From NCBI RefSeq assembly GCF_015140235.1, contig NZ_AP023321.1, positions 1,292,501 through 1,356,500 of the forward strand: a stretch of 64,000 nucleotides of DNA, in the 5' to 3' direction. Source of the DNA: Solibaculum mannosilyticum (lineage in GTDB: Bacteria > Bacillota > Clostridia > Oscillospirales > Acutalibacteraceae). Every line of letters starts with the position of its first letter. The stretch's first letter is position 1. A model generated the notes under the pieces. It saw only the letters and a program-made list of their open reading frames with translations, ran no database searches and was not told where the DNA came from. This document shows positions 1-64,000 of the stretch, piece after piece. A program made the translations under genes and the position numbers.

Positions 1-913
1 GAGTATCCTGAGAACCGATGGCTGAATTTTCGACGCATCCTCCATTGGTGATAAAGACCAGATCATTTTCTGTCAAGTCAATGTGATCTTCCTGGCCTTC
101 TCGCAATAGTACGATCCGTTTTGCCTGCTTTTTGTCCTTCTCAATATCAAACTCTACATTAATAACCTGCGTGTGGTAATGAAATTGGACGCCGAAGCTC
201 TCCAAATATTTTATCATAGGCAGAATCATGGATTCGTACTGATTGTATTTGGTAAACCGGAGCGCTGTGAAATCCGGCAGCCCACCAATGTGGTGGATAT
301 AGCGTCTAATATACAGTTTCATCTCCAAAGCACTGTGCCAATTCTCAAAGGCAAACATTGTGCGCCAGTACAGCCAAAAGTTGGAATCGAACACCTCATT
401 ATCAAAAACGTCTGTAATACGCTTATCGTATAAATCTTCGTCAGGAGTAAAGAACAATTTCATAATTTCCATTGCACCTTTATCACTGATTGCAAATTTT
501 CCGTCAGTATGAGCATCTTTCCCCTGATTCTGTGTTGCTCTCATGAGAGAGTAGTTTGGATCTTTTTTATTGAGCCAGTAATATTCATCCAGGACGCTGA
601 TTCCTTCGGTCTCGATGGACGGGATTGAACGGAATAAATCCCACATACACTCGAAATGGTTATCCATTTCACGCCCGCCTCTCATGACGTATCCGATGCC
701 GGGATATTCATAGCCATCGCAGGCTCCGCCAGGTAGATCTTCCTTCTCTAGAATATGAATGTGATCCCCTTTCATCTGCCCATCCCTGACCAGGTAACAG
801 GCGGCTGTCAAAGCTGCCAAACCGGATCCTACGATATATGCCGATTTATGATCTACACCTTCCGGCTTCTGCGGACGAGCAAAAGCTTCGTAATTTCCAC
901 TTGAATAGTACAT
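1..913 (-). CDS. ohyA: Oleate hydratase, 3' end cut by window edge
   Basis: FAD-dependent fatty-acid double-bond hydratase (myosin-cross-reactive antigen family), which converts unsaturated fatty acids such as oleate to hydroxy acids and is often a detoxification enzyme in gut bacteria. About 304 codons are visible, starting MYYSSGNYEAF, with the dinucleotide-binding stretch AYIVGSGLAALTAACYL near residue 26 and the family stretch GGREMDNHFECMWDLF near residue 80. Family members are near 590 residues, so the C-terminal half lies off the left edge. The ATG at 913 follows AAGGAGG at a good distance. A TetR regulator gene lies just upstream in the same direction and a candidate promoter lies between them. 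Function is assigned from family similarity. Confidence 0.93.
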   Translation of the reverse strand, partial: MYYSSGNYEAFARPQKPEGVDHKSAYIVGSGLAALTAACYLVRDGQMKGDHIHILEKEDLPGGACDGYEYPGIGYVMRGGREMDNHFECMWDLFRSIPSIETEGISVLDEYYWLNKKDPNYSLMRATQNQGKDAHTDGKFAISDKGAMEIMKLFFTPDEDLYDKRITDVFDNEVFDSNFWLYWRTMFAFENWHSALEMKLYIRRYIHHIGGLPDFTALRFTKYNQYESMILPMIKYLESFGVQFHYHTQVINVEFDIEKDKKQAKRIVLLREGQEDHIDLTENDLVFITNGGCVENSAIGSQDT

Positions 914-969
914 ATAAAAGCCTCCTTATAATGTTGACCTTTCGTTTGTGTTGCTTTGTTCTGAGTCCC

Positions 970-997
970 ATTATAGGAGATGAGCCTTATCTTACAA
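970..997 (-). promoter_or_regulatory. Sigma-A type promoter of ohyA
   Basis: On the minus strand TTGTAA (992-997) and TATAAT (970-975) are separated by 16 bp, about 57 bp before the ohyA start. A perfect palindrome lies directly upstream of the -35 hexamer. Confidence 0.6.
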
Positions 998-1009
998 TAA
1001 ACAAAGAAA

Positions 1010-1038
1010 CCGCTGTGATAAAAATTTTATCACAGCGG
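1010..1038 (-). terminator. Perfect 14-bp palindrome: tetR terminator and/or operator
   Basis: Arms 1010-1023 and 1025-1038 (CCGCTGTGATAAAA and its complement) pair perfectly around one base. On the minus strand the stem lies about 20 nt after the tetR stop and is followed by a T-rich run, so it can act as an intrinsic terminator. Its position just upstream of the ohyA -35 box and its high symmetry also fit a regulator-binding site. The sequence does not decide between the two. Confidence 0.6.
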
Positions 1039-1058
1039 CGAGATTGTATAATTCTTTG

Positions 1059-1640
1059 TCATTTTGACCGTTTTGTTTTATTTGGATCTGTCCGATAACT
1101 GTTAAGGGCATGAATGAAAGTTCCCTGTAAAAGAGGCTCCATCCGATCGATGATCTCCTGAGGATCTTTTTTCATCCCGTCTTTGATCCATTCCAGCATA
1201 ATGCCAACAAAACTGAATTTATAAAAGTTTGCAATAAACGCTTTATCTTCATCGATAACGGACATATCAGCAGCTTTTTCTTCAACTACATCGATTAAAA
1301 GATCGTACACAACTTTATAAAGATACTGTTCTACTTGTTCACGGCTGACAGAGCGATATACGTTGAAAATAAAAGCTTTGTTTTCCTTGACTTCCTGAAA
1401 AATATTTAGAAATCCCTTTTGCCAGGTATCATAAGTTTTATTTCCTTCCAGCGCCTTTTGTGCATCTTCCATGCAAGCCCATTCTACTAAGTCATAAATA
1501 TCTTTGAAGTGATAATAAAAAGTCATGCGGCTGATTCCACAATCTTCTGTAATATCACTGATGGTGATCTTATTGAATGGTTTTTGTAACATGATGTTTT
1601 TTAAAGAATTTTCCAAAGCCCTTTTTGTTGTTTGCGACAT
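1059..1640 (-). CDS. TetR/AcrR family transcriptional regulator
   Basis: A 193-aa regulator with an N-terminal helix-turn-helix (ITISDITEDCGISRMTFYYHF, roughly residues 22-42) typical of TetR proteins, and a helical C-terminal domain like that of DhaS-type members (TetR_C_33-like). I place the start at ATG 1640 because GGTGGGG lies at ribosome-site distance; a GTG four codons upstream overlaps that site. The gene lies immediately upstream of the oleate hydratase gene on the same strand. Fatty-acid-responsive control of ohyA is a reasonable inference from this arrangement, but no ligand can be read from the sequence. Confidence 0.88.
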   Translation of the reverse strand: MSQTTKRALENSLKNIMLQKPFNKITISDITEDCGISRMTFYYHFKDIYDLVEWACMEDAQKALEGNKTYDTWQKGFLNIFQEVKENKAFIFNVYRSVSREQVEQYLYKVVYDLLIDVVEEKAADMSVIDEDKAFIANFYKFSFVGIMLEWIKDGMKKDPQEIIDRMEPLLQGTFIHALNSYRTDPNKTKRSK

Positions 1641-1768
1641 TACTATCCCCACCTATAATTTGTGTCAGTGCATACTTTATTATAAATTTTAGAATTTATC
1701 ATTGAATGCTTTTTTATTTTACCACATTTATTTCAATATAGAAGATCACGACTTCCATTTTCTCTTTT

Positions 1769-2056
1769 GGTTTACGCTGTAAAAAAGATACCCTCTATCA
1801 GCGCGAGCAGAAAGCTTCAAAATAAAAAAGCCTGCGGTGCGCGACTTGCTCACCGCAGGTGTGGGTTTACGCTACCAAATAGATACCCGCTGAAAACGCG
1901 GAAAAAAACAAAACGGCTCCCCACAAACGTGAGGAGCGCGATTTGCAAGCAGGCTCAGCCTGCTGGGTTTGTGCTACAAAAAAGATACCCTGCCATAAAC
2001 GCGAGTGGACAGATAAAATAAAAACCGAGCCCGGAACGCGATGTGCGTCCAGGCTC
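1769..2056 (-). repeat. Three tandem non-coding units downstream of tRNA-Leu
   Basis: A box of about 25 bp, of the form GGGTATCT...GTAGC..AAACC on the minus strand, occurs at 1965-1990, 1863-1888 and 1769-1793, with a period of about 94-102 bp. Between boxes, each unit carries a different GC-rich hairpin followed by a T run on the minus strand: stems 2027-2034/2049-2056, 1916-1922/1931-1937 and 1831-1839/1851-1859. A second perfect hairpin, AGCAGGCT/AGCCTGCT, lies at 1948-1964. The boxes are conserved while the terminator stems differ in sequence but not in design. Open frames across this stretch have no ribosome sites and look spurious. The first unit begins right after the tRNA CCA. Confidence 0.7.
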
Positions 2057-2060
2057 AGCC

Positions 2061-2147
2061 TGGTGCCAGTGGCCGGACTCGAACCGGCACGGTGTCGCCA
2101 CCGGTGGATTTTGAGTCCACTACGTCTGCCAATTCCATCACACTGGC
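2061..2147 (-). tRNA. tRNA-Leu (anticodon CAA)
   Basis: The minus strand folds as a class II tRNA. The acceptor GCCAGTG pairs with CACTGGC, and the discriminator A and CCA are encoded at 2061-2064. The anticodon stem GTGGA/TCCAC encloses loop CTCAAAA, giving anticodon CAA (codon UUG). There is a long variable arm, and the T arm contains GGTTCGAGTCC. The extra-long variable loop is as expected for leucine. Confidence 0.96.
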
Positions 2148-2436
2148 ACATGAGACGAATAGTATTATATATCAGCTTCCCAATAAAATCAAGCCCTAAT
2201 TTCAATTTTTTTGCTTTTATCTTTTGTTTTTCTTTAATTTATATGATTCAGATATAAAAAATATCATATAAAGAATAACTCTAGCCCTTTTTCCTATTTT
2301 CGTTTATAATTGAATTGTTTTCAGCATAGTAAATTGCGTTACTCTGTCGTACTATTCAGACAATCCCCTTATTCAGCCTCTCGACTATGACTGTTATTAT
2401 ATCCATCCAGAACACCGTCAGGAACTTTGCGAGATT

Positions 2437-3468
2437 TTGGAGAAATATCGTCGTTCTTTTTCTTCCTTAAAGCCTTCCAAAACTCGTATGATTAATCCTG
2501 TGGAATTCGGTATCTTTTCCTGCGCTTTTGAGGAGATTGTACGCTTTTTTAATGACGATATCTCAATCGGTCTAGCTCATTTCATGACCATGCATAATCA
2601 CTTGGAGGATTATTCTCAAAGAGCCGTCGGATTTTATTTGGATAATACCATCTTAAAAGTGGTGAGCTGTTGGGACTACAGCTTTCAGGTCCTCAATCAA
2701 TTTTGGGGATTGGATTTTCTAAGTTCAGCCCGGTCCCGGGAGATCCTATCTGATATCTATCAGAAACGCTGGAAAGTAGTAGAAACTGGAGATAGCTTTA
2801 CTTTAGCTTGTTCTGATTACTCGGAAAAGCAATTGGCCGAAATCAACGAGAAATTGAAACAGGCTTTGGTTGTTCTCCATGCCGATAATTTTAAAAAACA
2901 AGTCAAGCGCAGCAAAAAAATTGCTCTCACTCCTGAGTTGGATCGGCTGATGGAACTATTCAACAGTCAGCCCTGCAAAGAACTCCGAACCCAATGGAGG
3001 AATCACGTCACTCACGGAGCTTCTATGACTTTCGGATTGCATATCAGTGGTATTAACTCTACCCTACCAACAGAAGGACTTTCTTTTACCCATCCTGCGA
3101 AACGAAGAGATGATATGTTATGCTTACTCCAGCAGAATATGGATGTTTTGCAGAAAGGAATCCAGCTTGTCCACGATATCGTATGGGATAACATCGTCCC
3201 GAATAGCAGGCAAAACAGTGGAAAGATGTTCTATGGTGTGCAGCTGGACTGTCCCAACTGTGACTTCAAGGATTGCTTGACTCAAGACGTATTTGATTTA
3301 CTTCATGCGAAAGGACGTGTCCCCCGCTTTGACTGTCCCAAGTGCCGATCACCGCTTACCGTTCTCCAACATCTTGAGATGGCTGAACGGGATTATAACT
3401 GGCTGCTCTTTAACGTGGAAAAATTTGAAGGACATCTTCAAAACTATTTAAAAGATTCATCCTCTTAA
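2437..3468 (+). CDS. HEPN-like protein with C-terminal zinc ribbon
   Basis: Protein of 343 aa from a TTG start. The middle is alpha-helical and contains RNHVTH, an R-x4-H motif as in HEPN ribonuclease-like domains (resembling Cthe_2314-type HEPN proteins). The C-terminus has two CxxC pairs (CPNC...CPKC), a zinc ribbon. The same frame is open and looks coding back to 2314 (for example YDCYYIHPEHRQELCEIL), but no ATG/GTG/TTG start with a ribosome site is there. The gene may therefore start at an unusual codon, be leaderless behind the TATAAT at 2305-2310, or be truncated at its 5' end. A role in RNA cleavage or stress is inference only. It stands alone between tRNA-Leu and a terminator. Confidence 0.6.
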   Translation: MEKYRRSFSSLKPSKTRMINPVEFGIFSCAFEEIVRFFNDDISIGLAHFMTMHNHLEDYSQRAVGFYLDNTILKVVSCWDYSFQVLNQFWGLDFLSSARSREILSDIYQKRWKVVETGDSFTLACSDYSEKQLAEINEKLKQALVVLHADNFKKQVKRSKKIALTPELDRLMELFNSQPCKELRTQWRNHVTHGASMTFGLHISGINSTLPTEGLSFTHPAKRRDDMLCLLQQNMDVLQKGIQLVHDIVWDNIVPNSRQNSGKMFYGVQLDCPNCDFKDCLTQDVFDLLHAKGRVPRFDCPKCRSPLTVLQHLEMAERDYNWLLFNVEKFEGHLQNYLKDSSS

Positions 3469-3499
3469 ACACATTTGATATAATGTCTTACATAAAACA

Positions 3500-3540
3500 A
3501 TCCTCCTGAGAGAAAGACTTCTCCCAGGAGGATGCTTTAT
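3500..3540 (+). terminator. Intrinsic terminator after HEPN-like gene
   Basis: A 15-bp stem with one mismatch (ATCCTCCTGAGAGAA, 3500-3514, with 3519-3533) is followed by GCTTTATT, just after the stop at 3468. Confidence 0.8.
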
Positions 3541-3683
3541 TGTGCTTTAAAATCCATCTTCATGACAAAGATATTTTTTAGCACATGTCCAAACTAGTTT
3601 CATTGAGATTCAGGCTATGATTTGCTATTCCGGATGGGAAAGCGTATCACCTGACATTTTGGGAACAATGAAATGAGTTTTTG

Positions 3684-3890
3684 TTAGTTGCTGCCCTTCA
3701 GGCCATTCTCGTAGCTCTCGATCATTTTCTTGACCATCTGGCCACCGATGGAGCCGGCCTGACGAGAGGTCAAATCACCGTTGTAACCCTGCTTGAGGTT
3801 TACGCCAACTTCGCTGGCGGATTCCATCTTAAAACGGTTGAGGGCTTCGCGAGCTTCGGGGACTACCAGATTGTTACTACTTCTAGACAT
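3684..3890 (-). CDS. Small acid-soluble spore protein, alpha/beta type
   Basis: A 68-aa protein that coats and protects spore DNA and is degraded at germination. It carries both family signatures: the germination-protease region (KMESASEVGVNL) and the C-terminal DNA-binding GDLTSRQAGSIGGQMVKKM. Length matches the family (60-75 aa). The start at 3890 follows AAGGAGTG. It is monocistronic, as usual for ssp genes. A forespore sigma-G promoter would be expected, but I could not assign one confidently. This gene is direct evidence that the organism makes endospores. Confidence 0.97.
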   Translation of the reverse strand: MSRSSNNLVVPEAREALNRFKMESASEVGVNLKQGYNGDLTSRQAGSIGGQMVKKMIESYENGLKGSN

Positions 3891-4196
3891 TGAGGATACA
3901 CTCCTTAAACTTGTTTTTTTGTTTTTTCTTTTGCGTTTTTCCTTACTGCGTTTGCAATCATAGTGTATGCTATGAATCCGGTTTCTATCAGATGTAAATT
4001 TTCGCTTTTTTCCCAGAAGCTTCCGCTGAATTTAAAAAGACGAAAAAAGATTTTTATCCATGCTTTTTGTCGTCTTTACTTTTTGGCAAAGTAACAGTAT
4101 GATAGAGATAGTGGTAAGCCTTGGATTCATTTAGATTCTTACCCGGAATGTCAAAAACGTTGACATTTTATTTTACATAGAAAAGATGATGCTTTG
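3891..4196. other. Intergenic region between divergent ssp and EndoQ-UvrD genes
   Basis: A/T-rich, no coding frame. It holds the upstream region of the SASP gene, a long imperfect hairpin around 4036-4080 (arms based on AAAGACGA), and a short perfect inverted repeat at 4147-4167 next to the helicase start. Confidence 0.5.
4147..4167 (+). promoter_or_regulatory. Inverted repeat before EndoQ-UvrD gene
   Basis: AATGTCAA (4147-4154) and TTGACATT (4160-4167) are perfect 8-bp arms around a 5-nt loop, ending 29 bp before the ATG. It could be an operator or a short hairpin; a T-rich stretch follows. It does not match the LexA boxes I know from Firmicutes. Confidence 0.45.
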
Positions 4197-7100
4197 ATGT
4201 TTATCGCTGATTTTCATATCCATTCTAAATATTCTAGGGCGACTAGCAGACAATGCGTCCCTGAATACTTGGATCTTTGGGCCAGACGCAAAGGCCTTTC
4301 TCTTATTGGCACAGGTGATTTCACCCATCCCGCTTGGAGAGAAGAACTCAAAGAGAAATTAGAGCCGGCGGAAGAAGGTCTTTTTCAATTGAAAAAGGAG
4401 TATTGTCTCCCGGAAGCATTGGCATCTGGAGGCCCGGATCCCCGTTTTATTCTTTCCAGTGAGATCAGTTCCATTTATAAAAAGAACGGTAAAGTTCGTA
4501 AAATTCACAATGTTATCCTTCTCCCTGGTCTAGAGGATGCAGAAAAACTTTCTCATCGCCTGGAGCTCATTGGGAACCTTCATTCTGACGGTCGTCCCAT
4601 CTTAGGGCTCGATAGCCGCGATCTTTTGGAGATTACATTGGAGTGTTGTCCCACCGCACTTTTTATCCCCGCTCATATCTGGACGCCTCATTTCTCCCTC
4701 TTCGGCGCCTACTCGGGATTTGACAGCATTGAAGAGTGCTTTGAAGACTTAACGCCTCATATTTTCGCATTGGAAACTGGATTATCCTCAGATCCCCCTA
4801 TGAACTGGCGGCTTTCGGCCCTGGATCGATTCACTCTGGTTTCCAATTCCGACGCCCACTCTCCTTCCAAACTCGCTCGAGAAGCGAATCTTTTTCACAC
4901 GGAGCTTTCTTATTCCGCTATTTTGAAAGCTCTAAAGGATCCTAAAAACAACGGATTCGGCGGTACCATTGAATTTTTTCCTGAGGAAGGAAAATACCAC
5001 TACGATGGACACAGGCCTTGTAAGGTATGTCTCAAGCCGTCGGAGACCATCTCTGCAAACGGCAGATGTCCGGTATGTGGCCGTCGTATTACGGTAGGAG
5101 TTCTGCATCGAGTGGAGGAGCTGGCCGACCGTCCAGAGAATTTCTTGTTGCCCGACGCCATGCCTTTTGAAAGTCTGGTACCGCTTCCTGAGGTCATCGC
5201 CGCCTCCTTGGGATGCACTCCTGCCAGCATCAAAGTGGAGCGTCAATATGAATCTATTCTCCATCAAGTGGGCTCGGAGCTTTTTATTTTGCGAGAAGCA
5301 CCCATTGAAGAGCTTCAGCATCATGCGGGACGGTGCATCGCCGAAGGAATCCGCCGTCTGCGGTCCGGCGAGGTGGATCTAAATCCCGGCTACGACGGTG
5401 AATACGGTAAAATCAAATTGTTTGACGAAAAAGAACTGGAGTGGATGGCTGGACAAATTTGCCTGTTTGGGGATGAGATCGCACCGGTTTTAAAAAAGAA
5501 GAAATCGTCGTCTAAAAAGGAATCTCTTCCCACCTCTTCCTCTGAAGAAGCAGAACAACAGGAAAACCATCCCGAACATTCTCCTGATCCCCATTATGGG
5601 CTCAATGAACAGCAATGGGAAGCCGCTTCTACATCCAGTGGGACGGTGGCTGTAGTGGCCGGCCCTGGAACTGGCAAAACACGTACCCTGGTTTACCGAA
5701 TCGCCTATTTGGTAGAGCAATGTGGGATTAAGCCTTCCCAGATCACCGCTGTGACCTTTACCAATAAGGCCGCAGGTGAAATGCGGCAACGTTTGGAGGA
5801 ACATTTTCAAAACAAACGTATGGTCCGTTCCATGACCATCGGCACCTTCCACTCTATCTGCCTTCAGATGTTATCCAAGTGGAGGGAGCATGTTTCGGTT
5901 ATCGATCAATATGAAACCTTGTCCATTGTAGAAGATCTAATTGCCCAGCAGGGAAGTAAGTTTTCCCCGAGAGATGCTTTGGAATGCATCTCCAAAATCA
6001 AAAACGGTATGATGGATCGGGAAGAATCCCCGCTTGCTGCTTCTCTCTGCGATGCTTACTGCGCTCGTATGAAGCAGGCAGACGCCTTGGATTATGACGA
6101 TATTTTATTAGAAGTGCTGGAGCATTTTAAATCTTTAGAGAAGCCTGATAAAAAGCTTCTGAAGCCTTTCACCCATCTTCTGGTCGATGAATTCCAGGAT
6201 ATCAATCTCATTCAATACGAGTTGATTCAGCTGTGGGGTCAGATGAGCGAAAGCTTATTTGTCATCGGTGATCCCGATCAGGCTATTTACGGCTTCCGGG
6301 GATCGGATTCCCACTGCTTTGAACGTTTTGAGGAGCAATATCCCGATCTTAAGTCGGTCCGCCTTACGCAAAACTATCGTTCTACCCCGGACATCTTAGG
6401 ATGCGCTCTGTCGGTTATCGCTAAAGGAGAGGATCCACAGAAAAATCATGCTTTGACGGCCATGCGTCCCGATGGTGAGAAAGTCCATCTGATGACGGCC
6501 AAAGAACCTTTGACCGAAGCCATTTTCGTAGCAAAAGAAATTGGACATCTCATGGGCGGCATCGATATGCTGGAAGCCCACAATGTTCAATCCTCCGCCC
6601 AGCGGGAGGACGGTAAACCTTTGGGATTTTCCGATATGGCTATCTTGTACCGCACCCATCGTCAAGCTGAAATTCTGGAACAATGCTTAATCAAGGAAGG
6701 CATTCCGTATACGGTAGCCGGACGAGAATCCTTTTTAGCCGATCCCGCTGTACAGCATGCTGTGGCCTTTTTCCGATTCTTGCAAAGTCCCAGTGACCTT
6801 TTGTCTTTGAGCGTCTGCCTCAAGGGATGCTCTTTGCCGAGTGTCCAGGTTCAGGCCCTCCAAGGCCTATATGAAAAAGCGGAAGAGCAGAGTGTCGATG
6901 TGTTGTGTACGCTCATTCAACAGGGAGATTTTAAGGAAGAGGCTTGGAACTTCCTGCTTCAATTATTGCAAACCTATCAGCCTATGTCGGCAAAAGGGAA
7001 ACCGGTAAAATTGCTGGAACAATGGATTTCAGACAATGGATTGGCTCAGTCCGTCCCCATGGAAAAGCTTCTTAATGTAGCCGTGATGCATTCGGACCTT

Positions 7101-7475
7101 TCTTCGTTTTTACAGAATTTGGCCTTGGGTAAGGAGGCCGACGTGGTTCGTTCAGGAAGCCGGTCCTATCGTTCCGACGCCGTTACCCTGATGACACTGC
7201 ACGGTTCCAAGGGGCTTGAATTTCCAGTGGTGTTTTTGTGCGGTGTAAACGACAAATCTATCCCGTTACAGAGCTCTCATCGTCCAAGCGATGTGGAGGA
7301 GGAACGCCGTCTTTTCTACGTGGGCATGACTCGGGCTCAGGATTGTTTGTATCTCATGACCTCCCCCGCCCCATCCATTTTCTTGCGCGATATTCCCAAG
7401 GGAAGTCTTTTGGAACAAAACGCGCTTCCGCCCAGTCCTCCCAAGGTCAAACAGTTCAGTTTATTCGATCTGTAA
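4197..7475 (+). CDS. EndoQ (PHP-type nuclease) - UvrD helicase fusion
   Basis: A 1092-aa two-part protein. Residues 1 to about 420 are endonuclease Q-like: FHIHSKYSRAT and GTGDFTHPAW are PHP metal-site motifs, and a four-Cys zinc finger (CKVC...CPVC) lies near residue 280. EndoQ nicks DNA 5' of deaminated bases and abasic sites. A Ser/Lys/Glu-rich linker (about 430-465) joins it to a superfamily 1 helicase with Walker A GPGTGKT (about 489), LVDEFQDIN (about 662), RLTQNYRSTPDIL, TLHGSKGLEFPVVF and RRLFYVGMTRAQ. The last residues, QFSLFDL, resemble the QxSLF sliding-clamp-binding motif. A combined incision and unwinding repair enzyme is inferred. Start ATG 4197 is chosen over the TTG one codon upstream. 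Similar fusions probably exist in other Clostridia. Confidence 0.9.
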   Translation: MFIADFHIHSKYSRATSRQCVPEYLDLWARRKGLSLIGTGDFTHPAWREELKEKLEPAEEGLFQLKKEYCLPEALASGGPDPRFILSSEISSIYKKNGKVRKIHNVILLPGLEDAEKLSHRLELIGNLHSDGRPILGLDSRDLLEITLECCPTALFIPAHIWTPHFSLFGAYSGFDSIEECFEDLTPHIFALETGLSSDPPMNWRLSALDRFTLVSNSDAHSPSKLAREANLFHTELSYSAILKALKDPKNNGFGGTIEFFPEEGKYHYDGHRPCKVCLKPSETISANGRCPVCGRRITVGVLHRVEELADRPENFLLPDAMPFESLVPLPEVIAASLGCTPASIKVERQYESILHQVGSELFILREAPIEELQHHAGRCIAEGIRRLRSGEVDLNPGYDGEYGKIKLFDEKELEWMAGQICLFGDEIAPVLKKKKSSSKKESLPTSSSEEAEQQENHPEHSPDPHYGLNEQQWEAASTSSGTVAVVAGPGTGKTRTLVYRIAYLVEQCGIKPSQITAVTFTNKAAGEMRQRLEEHFQNKRMVRSMTIGTFHSICLQMLSKWREHVSVIDQYETLSIVEDLIAQQGSKFSPRDALECISKIKNGMMDREESPLAASLCDAYCARMKQADALDYDDILLEVLEHFKSLEKPDKKLLKPFTHLLVDEFQDINLIQYELIQLWGQMSESLFVIGDPDQAIYGFRGSDSHCFERFEEQYPDLKSVRLTQNYRSTPDILGCALSVIAKGEDPQKNHALTAMRPDGEKVHLMTAKEPLTEAIFVAKEIGHLMGGIDMLEAHNVQSSAQREDGKPLGFSDMAILYRTHRQAEILEQCLIKEGIPYTVAGRESFLADPAVQHAVAFFRFLQSPSDLLSLSVCLKGCSLPSVQVQALQGLYEKAEEQSVDVLCTLIQQGDFKEEAWNFLLQLLQTYQPMSAKGKPVKLLEQWISDNGLAQSVPMEKLLNVAVMHSDLSSFLQNLALGKEADVVRSGSRSYRSDAVTLMTLHGSKGLEFPVVFLCGVNDKSIPLQSSHRPSDVEEERRLFYVGMTRAQDCLYLMTSPAPSIFLRDIPKGSLLEQNALPPSPPKVKQFSLFDL

Positions 7476-7572
7476 AGGAAAGCTCAAAATTCGTTGAAAT
7501 GGGAGAAATCCTAAGATATTGTTGTCCGTCCCGACGCTAATTTAGAATAATCAATTTTTTTTGATAAAACTG

Positions 7573-7601
7573 TTGATTTTTTAGGATATACCGCATATAA
7601 T
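7573..7601 (+). promoter_or_regulatory. Promoter of the polyamine operon
   Basis: TTGATT (7573-7578), a 17-bp spacer and TATAAT (7596-7601) give a near-consensus sigma-A promoter about 60 bp upstream of the speD ATG. Confidence 0.75.
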
Positions 7602-7668
7602 CTAGTTCGTGTAGCATACGGTTCGTGTGCTCTATCAGCGCCCGGGACGACGAGCGAGAAAGGTTGTG

Positions 7669-8484
7669 ATGATAGGGTTGGAAAAAAAGCTGACCTTATA
7701 CGGCTTTAACAACCTCACAAAAACACTTAGCTTTAACATTTATGATGTTTGCTATGCTAAAAGTGAGCGTGAGCAAAAGGATTACATCGCCTACATCGAC
7801 GAACAATACAATTCCGACCGTCTGACAAAGATCCTCTGTGACGTCACTGAGATGATCGGCGCCCATGTGCTCAATATCTCCAAGCAGGATTATGAGCCTC
7901 AAGGTGCCAGCGTCACTTTGCTGATCGCAGAGGAATCCATGATGTCCGGTCTTCGCCCGGAGGAATCCCAGGAAGAGGATTTGGCTATCATCAACCGGCG
8001 GGAAGCGGTAGTAGGCCATTTAGATAAAAGCCATGTGACGGTACACACTTATCCGGAGTATCATCCGGATAACGCCATCGCCACCTTCCGAGTGGACATC
8101 GACGTCGCCACCTGCGGCAAGGTCTCCCCTCTCAACGCTTTGGATTATCTCATCGGCAGCTTTGATTCGGATATTATCACCATTGATTACCGCGTCCGTG
8201 GTTTTACCCGGGATGTCAATGGCCGCAAGCTCTTTATGGATCACGGCATCGCCTCCATCCAGGATTACATCGACGACGAGACACTGCTTAAGTATGACGC
8301 GGTGGATGTCAATGTGTACCAGGCAAATCTCTTTCATACAAAAATGTTAATCAAGGAGTTAAAGCTCCAGAATTACTTATTTAATACCGATATTTATGAA
8401 TTGCCGCCGCGGCAGAGGCTGGATATTACCAACAGTCTCCGTCGTGAGATGATCGAGATCTTCAGCGGCGTCAATATCTATTGA
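7669..8484 (+). CDS. speD: S-adenosylmethionine decarboxylase proenzyme (class 1a)
   Basis: Pyruvoyl enzyme that makes decarboxylated AdoMet, the aminopropyl donor for spermidine synthesis. The 271-aa protein is the long E. coli-type class, not the ~125-aa class common in other Firmicutes. The self-cleavage site is [12 protein letters not shown] with the pyruvoyl-forming Ser about residue 121; E. coli cuts near residue 112. A conserved [14 protein letters not shown] stretch carries the catalytic Cys region. I start at ATG 7669; the frame is open 14 codons upstream from a GTG but that segment (RPGRRARK) does not look native. It heads a tightly packed run of polyamine genes. Confidence 0.95.
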
Positions 8485-8498
8485 AAAGGGTGGTTGAT

Positions 8499-9953
8499 AT
8501 GAAAATGCACCTTTTTCAAGACAGGGCTCCTCTGCGGGATGCCCTATTGCAATACAAGCAAAACCGCATCCTTCCCTTTGACGTCCCTGGCCACAAGCAG
8601 GGTAAAGGGAATCCTCGGCTGCGGGAATTTTTGGGTGAAAAATGCTTAGCGGTGGACGTCAATTCCATGAAGCCGCTGGATAATTTGAGTCATCCCGTTT
8701 CAGTTATCAAGGAGGCGGAGGAGCTGGCAGCCGATGCGTTCGGCGCGGACCACGCCTTTTTTATTGTCAATGGAACAACCGCAGCCGTCCAGGCCATGGT
8801 CATGACGGCCTGTAAACGGGGGGATAAGATCATCATGCCACGCAACGTCCACATCAGCGCCATCAACTCCCTGATTTTGTGCGGCGCTGTGCCGGTGTAT
8901 GTCAATCCCGGCGTCAATTCCAAGCTGGGTATCCCACTGGGCATGACGGTGGAAGATGTAAAAAAGGCCATTGAGAAAAATCCAAACGCCAAGGCGGTGT
9001 TTGTCAACAACCCCACCTATTACGGCATCTGTTCGGATCTGAAAGCCATCGTCAAACTGGCCCATGCCCACGGTATGATGGTATTGGTGGACGAGGCTCA
9101 CGGCACCCATTTCTATTTCGGAGAAGGATTGCCGCCTTCGGCTATGTCCTGCGGCGCCGATATGGCGGCTGTCAGCCTCCATAAGACGGGAGGTTCTCTC
9201 ACTCAAAGCTCCCTCCTGCTCATTCGGAATGGATTAAATGTCGGTTATGTCCGTCAGATCCTAAGCCTGACCCAGACTACCAGCGCCTCCTATTTGCTTT
9301 TGTCGTCGCTGGACATCAGCCGACGCAACCTGGCTTTGCACGGCAAAGAGATTTTTGCACGTGTCCTGGACCTGGTGGAATACGCCCGTGGAGAAATCAA
9401 TCTAATCGGTGGCTATTATGCTTACGGCAAGGAGATGGAGGGACATCCGGCCGTCCACGCCTTTGACCGAACCAAGCTCTCGGTATTCACACGCGGCATC
9501 GGCTTGGCCGGCATTGAGATTTACGACATGCTGCGGGACGACTACGGCATCCAGATCGAATTCGGCGATATCGGGAACATCTTGGCTATCGTCTCGGTGG
9601 GAGACAACGAATTGGCGGTGGAACGGCTTGTGTCGGCCCTCTATGAGATCCGCCGTCTCAAATCCAAGGATCCTACCGGCATGTTTGACCATGAGTACAT
9701 CACTCCCAGGGTGGAGATGTCTCCCCAAGAGGCCTTTTACGCTAATAAGGTCTCCCTCCCCCTGCGTCAGAGCATCGGCTTTCTGTGCGGTGAATTCGTC
9801 ATGTGTTACCCTCCCGGCATCCCTATTTTGGCTCCCGGCGAACGCATTACCCGGGAAATTATCGACTACACCATCTATGCCATGGAGAAGGGCTGTCTTT
9901 TGACCGGTATGCAGGATATCTCTGTGGAAACCATTAAAGTCGTGGAGGGATAA
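8499..9953 (+). CDS. speA: PLP-dependent arginine decarboxylase (Orn/Lys/Arg family, fold I)
   Basis: A 484-aa aspartate-aminotransferase-fold decarboxylase. DVPGHKQGKGNP marks the N-terminus of the family, VDEAHGTHFYF holds the PLP-contacting Asp, and SLHKTGGSLTQSS holds the Schiff-base Lys. Length matches the short Gram-positive form without an N-terminal wing domain. Lysine and arginine decarboxylases of this family are hard to tell apart; arginine is favoured because an agmatinase gene lies three genes on. The start at ATG 8499 follows GGGTGG; speD ends 14 bp upstream. The product agmatine feeds SpeB. Confidence 0.9.
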   Translation: MKMHLFQDRAPLRDALLQYKQNRILPFDVPGHKQGKGNPRLREFLGEKCLAVDVNSMKPLDNLSHPVSVIKEAEELAADAFGADHAFFIVNGTTAAVQAMVMTACKRGDKIIMPRNVHISAINSLILCGAVPVYVNPGVNSKLGIPLGMTVEDVKKAIEKNPNAKAVFVNNPTYYGICSDLKAIVKLAHAHGMMVLVDEAHGTHFYFGEGLPPSAMSCGADMAAVSLHKTGGSLTQSSLLLIRNGLNVGYVRQILSLTQTTSASYLLLSSLDISRRNLALHGKEIFARVLDLVEYARGEINLIGGYYAYGKEMEGHPAVHAFDRTKLSVFTRGIGLAGIEIYDMLRDDYGIQIEFGDIGNILAIVSVGDNELAVERLVSALYEIRRLKSKDPTGMFDHEYITPRVEMSPQEAFYANKVSLPLRQSIGFLCGEFVMCYPPGIPILAPGERITREIIDYTIYAMEKGCLLTGMQDISVETIKVVEG

Positions 9954-9956
9954 GGG

Positions 9957-10817
9957 TTGGAATTGTGGTTTACCGAACATCATACCAAAAACGTCCGCCT
10001 TTCCATCAAGGTGGATAAACAGCTTTTTACCAAACAAAGCTCTTTTCAGCGCATTGATATTTTTGAATCCAGGGAGTTTGGTCGCTTTCTCACCTTGGAC
10101 GGTTACATGATGCTGACCGAAAAGGATGAATTCATCTATCATGAGATGATTGTACATGTCCCTATGGCCTCCAACCCGGATATTAAGAAGGTGCTGGTCA
10201 TCGGGGCCGGGGACGGCGGCGCCATCCGGGAGCTTTGCAAATATCCGGCGGTGGAGCATATCGATATGGTGGAGATCGACAAGGACGTGGTGGACGCTTG
10301 TCGGGATTATCTCCCCAGTGTGGCCTGCAAGCTGGACGACCCTAGAGTCCACATCACTTACGAGGACGGATTGCGATTTGTCCGCCGCAAAGAGGATGAA
10401 TACGATCTCATCATAGTGGATTCCACCGATCCTTTTGGTCCCGGCGAAGGACTTTTTACTAAGGAATTCTATGGCAATTGCTATAAGGCCCTGACGGCCA
10501 ACGGTATCCTGGTCAATCAGCACGAATCTCCCTTTTATCCAGACGATGCCCGTGCCATGCAACGGGCCCACTACCGTATTCGGGAATGCTTTCCGTTGAG
10601 CCGGGTGTATCAGGCTCATATTCCCACCTATCCATCGGGACATTGGTTGTTTGGTTTTGCATCCAAGGGTATTGATCCCTTAAAAGCCAATCTCTCTCAG
10701 TGGGAAAAACTAGAACTTACCACCCGGTATTACAATACTGATATCCACAAAGGTAGCTTCGCGCTGCCGACCTATGTGAAAGATCTGTTAGGTGATGAAA
10801 ATGAATCCCAATATTGA
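9957..10817 (+). CDS. speE: Spermidine synthase (polyamine aminopropyltransferase)
   Basis: Transfers the aminopropyl group of decarboxylated AdoMet to putrescine. The 286 aa match the E. coli length (288). Motifs: the nucleotide-binding VLVIGAGDGGAIRE (about 79-92), acidic VEIDKDVV, and the catalytic region IIVDSTDPFGPGEGLF. The start is TTG 9957, placed three bases after the speA stop, with GGAGGG overlapping the end of speA. The end overlaps the start of speB by 17 bp, indicating translational coupling. Substrate choice (putrescine versus other diamines) cannot be read directly. Confidence 0.95.
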   Translation: MELWFTEHHTKNVRLSIKVDKQLFTKQSSFQRIDIFESREFGRFLTLDGYMMLTEKDEFIYHEMIVHVPMASNPDIKKVLVIGAGDGGAIRELCKYPAVEHIDMVEIDKDVVDACRDYLPSVACKLDDPRVHITYEDGLRFVRRKEDEYDLIIVDSTDPFGPGEGLFTKEFYGNCYKALTANGILVNQHESPFYPDDARAMQRAHYRIRECFPLSRVYQAHIPTYPSGHWLFGFASKGIDPLKANLSQWEKLELTTRYYNTDIHKGSFALPTYVKDLLGDENESQY

Positions 10818-11664
10818 AACCTTTATCGGCTGTGACGCGCCTTATGACGAGGCCGAAATCGTGTTATTCGGCGCGCCCTATGATTCTACCACATCTTTTC
10901 GTCCCGGAACCCGGTTCGGATGCAAAGCCATTCGCAGCGAATCCTTTGGTCTAGAGACCTACAGTCCCTACCAGGACCGGGATTTAACCGATATCTCGGT
11001 GTTCGACGCCGGGGACTTGGAACTGGTATTCGGCAATTCTCCCAGGGCTTTGGATCAGATCCAGGAGATGACGGCTCAGATCTTGGAGGATGGTAAAATC
11101 CCCTGTATGGTGGGAGGCGAACATCTGGTGACGCTGGGCGCTTTTCGGGCGGTACAAAAAAAATATCCAGACGTCCACATCATCCACTTTGACGCTCACG
11201 CCGATCTGCGGGAGGACTATTTGGGCGAACGCCTCTCCCACGCGTCGGTGCTGCGCCGGTGTTGGGAACTGGTGGGCGACGGACGCATCTATCAGTTCGG
11301 CATCCGTTCGGGCGACCGGGAGGAATTCAACTGGGGAAAGAATCACGTCTTTACCAATAAGTTCGACTTCCGCTGGTTGGACGACATCATTGTGGGACTA
11401 GGGGACAAGCCGGTGTACTTTACGCTGGACTTGGATGTATTGGATCCTTCGGTCTTCCCTGGGACAGGCACTCCCGAAGCCGGCGGCGTCACATTCCTGC
11501 AACTGCTGGAGGCTGTCCGGAAATTGGAAAACCTGCATATCGTCGGGTTCGACGTCAACGAGCTTTCCCCTATGTACGATCAAAGCGGCGTATCCACTGC
11601 GGTGGCGGGTAAGATCATCCGGGAACTGCTCCTCCTCTTTGCCAAGAAGAGAAGGGATTCGTAA
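10801..11664 (+). CDS. speB: Agmatinase (ureohydrolase)
   Basis: Hydrolyses agmatine to putrescine and urea. The 287-aa protein has the manganese-site motifs in order: GGEHLVTLG, HFDAHADLRE, and FTLDLDVLDPSVFPGTGTPE. These are the full set of His/Asp metal ligands of arginase-family enzymes. The start ATG 10801 lies inside the end of speE after TTAGGTGA; a GTG and ATG two to three codons earlier are possible. An intrinsic terminator follows 15 bp after the stop, so some transcripts end here. Confidence 0.95.
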   Translation: MNPNIETFIGCDAPYDEAEIVLFGAPYDSTTSFRPGTRFGCKAIRSESFGLETYSPYQDRDLTDISVFDAGDLELVFGNSPRALDQIQEMTAQILEDGKIPCMVGGEHLVTLGAFRAVQKKYPDVHIIHFDAHADLREDYLGERLSHASVLRRCWELVGDGRIYQFGIRSGDREEFNWGKNHVFTNKFDFRWLDDIIVGLGDKPVYFTLDLDVLDPSVFPGTGTPEAGGVTFLQLLEAVRKLENLHIVGFDVNELSPMYDQSGVSTAVAGKIIRELLLLFAKKRRDS

Positions 11665-11678
11665 TTTTTTGTTTCTCA

Positions 11679-11705
11679 GAAGGCAGGGGGCTGCCTTCTT
11701 TTTTC
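11679..11705 (+). terminator. Terminator inside the polyamine cluster
   Basis: AGAAGGCAG (11679-11687) pairs with CTGCCTTCT (11691-11699) and is followed by six T. It lies between speB and the carboxyspermidine dehydrogenase gene, so the last two genes are either attenuated or separately promoted. Confidence 0.88.
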
Positions 11706-11751
11706 GATCATACGATCACATACAGGAATAAAATATTTGGAGGGATTGAAC

Positions 11752-12951
11752 GTGGGAAAAGTTTTAATCATCGGCGCCGGCGGCGTCGCTAGTGTCGCTG
11801 TCCACAAATGCTGTCAGTATCCGGAGGTGTTTGAGGAGATCTGCATCGCCAGCCGCACCCTCTCCAAGTGCGACGCCCTCAAGCAAAAGCTGGACGGCGG
11901 TAAAACCAAGATCCAAACCGCCCAGGTAGATGCCGACAATACCGACGAAGTGGTTGCTCTCATTGAGAAGTTCAAACCGGACGTGGTGCTCAATCTGGCC
12001 CTGCCCTACCAGGATCTGACCATTATGGATGCCTGTCTTGCCACCGGCGTCCATTACGTGGACACCGCCAACTACGAGCCCAAGGATGTGGCAAAATTTG
12101 AATACAAGTGGCAATGGGCCTATCGGGAACGCTTTGAGAAAGCCGGTCTCATCGCCCTGCTGGGTAGTGGATTTGATCCCGGCGTCACCGGTGTGTTTTC
12201 GGCCTACGCTCAGAAGCATCACTTTGACGAGATCCGTCAGATCGATATCGTGGACGCCAACGCCGGTGATCACGGTCTCCCCTTTGCCACCAACTTTAAT
12301 CCCGAGATCAACATCCGTGAGGTCAGCGCCAAGGGCAGCTATTTTGAAAACGGCAAGTTTATTGAGACCGATCCCATGTCCATTAAACGGGTGTACAATC
12401 TCCCTGAAATCGGCCCCAAGGATATCTACCTGCTCCACCACGAGGAAATGGAATCATTGGCTCTCAACATCAAGGGCATTCAGAAGATCCGTTTCTGGAT
12501 GACATTCTCTCAGAGCTATCTCACCCATCTGAAGGTATTGGAAGATGTGGGTATGACCTCCATTGAACCCATTCTGTTTGAAGGCAGGGAGATCATCCCC
12601 CTCCAGTTCCTCAAGGCGGTATTGCCCGATCCCGCCACTCTGGCTCCCCGTACCAAAGGTAAAACCAACATCGGCTGCATCTTCCAGGGCGTCAAGGACG
12701 GCAAAGAAAAGACCTATTATCTCTACAACGTCTGCGATCATCAGGCATGCTACCGTGAGGTAGGCAGTCAGGCCATTTCCTACACCACCGGCGTCCCCGC
12801 TATGATCGGCACCGCCATGATCCTCACCGGTAAGTGGAATACCCCAGGCGTCCACAACATCGAGGAATTCGATCCCGATCCCTTTATGGACATGCTCAAT
12901 CGTTTTGGTCTGCCGTGGCAGGAGAGCTTCCAGCCGGAGCTCATCGACTGA
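11752..12951 (+). CDS. Carboxynorspermidine/carboxyspermidine dehydrogenase
   Basis: A saccharopine-dehydrogenase-like enzyme of 399 aa that reductively condenses aspartate beta-semialdehyde with putrescine (or diaminopropane) to carboxyspermidine (or carboxynorspermidine), using NADPH. The N-terminal Rossmann motif VLIIGAGGVASVAVHKC and the stretches LPYQDLTIMDACLATGVHYVD and LLGSGFDPGVTGVF are diagnostic of the CASDH group. The start is GTG 11752, preceded by TTGGAGG. It is followed after 10 bp by nspC, the next enzyme of the route. With putrescine made by SpeA/SpeB next door, carboxyspermidine is the likely product. Confidence 0.92.
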   Translation: MGKVLIIGAGGVASVAVHKCCQYPEVFEEICIASRTLSKCDALKQKLDGGKTKIQTAQVDADNTDEVVALIEKFKPDVVLNLALPYQDLTIMDACLATGVHYVDTANYEPKDVAKFEYKWQWAYRERFEKAGLIALLGSGFDPGVTGVFSAYAQKHHFDEIRQIDIVDANAGDHGLPFATNFNPEINIREVSAKGSYFENGKFIETDPMSIKRVYNLPEIGPKDIYLLHHEEMESLALNIKGIQKIRFWMTFSQSYLTHLKVLEDVGMTSIEPILFEGREIIPLQFLKAVLPDPATLAPRTKGKTNIGCIFQGVKDGKEKTYYLYNVCDHQACYREVGSQAISYTTGVPAMIGTAMILTGKWNTPGVHNIEEFDPDPFMDMLNRFGLPWQESFQPELID

Positions 12952-12961
12952 GGGCCGCGGG

Positions 12962-14095
12962 ATGAATTGTTTTGATCAAGTGCCGACCCCGTCCTTTGTG
13001 GTGGATGAAGGGCTGTTGAAACGGAATCTGGAGCTTTTACAGTCTATCCAGCAGCGCACCGGATGCAAGATCCTGTTGGCCCAAAAGGCCTTTTCCATGT
13101 ATCGCGTTTATCCCTTGATAGGGCGCTATTTGGCTGGAACTACAGCAAGTTCCCTCTTCGAGGCCAGGCTCGGCCGGGAGGAAATGGGAGGAGAAGTGCA
13201 CATCTATTCCCCGGCCTATCGAGAGGACGAGATGGATCAAATCGCCTCCATCTGCGACCATATTGTCTTTAACTCCCCCAGCCAATGGATGCGCTTCCGA
13301 AATCAAATTCAGGCATCGGGACGCAGTATTTCCTGCGGCATCCGGATTAACCCTGAATATTCGGAGATTGAAACCGATCTCTATAACCCCTGTTTCACCG
13401 GTTCTCGTATGGGTACTACCTTAGCCCATTTGGATCCCGCCCAAATGGAGGGCATCGAGGGCCTTCATTTCCACACCATGTGCGAACAAAATTCCGATAC
13501 CCTAGCCCGTACCATCCAAGTGGTGGATGAAAAATTCGGTCATCTTCTCCAACACATGAAATGGATCAATTTTGGCGGCGGGCATCATATCACTCGCTCG
13601 GACTACGATGTGGAATGCCTTATCCGATCCATCACCTTTATGCAGGAAAAATACGGTCTTCAAGTCTACTTAGAGCCGGGCGAAGGCGTGGTGCTCAACA
13701 CCGGCTTTTTGGTGACGTCGGTGCTGGATACCCTTCAGAACGGCATGGATCTGGCCATCGTGGATACTTCCGCTGCCTGCCACATGCCCGACGTTTTGGA
13801 GATGCCCTATCGTCCCCCCCTGCTGGGATCGGGTGATCCGGATGAATATCCTTACACCTATCGTTTGGGCGGTCCCACCTGTCTGGCCGGCGACATCATT
13901 GGAGACTACTCCTTCCCCCATCCCCTAAAGCCGGGAGATCGTTTGGTGTTCGGCGATATGGCTCTCTACACCATGGTCAAGACCAACACCTTTAACGGCG
14001 TGAACCTTCCCTCTATTGTACTTCAGCACGAGGATGGAAGCTTTGAAATCGTCAAACAGTTTGGATATGAGGATTTTAAATCCCGCTTATCCTAA
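12962..14095 (+). CDS. nspC: Carboxynorspermidine/carboxyspermidine decarboxylase
   Basis: PLP enzyme of the alanine-racemase fold (fold III), 377 aa, which decarboxylates carboxyspermidine to spermidine. Visible family features are the N-terminal TPSFVVDEGLL, the PLP Lys in ILLAQKAFSM (about residue 42), GLHFHTMCEQN, NFGGGHHITR and LEPGEGVV. The start ATG 12962 follows GAGGGCCGCGGG. It is the last gene of the cluster, ending 14 bp before a strong terminator. Together with the preceding gene it forms a complete AdoMet-independent branch to spermidine. Confidence 0.94.
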   Translation: MNCFDQVPTPSFVVDEGLLKRNLELLQSIQQRTGCKILLAQKAFSMYRVYPLIGRYLAGTTASSLFEARLGREEMGGEVHIYSPAYREDEMDQIASICDHIVFNSPSQWMRFRNQIQASGRSISCGIRINPEYSEIETDLYNPCFTGSRMGTTLAHLDPAQMEGIEGLHFHTMCEQNSDTLARTIQVVDEKFGHLLQHMKWINFGGGHHITRSDYDVECLIRSITFMQEKYGLQVYLEPGEGVVLNTGFLVTSVLDTLQNGMDLAIVDTSAACHMPDVLEMPYRPPLLGSGDPDEYPYTYRLGGPTCLAGDIIGDYSFPHPLKPGDRLVFGDMALYTMVKTNTFNGVNLPSIVLQHEDGSFEIVKQFGYEDFKSRLS

Positions 14096-14109
14096 AATAG
14101 TATCCAAGA

Positions 14110-14147
14110 AGCAGCCGGAGATATATCAATCCCTCGGCTGCTTTTTT
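14110..14147 (+). terminator. Terminator of the polyamine cluster
   Basis: AGCAGCCGGAG (14110-14120) pairs with CTCGGCTGCT (14133-14142), with one bulged G, and is followed by a T run. Confidence 0.88.
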
Positions 14148-14276
14148 GCGTCCTTTTGGCATGTTTTCCGTTTTTTATCCCATAATGATACTTGCAGAAA
14201 AATTGGGAGATGGATTTTTTAAGAAAATTTTGCCTCTACAAATCGCCAAAAAAGCGGGAATTTGGACTTTAAGCCC

Positions 14277-14305
14277 TGTACATCATGCCCGTCATGTGGT
14301 ATAAT
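14277..14305 (+). promoter_or_regulatory. Promoter of aspS-gatCAB
   Basis: TGTACA (14277-14282), 17 bp, then TATAAT (14300-14305) with an upstream TG (extended -10). I looked for T-box features in the ~90-nt leader and found none. Confidence 0.65.
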
Positions 14306-14391
14306 TTTGAAGATATTTTTTAAAGAACATACAAGGTTCTAATTCATTAAATCTGCCTGGCCTTCTGGGTCGGGATTACGAAGGGAATGTC

Positions 14392-16140
14392 ATGCTCATG
14401 TCTGCCAACCAGTATAGGACTCACAGCTGCGGAGAACTCACCGAGAAAAATCTCAATGAAATGGTCATCCTGTCCGGATGGGTGGATACCATCCGCGATC
14501 ATGGCGGCGTCGCTTTCGTCGACCTGCGGGATCAGGATGGCATTACCCAAGTGGTGATCCATGATGATAATTTGCTCAAAGACGTCCATAGGGAAACTGT
14601 GGTGTGCGTCCGAGGCAAAGTGGTAAAGCGGGACGAGGAAACCATTAATCTTAAAATCCCCACCGGTACCTTGGAGGTCATGGTGGACAGCTTGGAGATT
14701 TTAGGTTATTCCAATCCCAATCTGCCCTTTGAGATTCAAAATTCCACCGAGACCCGTGAGGATGTCCGACTCCGATATCGTTTCCTGGATCTGCGCAATC
14801 CCAAGGTGCATGACAATATCCTGTTCCGCTCCAAAGTGGTCAGCTTCCTGCGCCGCAAGATGGAGGATTTGGGGTTTGACGAAATTAACACCCCTATTCT
14901 GACCTGTTCTTCTCCCGAAGGCGCCCGCGATTATATCATCCCCTCCCGCAAATACGAGGGCAAATTCTACGCCTTGCCTCAGGCTCCCCAGCAGTTTAAG
15001 CAGCTCCTGATGGTGGGCGGCTTCAACAAATACTTCCAGATCGCCCCCTGTTTCCGCGATGAGGACGCCCGCGCCGACCGTTCCCCCGGCGAATTCTACC
15101 AGCTGGACTTTGAGATGGCTTTTGCCACACAGGAAGATGTCTTTGCTGTGGCCGATGAAGTGCTTTACGATGTGTTTACCACCTTTAGCGATAAAAAGGT
15201 TTCTCCCAAGCCTTTCGTCCGTATCCCGTACGAAGAGGCCATGCTTAAATACGGCACCGATAAGCCGGACTTGCGCAATCCCCTGGTCATCACCAACCTG
15301 TCCGACTTTTTTGTGGACGTAGACTTTATGCCCTTTAAGAACCGGCCTGTCCGTGGTATCGTGGTGGAGGACTGCGCCAAGATGCCCAAGTCCTTCTTTG
15401 AGAACATGCTCAAGTACGCCACATCCATCGGTATGAAGGGTCTTGGTTACCTGACCATGCTGGAGGGCATGCAGTTCAAAGGCCCCATCGCCAAGTTCCT
15501 CACACCTGAGAAGCAGCAGGAATTGGTGGATCGTCTCTCCCTCAAAAAGGACGATACCCTCTTCTTCATCAGCGACGCTAAGACGGTGGTGGATCGTCTG
15601 GCCGGCCTGATCCGCACTGAGCTCGCCGAACGCAAGGGCATCATCGACAAGGACCGCTTTGAATTCTGCTACATCACCGATTTTCCCATGTACGAGAAAA
15701 ATGAAGAGGGTAACATCGACTTCACCCACAATCCCTTCTCCATGCCCCAGGGTGGTTTAGAAGCTTTGGAAACCATGAATCCTTTGGACATCAAAGCTTA
15801 TCAGTACGATATTGTATGCAACGGCGTGGAGCTTTCCTCTGGTGCTGTACGTAATCATCGTCCCGACATTATGGTCAAGGCCTTCGAAATCGCCGGCTAC
15901 TCCAAGGACGAAGTGGAGAAGCGTTTCGGCGCCCTCTACAACGCCTTCCAGTACGGCGCTCCCCCTCATGCCGGTATGGCTCCTGGTGTGGACCGTATGA
16001 TTATGCTGCTCAAGGATGAGGAAAGTATCCGTGAAGTTATCGCATTCCCCATGAACGCTTCGGCTCAGGATCTGCTGTTAGGCGCTCCCGGCAATGTTAC
16101 CGAACAGCAGCTGCGTGAAGTACACATCAAATTAAGATAA
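14392..16140 (+). CDS. aspS: Aspartate--tRNA ligase, probably non-discriminating
   Basis: Class II aminoacyl-tRNA synthetase of 582 aa, bacterial type with the GAD insertion. Visible: the N-terminal OB-fold (ILSGWVDTIRDHGG), the motif 2 region FRDEDARADRSPGEFYQLD, and the motif 3 region GAPPHAGMAPGVDRM. The anticodon-binding domain has RDHGG where discriminating enzymes such as E. coli have RDLGS. The His at that place is a known marker of non-discriminating AspRS that also charges tRNA-Asn. The gatCAB genes directly behind it, which convert Asp-tRNA-Asn to Asn-tRNA-Asn, agree with this. The start ATG 14392 lies five bases after AAGGGA. Confidence 0.95.
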   Translation: MLMSANQYRTHSCGELTEKNLNEMVILSGWVDTIRDHGGVAFVDLRDQDGITQVVIHDDNLLKDVHRETVVCVRGKVVKRDEETINLKIPTGTLEVMVDSLEILGYSNPNLPFEIQNSTETREDVRLRYRFLDLRNPKVHDNILFRSKVVSFLRRKMEDLGFDEINTPILTCSSPEGARDYIIPSRKYEGKFYALPQAPQQFKQLLMVGGFNKYFQIAPCFRDEDARADRSPGEFYQLDFEMAFATQEDVFAVADEVLYDVFTTFSDKKVSPKPFVRIPYEEAMLKYGTDKPDLRNPLVITNLSDFFVDVDFMPFKNRPVRGIVVEDCAKMPKSFFENMLKYATSIGMKGLGYLTMLEGMQFKGPIAKFLTPEKQQELVDRLSLKKDDTLFFISDAKTVVDRLAGLIRTELAERKGIIDKDRFEFCYITDFPMYEKNEEGNIDFTHNPFSMPQGGLEALETMNPLDIKAYQYDIVCNGVELSSGAVRNHRPDIMVKAFEIAGYSKDEVEKRFGALYNAFQYGAPPHAGMAPGVDRMIMLLKDEESIREVIAFPMNASAQDLLLGAPGNVTEQQLREVHIKLR

Positions 16141-16159
16141 ATAAGGAATCGTGATCGAC

Positions 16160-16447
16160 ATGCAACTAACAAACGATTTACTGACCACTATGGAAGACCT
16201 CGCCCTGGTGCACTTTGAAGGTGCTGAGCGTGACGCCGCTGTGGCCGATCTGGAGGAAGTGCTCTCCTGCTTAGAGGGCATTCAATCGGTTGACACAGGC
16301 GACCGTCAGCCTCTGATCCATATTTTACAGCGGGAAAATGTCTTCCGTGACGACGTGGTCCATGAATTTCCTCGCCAGGATGAGATCCTGCAAAATGCTC
16401 CGGACGAATACGAGCATTATTTTGTCGCGCCCCCCACTTTTGATTAA
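16160..16447 (+). CDS. gatC: Aspartyl/glutamyl-tRNA amidotransferase subunit C
   Basis: A 95-aa subunit that wraps between GatA and GatB. It has the expected N-terminal helix region (LLTTMEDLALVHF), the central DLEEVLSCLEGIQSVDT and the C-terminal ENVFRDDVV...NAPDEYEHYFVAPPTFD. The start is ATG 16160; a GTG at 16151 with AAGGA three bases upstream is an alternative. It follows aspS by about 20 bp and gatA follows closely. Confidence 0.9.
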   Translation: MQLTNDLLTTMEDLALVHFEGAERDAAVADLEEVLSCLEGIQSVDTGDRQPLIHILQRENVFRDDVVHEFPRQDEILQNAPDEYEHYFVAPPTFD

Positions 16448-16461
16448 GGTTGGATGATACG

Positions 16462-17787
16462 ATGAGTAACAAGATTGAGACAGCTTTGTCACTGTCCGCC
16501 AGCATTCAAGGGGGTCAGGTCAGCGTGCTGGACGCCCTCTCCCCTATGATAAATTCTATCGAACAAGATTCCAGTCTGTTTGCATTGTTCGACCGTCAAT
16601 CGGTCTTGGATCAGATCCAGAAGGTACAGCAGCGCCTGGATGCAGGCGAATCCCTTCCTTTGGCCGGTATTCCTGTGGGGGTGGGCGAAAACATCTGTAC
16701 CCTCAATGAAGAAACCGCATCGGGTTCCAAGATGCTTGGTGGTTTTAAGCCTCCTTTTGAGGCGACAGCTGTCACCAAGCTAAAAGAAGCCGGCGCCATC
16801 ATCATGGGCAAGCTCCGTGTGGATGAATTCGCCTGTGACGGCCTCGGTTGTACTGCTCCCCAAGCTGTCGCACAGGATCAGGTTCTACTTGCTTTTTGCA
16901 CCGATACGGCGGGTTCCTTACGCGTCCCTGCCGCTCTAGCCAAAGTATGTTGTGTACGTCCCAGCTATGGCTCGGTCTCCCGCAGCGGTACCGTGGCTTA
17001 TGTTTCCTCCATGGATCAGATCTGTATCCTCGGAAATCATCTTGGCGACTGTGCCGCCGCTTTGGAGGTCATCTCCGGCAACGATCCTACCAACAGCACC
17101 TCCTGCACTCTCCCCGCCTTTACCTTCCCCAAGGACGTCGTTTCTTCTTTGGAGGGGACCAAGATTGGATTCATCCGGGAGTTTTGGGAGGAAGCCGACG
17201 GCTTGGACGATGTAACGGTTTGGTTGCAAGCCTCCGGTGCTCAGGTGGAGACCTTATCCCTTCCCGCTCTCAAGGATGCTTTGGAAGCCTTTATTATCAT
17301 CGGTACTGCTGAAGCCAGCGCCAATATGGCACGTTTTGATGGCATTAAATACGGCTACCAGACACCTCATTACGATAATCTTTTCGATCTTTACATAAAA
17401 TCACGCAGCGAGGGATTTAACCGGAAAACCAAGGAGCGTTTGGCCTTAGGTTCCCTGATGCTTTCCTCGGACTATTACCACAGCTATTATGAAAAAGCCA
17501 TGTGCGTGCGTCGTATGGTGCTGGATACCTTTGTGGAAGCATTCCAAAAGGTGGATTTCCTTGCGACACCTGTTATCCCTACCTCGGCCGATTGGGATAC
17601 ACAGACTATTTTGGGTGCTGAACAAAACAACCGGTTCCATCATGCCTCTAGTTTAGCAGGACTTCCCTCCATCGTCCTGCCCTTTAGAGATGGACAAAGC
17701 GTTCAGATTATTGGTAAGTCCTTTGAGGATGTAGCCCTTATGAGTACCTGCTCCTTATTAGATGATCAGAAAAGGAGGGATTCGTAA
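16462..17787 (+). CDS. gatA: GatA-like amidotransferase subunit lacking catalytic residues
   Basis: A 441-aa amidase-family protein in the position of the glutaminase subunit of GatCAB, but degenerate. Active GatA uses a Lys-cisSer-Ser triad. Here the segment normally reading GIKDN is GVGEN (Lys to Gly, about residue 76). The Gly/Ser-rich loop GGSSGGSAAAVAAG that carries the cis-Ser is removed by a clean in-frame gap of about 18 residues. Only the third motif survives, as TDTAGSLR in place of SDTGGSIR. The rest aligns well (ARFDGIKYGYQ, SRSEGF, YYHSYYEKA), so the fold is probably kept. The frame is continuous and overlaps gatB by one base (TAATG), so it is translated as part of the operon. 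It is probably a structural or regulatory subunit; an active GatA or another ammonia source must exist if Asn-tRNA is made this way. Confidence 0.9.
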   Translation: MSNKIETALSLSASIQGGQVSVLDALSPMINSIEQDSSLFALFDRQSVLDQIQKVQQRLDAGESLPLAGIPVGVGENICTLNEETASGSKMLGGFKPPFEATAVTKLKEAGAIIMGKLRVDEFACDGLGCTAPQAVAQDQVLLAFCTDTAGSLRVPAALAKVCCVRPSYGSVSRSGTVAYVSSMDQICILGNHLGDCAAALEVISGNDPTNSTSCTLPAFTFPKDVVSSLEGTKIGFIREFWEEADGLDDVTVWLQASGAQVETLSLPALKDALEAFIIIGTAEASANMARFDGIKYGYQTPHYDNLFDLYIKSRSEGFNRKTKERLALGSLMLSSDYYHSYYEKAMCVRRMVLDTFVEAFQKVDFLATPVIPTSADWDTQTILGAEQNNRFHHASSLAGLPSIVLPFRDGQSVQIIGKSFEDVALMSTCSLLDDQKRRDS

Positions 17788-19223
17788 TGGAATATGAAGT
17801 GGTAATGGGTCTGGAGGTTCACGTTGAACTGGCCACCAAAACTAAGATTTTCTGTTCCTGCTCCACTGAATTCGGCGGAGAGGCCAATTCTCATATCTGT
17901 CCTGGATGCAGCGGTATGCCAGGCGCCCTCCCTGTTATGAATAAGCAGGTTGTGGAATACGGTATCGCAGCAGCGTTAGTCACCAACAGCCACATCAATC
18001 AATACTGCACCTTTGATAAAAAGAGCTATTTCTATCCTGATTTAGCCTGTTCTTATCAGATTACCCAGCTGTATCACCCTATCTGTGTCAACGGCAGTGT
18101 GGAGATCGAAACCAGCGAAGGGAAAAAATCCATCGGCCTCAAGCAGATCCACATGGAAGAGGACGCTGGTAAACTAAAGCATGATCCCTTCACTGATAAC
18201 TCTTTAGTGGACTACAACCGTTCTAGTATGCCGCTTTTGGAAATTGTCAGCAAACCGGATTTCCGTTCTGCTGAAGAAGTAGTGGCTTATCTGGAAAAGC
18301 TGCGCTCTATGTTGAAGTTCATTGGTGTGTCTGACTGTAAGATGCAGGAGGGCTCTATGCGTGCTGACATCAATCTATCGGTACGTCCCATGGGTAGCAC
18401 GAAACTGGGTGTAAGGGCCGAGATGAAAAATATGAACTCTCTCAAGTCTATCACCCGTGCCATCGAATATGAGACCGCCCGTCATATTGATCTCATCGAG
18501 TCGGGCAATGCTCATAAGCTCAAGCAGGAAACCCGTCGTTGGGATGATACGGCTGGTAAAACCTTTGCCATGCGCAGCAAGGAAAATGCTCAGGATTACC
18601 GTTACTTTCCCAACCCGGACCTCCCCCCTATCGTCATCAGCGACGAATGGATCGAGCGCGTACGCCAAAGTCTGCCGGAGCTGCCGGAGGCAAAGCTTCA
18701 ACGTTATATATCCGAGCTTGGTCTCTCGGAAGCTGACAGTCGACTGCTCACTAGTAGCAAGGTTCTATGCGATCTTCTGGACGATGCAGTGGCAAACGGT
18801 ATCTCTGCCAAAACAGCTGCTAATTGGATCACTGGAGATGTCATGAACCTAGCCCGAAGCGACGGTAAGATTGCCGACGACATTGTTATCAGCAGCCATA
18901 AGCTGACTCAGCTTATTCTTCTGGTCGAGAAAAACGTTATCAATCGTAATACTGGTAAAAAAGTCCTTGCTGAAGTATATGCCAACGATATTGACCCGGA
19001 ACAGTATGTCAAGGATCACGGTTTAGCAATGGTATCGGACAAAGGTGCCATCGAGGAAATGGTCAAGCAAGTTTTGGATTCTAATCCAAAAGTTGTGGAT
19101 GACTATAAGAGTGGTAAGAAACAGGCGATGGGATATCTTTTTGGTCAAGTCATGAAGCAGGCCAAAGGGAAAGCCGATACCAAACTCATCAACGAGATTT
19201 TACAAGCTTTATTGAATACTTAA
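17787..19223 (+). CDS. gatB: Aspartyl/glutamyl-tRNA amidotransferase subunit B
   Basis: The 478-aa kinase/transferase subunit that phosphorylates the Asp or Glu on mischarged tRNA and accepts ammonia. It is complete: MGLEVHVELATKTKIFC at the N-terminus, the zinc Cys set (CSC...CPGC), YFYPDLACSYQITQ, MEEDAGKL, DYNRSSMPLLEIV, and a C-terminal YqeY-like tail domain (NWITGDVMNL to the end). All conserved regions I can check are intact, in contrast to the neighbouring GatA. The start ATG 17787 shares a base with the gatA stop, which couples translation. Confidence 0.96.
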   Translation: MEYEVVMGLEVHVELATKTKIFCSCSTEFGGEANSHICPGCSGMPGALPVMNKQVVEYGIAAALVTNSHINQYCTFDKKSYFYPDLACSYQITQLYHPICVNGSVEIETSEGKKSIGLKQIHMEEDAGKLKHDPFTDNSLVDYNRSSMPLLEIVSKPDFRSAEEVVAYLEKLRSMLKFIGVSDCKMQEGSMRADINLSVRPMGSTKLGVRAEMKNMNSLKSITRAIEYETARHIDLIESGNAHKLKQETRRWDDTAGKTFAMRSKENAQDYRYFPNPDLPPIVISDEWIERVRQSLPELPEAKLQRYISELGLSEADSRLLTSSKVLCDLLDDAVANGISAKTAANWITGDVMNLARSDGKIADDIVISSHKLTQLILLVEKNVINRNTGKKVLAEVYANDIDPEQYVKDHGLAMVSDKGAIEEMVKQVLDSNPKVVDDYKSGKKQAMGYLFGQVMKQAKGKADTKLINEILQALLNT

Positions 19224-19236
19224 AATTTTACTTAAA

Positions 19237-19277
19237 AAAGTCCCTGGAGACAACATTTGTTTCTCCAGGGACTTTTT
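19237..19277. terminator. Bidirectional terminator between gatB and the MGMT-like gene
   Basis: A 13-bp stem AAGTCCCTGGAGA/TCTCCAGGGACTT with A run before and T run after. It serves the operon end and the convergent gene at 19292. Confidence 0.88.
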
Positions 19278-19291
19278 TCTTTATCTTTGTA

Positions 19292-19606
19292 TCAATCTAT
19301 ACCGTTCCATAGATAGCGCTGAAGATCTACCCTTCCGTCCGGTAGGAACTCCACTCCTTCGGCTTCCAAAAGAAATCTTTGCTGATTTTCTCCACCAAAT
19401 GCAAAGGCACTGGATAATTTTCCCTCCCTATTCACCACCCGAAAACACGGTATTTCATTTGGGTTTGGGTTTACGTGCAACGCATAGCCTACAACTCTTA
19501 CCCATCTGGGATTCCCCGCCAACAAAGCAATTTGGCCATAGGTAGCCACCTTGCCAGATGGAATCTTCTTTACCACCTGATAAATCATCTCAAAGGTACT
19601 TGCCAT
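19292..19606 (-). CDS. MGMT-family DNA-binding protein with PCFR active-site motif
   Basis: A 104-aa single-domain relative of O6-alkylguanine-DNA alkyltransferase. It has the helix-turn-helix region (IPSGKVATYGQIALLAG) and Arg finger region (NPRWVRVVGYAL). The motif is IPCFRVVNREG. Active alkyltransferases have PCHRV, and ATL proteins have PWHRV. Here Cys is kept but the His that activates it is Phe, so methyl transfer is doubtful. A damage-sensing role like that of ATL proteins is inference. A bona fide enzyme is encoded at 50270. The start ATG 19606 is preceded by AAAGGAGAT. Confidence 0.85.
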   Translation of the reverse strand: MASTFEMIYQVVKKIPSGKVATYGQIALLAGNPRWVRVVGYALHVNPNPNEIPCFRVVNREGKLSSAFAFGGENQQRFLLEAEGVEFLPDGRVDLQRYLWNGID

Positions 19607-19672
19607 ATGCGATCTCCTTTTCTAAAAAGATAAACCAGTCAGATGTGCCCTTTTGATGACCTTCTCAAAACA

Positions 19673-20887
19673 TTATACTGGTTTTTCAGAATCATCCAGT
19701 TCATCGTCAGGCCTACTCAGTTCTTCCAGCATCTCATCCTGCTTTTTTCTAGCAGCTTTTTTAGACAGCCGCTTATTAATCGCCCGACTGGCCAAGGTAT
19801 ATACCACAGAACACAAAGGGATACAGATCAACATACCGGCAAAACCCATTAGACTTCCACCCAAAGTCACCGCCACTAGTACCCACATGGAAGGAAGACC
19901 TACCGAGTTACCCACTACATGAGGATAAATCAGGTTTCCTTCGATTTGCTGTATGACTAAGAATAAGACTACAAACCAAATAGCACGGATAGGATCGATC
20001 ATAAGGATGAGGAACGCTCCGATGACACAGCCGATAATTGCGCCAAAAATAGGAATCAACGCCATGAATGCAATGAGTACGCTGATAATCAATGCATAAG
20101 GGAACTGGAAAATACTCATGCTGATAAAGAACAGCATTCCCAAAATGACAGCCTCTAAACATTGGCCCGAAAGGAAACTGGCAAAGGTCTTGTAGGACAA
20201 GCTACACACAGATAAAACCTTTTCCGCTTTTCTCTCCGGCAGGCAGGCATAGAGCAATTTTCTGCCCTGTCTCCCAAGCTTTTCCTTTTGAACCAACACG
20301 TAAAAGGCGAATATAATACCCAAGAAGAAATTGACAATGCCGCCGACCACTGAGGATGCCACCGTAACGGTAGAGGACAGCACGTCTCCTGCACTGTTTT
20401 GCAACATCTGGACAATGCTTTGCCAATCCAACTCGATGTTCTGCAGCCAGTTTATCACATCCGGATACTGCTGGAACATGTCGTTGCTCCACTTTTGGAG
20501 GTTTTCGAGGAACGGCGGAATGGCATTGACCAAAGACTGAAAAGTCCTGCCCAGTTCTGGGACAATGAGGAACATGACAATAAAAATGACACCGGCAACT
20601 AAAAGCAATGTCAAAAGAAGGCTGACGGGACGGCGCAATCTTTGTTTCAATCCCTTTGGCTTCCCTGGGCCTCGGAAGATTTTGGATTCCAAAAAAGACA
20701 TCGGGACGTTTAAAATAAACGCAACACAGAAACCTAAAAGAAACGGCCAAATGAGATTTAAGATCCAGCCTACAAAGGAAAGTACAAGAGAAAAATTTTG
20801 CAGTCCTACGAACAGCACCACGCCAAAGGCGATCAATAACATGACCTTTTTCGTATTTTTTGACATTATCTTCACGACTTTATTCAC
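19673..20887 (-). CDS. AI-2E/PerM family membrane transporter
   Basis: A 404-aa polytopic membrane protein. Hydrophobic segments lie at about 14-75 (two to three helices), then a soluble stretch (FQSLVNAIPPFLENLQKW), and five to six helices from about 200 to 370 with the family signature IPIFGAIIGCVIGAF and QQIEGNLIYPHVVG. Family members export AI-2, or act in Na+/H+ antiport; the substrate here is unknown. The C-terminus is charged. The start is GTG 20887 with GGAG upstream; an ATG eight codons in is possible. Confidence 0.9.
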   Translation of the reverse strand: MNKVVKIMSKNTKKVMLLIAFGVVLFVGLQNFSLVLSFVGWILNLIWPFLLGFCVAFILNVPMSFLESKIFRGPGKPKGLKQRLRRPVSLLLTLLLVAGVIFIVMFLIVPELGRTFQSLVNAIPPFLENLQKWSNDMFQQYPDVINWLQNIELDWQSIVQMLQNSAGDVLSSTVTVASSVVGGIVNFFLGIIFAFYVLVQKEKLGRQGRKLLYACLPERKAEKVLSVCSLSYKTFASFLSGQCLEAVILGMLFFISMSIFQFPYALIISVLIAFMALIPIFGAIIGCVIGAFLILMIDPIRAIWFVVLFLVIQQIEGNLIYPHVVGNSVGLPSMWVLVAVTLGGSLMGFAGMLICIPLCSVVYTLASRAINKRLSKKAARKKQDEMLEELSRPDDELDDSEKPV

Positions 20888-20942
20888 CTGTTCTTTCTCC
20901 GTCCTCCCGGTAAAAGGACGGCGTATTTCCTGTCTGTGTTTG

Positions 20943-21527
20943 TTATTCTTCTTTTTCTGTATGCGTGGCCTGTAAATACCTCTTTTGCCAAACAGAAAGT
21001 ATCAGGAGACTGATTATATTAGCCGCTCCGTCCAGAATCAGCACAATATAGGTATAGAGATTGCGGCTTCCCTCCGTACTGAATGGATCGACAAGTATCA
21101 GCATGGAGAGTCCGATCATTGTCAAGGAGACAAGCAGCAATGCCCACCATTTTTCCGCTTTTAGACGAAGGAGATCCATAGAGAACTGAGACTTCATAAT
21201 GCTGTCGAGCATCATGCATATGGCCAATACTTGGGCGAATGCAAAAGCAAAATCCTGCGTTTTGATCACAGCGTATAGTCCCACCATAACTTGGGTCACG
21301 CCAAAGGCAAATCCGAAACGTCCCGGAACAAGATATCCTTTTTTGATCAGATACCACGCCACATTAATGACACCGGAAATCATAAATAAAATCCCTAAAG
21401 CATAACACAGATCTGTCAAAGCAATATTAGGAAAAATCAGCAAAATAGCCCCTATCGCGATATAACAAATAGAGAGAAACATCATTCCCATCCGGAGATT
21501 TCCAGATTCTTTTTCCGTGGTTTTCAA
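20943..21527 (-). CDS. DUF308 (HdeD-like) membrane protein
   Basis: A 194-aa protein with about six predicted membrane helices in pairs (for example MMFLSICYIAIGAILLIF, ALGILFMISGVINVAWYLI), the pattern of HdeD/DUF308 proteins. It ends in a charged tail, HTEKEE. Function unknown; the E. coli namesake is linked to acid stress. It starts with TTG 21527 behind GAGGGTG. It lies upstream of the AI-2E gene on the same strand with a 55-bp gap, possibly in one transcript. Confidence 0.82.
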   Translation of the reverse strand: MKTTEKESGNLRMGMMFLSICYIAIGAILLIFPNIALTDLCYALGILFMISGVINVAWYLIKKGYLVPGRFGFAFGVTQVMVGLYAVIKTQDFAFAFAQVLAICMMLDSIMKSQFSMDLLRLKAEKWWALLLVSLTMIGLSMLILVDPFSTEGSRNLYTYIVLILDGAANIISLLILSVWQKRYLQATHTEKEE

Positions 21528-21707
21528 GCAATCACACCCTCAATAAACTATCCAAATGATCCTTTCTATATTGTTTATTATAACAAAGCCGCCGCTTACA
21601 TACAAGGAAATATCCTCGATGCCCTTGAAACTTCCTTTGGGGACAGAGCATACTTTTACAGTTTTGGAGGGAAACTAGTATCAAACAACCGAAAGGAGCT
21701 GTTTTAT

Positions 21708-21965
21708 ATGGATCAGCAGTTTCCGCGCCCTGATGACACGGATAGAGCTCAACGAGTCGAACAAATATACAATGAGATGTTTGCTGTAGCCTCTGCCACA
21801 GAATGCACAGGATTAATCCCCACTCCTCCTGTCAACAAGTCTGAGGCCGACTCCTATACCGATATTTACGACATTCCCATGACCAAATCCGAGCCCGACC
21901 ACGGTCTGCAAAGTATAAAAAAGACCACTGAGAATGTAGGAAATAAACAAAAAAACAAACAATAG
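21708..21965 (+). CDS. Small hydrophilic hypothetical protein
   Basis: An 85-aa acidic/polar protein (MDQQFPRPDDTDRAQ...) with no hydrophobic segment and no motif that I recognise. A good ribosome site (AAAGGAG) precedes the ATG and a terminator follows. Upstream, GCATA (21651) and GAAACTA about 18 bp later resemble a sigma-G type promoter with one mismatch, and the gene lies beside sigE/spoIIGA. A sporulation role is possible but unproven. Confidence 0.6.
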   Translation: MDQQFPRPDDTDRAQRVEQIYNEMFAVASATECTGLIPTPPVNKSEADSYTDIYDIPMTKSEPDHGLQSIKKTTENVGNKQKNKQ

Positions 21966-21974
21966 CGACCTTGC

Positions 21975-22015
21975 AAAAAAAGCCGCCGGTTCTGACAACC
22001 GACGGCTTTTTATTT
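21975..22015. terminator. Bidirectional terminator, small ORF / sigE
   Basis: AGCCGCCGGTT (21981-21991) pairs with AACCGACGGCT (21997-22007) apart from one mismatch, flanked by an A run and a T run. It lies two bases past the convergent sigE stop. Confidence 0.85.
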
Positions 22016-22016
22016 T

Positions 22017-22745
22017 TTATCCCACTCGAACTAGATCTTTTTTCAGACGTTCAATAATTCTTTTCTCCAATCTAGAGATATAAGACTGGGAAATACCCAA
22101 CAGTTCCGCCACTTCCTTTTGGGTGTGTTCGGTCTCCCCTTTCAATCCAAATCGAAGCTTCATAATAATCTGTTCCCGGGGAGAAAGACGGTCCACTGCT
22201 TCCAATAGTAGATCCCGTTCCACCTGTTGTTCGATGCCCCGGTTAACCAGATCGGGATCGCTCCCCAGTACATCGGAATAAAGCAGTTCGTTTCCATCCC
22301 AGTCCACGTTAAGAGGTTCGTCGATGGACACCTCATTTTTCAACTGAGAACTTTTTCTCAAGTGCATCAGAATTTCGTTTTCGATGCACCTTGACGCATA
22401 AGTAGCTAACTTAATATTTCGGGATGGACAAAAGGTATTGACAGCCTTAATCAATCCGATGGTCCCAATGGAGATGAGATCTTCCACACCGGTCCCAGAG
22501 GATTCGAATTTTCGGGCGATATAGACGACCAGCCGGAGATTGTGTGTGATAAGCGGTTCTCTGGCGCTTTCATCGCCGGCATCGATGCGCCGGAAGATCA
22601 CCGCTTCCTCCTCCTTAGGAAGCGGCGGCGGCAGAGTCTCAGGACCGTTGATATAGTGAACAGAACGTCCTGATTTCCATTTGCGCAAAAGTAGAAAGCG
22701 TAATCTTAATAAATTCCACCGGATTCGTCCAAGCATCTCACCCAT
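22017..22745 (-). CDS. sigE: Sporulation sigma factor SigE, pro-form
   Basis: Early mother-cell sigma factor, 242 aa. The N-terminal ~30 residues ([22 protein letters not shown]) are the amphipathic pro-sequence removed by SpoIIGA. Region 2 has [17 protein letters not shown] and [18 protein letters not shown]. Region 4 ends with the helix-turn-helix [22 protein letters not shown]. The sequence and position behind spoIIGA (23-bp gap) make SigE certain over other sporulation sigmas. Confidence 0.97.
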
Positions 22746-22768
22746 GACAATACACGCCTCCTTCAGCC

Positions 22769-23659
22769 CTATTTGATTGTGTTTTCGATCATATCTGGAT
22801 TCATCAAGGCCTCATATTCGCCGTCGGATAAATGAGTTCCGCTGACCGCTACAAAGGATTTTGGCACCCTTACGGGATGCTGTCCGTCAGTTACTGTGAT
22901 GCTGTCGGGCCGGAACGCCGGCAGTACTCCCCCGCCTCCTACGCTATGGAACGGTACCACTCGAAAACGTCTCCTCCAGGAACTATCCTCCGGTGGAACA
23001 GGAAACACCCGCTGAGACGGTTCAAATACCGGTCTCACCTGTGAGGGAATCAGCTTCTCCACGCTTTTGTACTCCGCCAGCAAAACCGGTAAATCAGAGA
23101 TGCTTTCGGTCAAACTGTGTCCGGTATCCAGAAGCGCATCCATAGTTGCAGTTTGCCCATCCACCTCGATAGTGACAGTATAAATCTTGTTATCTGGAGC
23201 TTTGCGCAGTGTAAAACGGTGTATCATACTCAAGATCAGATAACTGACAGCAGCTCCTCCAATCAGGATCAGCGGGGATATATTAAAGTATACTACGCCG
23301 TTGTTGATCATCAAATTGTTGGGAGATACAAATAACCAAAGAGCCATCATCAATCCTGCAAATAAAAAATTGGCTCCGAAAAAACAGGCCAGTGTTTTCA
23401 AGAATACTTTAATAGAGTGAATGGGCAATGCCGCCAGTAAAATAGTGATAGAAAAGATCAGCTTTGCCGCCGCTGACAGCAGGGATGGAATTTCAGGAAA
23501 AAAGATAAACAGAGAATAGACAGCTCCCAATGCCGAGCCGGCCAGCATCCTCCAGCGCTTGGTATGGATACGTGTCACTTTAGCGGTGAGGCAAAGGAGA
23601 AAATAATTGATAAATAGATTGACTGCAAAGAGGATATCAACATAGACGGTCTGTTTCAT
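22769..23659 (-). CDS. spoIIGA: Sporulation sigma-E processing protease SpoIIGA
   Basis: A 296-aa membrane-embedded aspartic protease that cleaves pro-SigE. About five N-terminal membrane helices (residues 1-145) precede a cytosolic domain with the catalytic motif LLDTGHSL (Asp about 178). The C-terminal domain is shorter on conserved features but ends as expected. The start ATG 23659 follows GGGGATGA; an upstream in-frame start would add 11 unlikely residues. It forms an operon with sigE, under expected Spo0A control, though I could not firmly place Spo0A boxes. Confidence 0.93.
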
Positions 23660-23921
23660 GATGTCATCCCCTGTCCCGTTTGGTACAACCATTATATCCT
23701 CTCACAGGACTAGGTTTCTGTCAGGTTTGCAATGTCGGATGATGGTATTTCCCGCATGAGAGGAGTAAATCTCTCAATCTGCCTCGCTCTTTTTGTATCT
23801 CCCTATCGGTTGGACATCTTTCTTGACAGTTTAACGGTTAAAATTTGGCTAAAAATCATGCTGTTTTAAACCTATCTCTATTTGTTTACCTCAAAAACGC
23901 TTACCATATTTGGAAATAAAA

Positions 23922-23949
23922 ACCGTCCTTCCTGATCTGGAAGGACGGT
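23922..23949 (-). terminator. Hairpin with minus-strand T run
   Basis: ACCGTCCTTCC and GGAAGGACGGT form a perfect 11-bp stem with a 6-nt loop. On the minus strand it is followed by TTTTTATTT, so it would stop leftward transcripts entering the spoIIGA region. No leftward gene directly precedes it. Confidence 0.7.
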
Positions 23950-23964
23950 CGTCAACTATATGGA

Positions 23965-23991
23965 ACATATTTGTGATGCTTGGCATAACTT
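23965..23991 (+). promoter_or_regulatory. Candidate SigE/SigK promoter of the Cys/Arg-tailed gene
   Basis: ACATATT (23965-23971), a 12-bp spacer and CATAACTT (23984-23991) resemble mother-cell promoters (-35 ATATT, -10 CATANNNT). It lies about 50 bp upstream of the ATG. Confidence 0.45.
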
Positions 23992-24041
23992 GTACTGTGG
24001 GACATCTCCCACCCAATAAATTATATCTGGAGGCTTGCTTC

Positions 24042-24329
24042 ATGTTCTGTAACAGTTGCAACAATAATAACGACACCACTTTGGCTTCTCTGGTTGATTC
24101 CAGCACCGTAGCTACTTCTGGATGCTACACCGGCTTTATTCCTGTCAGCGTGAATTACAACGTCGTGCCCGGCAATTTTGTATCCGGAACAAACTTTACC
24201 AACACCAACAATAACCTGGCTTCCGCCAATCCCTTCTCGGCTTTGGATAACACCACTCAAGTATATAACCGCAGTTCTTCCTGCTGCCGCCGTAGTTGTT
24301 GCCGCTGCTGCCGTTGCTGCTGCCGCTGA
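24042..24329 (+). CDS. Small protein with Cys/Arg-rich tail
   Basis: A 95-aa protein of unknown family. The N-terminus has CNSCNNNN. The centre is Ser/Thr/Asn-rich with low charge (NYNVVPGNFVSG, FTNTNNNLAS). The last 17 residues, SSCCRRSCCRCCRCCCR, are almost only Cys and Arg. A clear ribosome site (GGAGG at 24031) precedes the ATG and a GC-rich hairpin follows. The look is that of a structural, cross-linked or metal-binding spore-coat-type protein, and the promoter resembles mother-cell ones. It has no leader/precursor partner genes nearby, so a modified peptide is less likely. Assignment to the coat is inference. Confidence 0.68.
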   Translation: MFCNSCNNNNDTTLASLVDSSTVATSGCYTGFIPVSVNYNVVPGNFVSGTNFTNTNNNLASANPFSALDNTTQVYNRSSSCCRRSCCRCCRCCCR

Positions 24330-24352
24330 TCACGATTCTCTTTACTCAAGCG

Positions 24353-24368
24353 CCGCCCTTTCGGGCGG
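24353..24368 (+). terminator. Hairpin after Cys/Arg-tailed gene
   Basis: CCGCCC-TTTC-GGGCGG, six GC pairs, 24 nt past the stop, with only a weak T tail (TTACAT). Confidence 0.5.
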
Positions 24369-24386
24369 TTACATAAATCTGGGGAC

Positions 24387-25037
24387 TCAGACACAGATAT
24401 CATCTTTAATACGATTAAAAATTCTCTCGTCAATACCGTAAACATTCATCAGATCCTCGATCTTTTCAAACGGTCCTTCTGATTCCCTGTAGGCGATGAT
24501 TTTCTTAGCGAGACTGATATTGATGCCTTTTAATGTGAGTAAGTCCTCTTTGGTAGCGGTATTAATATTGATTTTTGGACTCTCTTCCGGAGAAGAGGAC
24601 AAGTCTTCCGACGGGTCGCTGCCAGGCAAATCCGGTTCCTCTGAAACTTGACTTGAAGATTCAGGTGGCATACTCTCCGCAACAGTCGGTTTTTCTGGAG
24701 GCCGGGATGACGCTGGTTCCGGCCGATGGGTAGATTTTGGTCTCTCTGACGCAGCATAAGACGCCACAGGTTCTGATGATTCGGAAGACTCAGATACCTC
24801 AGAACTCAAATCCGACGATGGCGACGAATCACTTTCTTGCAGGCTGCTGTAAGGCTCATTGCTAATTACAACTCCTACTTCCACCGCAGGTCTTTTCGGA
24901 CGATCTACCCTTAGCATCCACAACATTGCCAAAGCGAGTACCAAAATAACCAAAACAATACCGATGATTGTCGGGCCGTTTATCTTATGTTTTTTACTTT
25001 TGAGTTCATTTTGTTGATGCTGATCTTTTGTTTCCAT
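24387..25037 (-). CDS. ComEA-like membrane-anchored helix-hairpin-helix protein
   Basis: A 216-aa protein with a short cytosolic N-terminus, one membrane helix (IIGIVLVILVLALAMLWML, about 23-41), a long Ser/Glu/Pro-rich linker (about 60-150) and a C-terminal ComEA-type DNA-binding domain: ININTATKEDLLTLKGINIS then a second hairpin (EKIEDLMNVYGI). ComEA binds DNA outside the membrane during transformation. The usual SLBB domain is absent and no other com genes are nearby, so a role in DNA uptake is likely but not proven. The start ATG 25037 follows GAGGA. Confidence 0.85.
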   Translation of the reverse strand: METKDQHQQNELKSKKHKINGPTIIGIVLVILVLALAMLWMLRVDRPKRPAVEVGVVISNEPYSSLQESDSSPSSDLSSEVSESSESSEPVASYAASERPKSTHRPEPASSRPPEKPTVAESMPPESSSQVSEEPDLPGSDPSEDLSSSPEESPKININTATKEDLLTLKGINISLAKKIIAYRESEGPFEKIEDLMNVYGIDERIFNRIKDDICV

Positions 25038-25201
25038 TTCTTCCTCATGCAACGGTTTCTTGGAATTATACCATCGCTTATTTTGTCCATTTCCTCTTTG
25101 TGAAAAATCTCCACTAATTCTTTTGGAAATTCAGGACAAGCCTCTTTTAAAGTTTGTTGTCCTAGCAGTAACTTCGGCGTGATTTGGTATCAATCATCCA
25201 A

Positions 25202-25230
25202 TTGATTTGTTCAAAAGGACATGCTATAAT
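25202..25230 (+). promoter_or_regulatory. Promoter of the HTH-LicC gene
   Basis: TTGATT (25202-25207), 17 bp, TATAAT (25225-25230) with an extended TGC before the -10. It leaves a leader of about 100 nt. Confidence 0.65.
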
Positions 25231-25336
25231 GAAAAAATAATTGCAATGATGGTATATTTATCGCATTTGCTATACTAATGTCGTTTTATGAGACGATATT
25301 TGCGGATTTTATTCATGACAAAAAGGGGCTTACAAG

Positions 25337-26245
25337 ATGAACATCAGTAAAAATCAATTTGAGGTGCTGGCTTTTATCGAACGGGAAGGTGGACGTAAAA
25401 TAACACAGAGAGAAATCGCCGATGCCATTCATTTTTCCCTGGGGACCACCAACAAAGCCTTTGGTGAATTGGAAGAGCTTGGACTCATCGCCATCGACAG
25501 CCACAAAAAAGTGCAGATTACAAAACAAGGATTATATGCTTTAGAACCTTATCGCGTCAAACGGGCGGTGGTGATTGCTGCAGGATTTGGATCTAGAATG
25601 GTACCCATCACCCTCAATACTCCAAAACCTCTGGTCCGTGTCCACGGTAAGATGATTGTAGAAACTCTGCTAGATGCCATCGTAGCTGCGGGAATTCCTG
25701 AAATCGTATTGGTGCGAGGATATCTTTGGGAACAATTTGATGTTTTAAAACATAAGTATCCAAACATCCATTTTATTTATAATCCCCTTTTTAACGAAGC
25801 CAATAACATTTCTTCAGCATGGCTTGCCAAGGATCTTTTACAGAATGCCTATGTTTGTGAAGCCGATCTTTTGCTCAGCAACCTTCACCTGATTCGTAAG
25901 TACGAGTATTGTTCCAACTACTTGGGGCAGTATAAAGACGTCACTGATGATTGGTGTTTTATGGTTAAGAGCGGCGTTATTCGGGATCTCCAAGTAGGCG
26001 GCCGGGACTGTTATCATATGTACGGCATCTCCTATTGGGATGCGCAAGATGGAGCTAAATTGGCTCAAGACATCGATAATGTATATAAAATGCCCGGTGG
26101 TAAAGAGAAGTATTGGGATGAGGTCGCTCTCCGGGTATGCAGCAAAAATTATCATGTGGAAGTCCGTCCTTGCTTTGAAGGGGATATTGTAGAAATCGAT
26201 ACCTTTAATGAGCTTAAAAAAATCGATCCTGTTTATGATATGTAG
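25337..26245 (+). CDS. Winged-helix / phosphocholine cytidylyltransferase fusion (LicC-like)
   Basis: A 302-aa two-domain protein. Residues 1-70 are a MarR/Lrp-like winged helix (TQREIADAIHFSLGTTNKAFGELEELGLI). Residues 75-302 are a nucleotidyltransferase of the LicC type: VVIAAGFGSRMVPITLNTPKPLVRV (activated-sugar/choline pyrophosphorylase signature), YNPLFNEANNISSAWLAKD and CEADLLL. LicC makes CDP-choline for phosphocholine decoration of the cell envelope. No licA, licB or licD genes lie nearby. The fused HTH suggests that substrate state could feed back on transcription; this is inference. The start ATG 25337 has GGGG upstream. Confidence 0.85.
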   Translation: MNISKNQFEVLAFIEREGGRKITQREIADAIHFSLGTTNKAFGELEELGLIAIDSHKKVQITKQGLYALEPYRVKRAVVIAAGFGSRMVPITLNTPKPLVRVHGKMIVETLLDAIVAAGIPEIVLVRGYLWEQFDVLKHKYPNIHFIYNPLFNEANNISSAWLAKDLLQNAYVCEADLLLSNLHLIRKYEYCSNYLGQYKDVTDDWCFMVKSGVIRDLQVGGRDCYHMYGISYWDAQDGAKLAQDIDNVYKMPGGKEKYWDEVALRVCSKNYHVEVRPCFEGDIVEIDTFNELKKIDPVYDM

Positions 26246-26247
26246 AC

Positions 26248-26293
26248 AAATAAAAGAACCTATCCTATTTAAGTAGGATAGGTTCTTTTATTT
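26248..26293. terminator. Bidirectional terminator, licC-like / ndk
   Basis: A 20-bp perfect stem (AAATAAAAGAACCTATCCTA and complement) with a short loop; symmetric, so it serves both convergent genes. Confidence 0.92.
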
Positions 26294-26304
26294 CGTAAAA
26301 TCTT

Positions 26305-26784
26305 TTATTCTGCCTTATTGAAATAACGCTGAGCAATTTCGTCGCCAAACCAGATAGCAGTTTCTGTGCGGAATGCTTCCTCGCAGTCGCTGGCATGAAT
26401 CAAGTTTTCACAGCAACGATCCTCATCGATCGAACGCTGGAGAGAATCAATTCCCAGGTCTCCACGGATGGTGCCTTTTTCCGCCTTCGACGGATCGGTA
26501 GCGCCTACGATACTGCGGATACGGGGAATGAGATCGCTGCCCTCACCCTTGACCACAATAGGCATCACCGGCTGGTCTACAAAATAGCGGACAGCTCTGC
26601 GACGGAAGGTATCTCCCAACTTTTCAATGACCTCTGCGTAGTGTTTGCAAATGACATCTTCTTTTGCCTTCTGGTAACCTACCAGTTCCAGTTCGATGCC
26701 GCCCTTTTTTAAGTAAGACAGTACCTCTACCGCCAGTTCTCGATTCAAAGCATCGGGCTTGAGCATAATAAAACTATAGTTCAT
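26305..26784 (-). CDS. ndk: Nucleoside diphosphate kinase
   Basis: Transfers the gamma phosphate between NTPs and NDPs through a phospho-His. It is 159 aa, slightly longer than the usual 130-150. It has the N-terminal FIMLKPDALNRELAVEVLSY, GATDPSKAEKGTIRGDLGID, and the active-site ENLIHASDCEEAF with catalytic His. A few residues before the HASD motif (SLQRSIDEDRCC) form an insert relative to the canonical NxIHGSD spacing, as in some clostridial Ndks. The start ATG 26784 follows GGAGG. Confidence 0.92.
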   Translation of the reverse strand: MNYSFIMLKPDALNRELAVEVLSYLKKGGIELELVGYQKAKEDVICKHYAEVIEKLGDTFRRRAVRYFVDQPVMPIVVKGEGSDLIPRIRSIVGATDPSKAEKGTIRGDLGIDSLQRSIDEDRCCENLIHASDCEEAFRTETAIWFGDEIAQRYFNKAE

Positions 26785-26868
26785 ACTGCGAATCCTCCAC
26801 ACATTTGTTTTCTCATATTGTACCACTGACTTATACCCGGAATCAAGATACCGTAACAAAATCTTCCA

Positions 26869-27237
26869 TTACTCTTTGTTTGGGATCACTTCCAGCCAAT
26901 ATCCATCCGGATCGGCGATAAAGTAAATACCCATATCGGGATTTTCAAAACAGATGCATCCCATCTCCTGATGCATGGCATGAGCCTTATCATAATCGTC
27001 GGCTGTAAAGGCCAAATGAATCTCGTTGTCCCCTAAGTTATACGGTTCCGTGCGATCCCGCAGCCAAGTCAGCTCCAACAAATGCGGAGTTTTCCCGTCG
27101 GTCAGATAGACGATAATGAAGCTACCGTCGGGTGGCACAATACGCCGCTGTTCAGTGAGTCCCAAAGCCTTCTTGTAAAAATCAAGGCTCTTTTCCAGAT
27201 CAAATACATTCAAATTATTGTGGGCAAAGGTAAACAT
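26869..27237 (-). CDS. VOC family protein (glyoxalase I-like)
   Basis: A 122-aa vicinal-oxygen-chelate protein with two beta-alpha-beta-beta-beta modules: HNNLNVFDLEKSLDFYKKALGL at the start and IHLAFTADDYDKAH in the second. Metal-ligand positions are H6, E56 region (LLELTW), H74 and E116 (WLEVIP), a full glyoxalase-I-like set. Lactoylglutathione lyase or another VOC activity cannot be separated by sequence. The start follows GGAGGTC; it ends 85 bp upstream of ndk on the same strand. Confidence 0.88.
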   Translation of the reverse strand: MFTFAHNNLNVFDLEKSLDFYKKALGLTEQRRIVPPDGSFIIVYLTDGKTPHLLELTWLRDRTEPYNLGDNEIHLAFTADDYDKAHAMHQEMGCICFENPDMGIYFIADPDGYWLEVIPNKE

Positions 27238-27252
27238 AAATAGACCTCCTCC

Positions 27253-27657
27253 TTACTCCGACTGGCTGGACTGCTCCAAATAATCCTCCGCATGATCCCG
27301 CCAATCATAGGTATCGTTCTCCACATCCAATTGGATCCCATTGATGGACACCGTAGTATTAGTAGACCAGGTGACCTCCGCATCCGACTGCCCAATCTGC
27401 CAAAAAATATTTTTTCGTTTGCCGTCCTCTTTGCTCCACAGTTCCCCGCGGACGGCATCTCCCATTTTATCGTTGGAGACGCAGTATATAGTGATACTGT
27501 AAGCCGATGTCGGCGAAGGGTATTCCCCAACCTTGGAGCCCTCCGGCAGATGATCCAAACCATCAAAGAGGGTATGATAGAGCGAAATTCCCAGCACGGC
27601 CAGCAGCACCACAAATGCCGCTAGGATGGCAAAAACAATGGCGTTTTTTCGTTGCAC
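27253..27657 (-). CDS. DUF5412-like membrane-anchored protein
   Basis: A 134-aa protein with one N-terminal membrane helix (AIVFAILAAFVVLLAVLGISLY) and an extracytoplasmic domain with YPSPTSAYSITIYCVSND, RGELW and SINGIQLDVENDTYDWR, the pattern of DUF5412 proteins. Function unknown. The start is GTG 27657 behind GGAGGGATC. It lies 15 bp upstream of the VOC gene. Confidence 0.72.
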   Translation of the reverse strand: MQRKNAIVFAILAAFVVLLAVLGISLYHTLFDGLDHLPEGSKVGEYPSPTSAYSITIYCVSNDKMGDAVRGELWSKEDGKRKNIFWQIGQSDAEVTWSTNTTVSINGIQLDVENDTYDWRDHAEDYLEQSSQSE

Positions 27658-27715
27658 TCCGATCCCTCCCTTGGGCTTTTTCTATGGTACCACAGCCATT
27701 CCTCGAATTCAACTA

Positions 27716-27754
27716 AAAAATGGGATAGGCTTCCAAAGGACCTATCCCATTTTT
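27716..27754. terminator. Terminator after the permease gene
   Basis: AAAAATGGGATAGG and CCTATCCCATTTTT form a perfect 14-bp stem with an 11-nt loop, immediately past the stop of the gene at 27761 (minus strand); symmetric. Confidence 0.9.
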
Positions 27755-27760
27755 ATTTTC

Positions 27761-28957
27761 TTATTCACGTCTTAGGGCATCCACAGGCTTTAGCCGCGAT
27801 GCTTTAATAGCTGGATACACACCGAATATAATGCCTGTCAACATCGAGAACCCCACCGCTCCCAGAACAAACGGCATACTGATGACATACTGAAGTCCAA
27901 TCGCGCCTGCTCCTACGAAGGAAACCAACAATCCAAATGACGCCCCCACAATGCTGCCAATGGCTGTAAGACAAATGGCTTCTATCAAAAACTCCGCCCA
28001 GATCAATCCGCTGCGAGCGCCGATGGCTTTCTTGATTCCGATTTCCCTAGTTCGTTCGGTTACCGACACCAGCATAATGGTCATGATCCCTAAACCCGCT
28101 ACCAATAAGGAAATAGCGCCGATAGCCGATAAGATCCAGGTTACAATGTCCATCATGGCTGAGAGACGATCCTTTTGTTTTGCCAGATTCTGCGTCTCAT
28201 AAGCGCCGTCTACCCCATTGATCTCATCCAAAGTGGAGACGATGCTGTCGGCCGTCTGATCCACTTGGTTTTGATCGGTGTTGTCCACTTTAATGGCGAT
28301 TTGATCGAACTTATCCTGTCCGATGCCCTGTTGTAAGGAAGAATAGGGCACATACACAAAGGACGGTGCATAATTGCCGATGACGTTTTGCAGGATACTG
28401 CTCCCTGCTTCCACAATGCCTACAATTTCAAAAGTCTCATATTGGCCTTGGATGAGCACTTCCAGCTCTTTGCCCACAATATTTTCGCGTCCATAAACTT
28501 CCTTTGCAAAATTTTGATCCACCATACACACTTTGCCTGAATTTTGAATATCCGACCGGCTGATAATTCTTCCATGCAGAAGATTTAAAGAAATTACCTG
28601 ATTGGCGCCGGCATCGATACCCCATACGATGGAATTGCTCTGCTGTCCTCGAAGGCTGACGCGGGTAGAGTATACCACAATAGGCATGGCATCCTCCACC
28701 GTAGGAATCTGGCGGATGGCCTCCAGATCGCTGGAACGAAGCTTGATACTTTGATCGGTACTGGTGGATGCACTGACCAGCAATCCACCCAGCCCCATGT
28801 TTTCCATCTCTGCACTGACGGCCAGTTTGCCGCTGTCCCCAATGGCGCCGATGATGACCACGGATGCAATGCCGATGGCGATGCTGGCTACAGTCAATCC
28901 CGTCCTCATCCGTTTTCGGATAAGATTGCGCAGAGCAGAACGAAACAACTCAATCAC
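27761..28957 (-). CDS. MacB/FtsX-type ABC transporter permease
   Basis: A 398-aa permease with the FtsX/MacB layout: one N-terminal helix (TGLTVASIAIGIASVVIIGAI), a large extracytoplasmic MacB_PCD domain (about 45-270), and three C-terminal helices with the ERTREIGIKKAIGAR signature. It starts with GTG 28957, overlapping the end of the adaptor gene by 8 bp. MacB-like systems need a LolD-type ATPase; none is adjacent. Substrate unknown (peptide, antibiotic or lipid export are typical). Confidence 0.9.
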   Translation of the reverse strand: MIELFRSALRNLIRKRMRTGLTVASIAIGIASVVIIGAIGDSGKLAVSAEMENMGLGGLLVSASTSTDQSIKLRSSDLEAIRQIPTVEDAMPIVVYSTRVSLRGQQSNSIVWGIDAGANQVISLNLLHGRIISRSDIQNSGKVCMVDQNFAKEVYGRENIVGKELEVLIQGQYETFEIVGIVEAGSSILQNVIGNYAPSFVYVPYSSLQQGIGQDKFDQIAIKVDNTDQNQVDQTADSIVSTLDEINGVDGAYETQNLAKQKDRLSAMMDIVTWILSAIGAISLLVAGLGIMTIMLVSVTERTREIGIKKAIGARSGLIWAEFLIEAICLTAIGSIVGASFGLLVSFVGAGAIGLQYVISMPFVLGAVGFSMLTGIIFGVYPAIKASRLKPVDALRRE

Positions 28958-29963
28958 TGGACGACACCTCTCCCCTATCCGTGACCCTAACCCCGTCGGT
29001 CACATCATCGGGATTTTGAATGACATGGCATCCTTCCCTCAATCCGGATACAATTTCTACGCTGTCCTCAAATTCCTGGCCGGTTAATACATCGGCCCTT
29101 CTCGCACGTCCGGCCGACTTGATATACACATACTCCTTTCCATCGTCATCCTGGGCGATGCATTCATAGGGGAGTGTAAAGACTTCAGAGACATCGGATG
29201 TCATAATTTTGGCTTTGATATTGTAGTTGGGTTTGAGATCATTGTCGGGATTCTGGATGGATACCAAAGCATCCACTACTGTTTCATATCCGGCTCCCTG
29301 GATTTGCTGGCGGGCGGAAGGGAAAATCTTCATGATTTTACCGGTGTATTCCTTCCCTTCAAAGGCGTTTCCGGTGATGGAAACGGTTTGTCCCAATGTA
29401 ACTTCCTGCATCTGATTTTCTCCGATGGAGATTTTTACCTGCAGCTGATTGAGATCCGATATGGTAGCCACCGGTTGTCCCGCCGTGGTCAGGCTGCCGG
29501 ATGAGGCGTTGATGGCGGTAACTACGCCGTCGATGGGTGCCGTCACCTCCTGTGGTACTTCGTCCACCCAATCGGATACAGACGAGCTGTCCGGTATCGA
29601 CGTCGATGTGCTTCCAAACTGGCTGAGCACTTCTTCGCTGGCTCCCAGTCCGGCCAATCCAGATCCATAGGTCAGCATCGCCTGAGTGGCTGATTGATCC
29701 ACCTGGAACAGGACCTGTCCCTTTTTTACCGTATCTCCCACCTCTACCTTGACGTTGGATGCCATTACCGGCATATCCAGATAAATGTCTCGGCGCTTAG
29801 TCTCCTCGATCTTGCCGCTGCAGCTGACGGTACTTTCGGTTTCTTCCTTGGCCAGTGTGATGGTCTGTACCTCTACAACCTTTTCCGACGTCCAACTGGA
29901 ATACACAAAAGAAAAAGTCAAGAGCAACACCGTCACTACAGCCAATGCAACATATTTTTTCAT
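28950..29963 (-). CDS. MacA/HlyD-type periplasmic-adaptor-like protein
   Basis: A 337-aa membrane-fusion-type protein with an N-terminal membrane helix (YVALAVVTVLLLTFSFVYSS), a split lipoyl/barrel-sandwich domain (PVMASNVKVEVGDTVKKGQVLF and APIDGVVTAINASSGSL) and a beta-barrel domain. The coiled-coil hairpin between the lipoyl halves is very short. The start ATG 29963 lies behind GGGAGGA. With the downstream permease it forms a MacAB-like exporter lacking its ATPase subunit in this locus. Confidence 0.88.
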   Translation of the reverse strand: MKKYVALAVVTVLLLTFSFVYSSWTSEKVVEVQTITLAKEETESTVSCSGKIEETKRRDIYLDMPVMASNVKVEVGDTVKKGQVLFQVDQSATQAMLTYGSGLAGLGASEEVLSQFGSTSTSIPDSSSVSDWVDEVPQEVTAPIDGVVTAINASSGSLTTAGQPVATISDLNQLQVKISIGENQMQEVTLGQTVSITGNAFEGKEYTGKIMKIFPSARQQIQGAGYETVVDALVSIQNPDNDLKPNYNIKAKIMTSDVSEVFTLPYECIAQDDDGKEYVYIKSAGRARRADVLTGQEFEDSVEIVSGLREGCHVIQNPDDVTDGVRVTDRGEVSSSD

Positions 29964-30107
29964 ACAAAAAATCCTCCCATCCATTCAAAACCTATTGTTT
30001 GAACAGAGGAAGGTTTTTATGTTGCCCTAGAGGCACTTTTTTCACAGGAATAATGTAACAGGAATTTTTCCATACTATATTGGAATCGAAAAAAGAGGTG
30101 GTTTGCT

Positions 30108-30311
30108 TTGAGTATCATTCCGTGCAGCGCCGACTGCAAGTACCAAATGGATGGATACTGCACCTTGGATCGTCCGACTACAGTCAACAATCTTTTGGAT
30201 TACGGTTGTGCCCATTACATCCCGCGGGCAGAGGAGAACCTGGCCGACCTATATCCGCGTTCACCCAACCACGGCATCGAAGGCTTGCCGGATGGTCCGG
30301 ACACCCAGTAA
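30108..30311 (+). CDS. Small conserved Cys-rich protein
   Basis: A 67-aa protein with the CSADCKYQMDGYCTLD pattern and a second Cys/His pair (YGCAHYI), likely a small metal-binding module. Similar short clostridial proteins are common and often mis-labelled hydroxymyristoyl-ACP dehydratase. The start is TTG 30108 behind GAGGTGG. Its last 51 bp overlap the end of convergent radA, which is unusual. Confidence 0.65.
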   Translation: MSIIPCSADCKYQMDGYCTLDRPTTVNNLLDYGCAHYIPRAEENLADLYPRSPNHGIEGLPDGPDTQ

Positions 30312-31637
30312 TTCCACCCCTTCGGGTACGGCGCATTCTAGATTTTTCAAGTTGTGGCGGGGTAAGACAATGCGGGTAAATCCCAGACGGGCGGCTTCAC
30401 TGATCCGGGCGGCTGCATGGCCTACCGCTCGGATCTCTCCCGCCAGACCTACTTCGCCAAAGGCGATTACCCGGTCGTCTACCGCTTGATCCTTGAGGCT
30501 GGATACCAAAGAAAGGGCCACCGTCAAATCAGCAGCCGGTTCGTCTAATTTTAGGCCGCCTACCACGTTGATATAAGCATCCTGATTGCCAAAAAAGTAT
30601 CCCGCCCGTTTTTCCAGTACCGCCAGCAATAGCGACAAACGGTTGTAGTCAAACCCAGTGGACATTCTCCTTGGATTGCCAAACCCAGTGGGCGTCACGA
30701 GCCCCTGCACTTCAGCCAGGATGGGACGGGAGCCTTCCATCACACAGGCCACACAGGTGCCAGAGACATTCTTCGGGCGGCCGGATAACAACATCATCGA
30801 AGGGTTCGGCACTTCACAAAGCCCGGTATCCCGCATCTCAAAAACGCCGATTTCATTGGTGGAGCCATACCGGTTTTTAACCGCCCGCAGCAGACGATAC
30901 GAGAGGTTTCGTTCCCCTTCAAAGGTCAGCACTGTGTCTACAATGTGTTCTAAGACTTTAGGGCCGGCAATGGCGCCATCCTTGTTGACGTGTCCTACTA
31001 AAAATACCGGAATATCCATACCTTTTGCAGCGCGCATCAGGAGATTGGTGCATTCCCTGACCTGGGTAACACTGCCCGGCGAAGACGTCACGGCCGCACA
31101 ATTCATGGTCTGGATGGAGTCGACAATCACAATGTCCGGCGAGACTGCCCGCATCTGTTCCACCACCGATTCCAGGCTGGTTTCCGCTAGGATCATCAGG
31201 CCGTCGGCGTTGACCCCCAGCCGGTTTGCTCGAAGCTTCAACTGATGTCCCGACTCTTCTCCCGATACATAAAGGACGGTCATATTCTCTCCCAGCGTTT
31301 TGCAGATTTGCATGAGCAAAGTAGATTTGCCAATGCCCGGTTCTCCACCCAAAAGTACCAGTGATCCTTTGACAAGGCCTCCGCCCAGCACCCGGTCCAG
31401 CTCCGGCATCCCGGTTCCATATCGTTTTTCCCCTTCCTGGAGGCTGAGATCCCTTAGATAAACTGCCCGTGCCGTCGCCGGACGTGCTCCTGTGGAACCT
31501 ATCACCGAACCGACTGATGCAGAAAGTTCCTCCTGCATGGTATTCCACTGGCCACATCCCGGGCATTTACCGTACCATTTGGAGGCCTCATATCCGCATT
31601 CACTGCAGCAATAGATCACTTTACTTTTTCCTGCCAT
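30261..31637 (-). CDS. radA: DNA repair protein RadA
   Basis: A 458-aa RecA-like ATPase that promotes branch migration in recombination. Domains in order: N-terminal C4 zinc finger (CSECGYEASKWYGKCPGC), Walker A LGGEPGIGKSTL (about 97), the RadA-specific KNRYGSTNEIGVF, and a C-terminal Lon-like domain (DAYINVVGGLKLDEPAADL, GEVGLAGEIR). Complete. The start ATG 31637 follows AAAGGA. Confidence 0.97.
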   Translation of the reverse strand: MAGKSKVIYCCSECGYEASKWYGKCPGCGQWNTMQEELSASVGSVIGSTGARPATARAVYLRDLSLQEGEKRYGTGMPELDRVLGGGLVKGSLVLLGGEPGIGKSTLLMQICKTLGENMTVLYVSGEESGHQLKLRANRLGVNADGLMILAETSLESVVEQMRAVSPDIVIVDSIQTMNCAAVTSSPGSVTQVRECTNLLMRAAKGMDIPVFLVGHVNKDGAIAGPKVLEHIVDTVLTFEGERNLSYRLLRAVKNRYGSTNEIGVFEMRDTGLCEVPNPSMMLLSGRPKNVSGTCVACVMEGSRPILAEVQGLVTPTGFGNPRRMSTGFDYNRLSLLLAVLEKRAGYFFGNQDAYINVVGGLKLDEPAADLTVALSLVSSLKDQAVDDRVIAFGEVGLAGEIRAVGHAAARISEAARLGFTRIVLPRHNLKNLECAVPEGVELLGVRTIRQAFDAVVG

Positions 31638-31699
31638 GTTTTATCAATTCCTTTCCCCTCTGTTAAACGATTTCAGGAGGGCACCCTTTTTGATTTCAT

Positions 31700-32515
31700 T
31701 TACGTCACCGATTGAGCTGTCGATGTCACTGGAGATTGGCTCTCCTCCTGCGATACACTGGGTTCCGAGAATCCGGCACCTGAACCAGCTCCATCGCCGC
31801 CCTCCAGTCCTTTTGACTGGGTGATGCCGCAGAAAATGGCAAACGCTAATTTGCTTTGATATTCCGGAGTGACCAGTTTTGCTTCTTCCTCCCAATTGGA
31901 CAGGAATCCGCATTCCACCACCACTGCCGGTGTTTTAGCATGCTCCAACAGATAAGCGCCTTTGGCCATAGGTTTAATAACACGGTTGTTATCCGGCTGG
32001 AGCTGTGAAATCAATTGCTGCTGGATAGACTGGGCCAATGTCTCACTAAACGGATGGTTGACTGAATAAAACACCTGAGAGCCGCTGTACTGACTTTGAG
32101 GAAATTTGTTTTGATGGATGCTGACAAAGAAACTATCGGGATGCTCTTCCAGAATTTTGAGACGATTATGGATATCGGATACCTTTTTCTCCCGTACAGT
32201 ATTGGCAGAAGAATCGTGAATAGAAATATCCTCCTCACGCGTCATAACCACCTGATAACCCGCCATACGCAGCATATCCCGAAGATTAAGAGCCACCGCC
32301 AGATTAACGTCCTTTTCTACGCTGCCTCCGCCGCCTGTGGCTCCTCCATCCATACCGCCGTGTCCTGGATCCAGTACGATGGTTTTACACTGCGCCACTT
32401 GGGCCGATGAGACATCTTCAGCCGGAGGTGATATTTGGTACCACACCACCGCTGTCGCCACCAGCATAAGCGATATCATAATACATGCAATTGTCTTTCT
32501 TGATTTAACCTTCAA
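31700..32515 (-). CDS. cwlD: N-acetylmuramoyl-L-alanine amidase, CwlD-like
   Basis: A 271-aa zinc amidase (Amidase_3). An N-terminal membrane anchor/signal (IACIMISLMLVATAVVWYQI) is followed by VLDPGHGGMDGGA (zinc His), EKDVNLAVALNLRDML, SIHQN (second His) and VVVECGFLSN (catalytic Glu). CwlD removes peptides from muramic acid during spore cortex synthesis, enabling muramic-lactam formation. The Ser/Gln-rich C-terminal 30 residues are an extension. The start is TTG 32515 behind GGAGGTGA. The spore role is inferred from the family and from the other sporulation genes here. Confidence 0.87.
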   Translation of the reverse strand: MKVKSRKTIACIMISLMLVATAVVWYQISPPAEDVSSAQVAQCKTIVLDPGHGGMDGGATGGGGSVEKDVNLAVALNLRDMLRMAGYQVVMTREEDISIHDSSANTVREKKVSDIHNRLKILEEHPDSFFVSIHQNKFPQSQYSGSQVFYSVNHPFSETLAQSIQQQLISQLQPDNNRVIKPMAKGAYLLEHAKTPAVVVECGFLSNWEEEAKLVTPEYQSKLAFAIFCGITQSKGLEGGDGAGSGAGFSEPSVSQEESQSPVTSTAQSVT

Positions 32516-32699
32516 CGCTCTCACCTCCACACCATGTGTATGCAAATGAGAACGGGAAAATCATTGGTGTTCTTTAAAAGCCGTTTTTGCGACAGATTGA
32601 TTTTATTATAGTATTTTTCCCCCTTTTATACAACCGGAAAGTCATTTTCTCATCCCCCTCATCATTTTGACAAAACCGATTCCTTTTTTCCAGGATTTT

Positions 32700-32708
32700 T
32701 GCTATAAT
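32700..32708 (+). promoter_or_regulatory. Extended -10 promoter of apgM
   Basis: TGCTATAAT, an extended -10, 57 bp before the apgM start. The -35 region is poor. Confidence 0.5.
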
Positions 32709-32764
32709 AGGAACTGGTATTCTCCCATATGGTTCTAATCCAAGCCTACGAAGGATGTGTCAAT

Positions 32765-33991
32765 ATGAAATATGTTGTGGTACTTTGTGACGGAATGGCC
32801 GATTATCCTGTGGATCAATGGGGCGGTCAAACGCCTATGACCCGCGCCAATAAACCTAATATGGATTCCCTCGCCCAACAGGGGGCTGTCGGCTTAGTCA
32901 AGACGGTGCCCGATGGTCTGGCTCCCGGCAGCGATGTGGCCAACCTTTCGGTGATGGGGTACGATCCTTTGAAATATTACACCGGCCGTTCTCCTCTGGA
33001 GGCGGTCAGTATGGGCGTTGAGCTCTCCCCTTCCGATTGGGCGCTCAGGTGTAATTTGGTCACTTTGTCGGATGCCGACCGGTATGAAGATGCTGTCATG
33101 CGGGATTACTGCGCCGGGGATATCTCCTCCCAGGAAGCTGCTGAACTTATCGAATCCATTCAAAAAGAAATGGGCGGGGGGATTTTTGACTTCCATGCCG
33201 GTATTAGTTACCGCCATTGTCTGGTGTGGCATGAAGGGATAGACCCTGGAAAGTTGACACCTCCTCACGATATTTCCGGTCAAGTGGTCGGCCCTTATCT
33301 CAACCACTCCCCGGAGTCTGCCCCTCTCCTCTCTATGATGAAACGCAGCTATGAGATCCTAAAAGATCATCCGGTCAATCAGAAGCGAGTGGCTGAAGGC
33401 AAGCGTCCGGCTAATTCCATCTGGCTGTGGGGGCAGGGGAAAAAGCCCCAGCTTCCCCCCTTTGAGGATGAATTTGGCCTTGTGGGAGGCGTTGTGTCGG
33501 CTGTGGATCTTATCAAAGGCATCGGCTACTGCGCCAAGATGTGGGTGGCAGATGTCAAAGGAGCTACGGGATACATCGATACCAACTTTGAAGGCAAAGC
33601 CAAAGCCGCTTTGGATTTACTGGATGATGGATGCGATTTAGTCTATGTCCATATCGAGGCCCCGGATGAATGTGGACATCGCGGTGAGGCCGACAATAAG
33701 GTGAGAGCGATTGAGATGATCGATTCCCGTCTGCTCGCTCCCCTGCTGAAAGGCTTAGAAGATTATACCAATTATCGTGTTATGATCCTTCCCGATCATC
33801 CCACGCCCCTCTGCACCAGAACGCATGCTTCTGATCCGGTTCCCTTCCTTCTTTATGAAAAGCAAGCACCGGTTTCCTCCAGTGTCGTGCAGTTTAGTGA
33901 GCAGGAGGCGGCTGAAACCAATCTTATGGTAGAACATGGTTCGGATCTTATGCGGATGTTTGTCAGTCCAGATCCATTGCCTCAAGTATAA
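32765..33991 (+). CDS. apgM: Cofactor-independent phosphoglycerate mutase (archaeal type)
   Basis: A 408-aa alkaline-phosphatase-superfamily enzyme interconverting 3- and 2-phosphoglycerate. Motifs: VLCDGMADYP (metal Asp), GSDVANLSVMGYDP (active-site Ser), HIEAPDECGHRGEADNKV and MILPDHPTPL. It is the short aPGAM form rather than the ~510-aa GpmI. Some relatives were annotated as homoserine kinase, but this motif set fits aPGAM. The start ATG 32765 follows GAAGGA. Confidence 0.92.
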   Translation: MKYVVVLCDGMADYPVDQWGGQTPMTRANKPNMDSLAQQGAVGLVKTVPDGLAPGSDVANLSVMGYDPLKYYTGRSPLEAVSMGVELSPSDWALRCNLVTLSDADRYEDAVMRDYCAGDISSQEAAELIESIQKEMGGGIFDFHAGISYRHCLVWHEGIDPGKLTPPHDISGQVVGPYLNHSPESAPLLSMMKRSYEILKDHPVNQKRVAEGKRPANSIWLWGQGKKPQLPPFEDEFGLVGGVVSAVDLIKGIGYCAKMWVADVKGATGYIDTNFEGKAKAALDLLDDGCDLVYVHIEAPDECGHRGEADNKVRAIEMIDSRLLAPLLKGLEDYTNYRVMILPDHPTPLCTRTHASDPVPFLLYEKQAPVSSSVVQFSEQEAAETNLMVEHGSDLMRMFVSPDPLPQV

Positions 33992-34007
33992 GAATTTAAC
34001 ATTTTAA

Positions 34008-34048
34008 AACACCCATCCATTTTACGAACAAAATGGATGGGTGTTTTT
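34008..34048 (+). terminator. Terminator of apgM
   Basis: A 16-bp perfect stem based on ACACCCATCCATTTT with a long T tail. Confidence 0.9.
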
Positions 34049-34060
34049 TTGTGTCATAAA

Positions 34061-34095
34061 AGCAGGGTAGGCATTTGACAAATACCTACCCTGCT
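34061..34095 (-). terminator. Terminator of the S8 protease gene
   Basis: AGCAGGGTAGG and CCTACCCTGCT form an 11-bp perfect stem, followed by TTTT on the minus strand, 22 bp past the stop. Confidence 0.85.
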
Positions 34096-34116
34096 CCTGA
34101 TTTTTAAGGAATACGA

Positions 34117-37100
34117 TTACTCGTCCTTAGGACAGTTCTTCTTTTTCAGCAAAAGGACTGCCAAAACAGAAATTCCCAGCAATACCACAATTCCCAAAGG
34201 AGAACGTTCGCCGGTATCCGGGGATGTAGTACCCGATCCGCCGCCGGAGCTGGAGGAAGTGGGTTCCACAACCAAAACCACTTCCGGATTGGTTACAACC
34301 CATTGGCCGTCCTCAAATACGAGGCTGGTAGGATAGAGCCAATCCTCTCCCGGATGCGCTGGAATAACCTGCTGATATCCATACGGAAGCGGGATATCTT
34401 CATTGCTAAAGGGACCGATGTCTTCAAAGTACATATCTCCGCCGCCGGCTACCGGATTACCATCCATGTCTTCATAAGACACATGGAAAGAATACTCAGT
34501 AGGATCAATAGTGGGAATCACATTGAAGTTGACGGCATCCACATCCGCCTTTAATACTCCTGTCTCAGGATCTTTGGTAACCTGAACAGTCACTTCATTT
34601 TCTTCCGAAGCCTGGAGGGTAAATCCATACTTCTGAGCCAGATCTTCGGCTGCTGTCACCGTATTGCTGCCCTCAGAAAGGGTTACTTCTTCTTGAGCCA
34701 CCACATTTCCTTTATAGGTATAGGTCACAGGAAGGGTAAGGGTTTCCTGCTCGGAAGAAGGATCCTTTGTAGGACCGGTATAGTTGACTGCAGTACTGCG
34801 GAAAATTTGCGGCTGGTTAAAGTCACCGGTAATGCCTAGAGCGTAGAACCGGCCGTCGTAACTGACGCCTATATTGCGGGTAGTCTTGACCTGGCTGTAG
34901 AGAATGTCTTGACTGCCGCTCCAGGTACCGGTAGCAGCATCGAAATTCCAAGTATCCACCATATTGTCTTGACCCAGGTTCTGGACAGGGCCGGTGGCAA
35001 TTATGCCGCCATCCACTGCACCAATGGCGTAATACAAAGTTTGCTCTGAATCAAATGCACTGTTTTCGTCGCTGAGAAATTGATCCTCCTCATAATTGGT
35101 CCATGTGGTTCCATCGTACACTATGGTATTCGAGTACTCGGTGGTCTCTTTCCCTATCATGCTGTAGATCACACTATCGCAACCGCCGTACACTACCAAA
35201 GTATCTCCTGAGGCAAATGCACGGGCTCCGCTTCTTCCTACCGGCATGTCAGGCAGGTTGCCGATGATTTCACCGGTAGAGGGATCCAGCACCTTGACGC
35301 TCTTGAGCGTTTCCTGCAAGACCAGGTTTTCGTCGACGACTTCGCCGCCGATAGCCAGCAGTTGATCCTGATACACCGCTAAAGCCTCGGTCCCACCCAA
35401 AGTGGTGTTGACAGAAGTCCATGTACCGGTAGCCGTATCATAAGTGCCCAGTTTCTGCTGTCCTGTTGCTGTCGAATAATTTAAATAAATTTTGGTCAGT
35501 CCGCCGGCCATGGAATAAAGAGGATAATCTATGCCTCCCCCAAATTGGATGTCATCCGGCATAGAGGCCTTGGACCAGGTATCGCTTTCGATATCGTATA
35601 CTTCCATTACCAGTTGGTTGGTCTCTACAATAATACCTAGGGTAAGGATTTTGCCACCGGCTGCCGCCATAGACAAAGGATAGATATCGGACGAGGTCAG
35701 TTCATAACCATAGATATCGCCGTAGGAAAAATCGGGAGTGGACAGATCCGTATAGCCTTTGGTCGCATCCGTAATTTCAAAGAAATTACGGCCATATTGA
35801 CCATCCTGAGCTGTTACCAAAACCTCTTGTAGACCCGATGTACCTTCGGGCACAGCAAAGGTAATGGTGTTGTCGCTCCAGGATTTTACTTCAGCCTGCT
35901 TGTCACCGACAAGTATGGTCCCCTGCTCTTCTCCGAAGAAGTAACCTGAGAGAGTCGCTTTATTGCCGTCCATTTCCAAAGTATTGAGCACCGGCACCAA
36001 CTGACTGTCTTCAAAAGAAGCGGCTGCATCTACAAAACCGCCGGAAACACAAATGTCTTCCAGTCCAATAGCGTCTTCACGGTTGACGCCGCCTTTGACA
36101 CGGGCACAAATCTCGGCTGCATCATCGTATTGTGCGGAGAGCAGTGCTACGATTCCGGACACCATGGGAGTGGCCATCGAGGTACCGTCTGCATAATAAT
36201 AAGGAATGGCTTCCTTGCCGAATCCCACATTATCCAATTGGAAGGTGATACCAGGCTCTTTGTTCTTCATTTCGCCGCCAAGGCGCAGTGTAATGGTATC
36301 TCCTTCGTTTTTCAGGAAAGAGGCATCTTTTAATTCCTGAGTAGATTGATTCCAATTGTAGTCCATCATTCTCAAACGAGCGGGATAATATTGGCCGCTT
36401 ACCAACTGGGTTGTACTCAGAATTTGCCATTCTCCATTGGCATCTTGATACATAAGGGGCATAGTTTGTTCAAGACATGAAGAACCCATACTGGCCTGGA
36501 ATGCAAAATGAACCAAGGTATTCTCATCAATGGTATCCAAACCGACAAAATCAGATTTCTGGAAAGTCATCTCAATATAAAAGATTTCCCCCTCATTGAT
36601 GCCATCCAGAGAAATCTGTGTTCCTTTTCCCCCAATGTAACCGGGAGTCAACGAAGTCTGGTTGTCTTCCACTACCTGACCATCCTTATCCAGCACACGC
36701 AGGGCGACAGACGAACCGTCCTCAAAGTCCTCATAGAAATAGGACTGATCCTCATCCATCAACTGAGGCAGATATTGAGGCGGCATAGTGTGCTCATTGT
36801 AGGGGGATATGCTGGTATCCGAAGAGGTAGGAGCCAAAATCTGAGCGCCAGGGGCAAAGACATCCACCGTTCTCTCACCATAGCAGGAGAAAGGAGCATT
36901 GTGGCCCTGGCTTTCCAAAGCGCCTACTGTGATAATATAAGGGCTTCTCAGATTAGAACCTGTGTTCAGGTCGTTGTTGGTACCGGAATTGCCTGCAGCA
37001 AAACAGGATACCACTCCCAGTTCACCCAAAGCCTCCGTAGCTTTGGCAATGGACTGGAGCTGGATGCCATTATACGCCGAAGTCCCCCAGGAATTGTTGA

Positions 37101-37968
37101 TGGCAACGACGTTGACACCCGATTCTTTAGCAGCCTGGATGTAAGCATATCCTTCAATCGCACCGGCAAGATTGCCATTTGCTCCACCCAGGAATTTTAC
37201 CGCCATAATTTCGGCATCGGCACTTACACCTGCACCGCCTTCGGCATTATCCCACTGGGCGGCAATGACACCGGCACAATGGGTCCCGTGGCCAACGATG
37301 GTATCCATGGGATCATCCCTCAGATCTTCCCCGTCGCATACATTAAAGCCATAGGTGCCGCCGCCCATAGCTGTCAGCTCGGGATACTTCAAACCGTCAT
37401 CCCACATGATATTTTTCAAATCAGGATGATTGTAGTCCACACCACTATCCAGTACGGCCACGACAGGCGCTTCGCTGGTAGGAGAGGAAGTTTTATCCCA
37501 TGCCTCTGCAATGTTGGCATCCACTGCCTTATCGGTCTCCATTTTGTTTTCGATGCCCCACTGGTAATCGTAGTAGGGATCTTCCGGAGATGCATACATT
37601 TCTACATAGTAGTTGGGTTCCGCAAATTCTACTGTAGGCAGTTTTTCCAAATCTTCAATCAGGGACTCTGTATCCTGATTTCCTTTCACCAAAACCAGAG
37701 TCTCTTCCTGAGAACCATTGATGTCATTGCTGTAAGCTACAGGAGTGTCGTCTCCTGAAATCTCCATCAGCGGTGTAACTTCAAAGCCCAAGCTTCGGTT
37801 TCTCGCATTGAGAGAGCTGATATCCCCATTGACACATACAATGGCTTCCCCCTCTGCATAGGCACGAGATGGAGGATCCGTCTCTAATTTTGTCGGTTGG
37901 GCCAAAGCACTGGTCGAAATGCCTGCTATCAGCGCGAGTGACAGCACGATACTAATTGCTCTTTTCAT
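34117..37968 (-). CDS. Giant secreted S8 (subtilisin-like) protease, cell-wall anchored
   Basis: A 1283-aa protein. Signal peptide about 1-23 (ending STSALA). An inhibitor-like pro-region extends to about 125. The S8 catalytic domain has AVLDSGVD (Asp174), GHGTHCAG (His227) and DGTSMATP (Ser597). About 210 residues, a beta-rich MAM/jelly-roll-like insert, separate the VDVFAPGAQIL strand (about 370) from the Ser motif. An IPT/TIG-like stretch (about 660-730) is followed by kelch-like repeats (about 760-1110) and an MucBP-like segment. The C-terminus SPDTGERS, membrane helix and KKK tail form an LPxTG-like sorting signal with Ser in the first position. It is probably a surface protease acting on host or dietary protein; that is inference. 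Confidence 0.92.
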   Translation of the reverse strand: MKRAISIVLSLALIAGISTSALAQPTKLETDPPSRAYAEGEAIVCVNGDISSLNARNRSLGFEVTPLMEISGDDTPVAYSNDINGSQEETLVLVKGNQDTESLIEDLEKLPTVEFAEPNYYVEMYASPEDPYYDYQWGIENKMETDKAVDANIAEAWDKTSSPTSEAPVVAVLDSGVDYNHPDLKNIMWDDGLKYPELTAMGGGTYGFNVCDGEDLRDDPMDTIVGHGTHCAGVIAAQWDNAEGGAGVSADAEIMAVKFLGGANGNLAGAIEGYAYIQAAKESGVNVVAINNSWGTSAYNGIQLQSIAKATEALGELGVVSCFAAGNSGTNNDLNTGSNLRSPYIITVGALESQGHNAPFSCYGERTVDVFAPGAQILAPTSSDTSISPYNEHTMPPQYLPQLMDEDQSYFYEDFEDGSSVALRVLDKDGQVVEDNQTSLTPGYIGGKGTQISLDGINEGEIFYIEMTFQKSDFVGLDTIDENTLVHFAFQASMGSSCLEQTMPLMYQDANGEWQILSTTQLVSGQYYPARLRMMDYNWNQSTQELKDASFLKNEGDTITLRLGGEMKNKEPGITFQLDNVGFGKEAIPYYYADGTSMATPMVSGIVALLSAQYDDAAEICARVKGGVNREDAIGLEDICVSGGFVDAAASFEDSQLVPVLNTLEMDGNKATLSGYFFGEEQGTILVGDKQAEVKSWSDNTITFAVPEGTSGLQEVLVTAQDGQYGRNFFEITDATKGYTDLSTPDFSYGDIYGYELTSSDIYPLSMAAAGGKILTLGIIVETNQLVMEVYDIESDTWSKASMPDDIQFGGGIDYPLYSMAGGLTKIYLNYSTATGQQKLGTYDTATGTWTSVNTTLGGTEALAVYQDQLLAIGGEVVDENLVLQETLKSVKVLDPSTGEIIGNLPDMPVGRSGARAFASGDTLVVYGGCDSVIYSMIGKETTEYSNTIVYDGTTWTNYEEDQFLSDENSAFDSEQTLYYAIGAVDGGIIATGPVQNLGQDNMVDTWNFDAATGTWSGSQDILYSQVKTTRNIGVSYDGRFYALGITGDFNQPQIFRSTAVNYTGPTKDPSSEQETLTLPVTYTYKGNVVAQEEVTLSEGSNTVTAAEDLAQKYGFTLQASEENEVTVQVTKDPETGVLKADVDAVNFNVIPTIDPTEYSFHVSYEDMDGNPVAGGGDMYFEDIGPFSNEDIPLPYGYQQVIPAHPGEDWLYPTSLVFEDGQWVVTNPEVVLVVEPTSSSSGGGSGTTSPDTGERSPLGIVVLLGISVLAVLLLKKKNCPKDE

Positions 37969-38279
37969 ACGATCTTCAAAACCTCCTTAATGTTCACTTC
38001 CTTGCTTCCCATAAGATGATATGGCATTCCTCCAATCCCTTTGAAGTATCCTATTCTGTATATTTTAACAAACTGTGTTCTAAAATGGAAGACTCCCAAC
38101 AACAAGTAGATAAAAATTATTAAACGTTTTTCTTTCTCACAATTCATAAAGCTGGTAATATTAAATTTACCTCGTCCATTTATGTGAAATATATCTATAA
38201 TTACTATATATTTATTGACTTTATTTCCTATTTTCTTATAATAAGCAGTATAAGAAACTATAAAAACAGGTGATTAAAA
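37969..38279. other. Intergenic region, S8 protease / lipoprotein
   Basis: A/T-rich and non-coding. It holds the leader of the leftward protease gene (GGAGG at about 37981) and the rightward promoter at 38215-38242. I see no RNA gene or repeat in it. Confidence 0.5.
38215..38242 (+). promoter_or_regulatory. Promoter of lipoprotein gene
   Basis: TTGACT (38215-38220), 16 bp, TATAAT (38237-38242), 37 bp before the start codon. Confidence 0.75.
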
Positions 38280-38801
38280 ATGGCAAAAAGAAAAAGTCTT
38301 ATCTTGGTGATAATTATGATCCTCCTTGCTCTAAATTTATCTTCCTGCCATTATCATGGTTACCTTCCTCTTCCCAAACCGGATCAAATGATTCTTCACT
38401 ATAAAACCGGTGAAGAAAAACAGTTTTCTCCAAACGATGAGCAGTTTGAAGCATTGTTTGAATGTGTGTCCACCGACCTTTGGATTATTGGGAGTTCCCC
38501 CATTTATTGTGCTTGTTACCATGAGGGAGAAGAATATCGGTGGCAACAGGAAGACTATCTCCGCCTGGTCTATAATCAGGAAACCACCCTTATAGAACCT
38601 TATCAGGAAATTCCGGAGGGGCTTACTGTTACCAGTATTATTTTTACTCCCAATGCAAACTGGGAGGAGTATGACTGCAACCCAAATGAGCGTTATTATT
38701 TGGAAACACCAGACGAGATGTTTAAATCCTACTTTGATACTTCTGATAAAAATGCACCCTATTATCCACCGCTTGCTGAACTCTTTGATCAACTTAAGTA
38801 A
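38280..38801 (+). CDS. Putative lipoprotein of unknown function
   Basis: A 173-aa protein with a lipoprotein signal (LILVIIMILLALNLSSC, lipidated Cys about 23). The mature part is acidic and aromatic-rich with no family I recognise (HYKTGEEKQFSPNDEQF, WRQQEDYLRLVYN-like region, ANWEEYDCNPNERYYLE). It is flanked by the two giant surface proteins but oppositely oriented, with its own promoter and terminator, so it is not part of their operons. Confidence 0.75.
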   Translation: MAKRKSLILVIIMILLALNLSSCHYHGYLPLPKPDQMILHYKTGEEKQFSPNDEQFEALFECVSTDLWIIGSSPIYCACYHEGEEYRWQQEDYLRLVYNQETTLIEPYQEIPEGLTVTSIIFTPNANWEEYDCNPNERYYLETPDEMFKSYFDTSDKNAPYYPPLAELFDQLK

Positions 38802-38838
38802 AAACCGCCTTCCCCAACAATATGGGAAGGCGGTTTTT
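38801..38838. terminator. Bidirectional terminator, lipoprotein / GH92
   Basis: AAAACCGCCTTCCC and GGGAAGGCGGTTTT, a perfect 14-bp stem between convergent genes. Confidence 0.9.
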
Positions 38839-38864
38839 TCCTAGTTAAAGACAGGATATCAAAT

Positions 38865-41800
38865 TTATTTCACTGCTGTCTTTTGTTTGAGATAGACACA
38901 GATCATAACACCCGCCGATGCTGCAAGAAGCAGTAAAATTGGCAAAGGTGAACTGGTTGCGTCGGTGTTTGGCGAATCGGTACCAGATGATCCGCTGCCT
39001 GTGGATTGAGATGGCTCAGAAGACGATCCTTCCTCTGGTGAACTGGATATGGGAGGTATTTCTTCCTTAAGCTCTGAAATGGCATCCAACAGGGCTTCAT
39101 ATGCGTTGTCCACATCATCCTGACTGGCCGACGGATCTTCTAATACGTCCTTTGCTTGCTCGAGAGCCTCTGTAAAGGCAGTCCAAGTTTCGTCGGTATA
39201 ATCGCCTTTTTGTTTGTCCTTATGAGCCTGGTACAATTCCTCCAGCTTTGCCTTGTCGACGGCTACAGGCTTTTCTACTACAGTAACAACACAACGATCA
39301 AAAACATTAGGATCAGTATCCAGAGACGCTGTAATAGTAACTTCTCCCGCTTTCAGAGCAGTTACCATTCCGTTTTCATCCACGGTAGCCACTGTCTCAT
39401 CCGACGATCTCCATACGATTGTTCCTGCATCCGCCGGAGTAACGGTTGCTGTCAGCTGAGTGGTCTGACCTGCTTCCAGCTGCGTCTCGGATGGATCCAC
39501 TTTGATTTCCGGAATGATCACAGGCTTGTCCTCAACCGTAACGATACAGCTGCTCTGAATACTGGGATCGGTATCCAGAGATGCTGTAATAGTAGCTTCT
39601 CCCGCTTTCAGAGCAGTTACCATTCCGTTTTCATCCACGGTAGCCACTGTCTCATCCGACGATCTCCACACAATTGTTCCTGCATCCGCCGGAGTAACGG
39701 TTGCTGTCAGCTGAGTGGTCTGACCTGCTTCCAGCTGTGTCTCGGATGGATCCACTTTGATTTCTGGAATAGCCTCAGAACCAATCAGTTCAATTTCCGC
39801 CAAGCGGAGATCACGTTCTTCATCAAACTGGAATTTAAAGTATTTGTAGGGCGATTGCTTTGATTCATCCAAAGCGTAGGGACGGGTATACTTGCCCCAC
39901 TGGAAGGTCTGATCTTCTCTGCTGTCCAACAAAACCCATTCCTGGCCGTCCATAGATCCATAAAGCGCAAAAGAATGAGGCATATTGGAGGTATCGGCAT
40001 CCGATGTGAGGGTATACATGGAAACTACTTTTTCTTCAGGTGTATAGAAAACAATCTCCTTGTTTTGACCCTTCAAAGAACCGGCTGAATCGCTGGAGTT
40101 GTCAAAGAGATAACGGGTTTCATCAGAAGTCCCGCAAACTACCGTTGCCTTATCCTCTTCGATGGTAGATGCAACGGTCACATCGGAGGGGATAATATCA
40201 GCCAAAGGCTTCGGCTTTGCATCGCCGGATGTGATGGAAGAAGGTACTGCATCGCTGCCGGTTCCCCAATTGGAGGGGGTAGAACCCATCTCAAAATCAA
40301 TGACGCCGCCGGCTGTCAATTGATCATGAGTAAAGTACACTTTATCGTAGTCCTCTCCATTGAATTTGACATTCTGGATGTAGACGTTTTCACGGGAGTT
40401 TTCAGGGGCGTTGATAACCAGTTGCTTACCGTTTTCCAACCGGATTGTAGCCTTGGTGTACAACGGTGAAGTGATGCTATATTCCGCTGTCCCTACGCTG
40501 GCCGGATAGAATCCCAAGGCGTTAAACACATACCAAGCGGATGCAGCTCCGTTGTCCTCATCGCCCAGATAGCCTTGACCGATGGTATTGCCGGTATAAC
40601 ACCGGGCAATCACGTCCCGTGTCAATTCCTGGGTGCGGTAGGGTTGTCCTAGATAATTGTAAAGATGGGTGATAGACATGGACGGCTCGTTGGTATGATT
40701 GTACTGTCCCAACCGCACTTCCCGCATTTCTCTTTGTCCTACGTCTTTACCGCGCATGTCCTCACTAAAGAGGTCGTCGAGGCGCTTTAACGCCGCTTCT
40801 TTACCGCCGTACAGATTAATCATACCCTGGATATCCTGAACCGCTGTAAAAGACATGTTCCACGCATTGGATTCACAATAGTCGTATCCGCTTTTCTCAT
40901 GCCAAGCGCTGGGATCAAATTCATCCATACTGTTAACACGGAAAGTCCCGTCGGAGTTGCGGCCCATATACCATCCCAGATCCTCGTTAAAGTAGTTGAC
41001 ATAGTTGAGGGCACGGTTTTTATAATAGACTGCTTCATCGGTTTTTCCTAAGATTTCAGCCATTTTGGAAATGTTATAGTCGTTGATGGTGTCTTCCATT
41101 CCCCAGGAGAACGACTCATGGACGTCTCTGGAAACGTATCCGCGGAATACCGAAGTAGCTGTCTGGATCCGTCCACCCTTGTCCAAATTATCCGAAACGA
41201 CCGCGCTGTTTTTCAGGGAAGCGTCAAAAGCTGCCTCGTAATCGAACTGGATCCCCTTTGCCATCGCATCGCCAAAGATAGCGTCGGCATGGGTGCCCAA
41301 CATACAGTTAATTGCACCGGGAGCCACCCATCGGGAAACCCATCCGCTGTCTTTGTAGTGTTCCAGCAATCCATCGATCATCTCACCAGCCATGGTGGGT
41401 GTAAACAAAGAATAGGCAGGCCAGGCGGAACGGTAGGTATCCCAGAAGCCGTTAATGGTGTACATCTTCCCTGATGTTACCACTGGTTCGGTAGGCTGGC
41501 TGTGATACGGGCTGGAATAGACCCATTCCTCCTGTTCATTGGTGCCGGCGTTTTCCGAATAAAGAGTAGGATAGGCAAACATACGGTAAAGACCGGAATA
41601 GAGAGTAGTCTTTTGATCAAAGCTGGCTCCCTCTACCTGGATCACGCCAAGCTGATTATCCCACTCCGCCTGAGCTTTTTGGAAGGTGGAATCAAACGTA
41701 TCGTTTTCAGCAATCTCCAGCTCCAGATTATGTTTCGCCTGCTCCTCACTGATAAAAGAAGTAGCCAGCTTCATGGTGACGGTATTGGTATCACTACCAA

Positions 41801-44639
41801 ATTTGATGATACCCATTTTGGTATCCACCGCTTTTGCCGCTTCATACGGCTGATCGATGACACCATAGATGTACATTCTGGTAGCGCCGTTGGCCCGGCC
41901 AGGGCTATATTCCCCATGCCCGTAAACATGGTCGGAATAGGCGGTAAAACTGCCGTCCCCGTGGAAGGTAAGGCCTCCGTCAGCCCATTCACAGTCGAAA
42001 ATCAGGTTGCGGTTCTGGCTGTCTTCCGGGAAGGTGAAGCGGGTGTACATGGCGTGAGAAGTGGGAGTAACCTCCATTGTCACATTGGAGGCAGGTGTCC
42101 CCTCTTCAAAGGTGACGCTGTAATAATGGGCCTTTGCCTCCTCTTTTTCATGGGTAAAGGTAGAGGCACGGCGGTCGGCATTGATGTCGGTTCCGGTGGT
42201 GACAGAGTCGTAATCAATATCTGTATTGGGCATAAACTGCCAGGTCCCCCAGTCACCCAACCAGGGGGATGCCGCATGGGTAATGGTCATATGGCGCAAA
42301 ACAGTTTTAGATCCCGCCAATTGGTAAACATAGGGAGTTGTATTCTTGGAATCGGTGGCAGGGGCAATGGAATTAAATCCATGAGGCATTGTCACCAAAG
42401 GAGTGGTAATACCGCGGGAATAGCTCCAGGTATTGTTGGTGCCGCGCAGGATATTGACGTAATCGGACAGATGGTCATACTCAATGGGAGGCTGCGTTTC
42501 AATTTTAATATCGTCAAAATAGCCCAGGAATACCGTATCCTTTTGAGGGTTATCGGCTTTATGATATCCGATCAAAATCTGTTCAATGGTCTTCCCCTGT
42601 GCTACGGAACCGATGTTGGAATAGATGTGGTTCCACTGCATATAGGATAAAATATCGGCTTCTCCTTGTTCCATAGGGCTGACAATAGCGCCGTATTGGT
42701 CCCTGGCACCCAGTTCACTCAGATAGGTGCCGTCGCTGAATTTCAAGTCAACGGCCATGTGTTGGGATGTAAAATCAAAATCGTAACCATCCGGATCGTC
42801 CAGAGCCGGGAAAAATACATAACTCAGGTTGGTGTTTTGTGTGACGGGAATGGACAAACCATCATAAATAACATTGTAGCAGTAGGCTTCCTCATCGCCC
42901 ATATGACGGCCTTTGACTTCCAATGCACTCCAGCCTGTCCATCCGGTGGAGGTCAGATTGCTGTAAGCTTCAGACGGGCCCCGGCTCTTTCTGGTTTTCA
43001 TGGGAGAGGATTCCATATCCTGGCCGTCCTTGGCCTGTACAGTCATTTGTGCTTGAGATACTTGGGCTTCTTTTCCATCTGCCGGCGTACCCAACAGATG
43101 CAGTTCAGAGAACTGTGTTACATCAGTTGCGCCGTTGATTTTGGAAATCACCAGTTTGTACTGCTGATAAGCTGTGTGATTCTCAAAAGAAAAACTGCGC
43201 AGATCCCGCTCAATGCGGAAGGTTTCACCCTCCCGGGAATCCAGCTCATCCCATTGGTCTCCATCGTTGGAGCCATAAAGAGTCCAGTCCATGGGATTGC
43301 GGTTGGGCATATCCGGGCCGGAACCCATTATGTAGGTATCAATCACAAAAGGCTTTGTCAATGCAAAAGAGACGGATACTGTCTTTCCATCCACAGGGAT
43401 TGTGGAGGTGACGTATTTGCTGCCGGTATCGAAGTCAAATAACTTATCCTTGCCTTCATTTTCGTTAAAATCCGGATCTCCGTCCAGTGTAGACATATCG
43501 ATGTACGGAGTAGCGCATCCCGGCAAGACGCCTCGCATCTGAACTTCTGAAAATTGAGTCATCGGAGCACCGTGGTTGCCGACGATTTCCAATTTGAACC
43601 ACTGGTAGGTCCCCGGCTGCGCAATGGCAAACGTCAGCTTTTGCTGGCGGTTGTTAAAGGTGACATTTTTTTGTTTATCGATGACTTTCCAATCAGCCCC
43701 ATCGGAAGAACCATAAAGGGTCCAGGAAAGGGGATCCCGGCCATCCTCATCGTTGCCGGAAGCAATGATATATTCTGTGGTTTCACAGGCTTTTTTCAGC
43801 CGGAAAGACAGCGTCAGCGGTTGCTCGGCAGTTCCTACGGTAGAGGTGACGTATTTGGAATTGGTGTTATAATCAAACAAATTGCTGATGACATCGATAT
43901 CATTGACCGGATCAGGGGCTTCCACGGAATCCGGATCCAAAAGCGATGTCAGATCAACGGCAGGTTCCACCATTTGACTGGCCAGTTGCAACTCTGAAAA
44001 CTGGGTCATTGGTGCGCCACAGTTTTGCGTTACAACTATTTTATAATAACGGTAAGCGGTGGCATTGGAAAAAGAAAAGGTCTTTTTCTCTTCCCGGGAG
44101 GAGAAGGTAACGCCTTGCTGTTTATCCAGTTCCACCCAGGTCTCTTTGTCCTGTGAGCCGAAAAATGTCCATGCAGAAGGATCGCGGCTGGGTTCATCTG
44201 TACCCGAAGCAATCAGATATGTCTGGACCGCTGCCGGCTGCTCCAATTCAAAACCGACTTCCACCGGCTCAGATTCACTGGGCTTAACACTGGTCAGGAA
44301 TTTGCTGCTGGTACTGTAGTCAAACAGATTGTGTTTGCCTTCTTCCGCCTTGAAGTCCTGGCTTCCCCAAATGGTATCGGAACAAACCAGATGGGTGACG
44401 TCCCCTTCCAGCCTTCCTACATCGGATACAGCTTCCACATTTTTGCTGCGGTCGCCGTCCAATTTTGACTCCAGGGGACTTGGATCTTCCGATTCAAATG
44501 AAGTTTCAAAATGAATCTCCTGCGGTGACGTATCGTCCAAACTGGTAGCCGATACAGTCGAGAGGCACAAGCTCAGGATACAGGTAATAGAGAGCAAAAA
44601 GCTCATCGGTCTCCTGAGTTTTCTCAGATGGTCGTTCAA
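38865..44639 (-). CDS. Giant surface GH92 alpha-mannosidase with discoidin, Big2 and FIVAR domains
   Basis: A 1924-aa exported glycosidase. Signal peptide (FLLSITCILSLCLSTVSA), three tandem F5/8-discoidin-like sugar-binding modules (repeating ATxYQxxKLxI...ITQFSE and TxWTLYGSSDG), a linker domain, then the GH92 core with PWLGDWGTWQF, INGFWDTYRSAWP, NEPSMSITHLYNY and GDEDNGAASAWYVFNALGF. GH92 enzymes are Ca-dependent exo-mannosidases for host or yeast N-glycans. A fourth discoidin-like module, two near-identical Big2 Ig-like repeats and a FIVAR module (YTDETWTAFTEAL) precede a weak sorting signal (SPNTDA, hydrophobic helix, KQK). The start is TTG 44639 behind AAGGAGAG; the ATG 13 codons upstream would put charged residues before the signal. 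Confidence 0.93.
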   Translation of the reverse strand: MNDHLRKLRRPMSFLLSITCILSLCLSTVSATSLDDTSPQEIHFETSFESEDPSPLESKLDGDRSKNVEAVSDVGRLEGDVTHLVCSDTIWGSQDFKAEEGKHNLFDYSTSSKFLTSVKPSESEPVEVGFELEQPAAVQTYLIASGTDEPSRDPSAWTFFGSQDKETWVELDKQQGVTFSSREEKKTFSFSNATAYRYYKIVVTQNCGAPMTQFSELQLASQMVEPAVDLTSLLDPDSVEAPDPVNDIDVISNLFDYNTNSKYVTSTVGTAEQPLTLSFRLKKACETTEYIIASGNDEDGRDPLSWTLYGSSDGADWKVIDKQKNVTFNNRQQKLTFAIAQPGTYQWFKLEIVGNHGAPMTQFSEVQMRGVLPGCATPYIDMSTLDGDPDFNENEGKDKLFDFDTGSKYVTSTIPVDGKTVSVSFALTKPFVIDTYIMGSGPDMPNRNPMDWTLYGSNDGDQWDELDSREGETFRIERDLRSFSFENHTAYQQYKLVISKINGATDVTQFSELHLLGTPADGKEAQVSQAQMTVQAKDGQDMESSPMKTRKSRGPSEAYSNLTSTGWTGWSALEVKGRHMGDEEAYCYNVIYDGLSIPVTQNTNLSYVFFPALDDPDGYDFDFTSQHMAVDLKFSDGTYLSELGARDQYGAIVSPMEQGEADILSYMQWNHIYSNIGSVAQGKTIEQILIGYHKADNPQKDTVFLGYFDDIKIETQPPIEYDHLSDYVNILRGTNNTWSYSRGITTPLVTMPHGFNSIAPATDSKNTTPYVYQLAGSKTVLRHMTITHAASPWLGDWGTWQFMPNTDIDYDSVTTGTDINADRRASTFTHEKEEAKAHYYSVTFEEGTPASNVTMEVTPTSHAMYTRFTFPEDSQNRNLIFDCEWADGGLTFHGDGSFTAYSDHVYGHGEYSPGRANGATRMYIYGVIDQPYEAAKAVDTKMGIIKFGSDTNTVTMKLATSFISEEQAKHNLELEIAENDTFDSTFQKAQAEWDNQLGVIQVEGASFDQKTTLYSGLYRMFAYPTLYSENAGTNEQEEWVYSSPYHSQPTEPVVTSGKMYTINGFWDTYRSAWPAYSLFTPTMAGEMIDGLLEHYKDSGWVSRWVAPGAINCMLGTHADAIFGDAMAKGIQFDYEAAFDASLKNSAVVSDNLDKGGRIQTATSVFRGYVSRDVHESFSWGMEDTINDYNISKMAEILGKTDEAVYYKNRALNYVNYFNEDLGWYMGRNSDGTFRVNSMDEFDPSAWHEKSGYDYCESNAWNMSFTAVQDIQGMINLYGGKEAALKRLDDLFSEDMRGKDVGQREMREVRLGQYNHTNEPSMSITHLYNYLGQPYRTQELTRDVIARCYTGNTIGQGYLGDEDNGAASAWYVFNALGFYPASVGTAEYSITSPLYTKATIRLENGKQLVINAPENSRENVYIQNVKFNGEDYDKVYFTHDQLTAGGVIDFEMGSTPSNWGTGSDAVPSSITSGDAKPKPLADIIPSDVTVASTIEEDKATVVCGTSDETRYLFDNSSDSAGSLKGQNKEIVFYTPEEKVVSMYTLTSDADTSNMPHSFALYGSMDGQEWVLLDSREDQTFQWGKYTRPYALDESKQSPYKYFKFQFDEERDLRLAEIELIGSEAIPEIKVDPSETQLEAGQTTQLTATVTPADAGTIVWRSSDETVATVDENGMVTALKAGEATITASLDTDPSIQSSCIVTVEDKPVIIPEIKVDPSETQLEAGQTTQLTATVTPADAGTIVWRSSDETVATVDENGMVTALKAGEVTITASLDTDPNVFDRCVVTVVEKPVAVDKAKLEELYQAHKDKQKGDYTDETWTAFTEALEQAKDVLEDPSASQDDVDNAYEALLDAISELKEEIPPISSSPEEGSSSEPSQSTGSGSSGTDSPNTDATSSPLPILLLLAASAGVMICVYLKQKTAVK
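39310..39770 (-). repeat. Tandem duplication encoding two Big2 domains
   Basis: Two near-identical 206-bp copies at 39310-39515 and 39565-39770, period 255 bp (85 codons). They differ at only a handful of bases, so the duplication is recent or kept alike by gene conversion. Confidence 0.9.
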
Positions 44640-44845
44640 TTTAATCTCTCCTTCTTCTTGGTTTTCAGACCATGCCATGGGACATTATATCAGTTTTTTA
44701 TGCAAAACACACGCAAATTATTTCATTCAAAATCTGTAATTATTTAAAGAAAAATATAAGATACAATTTCATTTAGAGTTTATTTCCAATTAATCGGCCC
44801 TTTCATTAGCTAATTGTCCTATGATTGGTATAATAGAAATAATGA

Positions 44846-44900
44846 TACAGTAAAAGAGGATGCCCAGAGCCTAAACCCCTGAACATCCTCTTTTACTGTA
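44846..44900 (-). terminator. Terminator of PH-domain gene
   Basis: TACAGTAAAAGAGGATG and its exact complement (17-bp arms) enclose a 21-nt loop, immediately past the stop at 44917 (minus strand). Confidence 0.8.
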
Positions 44901-44916
44901 TAGACAATAGCGTCAT

Positions 44917-45357
44917 TTAGCTGTTAATCGCTTCATGATTGTGATAAGCAATCTCCTGAAGGTATCGGTAAAGCGGCTGGATATTATAGCTTTTGGGGAA
45001 TTCAAACGATTTCTTGACTACTGTAACACCGCCGTTCGCTTTAAAATAAGGCGATGCAATGTATTCTATGTCAATTTCACTGTCATCTACACCGAAACCA
45101 GCTGTTTCTGCCGACACATGGATCACAGAACTCAAATTGATATAGTTTACACGCATCTTTTGTCCAGTAGCACCTTGTTTATCAAAGTCAATGATCCGCT
45201 TATTTGTGAAAAGCACTACGTCACGTACCAGTTTAAATCCGGTATTGATGACCTCACCTTCCATTAAATACATCCCGTACTCTTTCTGCAAAGCATCCGG
45301 AGTAATTTCATTTAAGTTTCCACTAAGACCATTCATCACTTTGTTCATAATTCCCAT
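44917..45357 (-). CDS. Bacterial PH-domain protein
   Basis: A 146-aa soluble protein of the bPH family (PF08000-like). The EGEVINTGFKLVRDVVLFTNKRIIDFDKQGATGQK stretch is the characteristic strand pattern with FTNKRII, here given in part: VLFTNKRIIDFDKQG. Bacterial PH domains are assumed to act in envelope or stress processes, but substrates are unknown. The start ATG 45357 follows AGGAGG. Monocistronic. Confidence 0.88.
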   Translation of the reverse strand: MGIMNKVMNGLSGNLNEITPDALQKEYGMYLMEGEVINTGFKLVRDVVLFTNKRIIDFDKQGATGQKMRVNYINLSSVIHVSAETAGFGVDDSEIDIEYIASPYFKANGGVTVVKKSFEFPKSYNIQPLYRYLQEIAYHNHEAINS

Positions 45358-45445
45358 ATTGGTTTCCTCCTTTTTTGCAGGTCTCTGCATTCAATATTAG
45401 CACTATGTTACTACAATATCAAGGGAAGTTTCCCAATCAATACAA

Positions 45446-45479
45446 ACAAAAGAGACAAGTTTTGACTTGTCTCTTTTGT
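45446..45479. terminator. Terminator of the MerR operon
   Basis: A 15-bp perfect stem ACAAAAGAGACAAGT with a 4-nt loop and T-rich flanks, 15 bp past the flavin reductase stop. Confidence 0.9.
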
Positions 45480-45493
45480 TTCAGTAATATATC

Positions 45494-46054
45494 TTATCGC
45501 AAAGCCAAACCATCCTTAAAGGCATTCCCCACCTTTTCACCCAATTGAATATATGCATTATGAAATGGATCAAATGTAATAGGAGCTGCCTTTTTCACAT
45601 CCACATTTCCGTCTTGATCCAGCACACTTTCATCCACGCTGACATTGACGATCTCTCCTACTAAACGGCAGCTTTCCTCATCGTAGCTTACAAGCTTGCA
45701 CTCCACGGCAATTGCCAACTCATCGATCAGTGGAGCATCCACGAACTCCGAGCGAGTGGCGTGAAAACCAGCTTTCTCAAATTTATCCGATGTATTGTTT
45801 CCCGATGCAATACCTACATAGTCGCAGGCAACTACATGGTCCGCATCCGCCATGCTGACTGTAAAGGCGCCGCGAGCTAAAATATTCTTTACCGTCTTGT
45901 GACCCGCACTGAGGCACATAGAAATCTGTGTATTTTCACTGATCCCTCCCCAAGCGGCATTCATGGCGTCTGGAGTACCATCCTCTCCATAGGTAGCCAC
46001 GATAAAAACCGGCTGCGGATAAGTATAGGGTTTTGCTCCAAAATTTTTTCTCAT
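45494..46054 (-). CDS. Flavin reductase family protein
   Basis: A 186-aa FMN-binding split-barrel protein. PVFIVATYGEDGTPDAMNAAWGGI, KTVKNILARGAFTVSMAD and the GIASGNNTSDKFEKAGF stretch are family marks. It is related to FMN-reductase/flavoredoxin-like enzymes; the electron acceptor is unknown. The ATG overlaps the previous stop (ATGA) and GGAGAG lies inside that gene. It is the last gene of the merR operon, whose members all suggest redox chemistry. Confidence 0.9.
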   Translation of the reverse strand: MRKNFGAKPYTYPQPVFIVATYGEDGTPDAMNAAWGGISENTQISMCLSAGHKTVKNILARGAFTVSMADADHVVACDYVGIASGNNTSDKFEKAGFHATRSEFVDAPLIDELAIAVECKLVSYDEESCRLVGEIVNVSVDESVLDQDGNVDVKKAAPITFDPFHNAYIQLGEKVGNAFKDGLALR

Positions 46055-46761
46055 GCTAAATCTCTCCTTTTATATCTGAGCCATACGGCCGAATCTTCTA
46101 GTGTCTTTATATTGTCCAAAATAAACGTTGTCATGATGCTGTCCATAAACAAGGGTTTATCTTCTGGTTCGCCGGTAATGGGCGCTATCACAAGGCTGAG
46201 TTCATCCACTAGATTTTCCTGTTGGAAGACCCCGTTTATAACGCTTCCTCCCTCTAAGAGTAACATATCAATACCAAACTTCATTTTCAGCTTTTCCAGT
46301 GCGGTTGCCAGATTCAACTCTGTGTCTCCGGCGAATACATAGGATACTCCTATGCTCTTTAAATAAGCAAGGTAGGCATCTGACGTATCTTCACACACCA
46401 CTTCAATGATATGAGCATTGCCATATCCAGGGTCATCGTCGATGATCTTACTCGTTTTCCATCCCAGTTTGCCATGTCTGTCAAACGCAACTGCAAAATA
46501 TCCAGATTTTGCATCGGCCACATAATCTTCGCGAGGGATAGTTATCCCTTGAAAAGGCGATAAATCCGGATACCAGCCGCCGGTAAAACTGCCTTCCATG
46601 GTCACTCGGCCGCAGGCAAATGCATCAGCATGAAAATCGCGGTTAATCTGGTAATAACTTTCGGTTGCGGATTGACATCCGTCGTTTGTAAGGAAATTGC
46701 CTGTGACCTTTCCATCGATGGACTGCACCATATGACAAATGATATAGGGCCGTTTTTCCAT
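46051..46761 (-). CDS. RibD/DHFR-like reductase
   Basis: A 236-aa protein of the RibD C-terminal/dihydrofolate-reductase fold: MVQSIDGKVTGNFL, FHADAFACGRVTMEGSF, LLLEGGSVINGVFQQENLVDELSLVIAPI. The GG near LLEGG is the dinucleotide site. Family members are stand-alone NADPH reductases of pyrimidine-like or unknown substrates. It follows the DXS-like gene by 59 bp and overlaps the flavin reductase start by 4 bp. Confidence 0.9.
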   Translation of the reverse strand: MEKRPYIICHMVQSIDGKVTGNFLTNDGCQSATESYYQINRDFHADAFACGRVTMEGSFTGGWYPDLSPFQGITIPREDYVADAKSGYFAVAFDRHGKLGWKTSKIIDDDPGYGNAHIIEVVCEDTSDAYLAYLKSIGVSYVFAGDTELNLATALEKLKMKFGIDMLLLEGGSVINGVFQQENLVDELSLVIAPITGEPEDKPLFMDSIMTTFILDNIKTLEDSAVWLRYKRRDLA

Positions 46762-46820
46762 AAAAAGTTTCTCCTCTTACTACATCTGTAAAAGAATCCG
46801 CCCGCGAATGGGATTCTCTT

Positions 46821-48575
46821 TTACAGCAATTGTACTACATCTTCTGCAATCTGCTCTGCAGTTAAATGATTTTGTTTTAAGATTTCCTGCACATCAAAGC
46901 GATCTAAAAACTCCTTCTTTAGTCCGAAGTTGAGTACCTTGATATCGGAATCTCCATAGAATCTGGCGATCTTCTCGCCAAATCCACCGTCTAAAATGCC
47001 GTCCTCCAGGGTGATCACCACTTCATGCTCTCTTTTTAATTCCTCCAGCAATGGCTTATCCACACCGGTAATATAGTAGGGATTGACAACAGTAGGAATT
47101 GTCCCGATTTTTTGCGCGATCTTCTCGGCTGCCTTTTGACCTAAAGCATAAAATGTACCGAGGCCGATCACCGCTACTTTACTTCCCTTTTGAGTGATTT
47201 CATAACGATCCAGTTCACTAAAATCTTTCGTAACAGCTTTCCCATCGGAGGCCATGACTCCGCCGGGCAAACGAATGGCAACCGGATGCTCCGTTTGTTC
47301 CAGGCTCCATTCCAGCATAGCGAGATATTCTTCTTTGGTGGTGGGCGCCAGATAAACCAGATTAGGGATATTGGCCATCATGGGAATATCATAGATGCCA
47401 AGATGGGTCACATCGTTCATCCCATACACAGAACCTGCAAAGGTGACGATGGTAGCCGGACTGTTGTTGATGCAGAGATCCTGAGAGAGTTGGTCGAAGG
47501 TTCTCTGAATGAAGGTACTGTACACACCATAGACAGGTTTTCCTCCACCTGCTGCGATACCGGATGCCAAAGCAACTGCCGTCTCCTCTGCAATACCTAC
47601 GTCTACAAACTGTCCTCCGGCTTCTTTTCTCTTTTCCTCTGTGAAGCCGAATACCGCCGGCGTCCCTGATGTAATGGCCACTACTGTCGGATCTTTTTTC
47701 ATCTTCTTCAAAAGATACTGGGCCGTTACACTGGAATAATCCTCCTCATCAAAAGAGTCCAGAGGACTGCCCGTATTCACATCGAATGGACCGCAATAAT
47801 GCCAGTTTTCCTTATTTTCCTCCGCTGGAGCATATCCTTTTCCCTTTTGGGTATTGATGTGCACCACCACAGGTGATGTACAATCCTTAACCTGTTGGAA
47901 CGCGGCAATCAAGGTAGAAACATCATTTCCGTCCCCGACATACCGATATTCCAGTCCCATAGCTTTAAACAGATTGCACTCTGCTTTTCCATTTGTCTCA
48001 CGCAACAGCTTTAAATTACCGTAAAGGCCGCCGTGATTTTCTGCAATGGACATATCGTTGTCGTTGACCACTACAATCAAATTTCCTTTTAGCTCAGATG
48101 CAAAATCCAGTCCTTCCAGCGCTTCGCCGCCGCTCAATGAACCGTCGCCAATCACAGCGATTACATTTCCACTTTCCCCTCTTAAGTCTCTTGCTTTTGC
48201 CAGTCCACAGGCAAGGCTGACAGAGGTCGAGGTATGACCCACGATGAAGTGATCGTGTTCACTTTCATGAGGATTGCTGTAGCCTGATACATCGTCGTAA
48301 TGCTCCTCATAAAGATAAGCGTCTTTTCTTCCGGTCAGCATTTTGTGGGGATAGGATTGGTGGGATACGTCAAACACAATCTTATCTTTTGGGGAATCAA
48401 ATACATAATGCAGCGCAATAGTAGCTTCCACCATACCAAAATTGGGGCCGAAATGACCTCCGTGTTTTGCCAATCTTGTCAGCAGTGCCCGCCGCATTTC
48501 TTGGGCCAAAAGGACTAGCTGCTCCTCATTTAATTTTTTTACATCAGCAGGTTGATTGATTGTTTCAAGAATCAT
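46821..48575 (-). CDS. 1-deoxy-D-xylulose-5-phosphate synthase-like enzyme (DXS paralogue)
   Basis: A 584-aa ThDP enzyme with the DXS domain order. It has GGHFGPNFGMVEATIALHYV, a thiamine-binding GDGSLSGGEALEGLDF...NDNDMSI (about 147-178), DVGIAEETAVALASGIAAGG, and a C-terminal transketolase domain. It differs from housekeeping DXS in several signature spots (FDVSHQSY for WDVGHQxY; GGHFGPNFG for GGHLSSNLG). It sits in a MerR-controlled redox operon rather than with isoprenoid genes. I therefore call it a DXS-like paralogue that may use other alpha-keto donors. The start ATG 48575 is four bases after the merR stop, with GGGAGG inside merR. Confidence 0.85.
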   Translation of the reverse strand: MILETINQPADVKKLNEEQLVLLAQEMRRALLTRLAKHGGHFGPNFGMVEATIALHYVFDSPKDKIVFDVSHQSYPHKMLTGRKDAYLYEEHYDDVSGYSNPHESEHDHFIVGHTSTSVSLACGLAKARDLRGESGNVIAVIGDGSLSGGEALEGLDFASELKGNLIVVVNDNDMSIAENHGGLYGNLKLLRETNGKAECNLFKAMGLEYRYVGDGNDVSTLIAAFQQVKDCTSPVVVHINTQKGKGYAPAEENKENWHYCGPFDVNTGSPLDSFDEEDYSSVTAQYLLKKMKKDPTVVAITSGTPAVFGFTEEKRKEAGGQFVDVGIAEETAVALASGIAAGGGKPVYGVYSTFIQRTFDQLSQDLCINNSPATIVTFAGSVYGMNDVTHLGIYDIPMMANIPNLVYLAPTTKEEYLAMLEWSLEQTEHPVAIRLPGGVMASDGKAVTKDFSELDRYEITQKGSKVAVIGLGTFYALGQKAAEKIAQKIGTIPTVVNPYYITGVDKPLLEELKREHEVVITLEDGILDGGFGEKIARFYGDSDIKVLNFGLKKEFLDRFDVQEILKQNHLTAEQIAEDVVQLL

Positions 48576-48578
48576 AAA

Positions 48579-48959
48579 TTACGTTTCCTCCCATGTTAAC
48601 TTTCCTGTTTCAATTGCCTTTTGATACCGGGCGATCTTATAGTTTAGACGATCGAGAGTTGCATCAATTTGCTTTCTCTGTTCCAATAGATTTTCTCTTT
48701 GCTCCTGCAGAAGCTGGAGCCGTGCGGCAAAGGTGGAGTCACCCATCTGATAGAGCTTGACGTATTCAATCATCGCCTCTATAGGCAAGCCTGCACTCCT
48801 CATGCAAATGGCTAGTTCCACCCAGTTGAGATCTTTTTCTTGATAGTCCCGGATGCCGCCGGCCGTCCGGGAAACTGCTGGAATCATCCCAATTCGTTCG
48901 TAATAGCGAAGAGTATCCTGGGAAATATGATACTTCTCACTGACTTCCTTAATTGTCAA
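48579..48959 (-). CDS. MerR family regulator
   Basis: A 126-aa regulator with the MerR DNA-binding fold (TIKEVSEKYHISQDTLRYYERIG) and a dimerisation coiled coil (about 75-115). There are no Cys residues for metal binding except C53, which matches the AdhR-like group where a single Cys near position 52 senses aldehydes or electrophiles. The start is TTG 48959 behind GGTGAGGT. Its own promoter has the 19-bp spacer and palindrome typical of MerR activation. Confidence 0.92.
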   Translation of the reverse strand: MTIKEVSEKYHISQDTLRYYERIGMIPAVSRTAGGIRDYQEKDLNWVELAICMRSAGLPIEAMIEYVKLYQMGDSTFAARLQLLQEQRENLLEQRKQIDATLDRLNYKIARYQKAIETGKLTWEET

Positions 48960-48996
48960 ATGACCTCACCGCCTTTCTGTCCTGACGACAGTTTTC

Positions 48997-49027
48997 ATCC
49001 TAGCACTTGGAGTGCACTCTAAGTCAA
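48997..49027 (-). promoter_or_regulatory. MerR-type promoter with operator in 19-bp spacer
   Basis: On the minus strand TTGACT (49022-49027), exactly 19 bp, TAGGAT (48997-49002). The spacer is filled by the near-perfect palindrome ACTTAGAGTGCACTCCAAGT (49005-49024). Over-long spacers with such operators are the hallmark of MerR-family activation by DNA distortion. Confidence 0.9.
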
Positions 49028-49094
49028 GACTTTTTTAAAGATTTTATCACATTTTTTATTTTTAGCTTTATCGCTATCATCAATGAAATTCTTC

Positions 49095-49145
49095 TTGACA
49101 ATAGAAAGAAAGCATGCTATGTTAAATACATACTTAAAGAATGTA
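49095..49145 (+). promoter_or_regulatory. Promoter and operator of the TetR operon
   Basis: TTGACA (49095-49100), 17 bp, TATGTT (49118-49123). The palindrome TACATACTTAAAGAATGTA (49127-49145) covers the expected transcription start. The same site recurs at 49838. Confidence 0.85.
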
Positions 49146-49162
49146 AGAGAAGAGACGTCTGT

Positions 49163-49813
49163 ATGTCGAGGAATAAGTATCCGGAAGTTACCGTTGAGAG
49201 AATTTTAGCTGCAGCTAAAAAGCTGTTTTTAGAAAAGGGATATGACAAAACTACCATCCCGGATATCGTGGCAGAGCTTGGGGATCTGACCAAAGGGGCA
49301 GTATACCACCATTTTAAATCCAAGGAAGAAATTATGGACGCTCTTGGGGATAAGATGTTTTTTGATAACAACCCTTTTGATACTGTCAAAAAAAGAACCG
49401 ATCTAAACGGACTCCAAAAAATCCGTGAAGTCATTAAGCTGGCTCATGCCGTCCCTGATTCAGAGGAACTCACCATTGAGGCATTGCCTCTTTTAAAAAA
49501 TCCTCGCATATTGGCTGGGATGATCGAATCTGATCAAAAGATCTTCGTCCCACTGTGGCAAAAGCTCATCGAAGAGGGTGTTGCCGATGGATCGATCCAT
49601 ACTCAATATCCTCGGGAATTAGCCAGTCTGCTGCAAATGCTCACTGGAATATGGTTAATGCCCTCTGTCTACCCCGCGGATAAAGGAGAGTTGCTGCACC
49701 GATTCCTTTTTACAGCGGACATACTGGAAAAAGCCGGCCTTCCATTAGTAGACGATGAACTGCTTGAAATGGCACGTAACGTATTTACAAAATGGGAAAA
49801 ATCATTGCCTTGA
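49163..49813 (+). CDS. TetR/AcrR family regulator
   Basis: A 216-aa regulator with the HTH KTTIPDIVAELGDLTKGAVYHHF (first part TTIPDIVAELGDLTKGAVY, about 28-46) and a helical ligand domain. The start ATG 49163 is chosen because the DNA upstream contains the promoter and operator; the frame is open further but cannot be coding. It is followed by a small membrane protein gene in the same direction with an identical operator in between, so it very likely represses both. Confidence 0.92.
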   Translation: MSRNKYPEVTVERILAAAKKLFLEKGYDKTTIPDIVAELGDLTKGAVYHHFKSKEEIMDALGDKMFFDNNPFDTVKKRTDLNGLQKIREVIKLAHAVPDSEELTIEALPLLKNPRILAGMIESDQKIFVPLWQKLIEEGVADGSIHTQYPRELASLLQMLTGIWLMPSVYPADKGELLHRFLFTADILEKAGLPLVDDELLEMARNVFTKWEKSLP

Positions 49814-49837
49814 AAAAGGCAATTTATTTTACATCTA

Positions 49838-49856
49838 TACATTCTTGAAGAATGTA
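49838..49856 (+). promoter_or_regulatory. Second TetR operator
   Basis: TACATTCTTGAAGAATGTA, a perfect 19-bp palindrome matching the site at 49127-49145 in 17 of 19 positions. It lies between the tetR stop and the membrane-protein start. Confidence 0.85.
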
Positions 49857-49875
49857 AATAAAGGAGGCATTTGTA

Positions 49876-50166
49876 ATGACTGAACAAGAATTCGATCGTA
49901 AAATTGAACATGCCGCAGAAAGATTTGAGCAAAAAATGGAAGGTGCTGCAGACAAACTGGATAAGACGGTCTCCCGCAAGTGGGAACAAAAGTCATTTCG
50001 GATCCTAATGAAAAGTATCTCATTTGCCGCTGAGATCGGTCTGATGCTGTGTTCGGGTCTTCTCTTTCACTCCGGACACAAGATGTGGGCATCCATCTGT
50101 TTTTGGTTGGGAGCCTTAGGTTTATTGTGTGATCTCTTAAGGCTGATTTTCCTTCGAAGGAAATAA
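49876..50166 (+). CDS. Small membrane protein under TetR control
   Basis: A 96-aa protein with a charged amphipathic N-terminus (EFDRKIEHAAERFEQKMEGA, likely coiled coil) and two membrane helices (ISFAAEIGLMLCSGLLF and MWASICFWLGALGLLCDLL), ending RRK inside. No family function known; similar two-helix proteins often accompany TetR genes. GGAGG lies upstream of the ATG. Confidence 0.78.
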   Translation: MTEQEFDRKIEHAAERFEQKMEGAADKLDKTVSRKWEQKSFRILMKSISFAAEIGLMLCSGLLFHSGHKMWASICFWLGALGLLCDLLRLIFLRRK

Positions 50167-50269
50167 TATCATAAATTATTCTTATAATTCTTCAAACTGA
50201 TCTTAACGCATGATTGAGATATAAGATACCATTAAAAAGAGAAAATAAAAAGTTTGGAGTGTAGAATAT

Positions 50270-50803
50270 ATGCAGTATACAGCCACATATCAGTCCCCCA
50301 TCGGCAGAATTACTATGGCAAGTGACGGACAGAATTTATCAGGTTTATGGTTTGATGGACAAAAATATTTTGCGGATACCCTGTCGACTGAACATGAATT
50401 TAAAGATCTCCTAATCTTTGAGCAGACAAAACGGTGGCTTGATTTGTATTTTCAAGGTAATGTTCCGGATTTTACTCCTTCATTATATCTCAAATCCTCT
50501 CCTTTCCGACTGGCGGTATGGGATATTTTAAAGCAAATACCATATGGAAAAATCATAACATATGGAGAGATTGCCGATCTCATAGCAAAAAAACAGGGCG
50601 TTAAAACTATGTCGGCACAGGCTGTCGGCGGTGCTGTAGGACATAATCCTATTTCTATTATTATACCGTGCCATCGGGTCATAGGAAGTAATGGCAGCCT
50701 AACAGGATATGCCGGAGGTCTAGACAAAAAAATTTCCCTCCTTACCATTGAGAAAGTCGACGTGAGAAAATTTTTCATCCCTAAAAAAAGAACGGCATTA
50801 TAA
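50270..50803 (+). CDS. ogt: Methylated-DNA--protein-cysteine methyltransferase
   Basis: A 177-aa DNA repair protein that removes alkyl groups from O6-alkylguanine onto its own Cys. It has the N-terminal ribonuclease-like domain (TYQSPIGRITMASDGQNLSGLWF) and the complete active site IIPCHRVIGSNGSLTGYAGGL (given in part: IIPCHRVIGSNGS), plus the HTH region IPYGKIITYGEIADLI. It is fully active by motif, in contrast to the PCFR homologue at 19292. The start ATG 50270 follows GGAG. Confidence 0.95.
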   Translation: MQYTATYQSPIGRITMASDGQNLSGLWFDGQKYFADTLSTEHEFKDLLIFEQTKRWLDLYFQGNVPDFTPSLYLKSSPFRLAVWDILKQIPYGKIITYGEIADLIAKKQGVKTMSAQAVGGAVGHNPISIIIPCHRVIGSNGSLTGYAGGLDKKISLLTIEKVDVRKFFIPKKRTAL

Positions 50804-50846
50804 TCATCGGATAGTAATTTGTTGAGATAATTTGCAATACACAAAA

Positions 50847-52333
50847 TCACTTTTGTTGCAATTGATTTAGAAAATCCTGTATCTTCATCTTATAGGGATC
50901 GGTCAAAAGAGCTTTGTCATACCTGTAGTCTAAAAACACAGTATCCCCTTCTATGAGGACAATTCCCATTGTTCCTGTAGGATAATAGCCACGTTTCTCA
51001 ATTTCTTCCATTCCTTTGGTCAAGAATAAAATATATTCCTTGCCTTCCTCTAGCATATTGTTGTTTAAACTGCGAGTCTTGACGAAATATTTCTCCCCTG
51101 TATAGGTTGACAATGGTTGATTTTTAAAGTTTAACTCCTTTAATTTTTTACTTCCTGATCTTCAGGCATATCCCCATTGTCAATAGCTTCCTCAATCTGC
51201 CTGAGTTTATTGTTTTGTTCCTCATAGAGAGAATAAGGGATTAAGCCATTGGGAGACTGAATTTCTATGCTTTCTTCTGCATCCCCTTTGTATACTTCCA
51301 GTACCTCCACCGGTGTTGGGAAAAAGTAATCGTCGTGTATAAGCGGAATCGTTTTATCCAGATAGGTATACCATGAAATAGTTCCACCTTTTCCTGCTCG
51401 GCATCGCAGAACCACATCGGCTTTGTCCCATGATTGGTCAATCAGGGACAATCGATTTTCCCATTTGATAGGCTCATCCGAGCCTTTGAAATTATCTTTT
51501 ATGCCTGTGATGATTGGCTGAGATGTATCAGAACCTTTGACTAAATCTATAAATTCATCCAGTGGATACCATGTTGCATAGATGTCTTTATCGGGATCGT
51601 ATGTGTCGTGAGGAGCTTCTATTTCACCAATATAGGATGCTTTGTCGTCTTTCAGCTGAACCACACTTTTATTCCCATTGGCAAACTTATAATCTAATTG
51701 AAGGTCAAGACCATCCACCCTTTTGATGTTTTTAAGAAAGACAACATACTCTTCCCCCTGCTCCATTATAAGGGCGTTCTCAGAGATACCCCACGCTTTC
51801 TCATCAGCATAATGGGATAATGGCTCATGCAGGTATCTTCCACGAAATGATCCTTGATTTTCAGCTGTGATTTGATCACGGACAGATCCCGGTAGATATC
51901 CAGACCCGCTGGTCACCTCTATGGTATCCCCTACCTTGACATTTCCTTTCAATACCTCGAGTACTTCTACCGGGGTATGGTAGACAAAGCTGATGGTATC
52001 ATCTTCAAATATAAGAACAGAAAAGCTCTGCTGTCCAAAAGATTTGCATCGTAAAATGAAATCGGAATCTTCTATCGCCTCCATCAGAGATCCTGGAGCT
52101 CTTCCAAACTCAGGTTTAACAACATCACCGCCACCTGTTGATTTTTCTGGATCGATAAAGAGTGAAGCTGTGTCAAAATACTCTTGTGAACTTGAATCCG
52201 TTTGGTTTCCTGCTTCGCCTGAGGAAGATGGTGTATCGGGCGATTCCATGGAACTGGATATCGATTTTGACATACATGATCCAAATAAAACGGAAAGAAC
52301 TATGATTAGAGCCAGCCATCTTGCGTGCTTCAT
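50847..52333 (-). pseudogene. Two-repeat lipoprotein gene with frameshift in poly-A tract
   Basis: Reading frame 1 (52333 to 51140) encodes 397 aa with a lipoprotein signal (IIVLSVLFGSC). Its two homologous halves carry FVYHTPVEVLEVLKGNVKVGD and FFPTPVEVLEVYKGDAEES. It stops just after EDQEVKN. The next frame (to 50847) carries GEKYFVKTRSLNNNMLEEGKEYILFLTKG, the missing end of repeat 2, matching ENALIMEQGEEYVVFLKNI of repeat 1; both are quoted in part. Adding one base to the A6 tract (51144-51149) joins the frames into a protein near 490 aa. It may be a broken gene, a phase-variable tract or an assembly error. Function unknown. Confidence 0.8.
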
Positions 52334-52353
52334 CCTAACGCATCCTTTCAAAT

Positions 52354-54419
52354 TTATAGATAACCATACAGTTTTTTTACTCCAATAATATCCGCTCCTT
52401 GAGGATAATAAACCTTTCTAAAGCCATTGTCCCACTGGGTCATAAGCGCATAGGGATAGTCCATATGCTGTAAACCTAAGGCATGCCCAAATTCATGAGC
52501 CATGGTACCTTGCGTGTCAAAATGATCCATTCTATTGCTGATATAACTTTGATTTAAAAAGATGTTGGCATAATCCCAGCTACTCTCGGATGCCGATACT
52601 CTTTTGGTATTACCCGTCGCTAATTTGATAAAGAGCTGTGTATTCGCTGATTCACTGCTTCCTGGAGGATTTTCGAAAGCATATGATCTATCAAAGAAGG
52701 AAACAGTAGCTCCCGCCGAACTATATACCCGATAAAAATTTACATTTACTGAATTATTTTGTAAGATATATTGCCAAGAATTGATGGCATTTACGATGGC
52801 AGTAGTGTTAGCACTATTTATTGAGGAGTGGATATAATAGCTGACATTTTTAATATCACCATATAGCATGTGACCGGAATAATATAGATATGGTTTCCCA
52901 CGAACAGTATAATGCACTTCTATGTATGGTCGGCTGGAAGCACCGGAATAGTTCCCGGAATACATCTGGTTCCAATCCTGATAGGTTTCATCTGTGGATT
53001 TAAACATTAGGCCATGATACTTTCCCTTTTCGGTGTAGTATCGCTCTGGCTGGTCGTGTACCCAAATCTGATGGCGTTCCACACCAAACGCAAAACTATC
53101 TCCATAATAAGTATAATTCATGTTATTATGTTTATCCCAAGTGATAGTATCTGGTGACCAATCGCTGTCTATGCCGTATTCTTGAATATTGATAGTAGTT
53201 GTAGTGCCATTGACTAAGGTAAGATGAAGGTAGCTATGTTCATCTTGATCACTATTTGGATCCTCAAGACAGTATCCTGCCGGAAGCTCCGGAAGTTTAC
53301 GGATTTTTAAAAACGCACGATAAACTTGTCCGTTTTGAACCCCTACTTTCCAGCTGATCTCTCCCCAATGCTGCTTGGCATAGTCCCCTGGATGAACGTA
53401 AGTATCGTCAATATTACTGGTAGACTGGGAACTGTTCGAAATTTCATAATCCAATAGGAGGCTTCCTACCCTGTCCGGCGATGAAATCCACTCTTTATCC
53501 AAAGTAAGAATTACATCATAGCCTATCTCAGTCTCTACCAGCTCAACACCAATGTTATGGCATTCTTCCAAGTTCTCATCATACATAAAAGGGGCTTTGA
53601 TATAAAATTCCTCTTCCCCTGTTTCAGGATCATACACAGTAATGGATTTATCCTCATTAAGCCTGGCAGGAAGGCCCTTCGTATCTAGATTTAAAATATA
53701 ACAGTCTTCTTCTGGTACATTGTTTAATACGATTTCTCCATTAACATGCAAGCAATCCATCGTATACCGGATATTGGTCTCTGGCAGTACAGACTCATAC
53801 ATTACCTGAGAAGTAATATTGTCTGGTGTGACAATTTCATCCTGTGGGTCAGTAGCTGCTGGAATTCCAAAAGGCTGTATTTCTGATTCTTCTTTTGTAA
53901 GTACTTTTGCCTCTGCTGGAGCTACTCTTTCCTTTCCAAAAGAACTGATGGTGCATTGCCTTGACTGCGTTGATAAACATAGTTTTCTGGCATAACAGCC
54001 GCTTGAATGGAATAGGACATTGTGCGTTCTCCATTATCAACTGTGATCAAATCTTCCTGTACAGTGCTCTGTGCCAACTCTACACCAAAGGGACTATCTC
54101 GATTTTCCAGTATAGCATTGCCTTCTTCGTCCATTTGTGGAACCATAGTATTATCAATATCTCTCCACTGTCCTTCTTCGTTCTGATAGTGAACCACATC
54201 ACTATAGGCCACCGCTATCATTTCTTGTGCATCTGGATCATCATCTTCTAAAATGAAATGTTTTTCATACTCCCCGCGAAGACTAGTATCTTCCCCAATA
54301 ATACGAGGTGTCTTCTCAATACCGGATGACGTATCGTTTGCTGATGCAGGGAATACCAGTGGTTGTATGAGTAGGAGTGCTCCTATACATACCGCAATCA
54401 ATCTTTTTTCATAATACAA
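52354..54419 (-). pseudogene. Secreted matrixin-type metalloprotease gene with frameshift
   Basis: The 5' part (54419 to 53922) encodes a signal peptide (LIAVCIGALLLIQPLVFPASA) and a DNRLRE-like N-terminal region (VHYQNEEGQWRDIDNTMV). It runs out of frame near 53937-53946. The rest continues in another frame to 52354 and ends in a zinc protease domain with AHEFGHALGLQH and the Met-turn YPYALM. One extra T in GTTCTTTTGG would restore ...NAPSVSFGKERVAPAEAK and give a protein of about 690 aa. The start is probably TTG 54419 behind GGAGAGGGG. The intact domains suggest that the break is recent or an assembly error. The lipoprotein gene lies 20 bp downstream in the same direction and has a like defect. 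Confidence 0.85.
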
Positions 54420-54434
54420 TTCCCCTCTCCTCAT

Positions 54435-54887
54435 TTTTAATTATAATAAACTATTTTTTCATTAAAATCAATTTGATTTTGTTCTATAAATCATATTATT
54501 GTAAGAATACAGAATAGTTTTTTACATTTCCTTGGAATCTCTTGCAAGCTATACTATATTGGATTTAAAATGGATTTTTATTCATATCTTTGCCTCTTTA
54601 CTTTATCAAACAGATCCATTTGTATAGATTGTTTGCTTCTTCTTTAAGATATGTGTTTATTTTCTCCCTTTTTGCTGTCATTTCCTTCCTGGGAATGTGA
54701 ATTAAAATATAGTACAACTGTCGTAGTAACCAGAATACTTATTTTCAGATAAATTTTTTTAAATAAATACCATGAGAATTCCCATTTCTATACCCTACTA
54801 GATCGCATGAAATTGGGACTTTTTCATTTCGTAAATAGCTGTGTTGCGGCGAAAGACGAGCTGAAATGTCGTATTAAATCCAAACTG
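54435..54887. other. A/T-rich intergenic stretch
   Basis: No convincing gene. It contains the upstream region of the metalloprotease (minus strand) and, near 54785-54835, a weak imperfect hairpin (CCCATTTC / GAAATTGGG) next to the integrase end. It could hold an attachment site, but no repeat partner is visible. Confidence 0.4.
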
Positions 54888-55967
54888 TTATAGAACATCC
54901 TTTAACGCTTCCCGCAATGTATCGATCTCATTGTAAACATAGATTTCACTGGTCATTTTGACGTCTTTATGCCCCATTATCTTCTGGATTGTGTAGATGT
55001 CTACTCCAGCACGGCGCAATCTCGTACCGTATGTATGCCTTAACTCATGCGCCGTCAGCATTGGTATTTCCGGATAATCTCGATGGAGAGCTATCATGAA
55101 ACGTTTTAAGCATTGAGACCACGTATCCGGATGTTGAGGCCTTCCATCCCACCCAGGGAACAAATACCCAGATGATTGGCATCTCCATTTCAATATGGTA
55201 ATGGCTCTATCCGATAATGGATTGGTTCTGTAGCTCTCCCATTTGGGCGGGTTAATTAGTACCCCGCTCCCTTGTTTATCAGCAATGGATCTGTTAACCG
55301 ATAGTGCTTTATGCACTACATTTATGTCTTGACTAGACAATCCCAAGAGTTCCCCACGACGCACTCCCGTCTCTAGTAGTACAATTGTTAGCTCATACTC
55401 TTCTACGATTCTACGATCTCAATCTGCTCATCTGTATAGACACGTTTTACTGTCTTCTCTGCAATCGATGTATAAGATACTCGTTTTGCAGGATTTTTAT
55501 AGCATAGATCGTTGTCGATGACCGTTTCAAAAATACCATTTAAACACATATACATTTGACAACATAGATTTAGACATATGTGCTTTACTGGCAAAGAATT
55601 CTTTGATATTGACAGGATGTATTGACGTAATAGGCACATTGCCAAAATAGGACAGCAACTGTTTTTTGATCGTGTGTTCATAGGTGATACGGTAGGTATT
55701 TTCGTCTACCTCTCCCCTTTTGTAAGTTTCCAACCACCTGATCGCCCACTGGCCGAAGGTGACGTCTTTTTCTACAAACGTGTTTCCGGTCAGATTGGCG
55801 ATCTATATCCTGGATATACTTCTGCCCTTGTCGGCGGGCATCGTCCTTACTGACATGGCTGTAGAATGATCTGCGGATAGGACTGCCATCCATCTTTTTC
55901 CCTACGGTCATCTCGGCTTCATAGAGACTATCTGCCCGGTTTGGCTGTTCCTTTTCTTTCTTGGCAT
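54888..55967 (-). pseudogene. Tyrosine recombinase (phage/ICE integrase), multiply frameshifted
   Basis: Pieces of one integrase of about 370 aa are spread over three frames. The N-terminus starts MPRKK (ATG 55967, GGAGG upstream) and moves to RADSLYEAEMTVGKKMDG. ENTYRITYEHTIKKQLLSYFGNVP and SMLS (SAM-like core-binding domain) follow in another frame (55733-55560). MCLNGIFETVIDNDLCYKNP runs to IEIVES (55555-55403). The catalytic domain from ETGVRRGELLGL to the end (55364-54888) has Arg, HELRHTYGT and GHKDVKMTSEIYVY including the Tyr. At least four frameshifts separate them. The full set of domains shows a dead integrase rather than small genes; the quoted segment at 55733 is ENTYRITYEHTIKKQL in part. 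Confidence 0.9.
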
Positions 55968-56001
55968 TGTACCTTACCTCCTAAAAATGGGCATAACAAT
56001 A

Positions 56002-56022
56002 CCCGGGACTTGATATCCCGGG
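56002..56022. promoter_or_regulatory. Palindrome between integrase and small RNA
   Basis: CCCGGGA and TCCCGGG form perfect 7-bp arms around CTTGATA. It overlaps the -35 box of the rightward promoter and lies about 40 bp before the integrase start on the other strand, so it could control both. Confidence 0.5.
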
Positions 56023-56039
56023 CCTGTTTGTGGTACAAT
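56010..56039 (+). promoter_or_regulatory. Promoter of candidate small RNA
   Basis: TTGATA (56010-56015), 18 bp, TACAAT (56034-56039). Confidence 0.5.
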
Positions 56040-56045
56040 GTATTT

Positions 56046-56122
56046 GTGAAATCATTGTCCCCAGATAGGCCCAGGCTTATCCACCAGCCGTTCTCCCGCG
56101 CCAACAGGAGGGCGGCTTTTTT
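56046..56122 (+). ncRNA. Candidate small RNA between integrase and XRE remnant
   Basis: A promoter-like pair at 56010-56039 is followed about 50 bp on by a good intrinsic terminator: AGCCGTTCTCC (56086-56096) pairs with GGAGGGCGGCT (56107-56117) including two G-U pairs, then six T. The ~75-nt product has no open frame with a ribosome site. It ends against the 3' end of the leftward XRE remnant, so it would be convergent with, or antisense to, that transcript. Existence is predicted from promoter plus terminator only. Confidence 0.45.
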
Positions 56123-56319
56123 ATTTCTGGGGCACAATCTCTAATGTGTACCTCAATTTCGCAATTATCTTCAAAAAGGTGTTAATCTGCGGAGTTCTTT
56201 TATGCGTCTATTACTGATTGGGGCACCCCACATGCTATTGCGAGATCCTTTTGGGTTATACCTTTCGATTTGTGTATTTCTGCGAGCTGATCCAATAAGG
56301 CGTCACATTTGCTTTGCAT
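56121..56319 (-). pseudogene. XRE-family antitoxin-like gene, frameshifted
   Basis: ATG 56319 opens a frame encoding CDALLDQLAEIHKSKGITQ and KDLAIACGVPQSVI, the first four helices of an XRE HTH, then stops after 39 residues. A second frame continues with RTPQINTFLKIIAKLRYTLE, the usual last part of such proteins, to the stop at 56121. Together they make a ~66-aa HTH protein with one frameshift. It sits three bases after the DUF2442 gene, a pairing common for toxin-antitoxin-like modules. Confidence 0.75.
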
Positions 56320-56322
56320 TTT

Positions 56323-56580
56323 CTACCCCTTCCATTTTAATTCTCCATTATCCCACAATTCTTCGCAGGACAGATCTATATCCTCATTCCAACAGATTCC
56401 ACACCCACCAGCATCAACATATACTTGTTGGAATAACCCTTCAATACTCTTTAGGGCTTGAAATGCATCCCAGCGGGAAAACAAGGGATTAACATCATAC
56501 TTTTTCTGCTCTCCGCACTCGAACATGATGGATAATTTATAATCCGGCAGCGGATTTACCGATTTAATTTTATGAAACAT
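56323..56580 (-). CDS. DUF2442 family protein
   Basis: An 85-aa protein with the DUF2442 pattern: VNPLPDYKLSIMFECGEQKKYDVNPLF at the start (in part: LSIMFECGEQKKYDVNPL), then VYVDAGGCGICWNEDIDLSCEELW. DUF2442 proteins are small NE0471-like folds often next to toxin genes or HTH genes; biochemical role unknown. The start ATG 56580 has GGAGAG upstream. It is intact, while its HTH partner downstream is broken. Confidence 0.85.
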   Translation of the reverse strand: MFHKIKSVNPLPDYKLSIMFECGEQKKYDVNPLFSRWDAFQALKSIEGLFQQVYVDAGGCGICWNEDIDLSCEELWDNGELKWKG

Positions 56581-56680
56581 ATTTTCTCTCCTTTCTTAAC
56601 GGAGGCTCCCTCCGCTGGAATAACAGCGGAGGGAGCTTCACAAATTACGCGCTCTTAACGAGCCACCCTCTTTATGTACT

Positions 56681-57343
56681 TTAATAGCATTTATCACAAG
56701 GCTCATACCTCTTTTTTGCTTCTTCTAAGGAGATTGGTGTTCCATTTTTCATTCTACCGCAATTGGGTCTTTTATGATATTTCTCTCCCGTCTTTGAAAT
56801 ATACACCGTTGTGGAGGTTTCTTCCGCTTTAGAAACGGTTTCTTTAACAGGTGCTTTCGATGGTGCGACAAGATCTTCTGTTGCTGGAACTTCTGATGGT
56901 GCTACAGGTTCATCTTTAACTGGAGCCTCAGACGGTACTACTTCTTCCACTTCAGATACTATCTCTTCTGGTTCTGAAGAAACTACTGCACTGGATTCTG
57001 GCATACTAGGTGCTTTCGAAGATACCACTCTGCTGGATACAGATGTTTTTGAACTTGCTTTTGCCGTCGTCCAGCTGGACGATACTGCCGAAGACTCTGG
57101 TGTTGTAGAGGCTGGTTCAACCTTATTGTCTGTCATGACTCCAATAAAGATCACCAGCGATACTACGAACACTGCCGCTCCAGCCCCCAATATCTTCTTG
57201 TCCACATTTCTCTGATTCTTTCGGCACCAAAGCCAATAAATCAAGATTCCGATAGGCGCTGCAACCCATCCAATGACCAGTAGAATACATGCTCCTATAA
57301 TACCCAGAAGCACTTTCCACCACGTTTTGTTCTGCCCTCTCAT
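56681..57343 (-). CDS. Membrane protein with C-terminal Cys/His zinc-like module
   Basis: A 220-aa protein with three N-terminal hydrophobic segments (about 8-30, 30-42 and 52-70), a long Ser/Pro/Glu/Val low-complexity linker with imperfect repeats (APVKDEPVAPSEVPATEDL), and a C-terminal module TGEKYHKRPNCGRMKNG...CDKCY. That module (YHxxxC...CxxC) is found at the end of various clostridial secreted proteins and probably binds zinc. Function unknown. A GC-rich hairpin (about 56605-56636) follows the stop. Confidence 0.7.
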   Translation of the reverse strand: MRGQNKTWWKVLLGIIGACILLVIGWVAAPIGILIYWLWCRKNQRNVDKKILGAGAAVFVVSLVIFIGVMTDNKVEPASTTPESSAVSSSWTTAKASSKTSVSSRVVSSKAPSMPESSAVVSSEPEEIVSEVEEVVPSEAPVKDEPVAPSEVPATEDLVAPSKAPVKETVSKAEETSTTVYISKTGEKYHKRPNCGRMKNGTPISLEEAKKRYEPCDKCY

Positions 57344-57436
57344 TTTGTCTCCTCCTATAATTGACTTCCTTTGTCAAGAAAGTATAATGATTTCGGAGGA
57401 TGTAAATGCATAATCGGCTTTTCTTTCTCCGCTTCC

Positions 57437-57467
57437 CTGTTTAGAGATTCCCGCTCTAAACAGGGAT
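57437..57467 (+). terminator. Terminator hairpin beside phage-like repressor
   Basis: CCCTGTTTAGAG and CTCTAAACAGGG form a perfect 12-bp stem with a 7-nt loop; the T run is on the plus strand (ATTTTTTATT). It lies just past the end of the leftward repressor gene. Confidence 0.75.
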
Positions 57468-57470
57468 TTT

Positions 57471-58070
57471 TTATTGTTCGTCTTTTTGATTTAAGCAATC
57501 TTCAATTGCCAAGCCGACTTCCGAATCAGTGGGCTGGGCAACCTTTAACTCTCGTTCTTGTCCAACCGTGAAACCCAACTCTTCCAGCTTTTCATACACT
57601 TCTCGTGTCACCAGGTCATAACTGACTATCTTACCGTCAGAGTCGTACACCGCTACTTGCACTACATCTGCGTTGTCTTCCCTTTCTCTAGGTGATACAA
57701 CTTCACAATTCTTTTCCCCTTTTTTGCCATCCTCTTGGGGTTTCTCCTGTTCGGTGGCTTCATTGCTGAGAATATAATCGGTGTACTTATCTACATTGTC
57801 TTTACCAGTTTCACTCAGGGACTGGTATTTTTTTATATGTTCCTGGTCCCTGGATGGCATATGCATACTAACCGAAGAAGTGTCATCAAAATCATCCAAC
57901 TTACATTCTAATGCTCTGGCAAGGGCTATAACCGTATCCAGATTAGGATTTGTAGTGATTCCCGCACTTATTTTTTTGATGGTGCTGATCGGTATTTCTG
58001 ATTTAATCGCTAAATCTTCAATAGTCATGCCTTTTGCCTTTCGCAACTCTGTAATTTTTTCTAACCCCAT
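57471..58070 (-). CDS. XRE-family CI-like repressor
   Basis: A 199-aa protein with an N-terminal HTH_3 domain (ITELRKAKGMTIEDLAIKS, then IPISTIKKISAGITTNPNL), a charged middle, and a C-terminal region of unknown fold (VVQVAVYDSDGKIVSYDLV). No LexA-type peptidase Ser/Lys pair is evident. It is divergent from a Cro-like gene, with shared repeated operators between them, the arrangement of a prophage switch. The start is ATG 58070; AGAGGTGATC lies upstream. Confidence 0.85.
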   Translation of the reverse strand: MGLEKITELRKAKGMTIEDLAIKSEIPISTIKKISAGITTNPNLDTVIALARALECKLDDFDDTSSVSMHMPSRDQEHIKKYQSLSETGKDNVDKYTDYILSNEATEQEKPQEDGKKGEKNCEVVSPREREDNADVVQVAVYDSDGKIVSYDLVTREVYEKLEELGFTVGQERELKVAQPTDSEVGLAIEDCLNQKDEQ

Positions 58071-58126
58071 GGGATCACCTCTTATCCTTAATATAAGCTA
58101 AAATAATGCCCTTGTCAAGAATAAAA

Positions 58127-58220
58127 GTTCCTATATTGGTACTTTTATTTTCAAAATAGTATTGAAAAATTCTTTTTATGGTACTACACTCGAATTAAGG
58201 TTCCAACGTTGGTATTTTAA
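58127..58220. promoter_or_regulatory. Two operator-like direct repeats in the CI/Cro region
   Basis: GTTCCTATATTGGTACTTTTA (58127-58147) and GTTCCAACGTTGGTATTTTAA (58200-58220) match at 16 of 21 positions, 73 bp apart; shown here as 21-mers only by their cores TTCCTATATTGG and TTCCAACGTTGG. The second core CCAACGTTGG is a perfect palindrome. Each site lies close to one of the two divergent starts. Confidence 0.65.
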
Positions 58221-58235
58221 TTGAGAGGTAATTGT

Positions 58236-58409
58236 ATGAGGTTCGCGTATTGGAAAAATTTGATAGACAAGCGAGGCGTAAAAAGGTCAGTAAGCGTTCG
58301 TCATTTAAAAATTTCTGAAAGAGCATTACGCTACAAAATCGAAGGGGCTAGTCCTTTCATTTGGGATCAAGCATGCATTATCCGAACAAATTTTCCCAAA
58401 TATGAATAA
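58236..58409 (+). CDS. Cro-like small phage regulator
   Basis: A 57-aa protein with the HTH-like stretch VRHLKISERALRYKIEGASP followed by FIWDQACIIRTNFPK, matching small Cro/DUF739-type phage proteins. The start ATG 58236 follows GAGAGG. Divergent from the CI-like gene. Confidence 0.75.
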   Translation: MRFAYWKNLIDKRGVKRSVSVRHLKISERALRYKIEGASPFIWDQACIIRTNFPKYE

Positions 58410-58463
58410 GGACGTACTATTTCGAGGCCAGATCAAGTCAGCTAAAAGGAAGGAGAAATATGG

Positions 58464-58640
58464 ATGAAACACGAAGAAATTAAAAGAGCTGTCCTTCCCA
58501 AGGGTATAGACAGCACACGGGTAACTCAAGTAATAGAAACTTGATCAGTTATAGGGCGGGGAACATCAGAAGACCCTGTCAGACGGATTATTCCATACTG
58601 GGACTTTGAAGGAAATCTGCTTTGGTCAACAGACGAGTGA
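58464..58640 (+). pseudogene. Small phage-type protein interrupted by in-frame TGA
   Basis: ATG 58464 (AAGGAGA upstream) encodes MKHEEIKRAVLPKGIDSTRV and TQVIET, then TGA at 58542-58544. The same frame goes on with SVIGRGTSEDPVRRIIPYWD and FEGNLLWSTDE to the stop at 58638. Both halves match one short accessory protein common near prophage genes of Clostridia (pattern VIET.S.IG.GT.EDPVR). A single base change explains the TGA. The product is either a 26-aa fragment or nothing useful. Nothing suggests that TGA is read as sense in this organism. Confidence 0.75.
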
Positions 58641-58651
58641 GAAACGACAAA

Positions 58652-59386
58652 CTACTTTGGATCTATAGAGAGAGCTTCCTCAAAAGTAAGTTCGGATTCT
58701 ATATATCTCAATAATGCATGGATAAACTTTTTCATCGAAGAAATATCAAGATTATCATGCTTTTTTATGTAGTGACTTTCATCATTTCCAATCCAAGTCG
58801 CACGTTCAGCTAGAATTTTAACCCTTTCGTCTTCAATGCGTTTGATGCATTTCCCGAGAGGTTCAAGTTTGATCTTCTCTGCATCATTAGGGTTTTTATG
58901 AATGAAATAATCCTTGACTAAAAACTCTAAAGCTTTTCGGTAACCCAATCCACATATTTCTAAAAGTTGCATTTGTTCCGCCTCATTAGCTTGTTGCATT
59001 ATGCTGCAAAACGAGGGAGATAACGACTCTATAGATTTCTCAAATTTCATAGGTAATACTTCTGCGGGACAAATATGGTAGGCCACGTTGTCTATGTCAT
59101 CTATGGAGTAAAAAGTCGTAAAAAAGTTCTCACAGAACGAGCAAAATAGATCAAGTACTAGGATCTTGTAGTTGTTTTTCACGTGATAAAAAGAAGCTAA
59201 GATATCTGGCTGTACAGCGGTATGACACCGAGGACAAACTGTAGGAATGTCAACCTGATAGTCGAATATAGGATCAATATTAGTAAGATTGTTTATAGCA
59301 GCTTTAAGTGTCGTAGTAGTGCAAATTCTTGTTCTCTCAAACAATTTCCGGGCAAAACAAAAAAGCCGCAAGAGCGCCCATTTCAC
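58652..59386 (-). CDS. DUF4145 domain protein (HEPN-like)
   Basis: A 244-aa protein with an N-terminal zinc-binding part (CPRCHTAV...CSFC) and a helical C-terminal domain ICGLGYRKALEFLVKDYFI...RATWIGNDESHY typical of DUF4145, a HEPN-fold family found in prophages and anti-phage loci. The GTG start at 59386 has AGGAAG upstream; the first ~20 residues (WALLRLFCFARKLFERTR) look atypical, so a later start is possible. It lies at the border between the A/T-rich remnant and the G+C-richer mobile element. A defence role is speculation. Confidence 0.75.
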   Translation of the reverse strand: MKWALLRLFCFARKLFERTRICTTTTLKAAINNLTNIDPIFDYQVDIPTVCPRCHTAVQPDILASFYHVKNNYKILVLDLFCSFCENFFTTFYSIDDIDNVAYHICPAEVLPMKFEKSIESLSPSFCSIMQQANEAEQMQLLEICGLGYRKALEFLVKDYFIHKNPNDAEKIKLEPLGKCIKRIEDERVKILAERATWIGNDESHYIKKHDNLDISSMKKFIHALLRYIESELTFEEALSIDPK

Positions 59387-59506
59387 TAGGCTTCCTACGG
59401 TTTTTCTTATGGTATGAGTGGTGATACAGAACTTTTTGAAAAAACCTAGTAATATCAGGGGTTTGCAGGCATCCGAACAGAAAAATATCTTGTATATCCC
59501 CTTATT

Positions 59507-59746
59507 TTAGGGCGGCTGTTTTGAAGCAGCCACCCTTTTCTTAACGCCCAAAATATATGACGGTTTTTGCGTAGCGGCTTCGGCTTCCAAGACCTTCGCC
59601 ATTTTATCGGCGGCGTTTTCCTTTCCGTCTTTCTTGAAAAACCCGGACACGACAAGGACGGAGTTGCCTATGCGGATCTCCGTCACGCAGTCGGCGGGGG
59701 CGGTGCTTCTCATGCTCTGCCTGATATGCTCTTTTTTATCTGTCAT
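59507..59746 (-). CDS. tnpW: TnpW-like transposon-encoded protein
   Basis: A 79-aa protein matching the TnpW family of Tn4451-like and related mobilizable elements: CVTEIRIGNSVLVVSGFFKK and DGKENAADKMAKVL, ending in a basic tail. Its role is unknown. The start ATG 59746 follows AAAGGAG. It marks the left part of the mobile element; a recombinase gene would be expected beyond it but is absent here. Confidence 0.85.
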   Translation of the reverse strand: MTDKKEHIRQSMRSTAPADCVTEIRIGNSVLVVSGFFKKDGKENAADKMAKVLEAEAATQKPSYILGVKKRVAASKQPP

Positions 59747-59758
59747 AGGCTTCTCCTT

Positions 59759-60586
59759 TCACTTCAGCAGTTCTTTTAGCCGTTCCATTTTCTGCTGGGC
59801 GGCGGCTCTGCGTATGTTCTCCCCGGTAAAGAATACCGGCACGCACATTTCCAGCAGACGGTCATAGATACGGGCATGGGCGGTGTCCTGCGGGTTTTGC
59901 AGGTTGTCCGGCGTGAGGTTTGTGGTAACGATTAAGGGCTTTTCGCTGCGGCTTCTGCTGTCAATCACATGGTAGACCTGCTCTAAACCGTACTCTGTGC
60001 CGCGCTCCATGCCAAAATCATCAAGGATAAGCAGGGGGTAGCTACAAAGACGGGAAATGTATTCGTTCCTGCCCTCAAAGCCGGCGGCAAGGTCGTTGAG
60101 GACAACGGCAAAGTTTGTCATTTTAACGGGGATTTCCTGCTCCATGAGGGCGTTTGCAATACACCCGGCAAAATAGCTCTTGCCTGTGCCTACCTTGCCC
60201 CACAACAGAAGTCCGCCGTTTTCAGCCTGCATTTGCTCCCAACGCTTTACATACTTTCTTGCCATAGGGAGCTGCGGGCATTTCCCGTTGTCATTCTCAA
60301 AAGTCCAGCGGCGCATAGCTGTGTCGGTAAAGCCCTTGCGTTTCAAGTCCTCTACGGTGTCAAGGTGCTTTCTGCGCTGCTCGGCGGCTTCACGCTCCAT
60401 GCGCTCTGCCCTGCGGCATTTACATTCTGCCGGGTGGCGGTCACGCCCGAACAGGGCAATCTTATCAGCAGGGAAATAGGCTTCTTTCGGTGTCCGGCAC
60501 TTGCCGCAGTAAAGCAGTCCGTCCTCGCCCTTGTAGTCCTCCGGCTCTGCTGCGGTATCAAATATCTTTTCAAAATCATTTGTCAT
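59759..60586 (-). CDS. DnaC/IstB-like ATP-binding protein
   Basis: A 275-aa AAA+ helicase-loader-like protein. The N-terminus has a zinc finger (CGKCRTPKEAYF...CKC). The Walker A is LLLWGKVGTGKSYFAGCIANA (in part: WGKVGTGKS), Walker B is LLILDDFGMERGTEY, and IVTTNLTP is sensor 1. It probably loads a helicase for replication of the excised element. It overlaps the preceding small gene by 4 bp. Confidence 0.9.
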   Translation of the reverse strand: MTNDFEKIFDTAAEPEDYKGEDGLLYCGKCRTPKEAYFPADKIALFGRDRHPAECKCRRAERMEREAAEQRRKHLDTVEDLKRKGFTDTAMRRWTFENDNGKCPQLPMARKYVKRWEQMQAENGGLLLWGKVGTGKSYFAGCIANALMEQEIPVKMTNFAVVLNDLAAGFEGRNEYISRLCSYPLLILDDFGMERGTEYGLEQVYHVIDSRSRSEKPLIVTTNLTPDNLQNPQDTAHARIYDRLLEMCVPVFFTGENIRRAAAQQKMERLKELLK

Positions 60587-60864
60587 AAGCTCTCACCCTC
60601 CTTGTAGGTGTAATCGGGTATGCCCTTTGTCGGCTTCTCCCGTTCGTACCATCTCCGCAGGGTAGCGGCATGGTCGGCGTATTGTTTGCCCTCGGATTTG
60701 ATGTAGCCGGATAACTCATCTATCAGCCTGTCAATACCGGGGATTTCTTTTTTCAGTTCTTCGTATTCGTCCTGCAAGAGAAACACATTCCCATATTTGC
60801 CAAAAGCGGCGGGGGCTTCTTTACTCTCTCTCATGTTACTAATACTCAAGTTATTCTTACTCAA
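60583..60864 (-). CDS. Replication initiator C-terminal part, probably frameshifted from RepA
   Basis: A 93-aa frame (TTG at 60864 or ATG at 60834) with FGKYGNVFLLQDEYEELKKE and SEGKQYADHAATLRRWYER...KGIPDYTYKEGESL. This is the domain that normally ends the RepA-like initiators of such elements. No ribosome site precedes it. The upstream frame, if read one base earlier, continues KLSPNNLSKNNLSISNM directly into it, so a single-base shift near 60880-60890 probably split one gene. Two direct repeats ATAACTTGAGTA lie at the junction and encode the NNLS repeats. Confidence 0.65.
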   Translation of the reverse strand: MSKNNLSISNMRESKEAPAAFGKYGNVFLLQDEYEELKKEIPGIDRLIDELSGYIKSEGKQYADHAATLRRWYEREKPTKGIPDYTYKEGESL

Positions 60865-60868
60865 GTTA

Positions 60869-61201
60869 TTAGGGGATAGTTTCCTGTCCGTCCGGCAGCT
60901 TCACATAAATACGGTTTGGCTCGGAAAAGCCCTGCCGCTTCCTCTCAATCAGTTCTGCCGCCTCCAGCTCGTTCAGGGCGGTCTTGACGGTCATGTGGCT
61001 GCGGTTAATCGCTTCTGACAGTTTCTCTATGGGGAACACAAGGTAAATCCTGCCCTGTTCGTCTGTCCATTGGTTGGATTTGGACAAATTCGCCCTGTCA
61101 AGCAGCAGGATATAGAGCAGCTTTGCAATCTGCGTGAGGTCTGCGGCAAGCAGGAAACGGGGATAGGGAATATAAGGCGGCAGCTTGCTTTCTGCGGTCA
61201 T
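60869..61201 (-). CDS. repA: Replication initiator protein A, N-terminal domain
   Basis: A 110-aa RepA_N-type winged-helix protein: LPPYIPYPRFLLAADLTQIAKLLYILLLDR (in part: PYPRFLLAADLTQIAKLLY), EKLSEAINRSHMTVKTALNELEAAELIER and FSEPNRIYVKLPDG. It would bind iterons and start replication of the element. It stops after ETIP; the usual C-terminal domain lies in the next frame (see 60583). The start ATG 61201 is by homology; a GTG at 61222 is possible. Confidence 0.8.
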   Translation of the reverse strand: MTAESKLPPYIPYPRFLLAADLTQIAKLLYILLLDRANLSKSNQWTDEQGRIYLVFPIEKLSEAINRSHMTVKTALNELEAAELIERKRQGFSEPNRIYVKLPDGQETIP

Positions 61202-61362
61202 ATACTTGGTTATGGTAATCACCTCTTTTCTGCGGTGGCTCTCTGCGTTTTCTGTTACGCATGAAAAGGCGTTTTTTGAGGGAAAAGGATAAATCTATCG
61301 CATACCCTTTGAGCGGCGTTTGAAAAGCCTTGATTTTACTGGGTTTTTCAGGGGTACTTTTT

Positions 61363-61728
61363 CTACGGTCTGCCCCTGTTCCTCGCCGCCCATTCCCGTT
61401 TCTTCCGGCGTGTCCGTCTGGCGGCGCACTCCGGGCAGTAGAGGGTGTTGTGCCTTGGCGGGGAAAAGCTGCGCCCGCACTCCCCGCAGCGCCTTAGCCC
61501 ATGCCGGGCGGGGAAAAGGACGGCGGCAAGGTCTTTGTCAAGGGGCAGTACGGCAATCCTGAACCACTTGCAGAGCAGGGAGTAGGAAATGCTCTGGACG
61601 CACACGCAGCCCTCGCCGTCGTCCAGTAAAATACAGTTGCCGCCGTCATAATTGCAGCACTCATGCACAAGGCGGCACATTTTGCGGTATTGGGTGTAGT
61701 TCATTCTCGGCAGCGGTCTATCGTTCAT
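61363..61728 (-). CDS. Cysteine-rich VLP-domain protein
   Basis: A 121-aa protein: YRKMCRLVHECCNYDGGNCILLDDG (in part: CRLVHECCNYDGGNC), then VLPLDKDLAAVLF and a C-terminal CGECGRSF...YCPECAARRTRRKK zinc finger. This is the Cys-rich VLP family carried by many Firmicute mobilizable elements, function unknown but perhaps DNA binding. It overlaps the relaxase end by 11 bp. Confidence 0.88.
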   Translation of the reverse strand: MNDRPLPRMNYTQYRKMCRLVHECCNYDGGNCILLDDGEGCVCVQSISYSLLCKWFRIAVLPLDKDLAAVLFPARHGLRRCGECGRSFSPPRHNTLYCPECAARRTRRKKREWAARNRGRP

Positions 61729-63337
61729 GGCTCTGCTCCTTTCTGCGGCTCGGCTGGCGGTATAGCTTCTGCGCGTTCTGCTGTGCGGTAAACAGCCGCT
61801 CATGGGCTGCCTTTGCTTCCCGGTATTCGTTGTAAAGGGCGTTTTTCTTTGAAATCAAGGCTTCAATCTCGGCGTTCAGCTTGTCCCGTGAGGGCAGCTT
61901 GTTACCGGGGTGCAGTTCTCTTAACTTCCGCTTTGCCGCTTCGTAAATGATAAAATCCGCTTCGTTGGCTTGATAATAGCGGTCTGCTTTTTTGCCTTTC
62001 AGCTTTCTGTGTTCATCAACGGTGGGGCGGGTGCGGCGGTAATCATTAGCGGCTTTCCGCAGCTCCTTCTTTGCGGCAAGAGCGGCTTCAACGGTTTTGA
62101 GCGCCTCCCGCTTCTCGGATAAGGTTTCCCTTGCGGCTTTTTCGGCTGCGTCCAGCCTGTCGGGGTCAAGCAGTTCATTTTCCGTGAGGAAGTTATGGGT
62201 AGCCGCCATCTGTTTGAGGTTGTGTACTGCCGCCCAGCGGTCATAGCCTGCGCCCTTGCCCTCGGCCCGCTTGGCTTCCCGGTCAACCATGCGCTGCAAT
62301 CCGTTCTCTTTCGGTGCGGTTTTTGCGGTTTTTTCTTCCTGCAAGCGTCCTCTCTGGGTGCTGTGGTGTTCGGGTATGGCTGTGGTCTGTTCGGCGGCTC
62401 TGTGGGCGTTCTGCGTGAGCAGGGCAAGGACAGCAGCCTTGTCAAAATCGTCCCCCAGCTTCCTCGCCGTGATGGGCTTCGTCCTGTCGGGTGTGAGGTA
62501 ACTAAGCCGCCCCCGGCTCTCCTTGACGGTCACGCCCTGTTGCAGAAGCAAAGCGGAAAACTCGTCAAAGGTGGTTGCCCGGTCAAGGGCTTTCCGTATC
62601 GTCTGCCGCAGCTTCGCCTTGTCCGTTTCAAACTTGGTCTGCTTCACGGGCTGCCCGGTGGCTGCAAGGGCGGCGTTCTCTTTGTCAAGGGCAAGCTGCC
62701 CTTTCTTCTGCGCCCAGTATTCACGCTCGGTAATGCGGTTTTTGCTCCCATGCAAAAGGTCAATCTGATAAAGGTTTTCCCGGTGGCACATCTCCATGAC
62801 TTCGCTCTTGAAATATTCCATGGCTGCGTCTGTGCAGCGGTGCTTGCAGCCCTCCAGTGTGTCGGCTGGTCTGTCCATGTAGGGCAGAAGCGGGACGGAT
62901 TCTATGCGCAAGCTGTTTATGACGATATGAATGTGGATATTGCCGCTGTGGTTATGCCCGTCCGGGTGTGTGCAGACAAGGGCTTGGTGTCCGGGGAAAT
63001 GGTCGGTGCAGAATTGCTCTCCCAACTGTTGCGCCCGGTCTACGGTCAAGCCGTTGTCCGTCCCGTCCCGTGGGTCAAAGCTGATGATGTAGTGGTGGCT
63101 TTTCACATCTTCCCGTTTTTGGTTTTTGCCATAGCGGAGATTGGAGCGCATACAGGCAACGGCAAAATCCTCGCCCCCGCAGTTAAGGGCGGCTATGCGG
63201 TAATCCTCCCTCGGCACAAGCCGCCCGCTTTCGTCAAGGGTGGGCTTCATGGAAAACTCGTCGTGCTGGAAAGTGAGGTATTTCTCGGCGGCTCCGTAAT
63301 CAGCATTTTTAGAGCTGATATGTTTGAATGTTGCCAA
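61718..63337 (-). CDS. MobA/MobP-type relaxase
   Basis: A 539-aa relaxase/mobilization nuclease that nicks at oriT and leads DNA transfer. Motif I Tyr region: NADYGAAEKYLTFQHDEF. Motif III: HPDGHNHSGNIHIHIVINS with the His cluster for metal. The middle and end are helical and charged (KTVEAALAAKKELRKAAND), as in MobP relaxases. Start TTG 63337 behind AGGTGAAG, inside the end of mobC; a GTG three codons upstream is possible. The element therefore depends on a helper conjugation system, as no T4SS genes are visible. Confidence 0.9.
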   Translation of the reverse strand: MATFKHISSKNADYGAAEKYLTFQHDEFSMKPTLDESGRLVPREDYRIAALNCGGEDFAVACMRSNLRYGKNQKREDVKSHHYIISFDPRDGTDNGLTVDRAQQLGEQFCTDHFPGHQALVCTHPDGHNHSGNIHIHIVINSLRIESVPLLPYMDRPADTLEGCKHRCTDAAMEYFKSEVMEMCHRENLYQIDLLHGSKNRITEREYWAQKKGQLALDKENAALAATGQPVKQTKFETDKAKLRQTIRKALDRATTFDEFSALLLQQGVTVKESRGRLSYLTPDRTKPITARKLGDDFDKAAVLALLTQNAHRAAEQTTAIPEHHSTQRGRLQEEKTAKTAPKENGLQRMVDREAKRAEGKGAGYDRWAAVHNLKQMAATHNFLTENELLDPDRLDAAEKAARETLSEKREALKTVEAALAAKKELRKAANDYRRTRPTVDEHRKLKGKKADRYYQANEADFIIYEAAKRKLRELHPGNKLPSRDKLNAEIEALISKKNALYNEYREAKAAHERLFTAQQNAQKLYRQPSRRKEQSHER

Positions 63338-63707
63338 CGGCTTCACCTACTTTCTGCAAGACTTCAAATTTGAGGGCGGCAAGGTCGGAAATGGCGGCTT
63401 TCACATCACCGGGCAGGGCGTGGTAATGCGTTCCGTATTCGTTCAGATAGCGGGCAATCTGATTGAGGTTGCTCCCGATCTTCCCGTATTCTGCGGTCAG
63501 CTTCCCGATAGCGGACAGCAGCTCCTCATTGACCGGGGAAACGGTAATGACGGGGGTAATTCTCGACTTCATAAGGGCCTGCCGGATATACTCGGACTGG
63601 CTCATCTGACAAAGGGTAACACGCTCGGAAAACTCGCTGTATTCTTCCTCTGTCAATCGTGTTTTGATTACCCGGCTGCGGTGGGGCGTGTTGTATCTCT
63701 TTCGCAT
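63309..63707 (-). CDS. mobC: MobC-like relaxosome accessory protein
   Basis: A 132-aa protein with an N-terminal ribbon-helix-helix (VIKTRLTEEEYSEFSERV then MSQSEYIRQALM) and the MobC signature GKIGSNLNQIARYLNEYG. It binds oriT and assists the relaxase. The start ATG 63707 follows AGGAGGT. The end overlaps the relaxase gene by about 29 bp. Confidence 0.93.
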   Translation of the reverse strand: MRKRYNTPHRSRVIKTRLTEEEYSEFSERVTLCQMSQSEYIRQALMKSRITPVITVSPVNEELLSAIGKLTAEYGKIGSNLNQIARYLNEYGTHYHALPGDVKAAISDLAALKFEVLQKVGEAVGNIQTYQL

Positions 63708-64000
63708 GGTCGTTGACCTCCTTTCTGTGCGTGGTGTCCTCTCACTAATAGGAGAAAAACAGGGGGTAAAGCGGAACTGTTTTTGAAAAATCCGAAAAAA
63801 TATTTTGAGGGATTTTTCAGCGGCGTAAGCCGCATAAGCAGGGTTTGGGGAAGGCACTCCCCAACAAGATTCCCGCAGGGGCAAAATGAGCGATAAGCGA
63901 ATTTTGGTACTGCGGTAGAATCTTGCTCTTAGAAACTCACGCTTTCCCCGCCCTCTATCCCTGCTACAATTCGCAAAGGGCATTTTGGCTTGTTTCCGTA
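63708..64000. other. oriT-like region upstream of mobC
   Basis: Non-coding by appearance. It holds several inverted repeats: GCGGC/GCCGC (63820-63833), TTGGGG/CCCCAA (63845-63863), and a wide one with CAAGATTC (63865-63872) and GAATCTTG (63918-63925) plus inner CCGCA/TGCGG. Such a cluster directly upstream of mobC and the relaxase is where oriT usually lies. No nic site is assigned. Confidence 0.5.

Follow-up and report, generated by a model that had tools for sequence, protein, structure and literature searches.

A candidate EndoQ–UvrD fusion for repair of deaminated DNA, with two conserved clamp-binding-like motifs, in Clostridia

Introduction

Could incision of deaminated DNA, removal of the cut strand and contact with the sliding clamp be combined in a single bacterial protein? 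This question is raised by a gene of Solibaculum mannosilyticum, located within a stretch of 64,000 nucleotides (the window; positions 1,292,501 to 1,356,500 of contig NZ_AP023321.1), which an initial annotation had read as an EndoQ domain fused to a full UvrD helicase. We found no description of such an EndoQ–UvrD (PHP–UvrD) fusion in the open-access full-text literature, a provisional result for a search that covered papers rather than database annotations. The component parts are of known kinds, and what provisionally appears to be new is their combination and the presence of two clamp-binding-like motifs.

Domain architecture

Profile and structure matches upheld both the coordinates of the gene and the identity of its two halves. 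In the 1092-residue protein, an EndoQ domain is followed by a disordered linker, a complete UvrD/PcrA-type SF1A helicase and the C-terminal sequence QFSLFDL. Window coordinates are as follows:

4197–7475, forward strand: EndoQ–UvrD fusion gene, 1092 aa; ATG at 4197, stop codon (7473–7475) included
4197–5429, forward strand: EndoQ domain, residues 1–411 (TIGR00375, PfuEndoQ 5zb8, AF2 model)
5472–5594, forward strand: disordered linker, residues 426–466, unconserved (0.98 of 4.32 bits)
5598–7385, forward strand: UvrD/PcrA-type SF1A helicase, residues 468–1063 (PF00580, UvrD_C, PcrA/UvrD structures)

The same architecture was found in many independent genomes, which rules out an assembly or frame artefact. 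At two loci (L081 and L157), a single in-frame stop in the linker parts EndoQ from the helicase, reflecting either a true gene split or a sequencing error. The AlphaFold model, built with 44 homologues in the alignment, has a mean pLDDT of 84 and a pTM of 0.59, at which the placement of the domains relative to each other is unreliable. Residues 420–463 and 1082–1088 have a pLDDT below 50, indicating that the linker and the C-terminus are disordered.

The EndoQ half

Residues 4–411 match PfuEndoQ (5zb8) with E=2.1e-48, and the corresponding part of the model superimposes on this structure with a TM score of 0.83 (rmsd 3.6), consistent with an EndoQ fold. The match to TIGR00375 (E=1.8e-48, 165.8 bits) lies under the curated cut-off of that model (326.6 bits), which is exceeded in just 2 of the 207 host-phylum genomes with a TIGR00375 match. 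In the Pfu enzyme, E76, H84 and H139 are zinc ligands, and G169 and S171 are pocket residues that exclude T and A (PMC8307549). The equivalent residues and the cysteines of the zinc-binding domain are located as follows:

4461–4463, forward strand: E89, equivalent of zinc ligand Pfu E76 (alignment; Pfu role from PMC8307549)
4506–4508, forward strand: H104, equivalent of zinc ligand Pfu H84 (alignment; Pfu role from PMC8307549)
4674–4676, forward strand: H160, equivalent of Pfu H139, zinc ligand and base-pocket wall (alignment; PMC8307549)
4779–4787, forward strand: G195-L196-S197, equivalent of Pfu G169-L170-S171, the pocket excluding T and A (alignment; PMC8307549)
5019–5078, forward strand: C275xxC278...C291xxC294, cysteines of the EndoQ zinc-binding domain; C278 is replaced in 6 of 17 homologues

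Alignment showed that E89, H104, H160, G195 and S197 are invariant across 17 fusions. Loss of conserved EndoQ residues, which the initial annotation had named as one observation that would count against it, was thus not seen, since the catalytic and pocket residues are intact. The fusions L054, L056, L060, L062 and L063 carry R, S or A at the position of C278, the second cysteine of the first zinc-finger CxxC. Judged from these residues and the predicted fold, the protein likely nicks deaminated DNA.

The EndoQ half shares its fold, domain length and catalytic and base-pocket residues with the archaeal enzymes PfuEndoQ and TkoEndoQ (TIGR00375), in which a clamp-type motif, the PIP box of Thermococcales (PMC4858679), likewise follows the catalytic domain. 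However, the archaeal proteins are only about 30% identical to the fusion, have no fused helicase and carry one motif, which serves PCNA rather than the beta clamp. Bacillus-type EndoQ proteins (B. pumilus, B. subtilis) also belong to the TIGR00375 family, and nicking at deaminated bases has been shown for the B. pumilus enzyme (Shiraishi 2017, cited in PMC6202378). In contrast to the fusions, they form a separate deep clade (100% SH-aLRT), contain HIHIGR instead of HIHSKYSR, lack a helicase and terminate in GGGGxYG; none of the 30 tails read contains a clamp motif.

The helicase half

The second half matches PF00580 (E=3.6e-67), UvrD_C (E=4e-45) and the PcrA structure 1pjr (E=1.4e-73), and its model resembles DNA-bound UvrD with a TM score of about 0.77. 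As in PcrA, UvrD and Rep, all SF1A motifs (Q, I, Ia, II, III, IV, V and VI) are there, with many positions invariant in an alignment of 44 rows. Three of its features are referred to below or distinguish the family:

5661–5681, forward strand: helicase motif I (Walker A), GPGTGKT (motif reading)
6186–6200, forward strand: helicase motif II (Walker B), DEFQD (motif reading)
6555–6620, forward strand: family-specific GGxxML loop and variable insertion, residues 787–808; G787, G788 and M791 are invariant in 44 rows

The GGxxML loop occurs in every fusion printed in the alignment and is absent from the single unfused UvrD aligned there. The fused helicase is not a PcrA equivalog: it scores 369.9 bits against TIGR01073, whose curated cut-off is 911.2. 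Compared with PcrA, UvrD and Rep, it is shorter, contains the GGxxML insertion, ends in a clamp motif and lacks the C-terminal Tudor-like domain of PcrA, whereas the PcrA encoded by a separate gene of the host has such a C-terminus and no clamp motif. Motors of the UvrD family translocate in the 3'→5' direction.

Two conserved clamp-binding-like motifs

The initial annotation had likened QFSLFDL to a clamp-binding peptide. Conservation bore this out and revealed a second motif, which had been missed:

7452–7472, forward strand: C-terminal clamp-binding-like motif QFSLFDL, residues 1086–1092 (conservation; disordered in the model)
5451–5471, forward strand: internal clamp-binding-like motif GQICLFG, residues 419–425 (conservation; at the edge of the disordered linker)

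The C-terminal motif, scored as Q..[LMFI][FLM] among the final 22 residues, is present in 66 of 67 complete fusions, a set whose selection pattern required the first zinc-finger CxxC, compared with 4.5 on average and at most 12 of 67 for shuffled tails, which rules out chance. Elsewhere in the same proteins, the pattern fits 3% of windows. Its main forms are QLSLF, QMSLF or QLSFF, usually ending 0–4 residues before the stop. In the 44-row alignment, Q1086 is invariant (44/44) and F1090 is F in 43/44, with most of the preceding tail poorly conserved. Nine fusions without the first CxxC, whose tails were read by eye, all have C-terminal motifs. The internal motif fits a relaxed pattern in 64 and a strict one in 52 of the same 67 fusions (shuffled mean 5.6, maximum 13); G419 and Q420 are invariant in 44/44 rows, and its fifth position is F in 32/44. 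Unfused members of the same EndoQ subfamily whose ends were read stop just ahead of it.

Both motifs lie in segments predicted to be disordered and agree with the bacterial clamp consensus QL[S/D]LF, more generally QxxLF (PMC12309361), or with the alternative Q-phi-x-[L/M][F/L] (PMC13254535). A C-terminal position of the clamp motif is also known from B. subtilis PolC (PMC12309361), and in archaea a C-terminal motif of EndoQ mediates both binding and stimulation by the clamp, PCNA (PMC4858679). The latter paper also reports clamp motifs of bacterial EndoQ homologues in a supplementary figure. A QxxLF match may bind weakly, as in DnaE, with a KD of about 78 uM (PMC12309361). Going by their sequences, the motifs of the fusion likely bind DnaN.

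Distribution and history

A scan of genome contigs yielded at least 576 confirmed relatives. The best 80 of these come nearly all from Clostridia and other Bacillota, including Christensenella, Lachnospiraceae, Oscillospiraceae, Moorella, Propionispora and Dethiobacter. One of the same 80 is a candidate fusion on a Treponema MAG contig (L134; 64% identity in EndoQ), which may represent horizontal transfer or a mis-binned contig. Within the host family, 5 of the 25 genomes searched, the host included, contain the fusion. The description of the EndoQ domain as typical of archaeal repair does not fit the host phylum, in which TIGR00375 of any type occurs in 207 of 398 genomes and the fusion-type EndoQ model matches 64 of 398 at E <= 1e-40, a few of them weakly and mostly in ORFs of about 1000–1360 aa.

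The phylogeny that the initial annotation had called for supports an ancient origin. The helicases of the fusions group in one clade, distinct from the sampled PcrA-type paralogues (SH-aLRT 100), which supports a single fusion event. The fusion is of old origin and common across Clostridia. On the EndoQ tree, the fused state appears old, and scattered unfused members inside it look like repeated losses of the helicase; this tree includes fusions without the first zinc-finger CxxC, some of which are omitted from the tree with the deep Bacillus-type clade. Several lineages dropped the helicase and kept EndoQ, so EndoQ function does not strictly depend on the helicase. The unfused subfamily proteins whose ends were read have no clamp motif and no helicase nearby. 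In the genomes of L154 and L155, a fused copy and an unfused EndoQ from the same subfamily lie no more than about 10 kb apart.

Host genome and neighbourhood

The host genome encodes UDG, the separate PcrA, DnaN (near base 2037) and a 5'-nuclease domain in an 860-aa ORF of the size of Pol I. Besides the normal dnaN, it contains another gene that resembles DnaN more weakly, in a frame of 400 aa (G000:C1:1790878-1791237). The alternative route for uracil and hypoxanthine that had been proposed for the fusion holds up in part. Uracil has another route, since UDG is encoded in the same genome, and a replacement for the uracil glycosylase is thereby ruled out. For hypoxanthine, a family search found no EndoV in the host. 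EndoV is present in 7 of 398 host-phylum genomes, and EndoQ in 0 of these 7 (hypergeometric p=0.0055, uncorrected for kinship among the seven genomes, which represent 5 families); B. subtilis, the control, has both. These counts fit a role of EndoQ in covering hypoxanthine where EndoV is absent.

No gene recurs beside the fusion across about 90 loci, apart from scattered small groups. An operon partner was likewise sought, and none is conserved: uvrB lies just upstream in Moorella stamsii, and its family occurs in at most 3 loci. Downstream of the fusion, the window contains what we take to be a run of polyamine genes (7627–14095), presumably encoding proteins resembling SAM decarboxylase, lysine/ornithine/arginine decarboxylase and agmatinase, as well as spermidine synthase and carboxynorspermidine dehydrogenase and decarboxylase. 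Among other fusion loci, this run is found only in a same-genus genome (L067) and partly at L109.

Proposed mechanism

Taken as a whole, the sequence and the model make it probable that the fusion acts as a clamp-tethered, self-contained front end of excision repair for deaminated bases. The protein would dock on the beta clamp by one of its QxxLF-type motifs or by both. The EndoQ domain, as its residues and fold suggest, would flip out uracil, hypoxanthine, xanthine or an AP site and cut the backbone immediately 5' of it, the position established for PfuEndoQ and the Bacillus pumilus homologue. The UvrD-type motor could then load at the nick on the uncut strand and move 3'→5' towards and past the lesion, peeling off the lesion-bearing 5' end as a flap; such peeling is plausible because this is exactly the direction that a 3'→5' motor takes along the uncut strand. 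Flap trimming and gap filling would fall to Pol I, and sealing to ligase. Least certain is the part played by having a motif beside each catalytic domain, which may let the protein span the two pockets of the dimeric clamp or pass the DNA from nuclease to helicase. The initial proposal of incision, strand removal and clamp contact in one polypeptide is thus favoured by the domains, motifs and intact residues, with two clamp-like motifs in place of one.

The order of steps recalls mismatch repair, in which a clamp-tethered nick by MutL is followed by UvrD-type strand removal. The fusion would work in a similar way but unites nuclease and helicase in one polypeptide, and EndoQ would nick at the lesion itself rather than at a distance. 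The MutL endonuclease, too, carries a clamp motif (PMC9690074).

The beta clamp is dimeric, and its two pockets are identical (PMC12309361, PMC13254535). We tentatively propose, as a possibility with somewhat less than an even chance, that the two motifs fill both pockets of one dimer, so that the ring would hold EndoQ and UvrD in a fixed order and nicking and peeling would proceed without dissociation.

Alternative explanations

An alternative to part of this explanation is that in fusions the internal GQxxLF serves as a structural cap at the end of the EndoQ domain and that the C-terminal motif alone binds the clamp. The glycine preceding the glutamine in 44/44 rows and a fifth position looser than that of the C-terminal motif (F in 32/44 vs 43/44) would suit a cap. 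However, the motif sits at the start of the disordered segment 420–463, its letters match the clamp consensus, and it is dispensable for the EndoQ fold, since unfused subfamily relatives and Bacillus-type EndoQ terminate before it. We consider a cap unlikely; as it contests a single element of the preferred explanation, its probability is not additive with those of the readings of the whole protein. One of these holds that the helicase serves no excision but strips RNA polymerase or other blocks, or unwinds DNA for EndoQ scanning of single strands near forks, leaving Pol I alone to remove the lesion. EndoQ also cuts single-stranded DNA (PMC8307549), the clamp motifs suggest localisation at forks, loss of the helicase is tolerated, and relatives in the PcrA/UvrD group remove roadblocks and associate with RNA polymerase (PMC8318588). 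Yet the fused helicase lacks the Tudor-like C-terminus, which governs RNA polymerase binding in UvrD (PMC7585439), and a full PcrA is encoded separately in the genome. Overall, this role seems rather improbable.

The pairing of a nuclease with a UvrD-like helicase is also found in Gabija (GajAB) and other defence systems, which raises the question of whether the fusion acts against phages by attacking foreign DNA rich in uracil or hypoxanthine, with its helicase unwinding the nicked product. The helicase half indeed matches GajB profiles (E=2.8e-74), and a review suggests that bacterial EndoQ may also act against viruses (PMC8307549). The GajB matches (PADLOC), however, reflect generic UvrD similarity, and PcrA matches score higher. 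Unlike the PHP/EndoQ domain of the fusion, GajA is an OLD-type ATPase/nuclease, and no GajA beside GajB and no defence context was found, nor any recurring partner or defence neighbourhood in the roughly 90 loci. Searches found no copies in viral contigs, phages or plasmids, and the distribution is broad, with one helicase clade. The presence of two conserved clamp motifs suggests a role in replicating or repairing the chromosome. We therefore rejected the fusion as a defence system, a reading that we regard as very improbable.

Implications

Most work on EndoQ repair concerns archaea, in which the steps after the nick are unclear. For bacteria, this natural and widely conserved fusion would identify both what acts next, a UvrD-type 3'→5' motor, and the platform, the sliding clamp, and it allows the order of repair steps to be tested with one purified protein. 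The fusion also suggests how many Clostridia, gut species included, handle hypoxanthine without EndoV. If it indeed occupies both pockets of the clamp as a single repair machine, it would be the main route of hypoxanthine repair in those Clostridia that lack EndoV.
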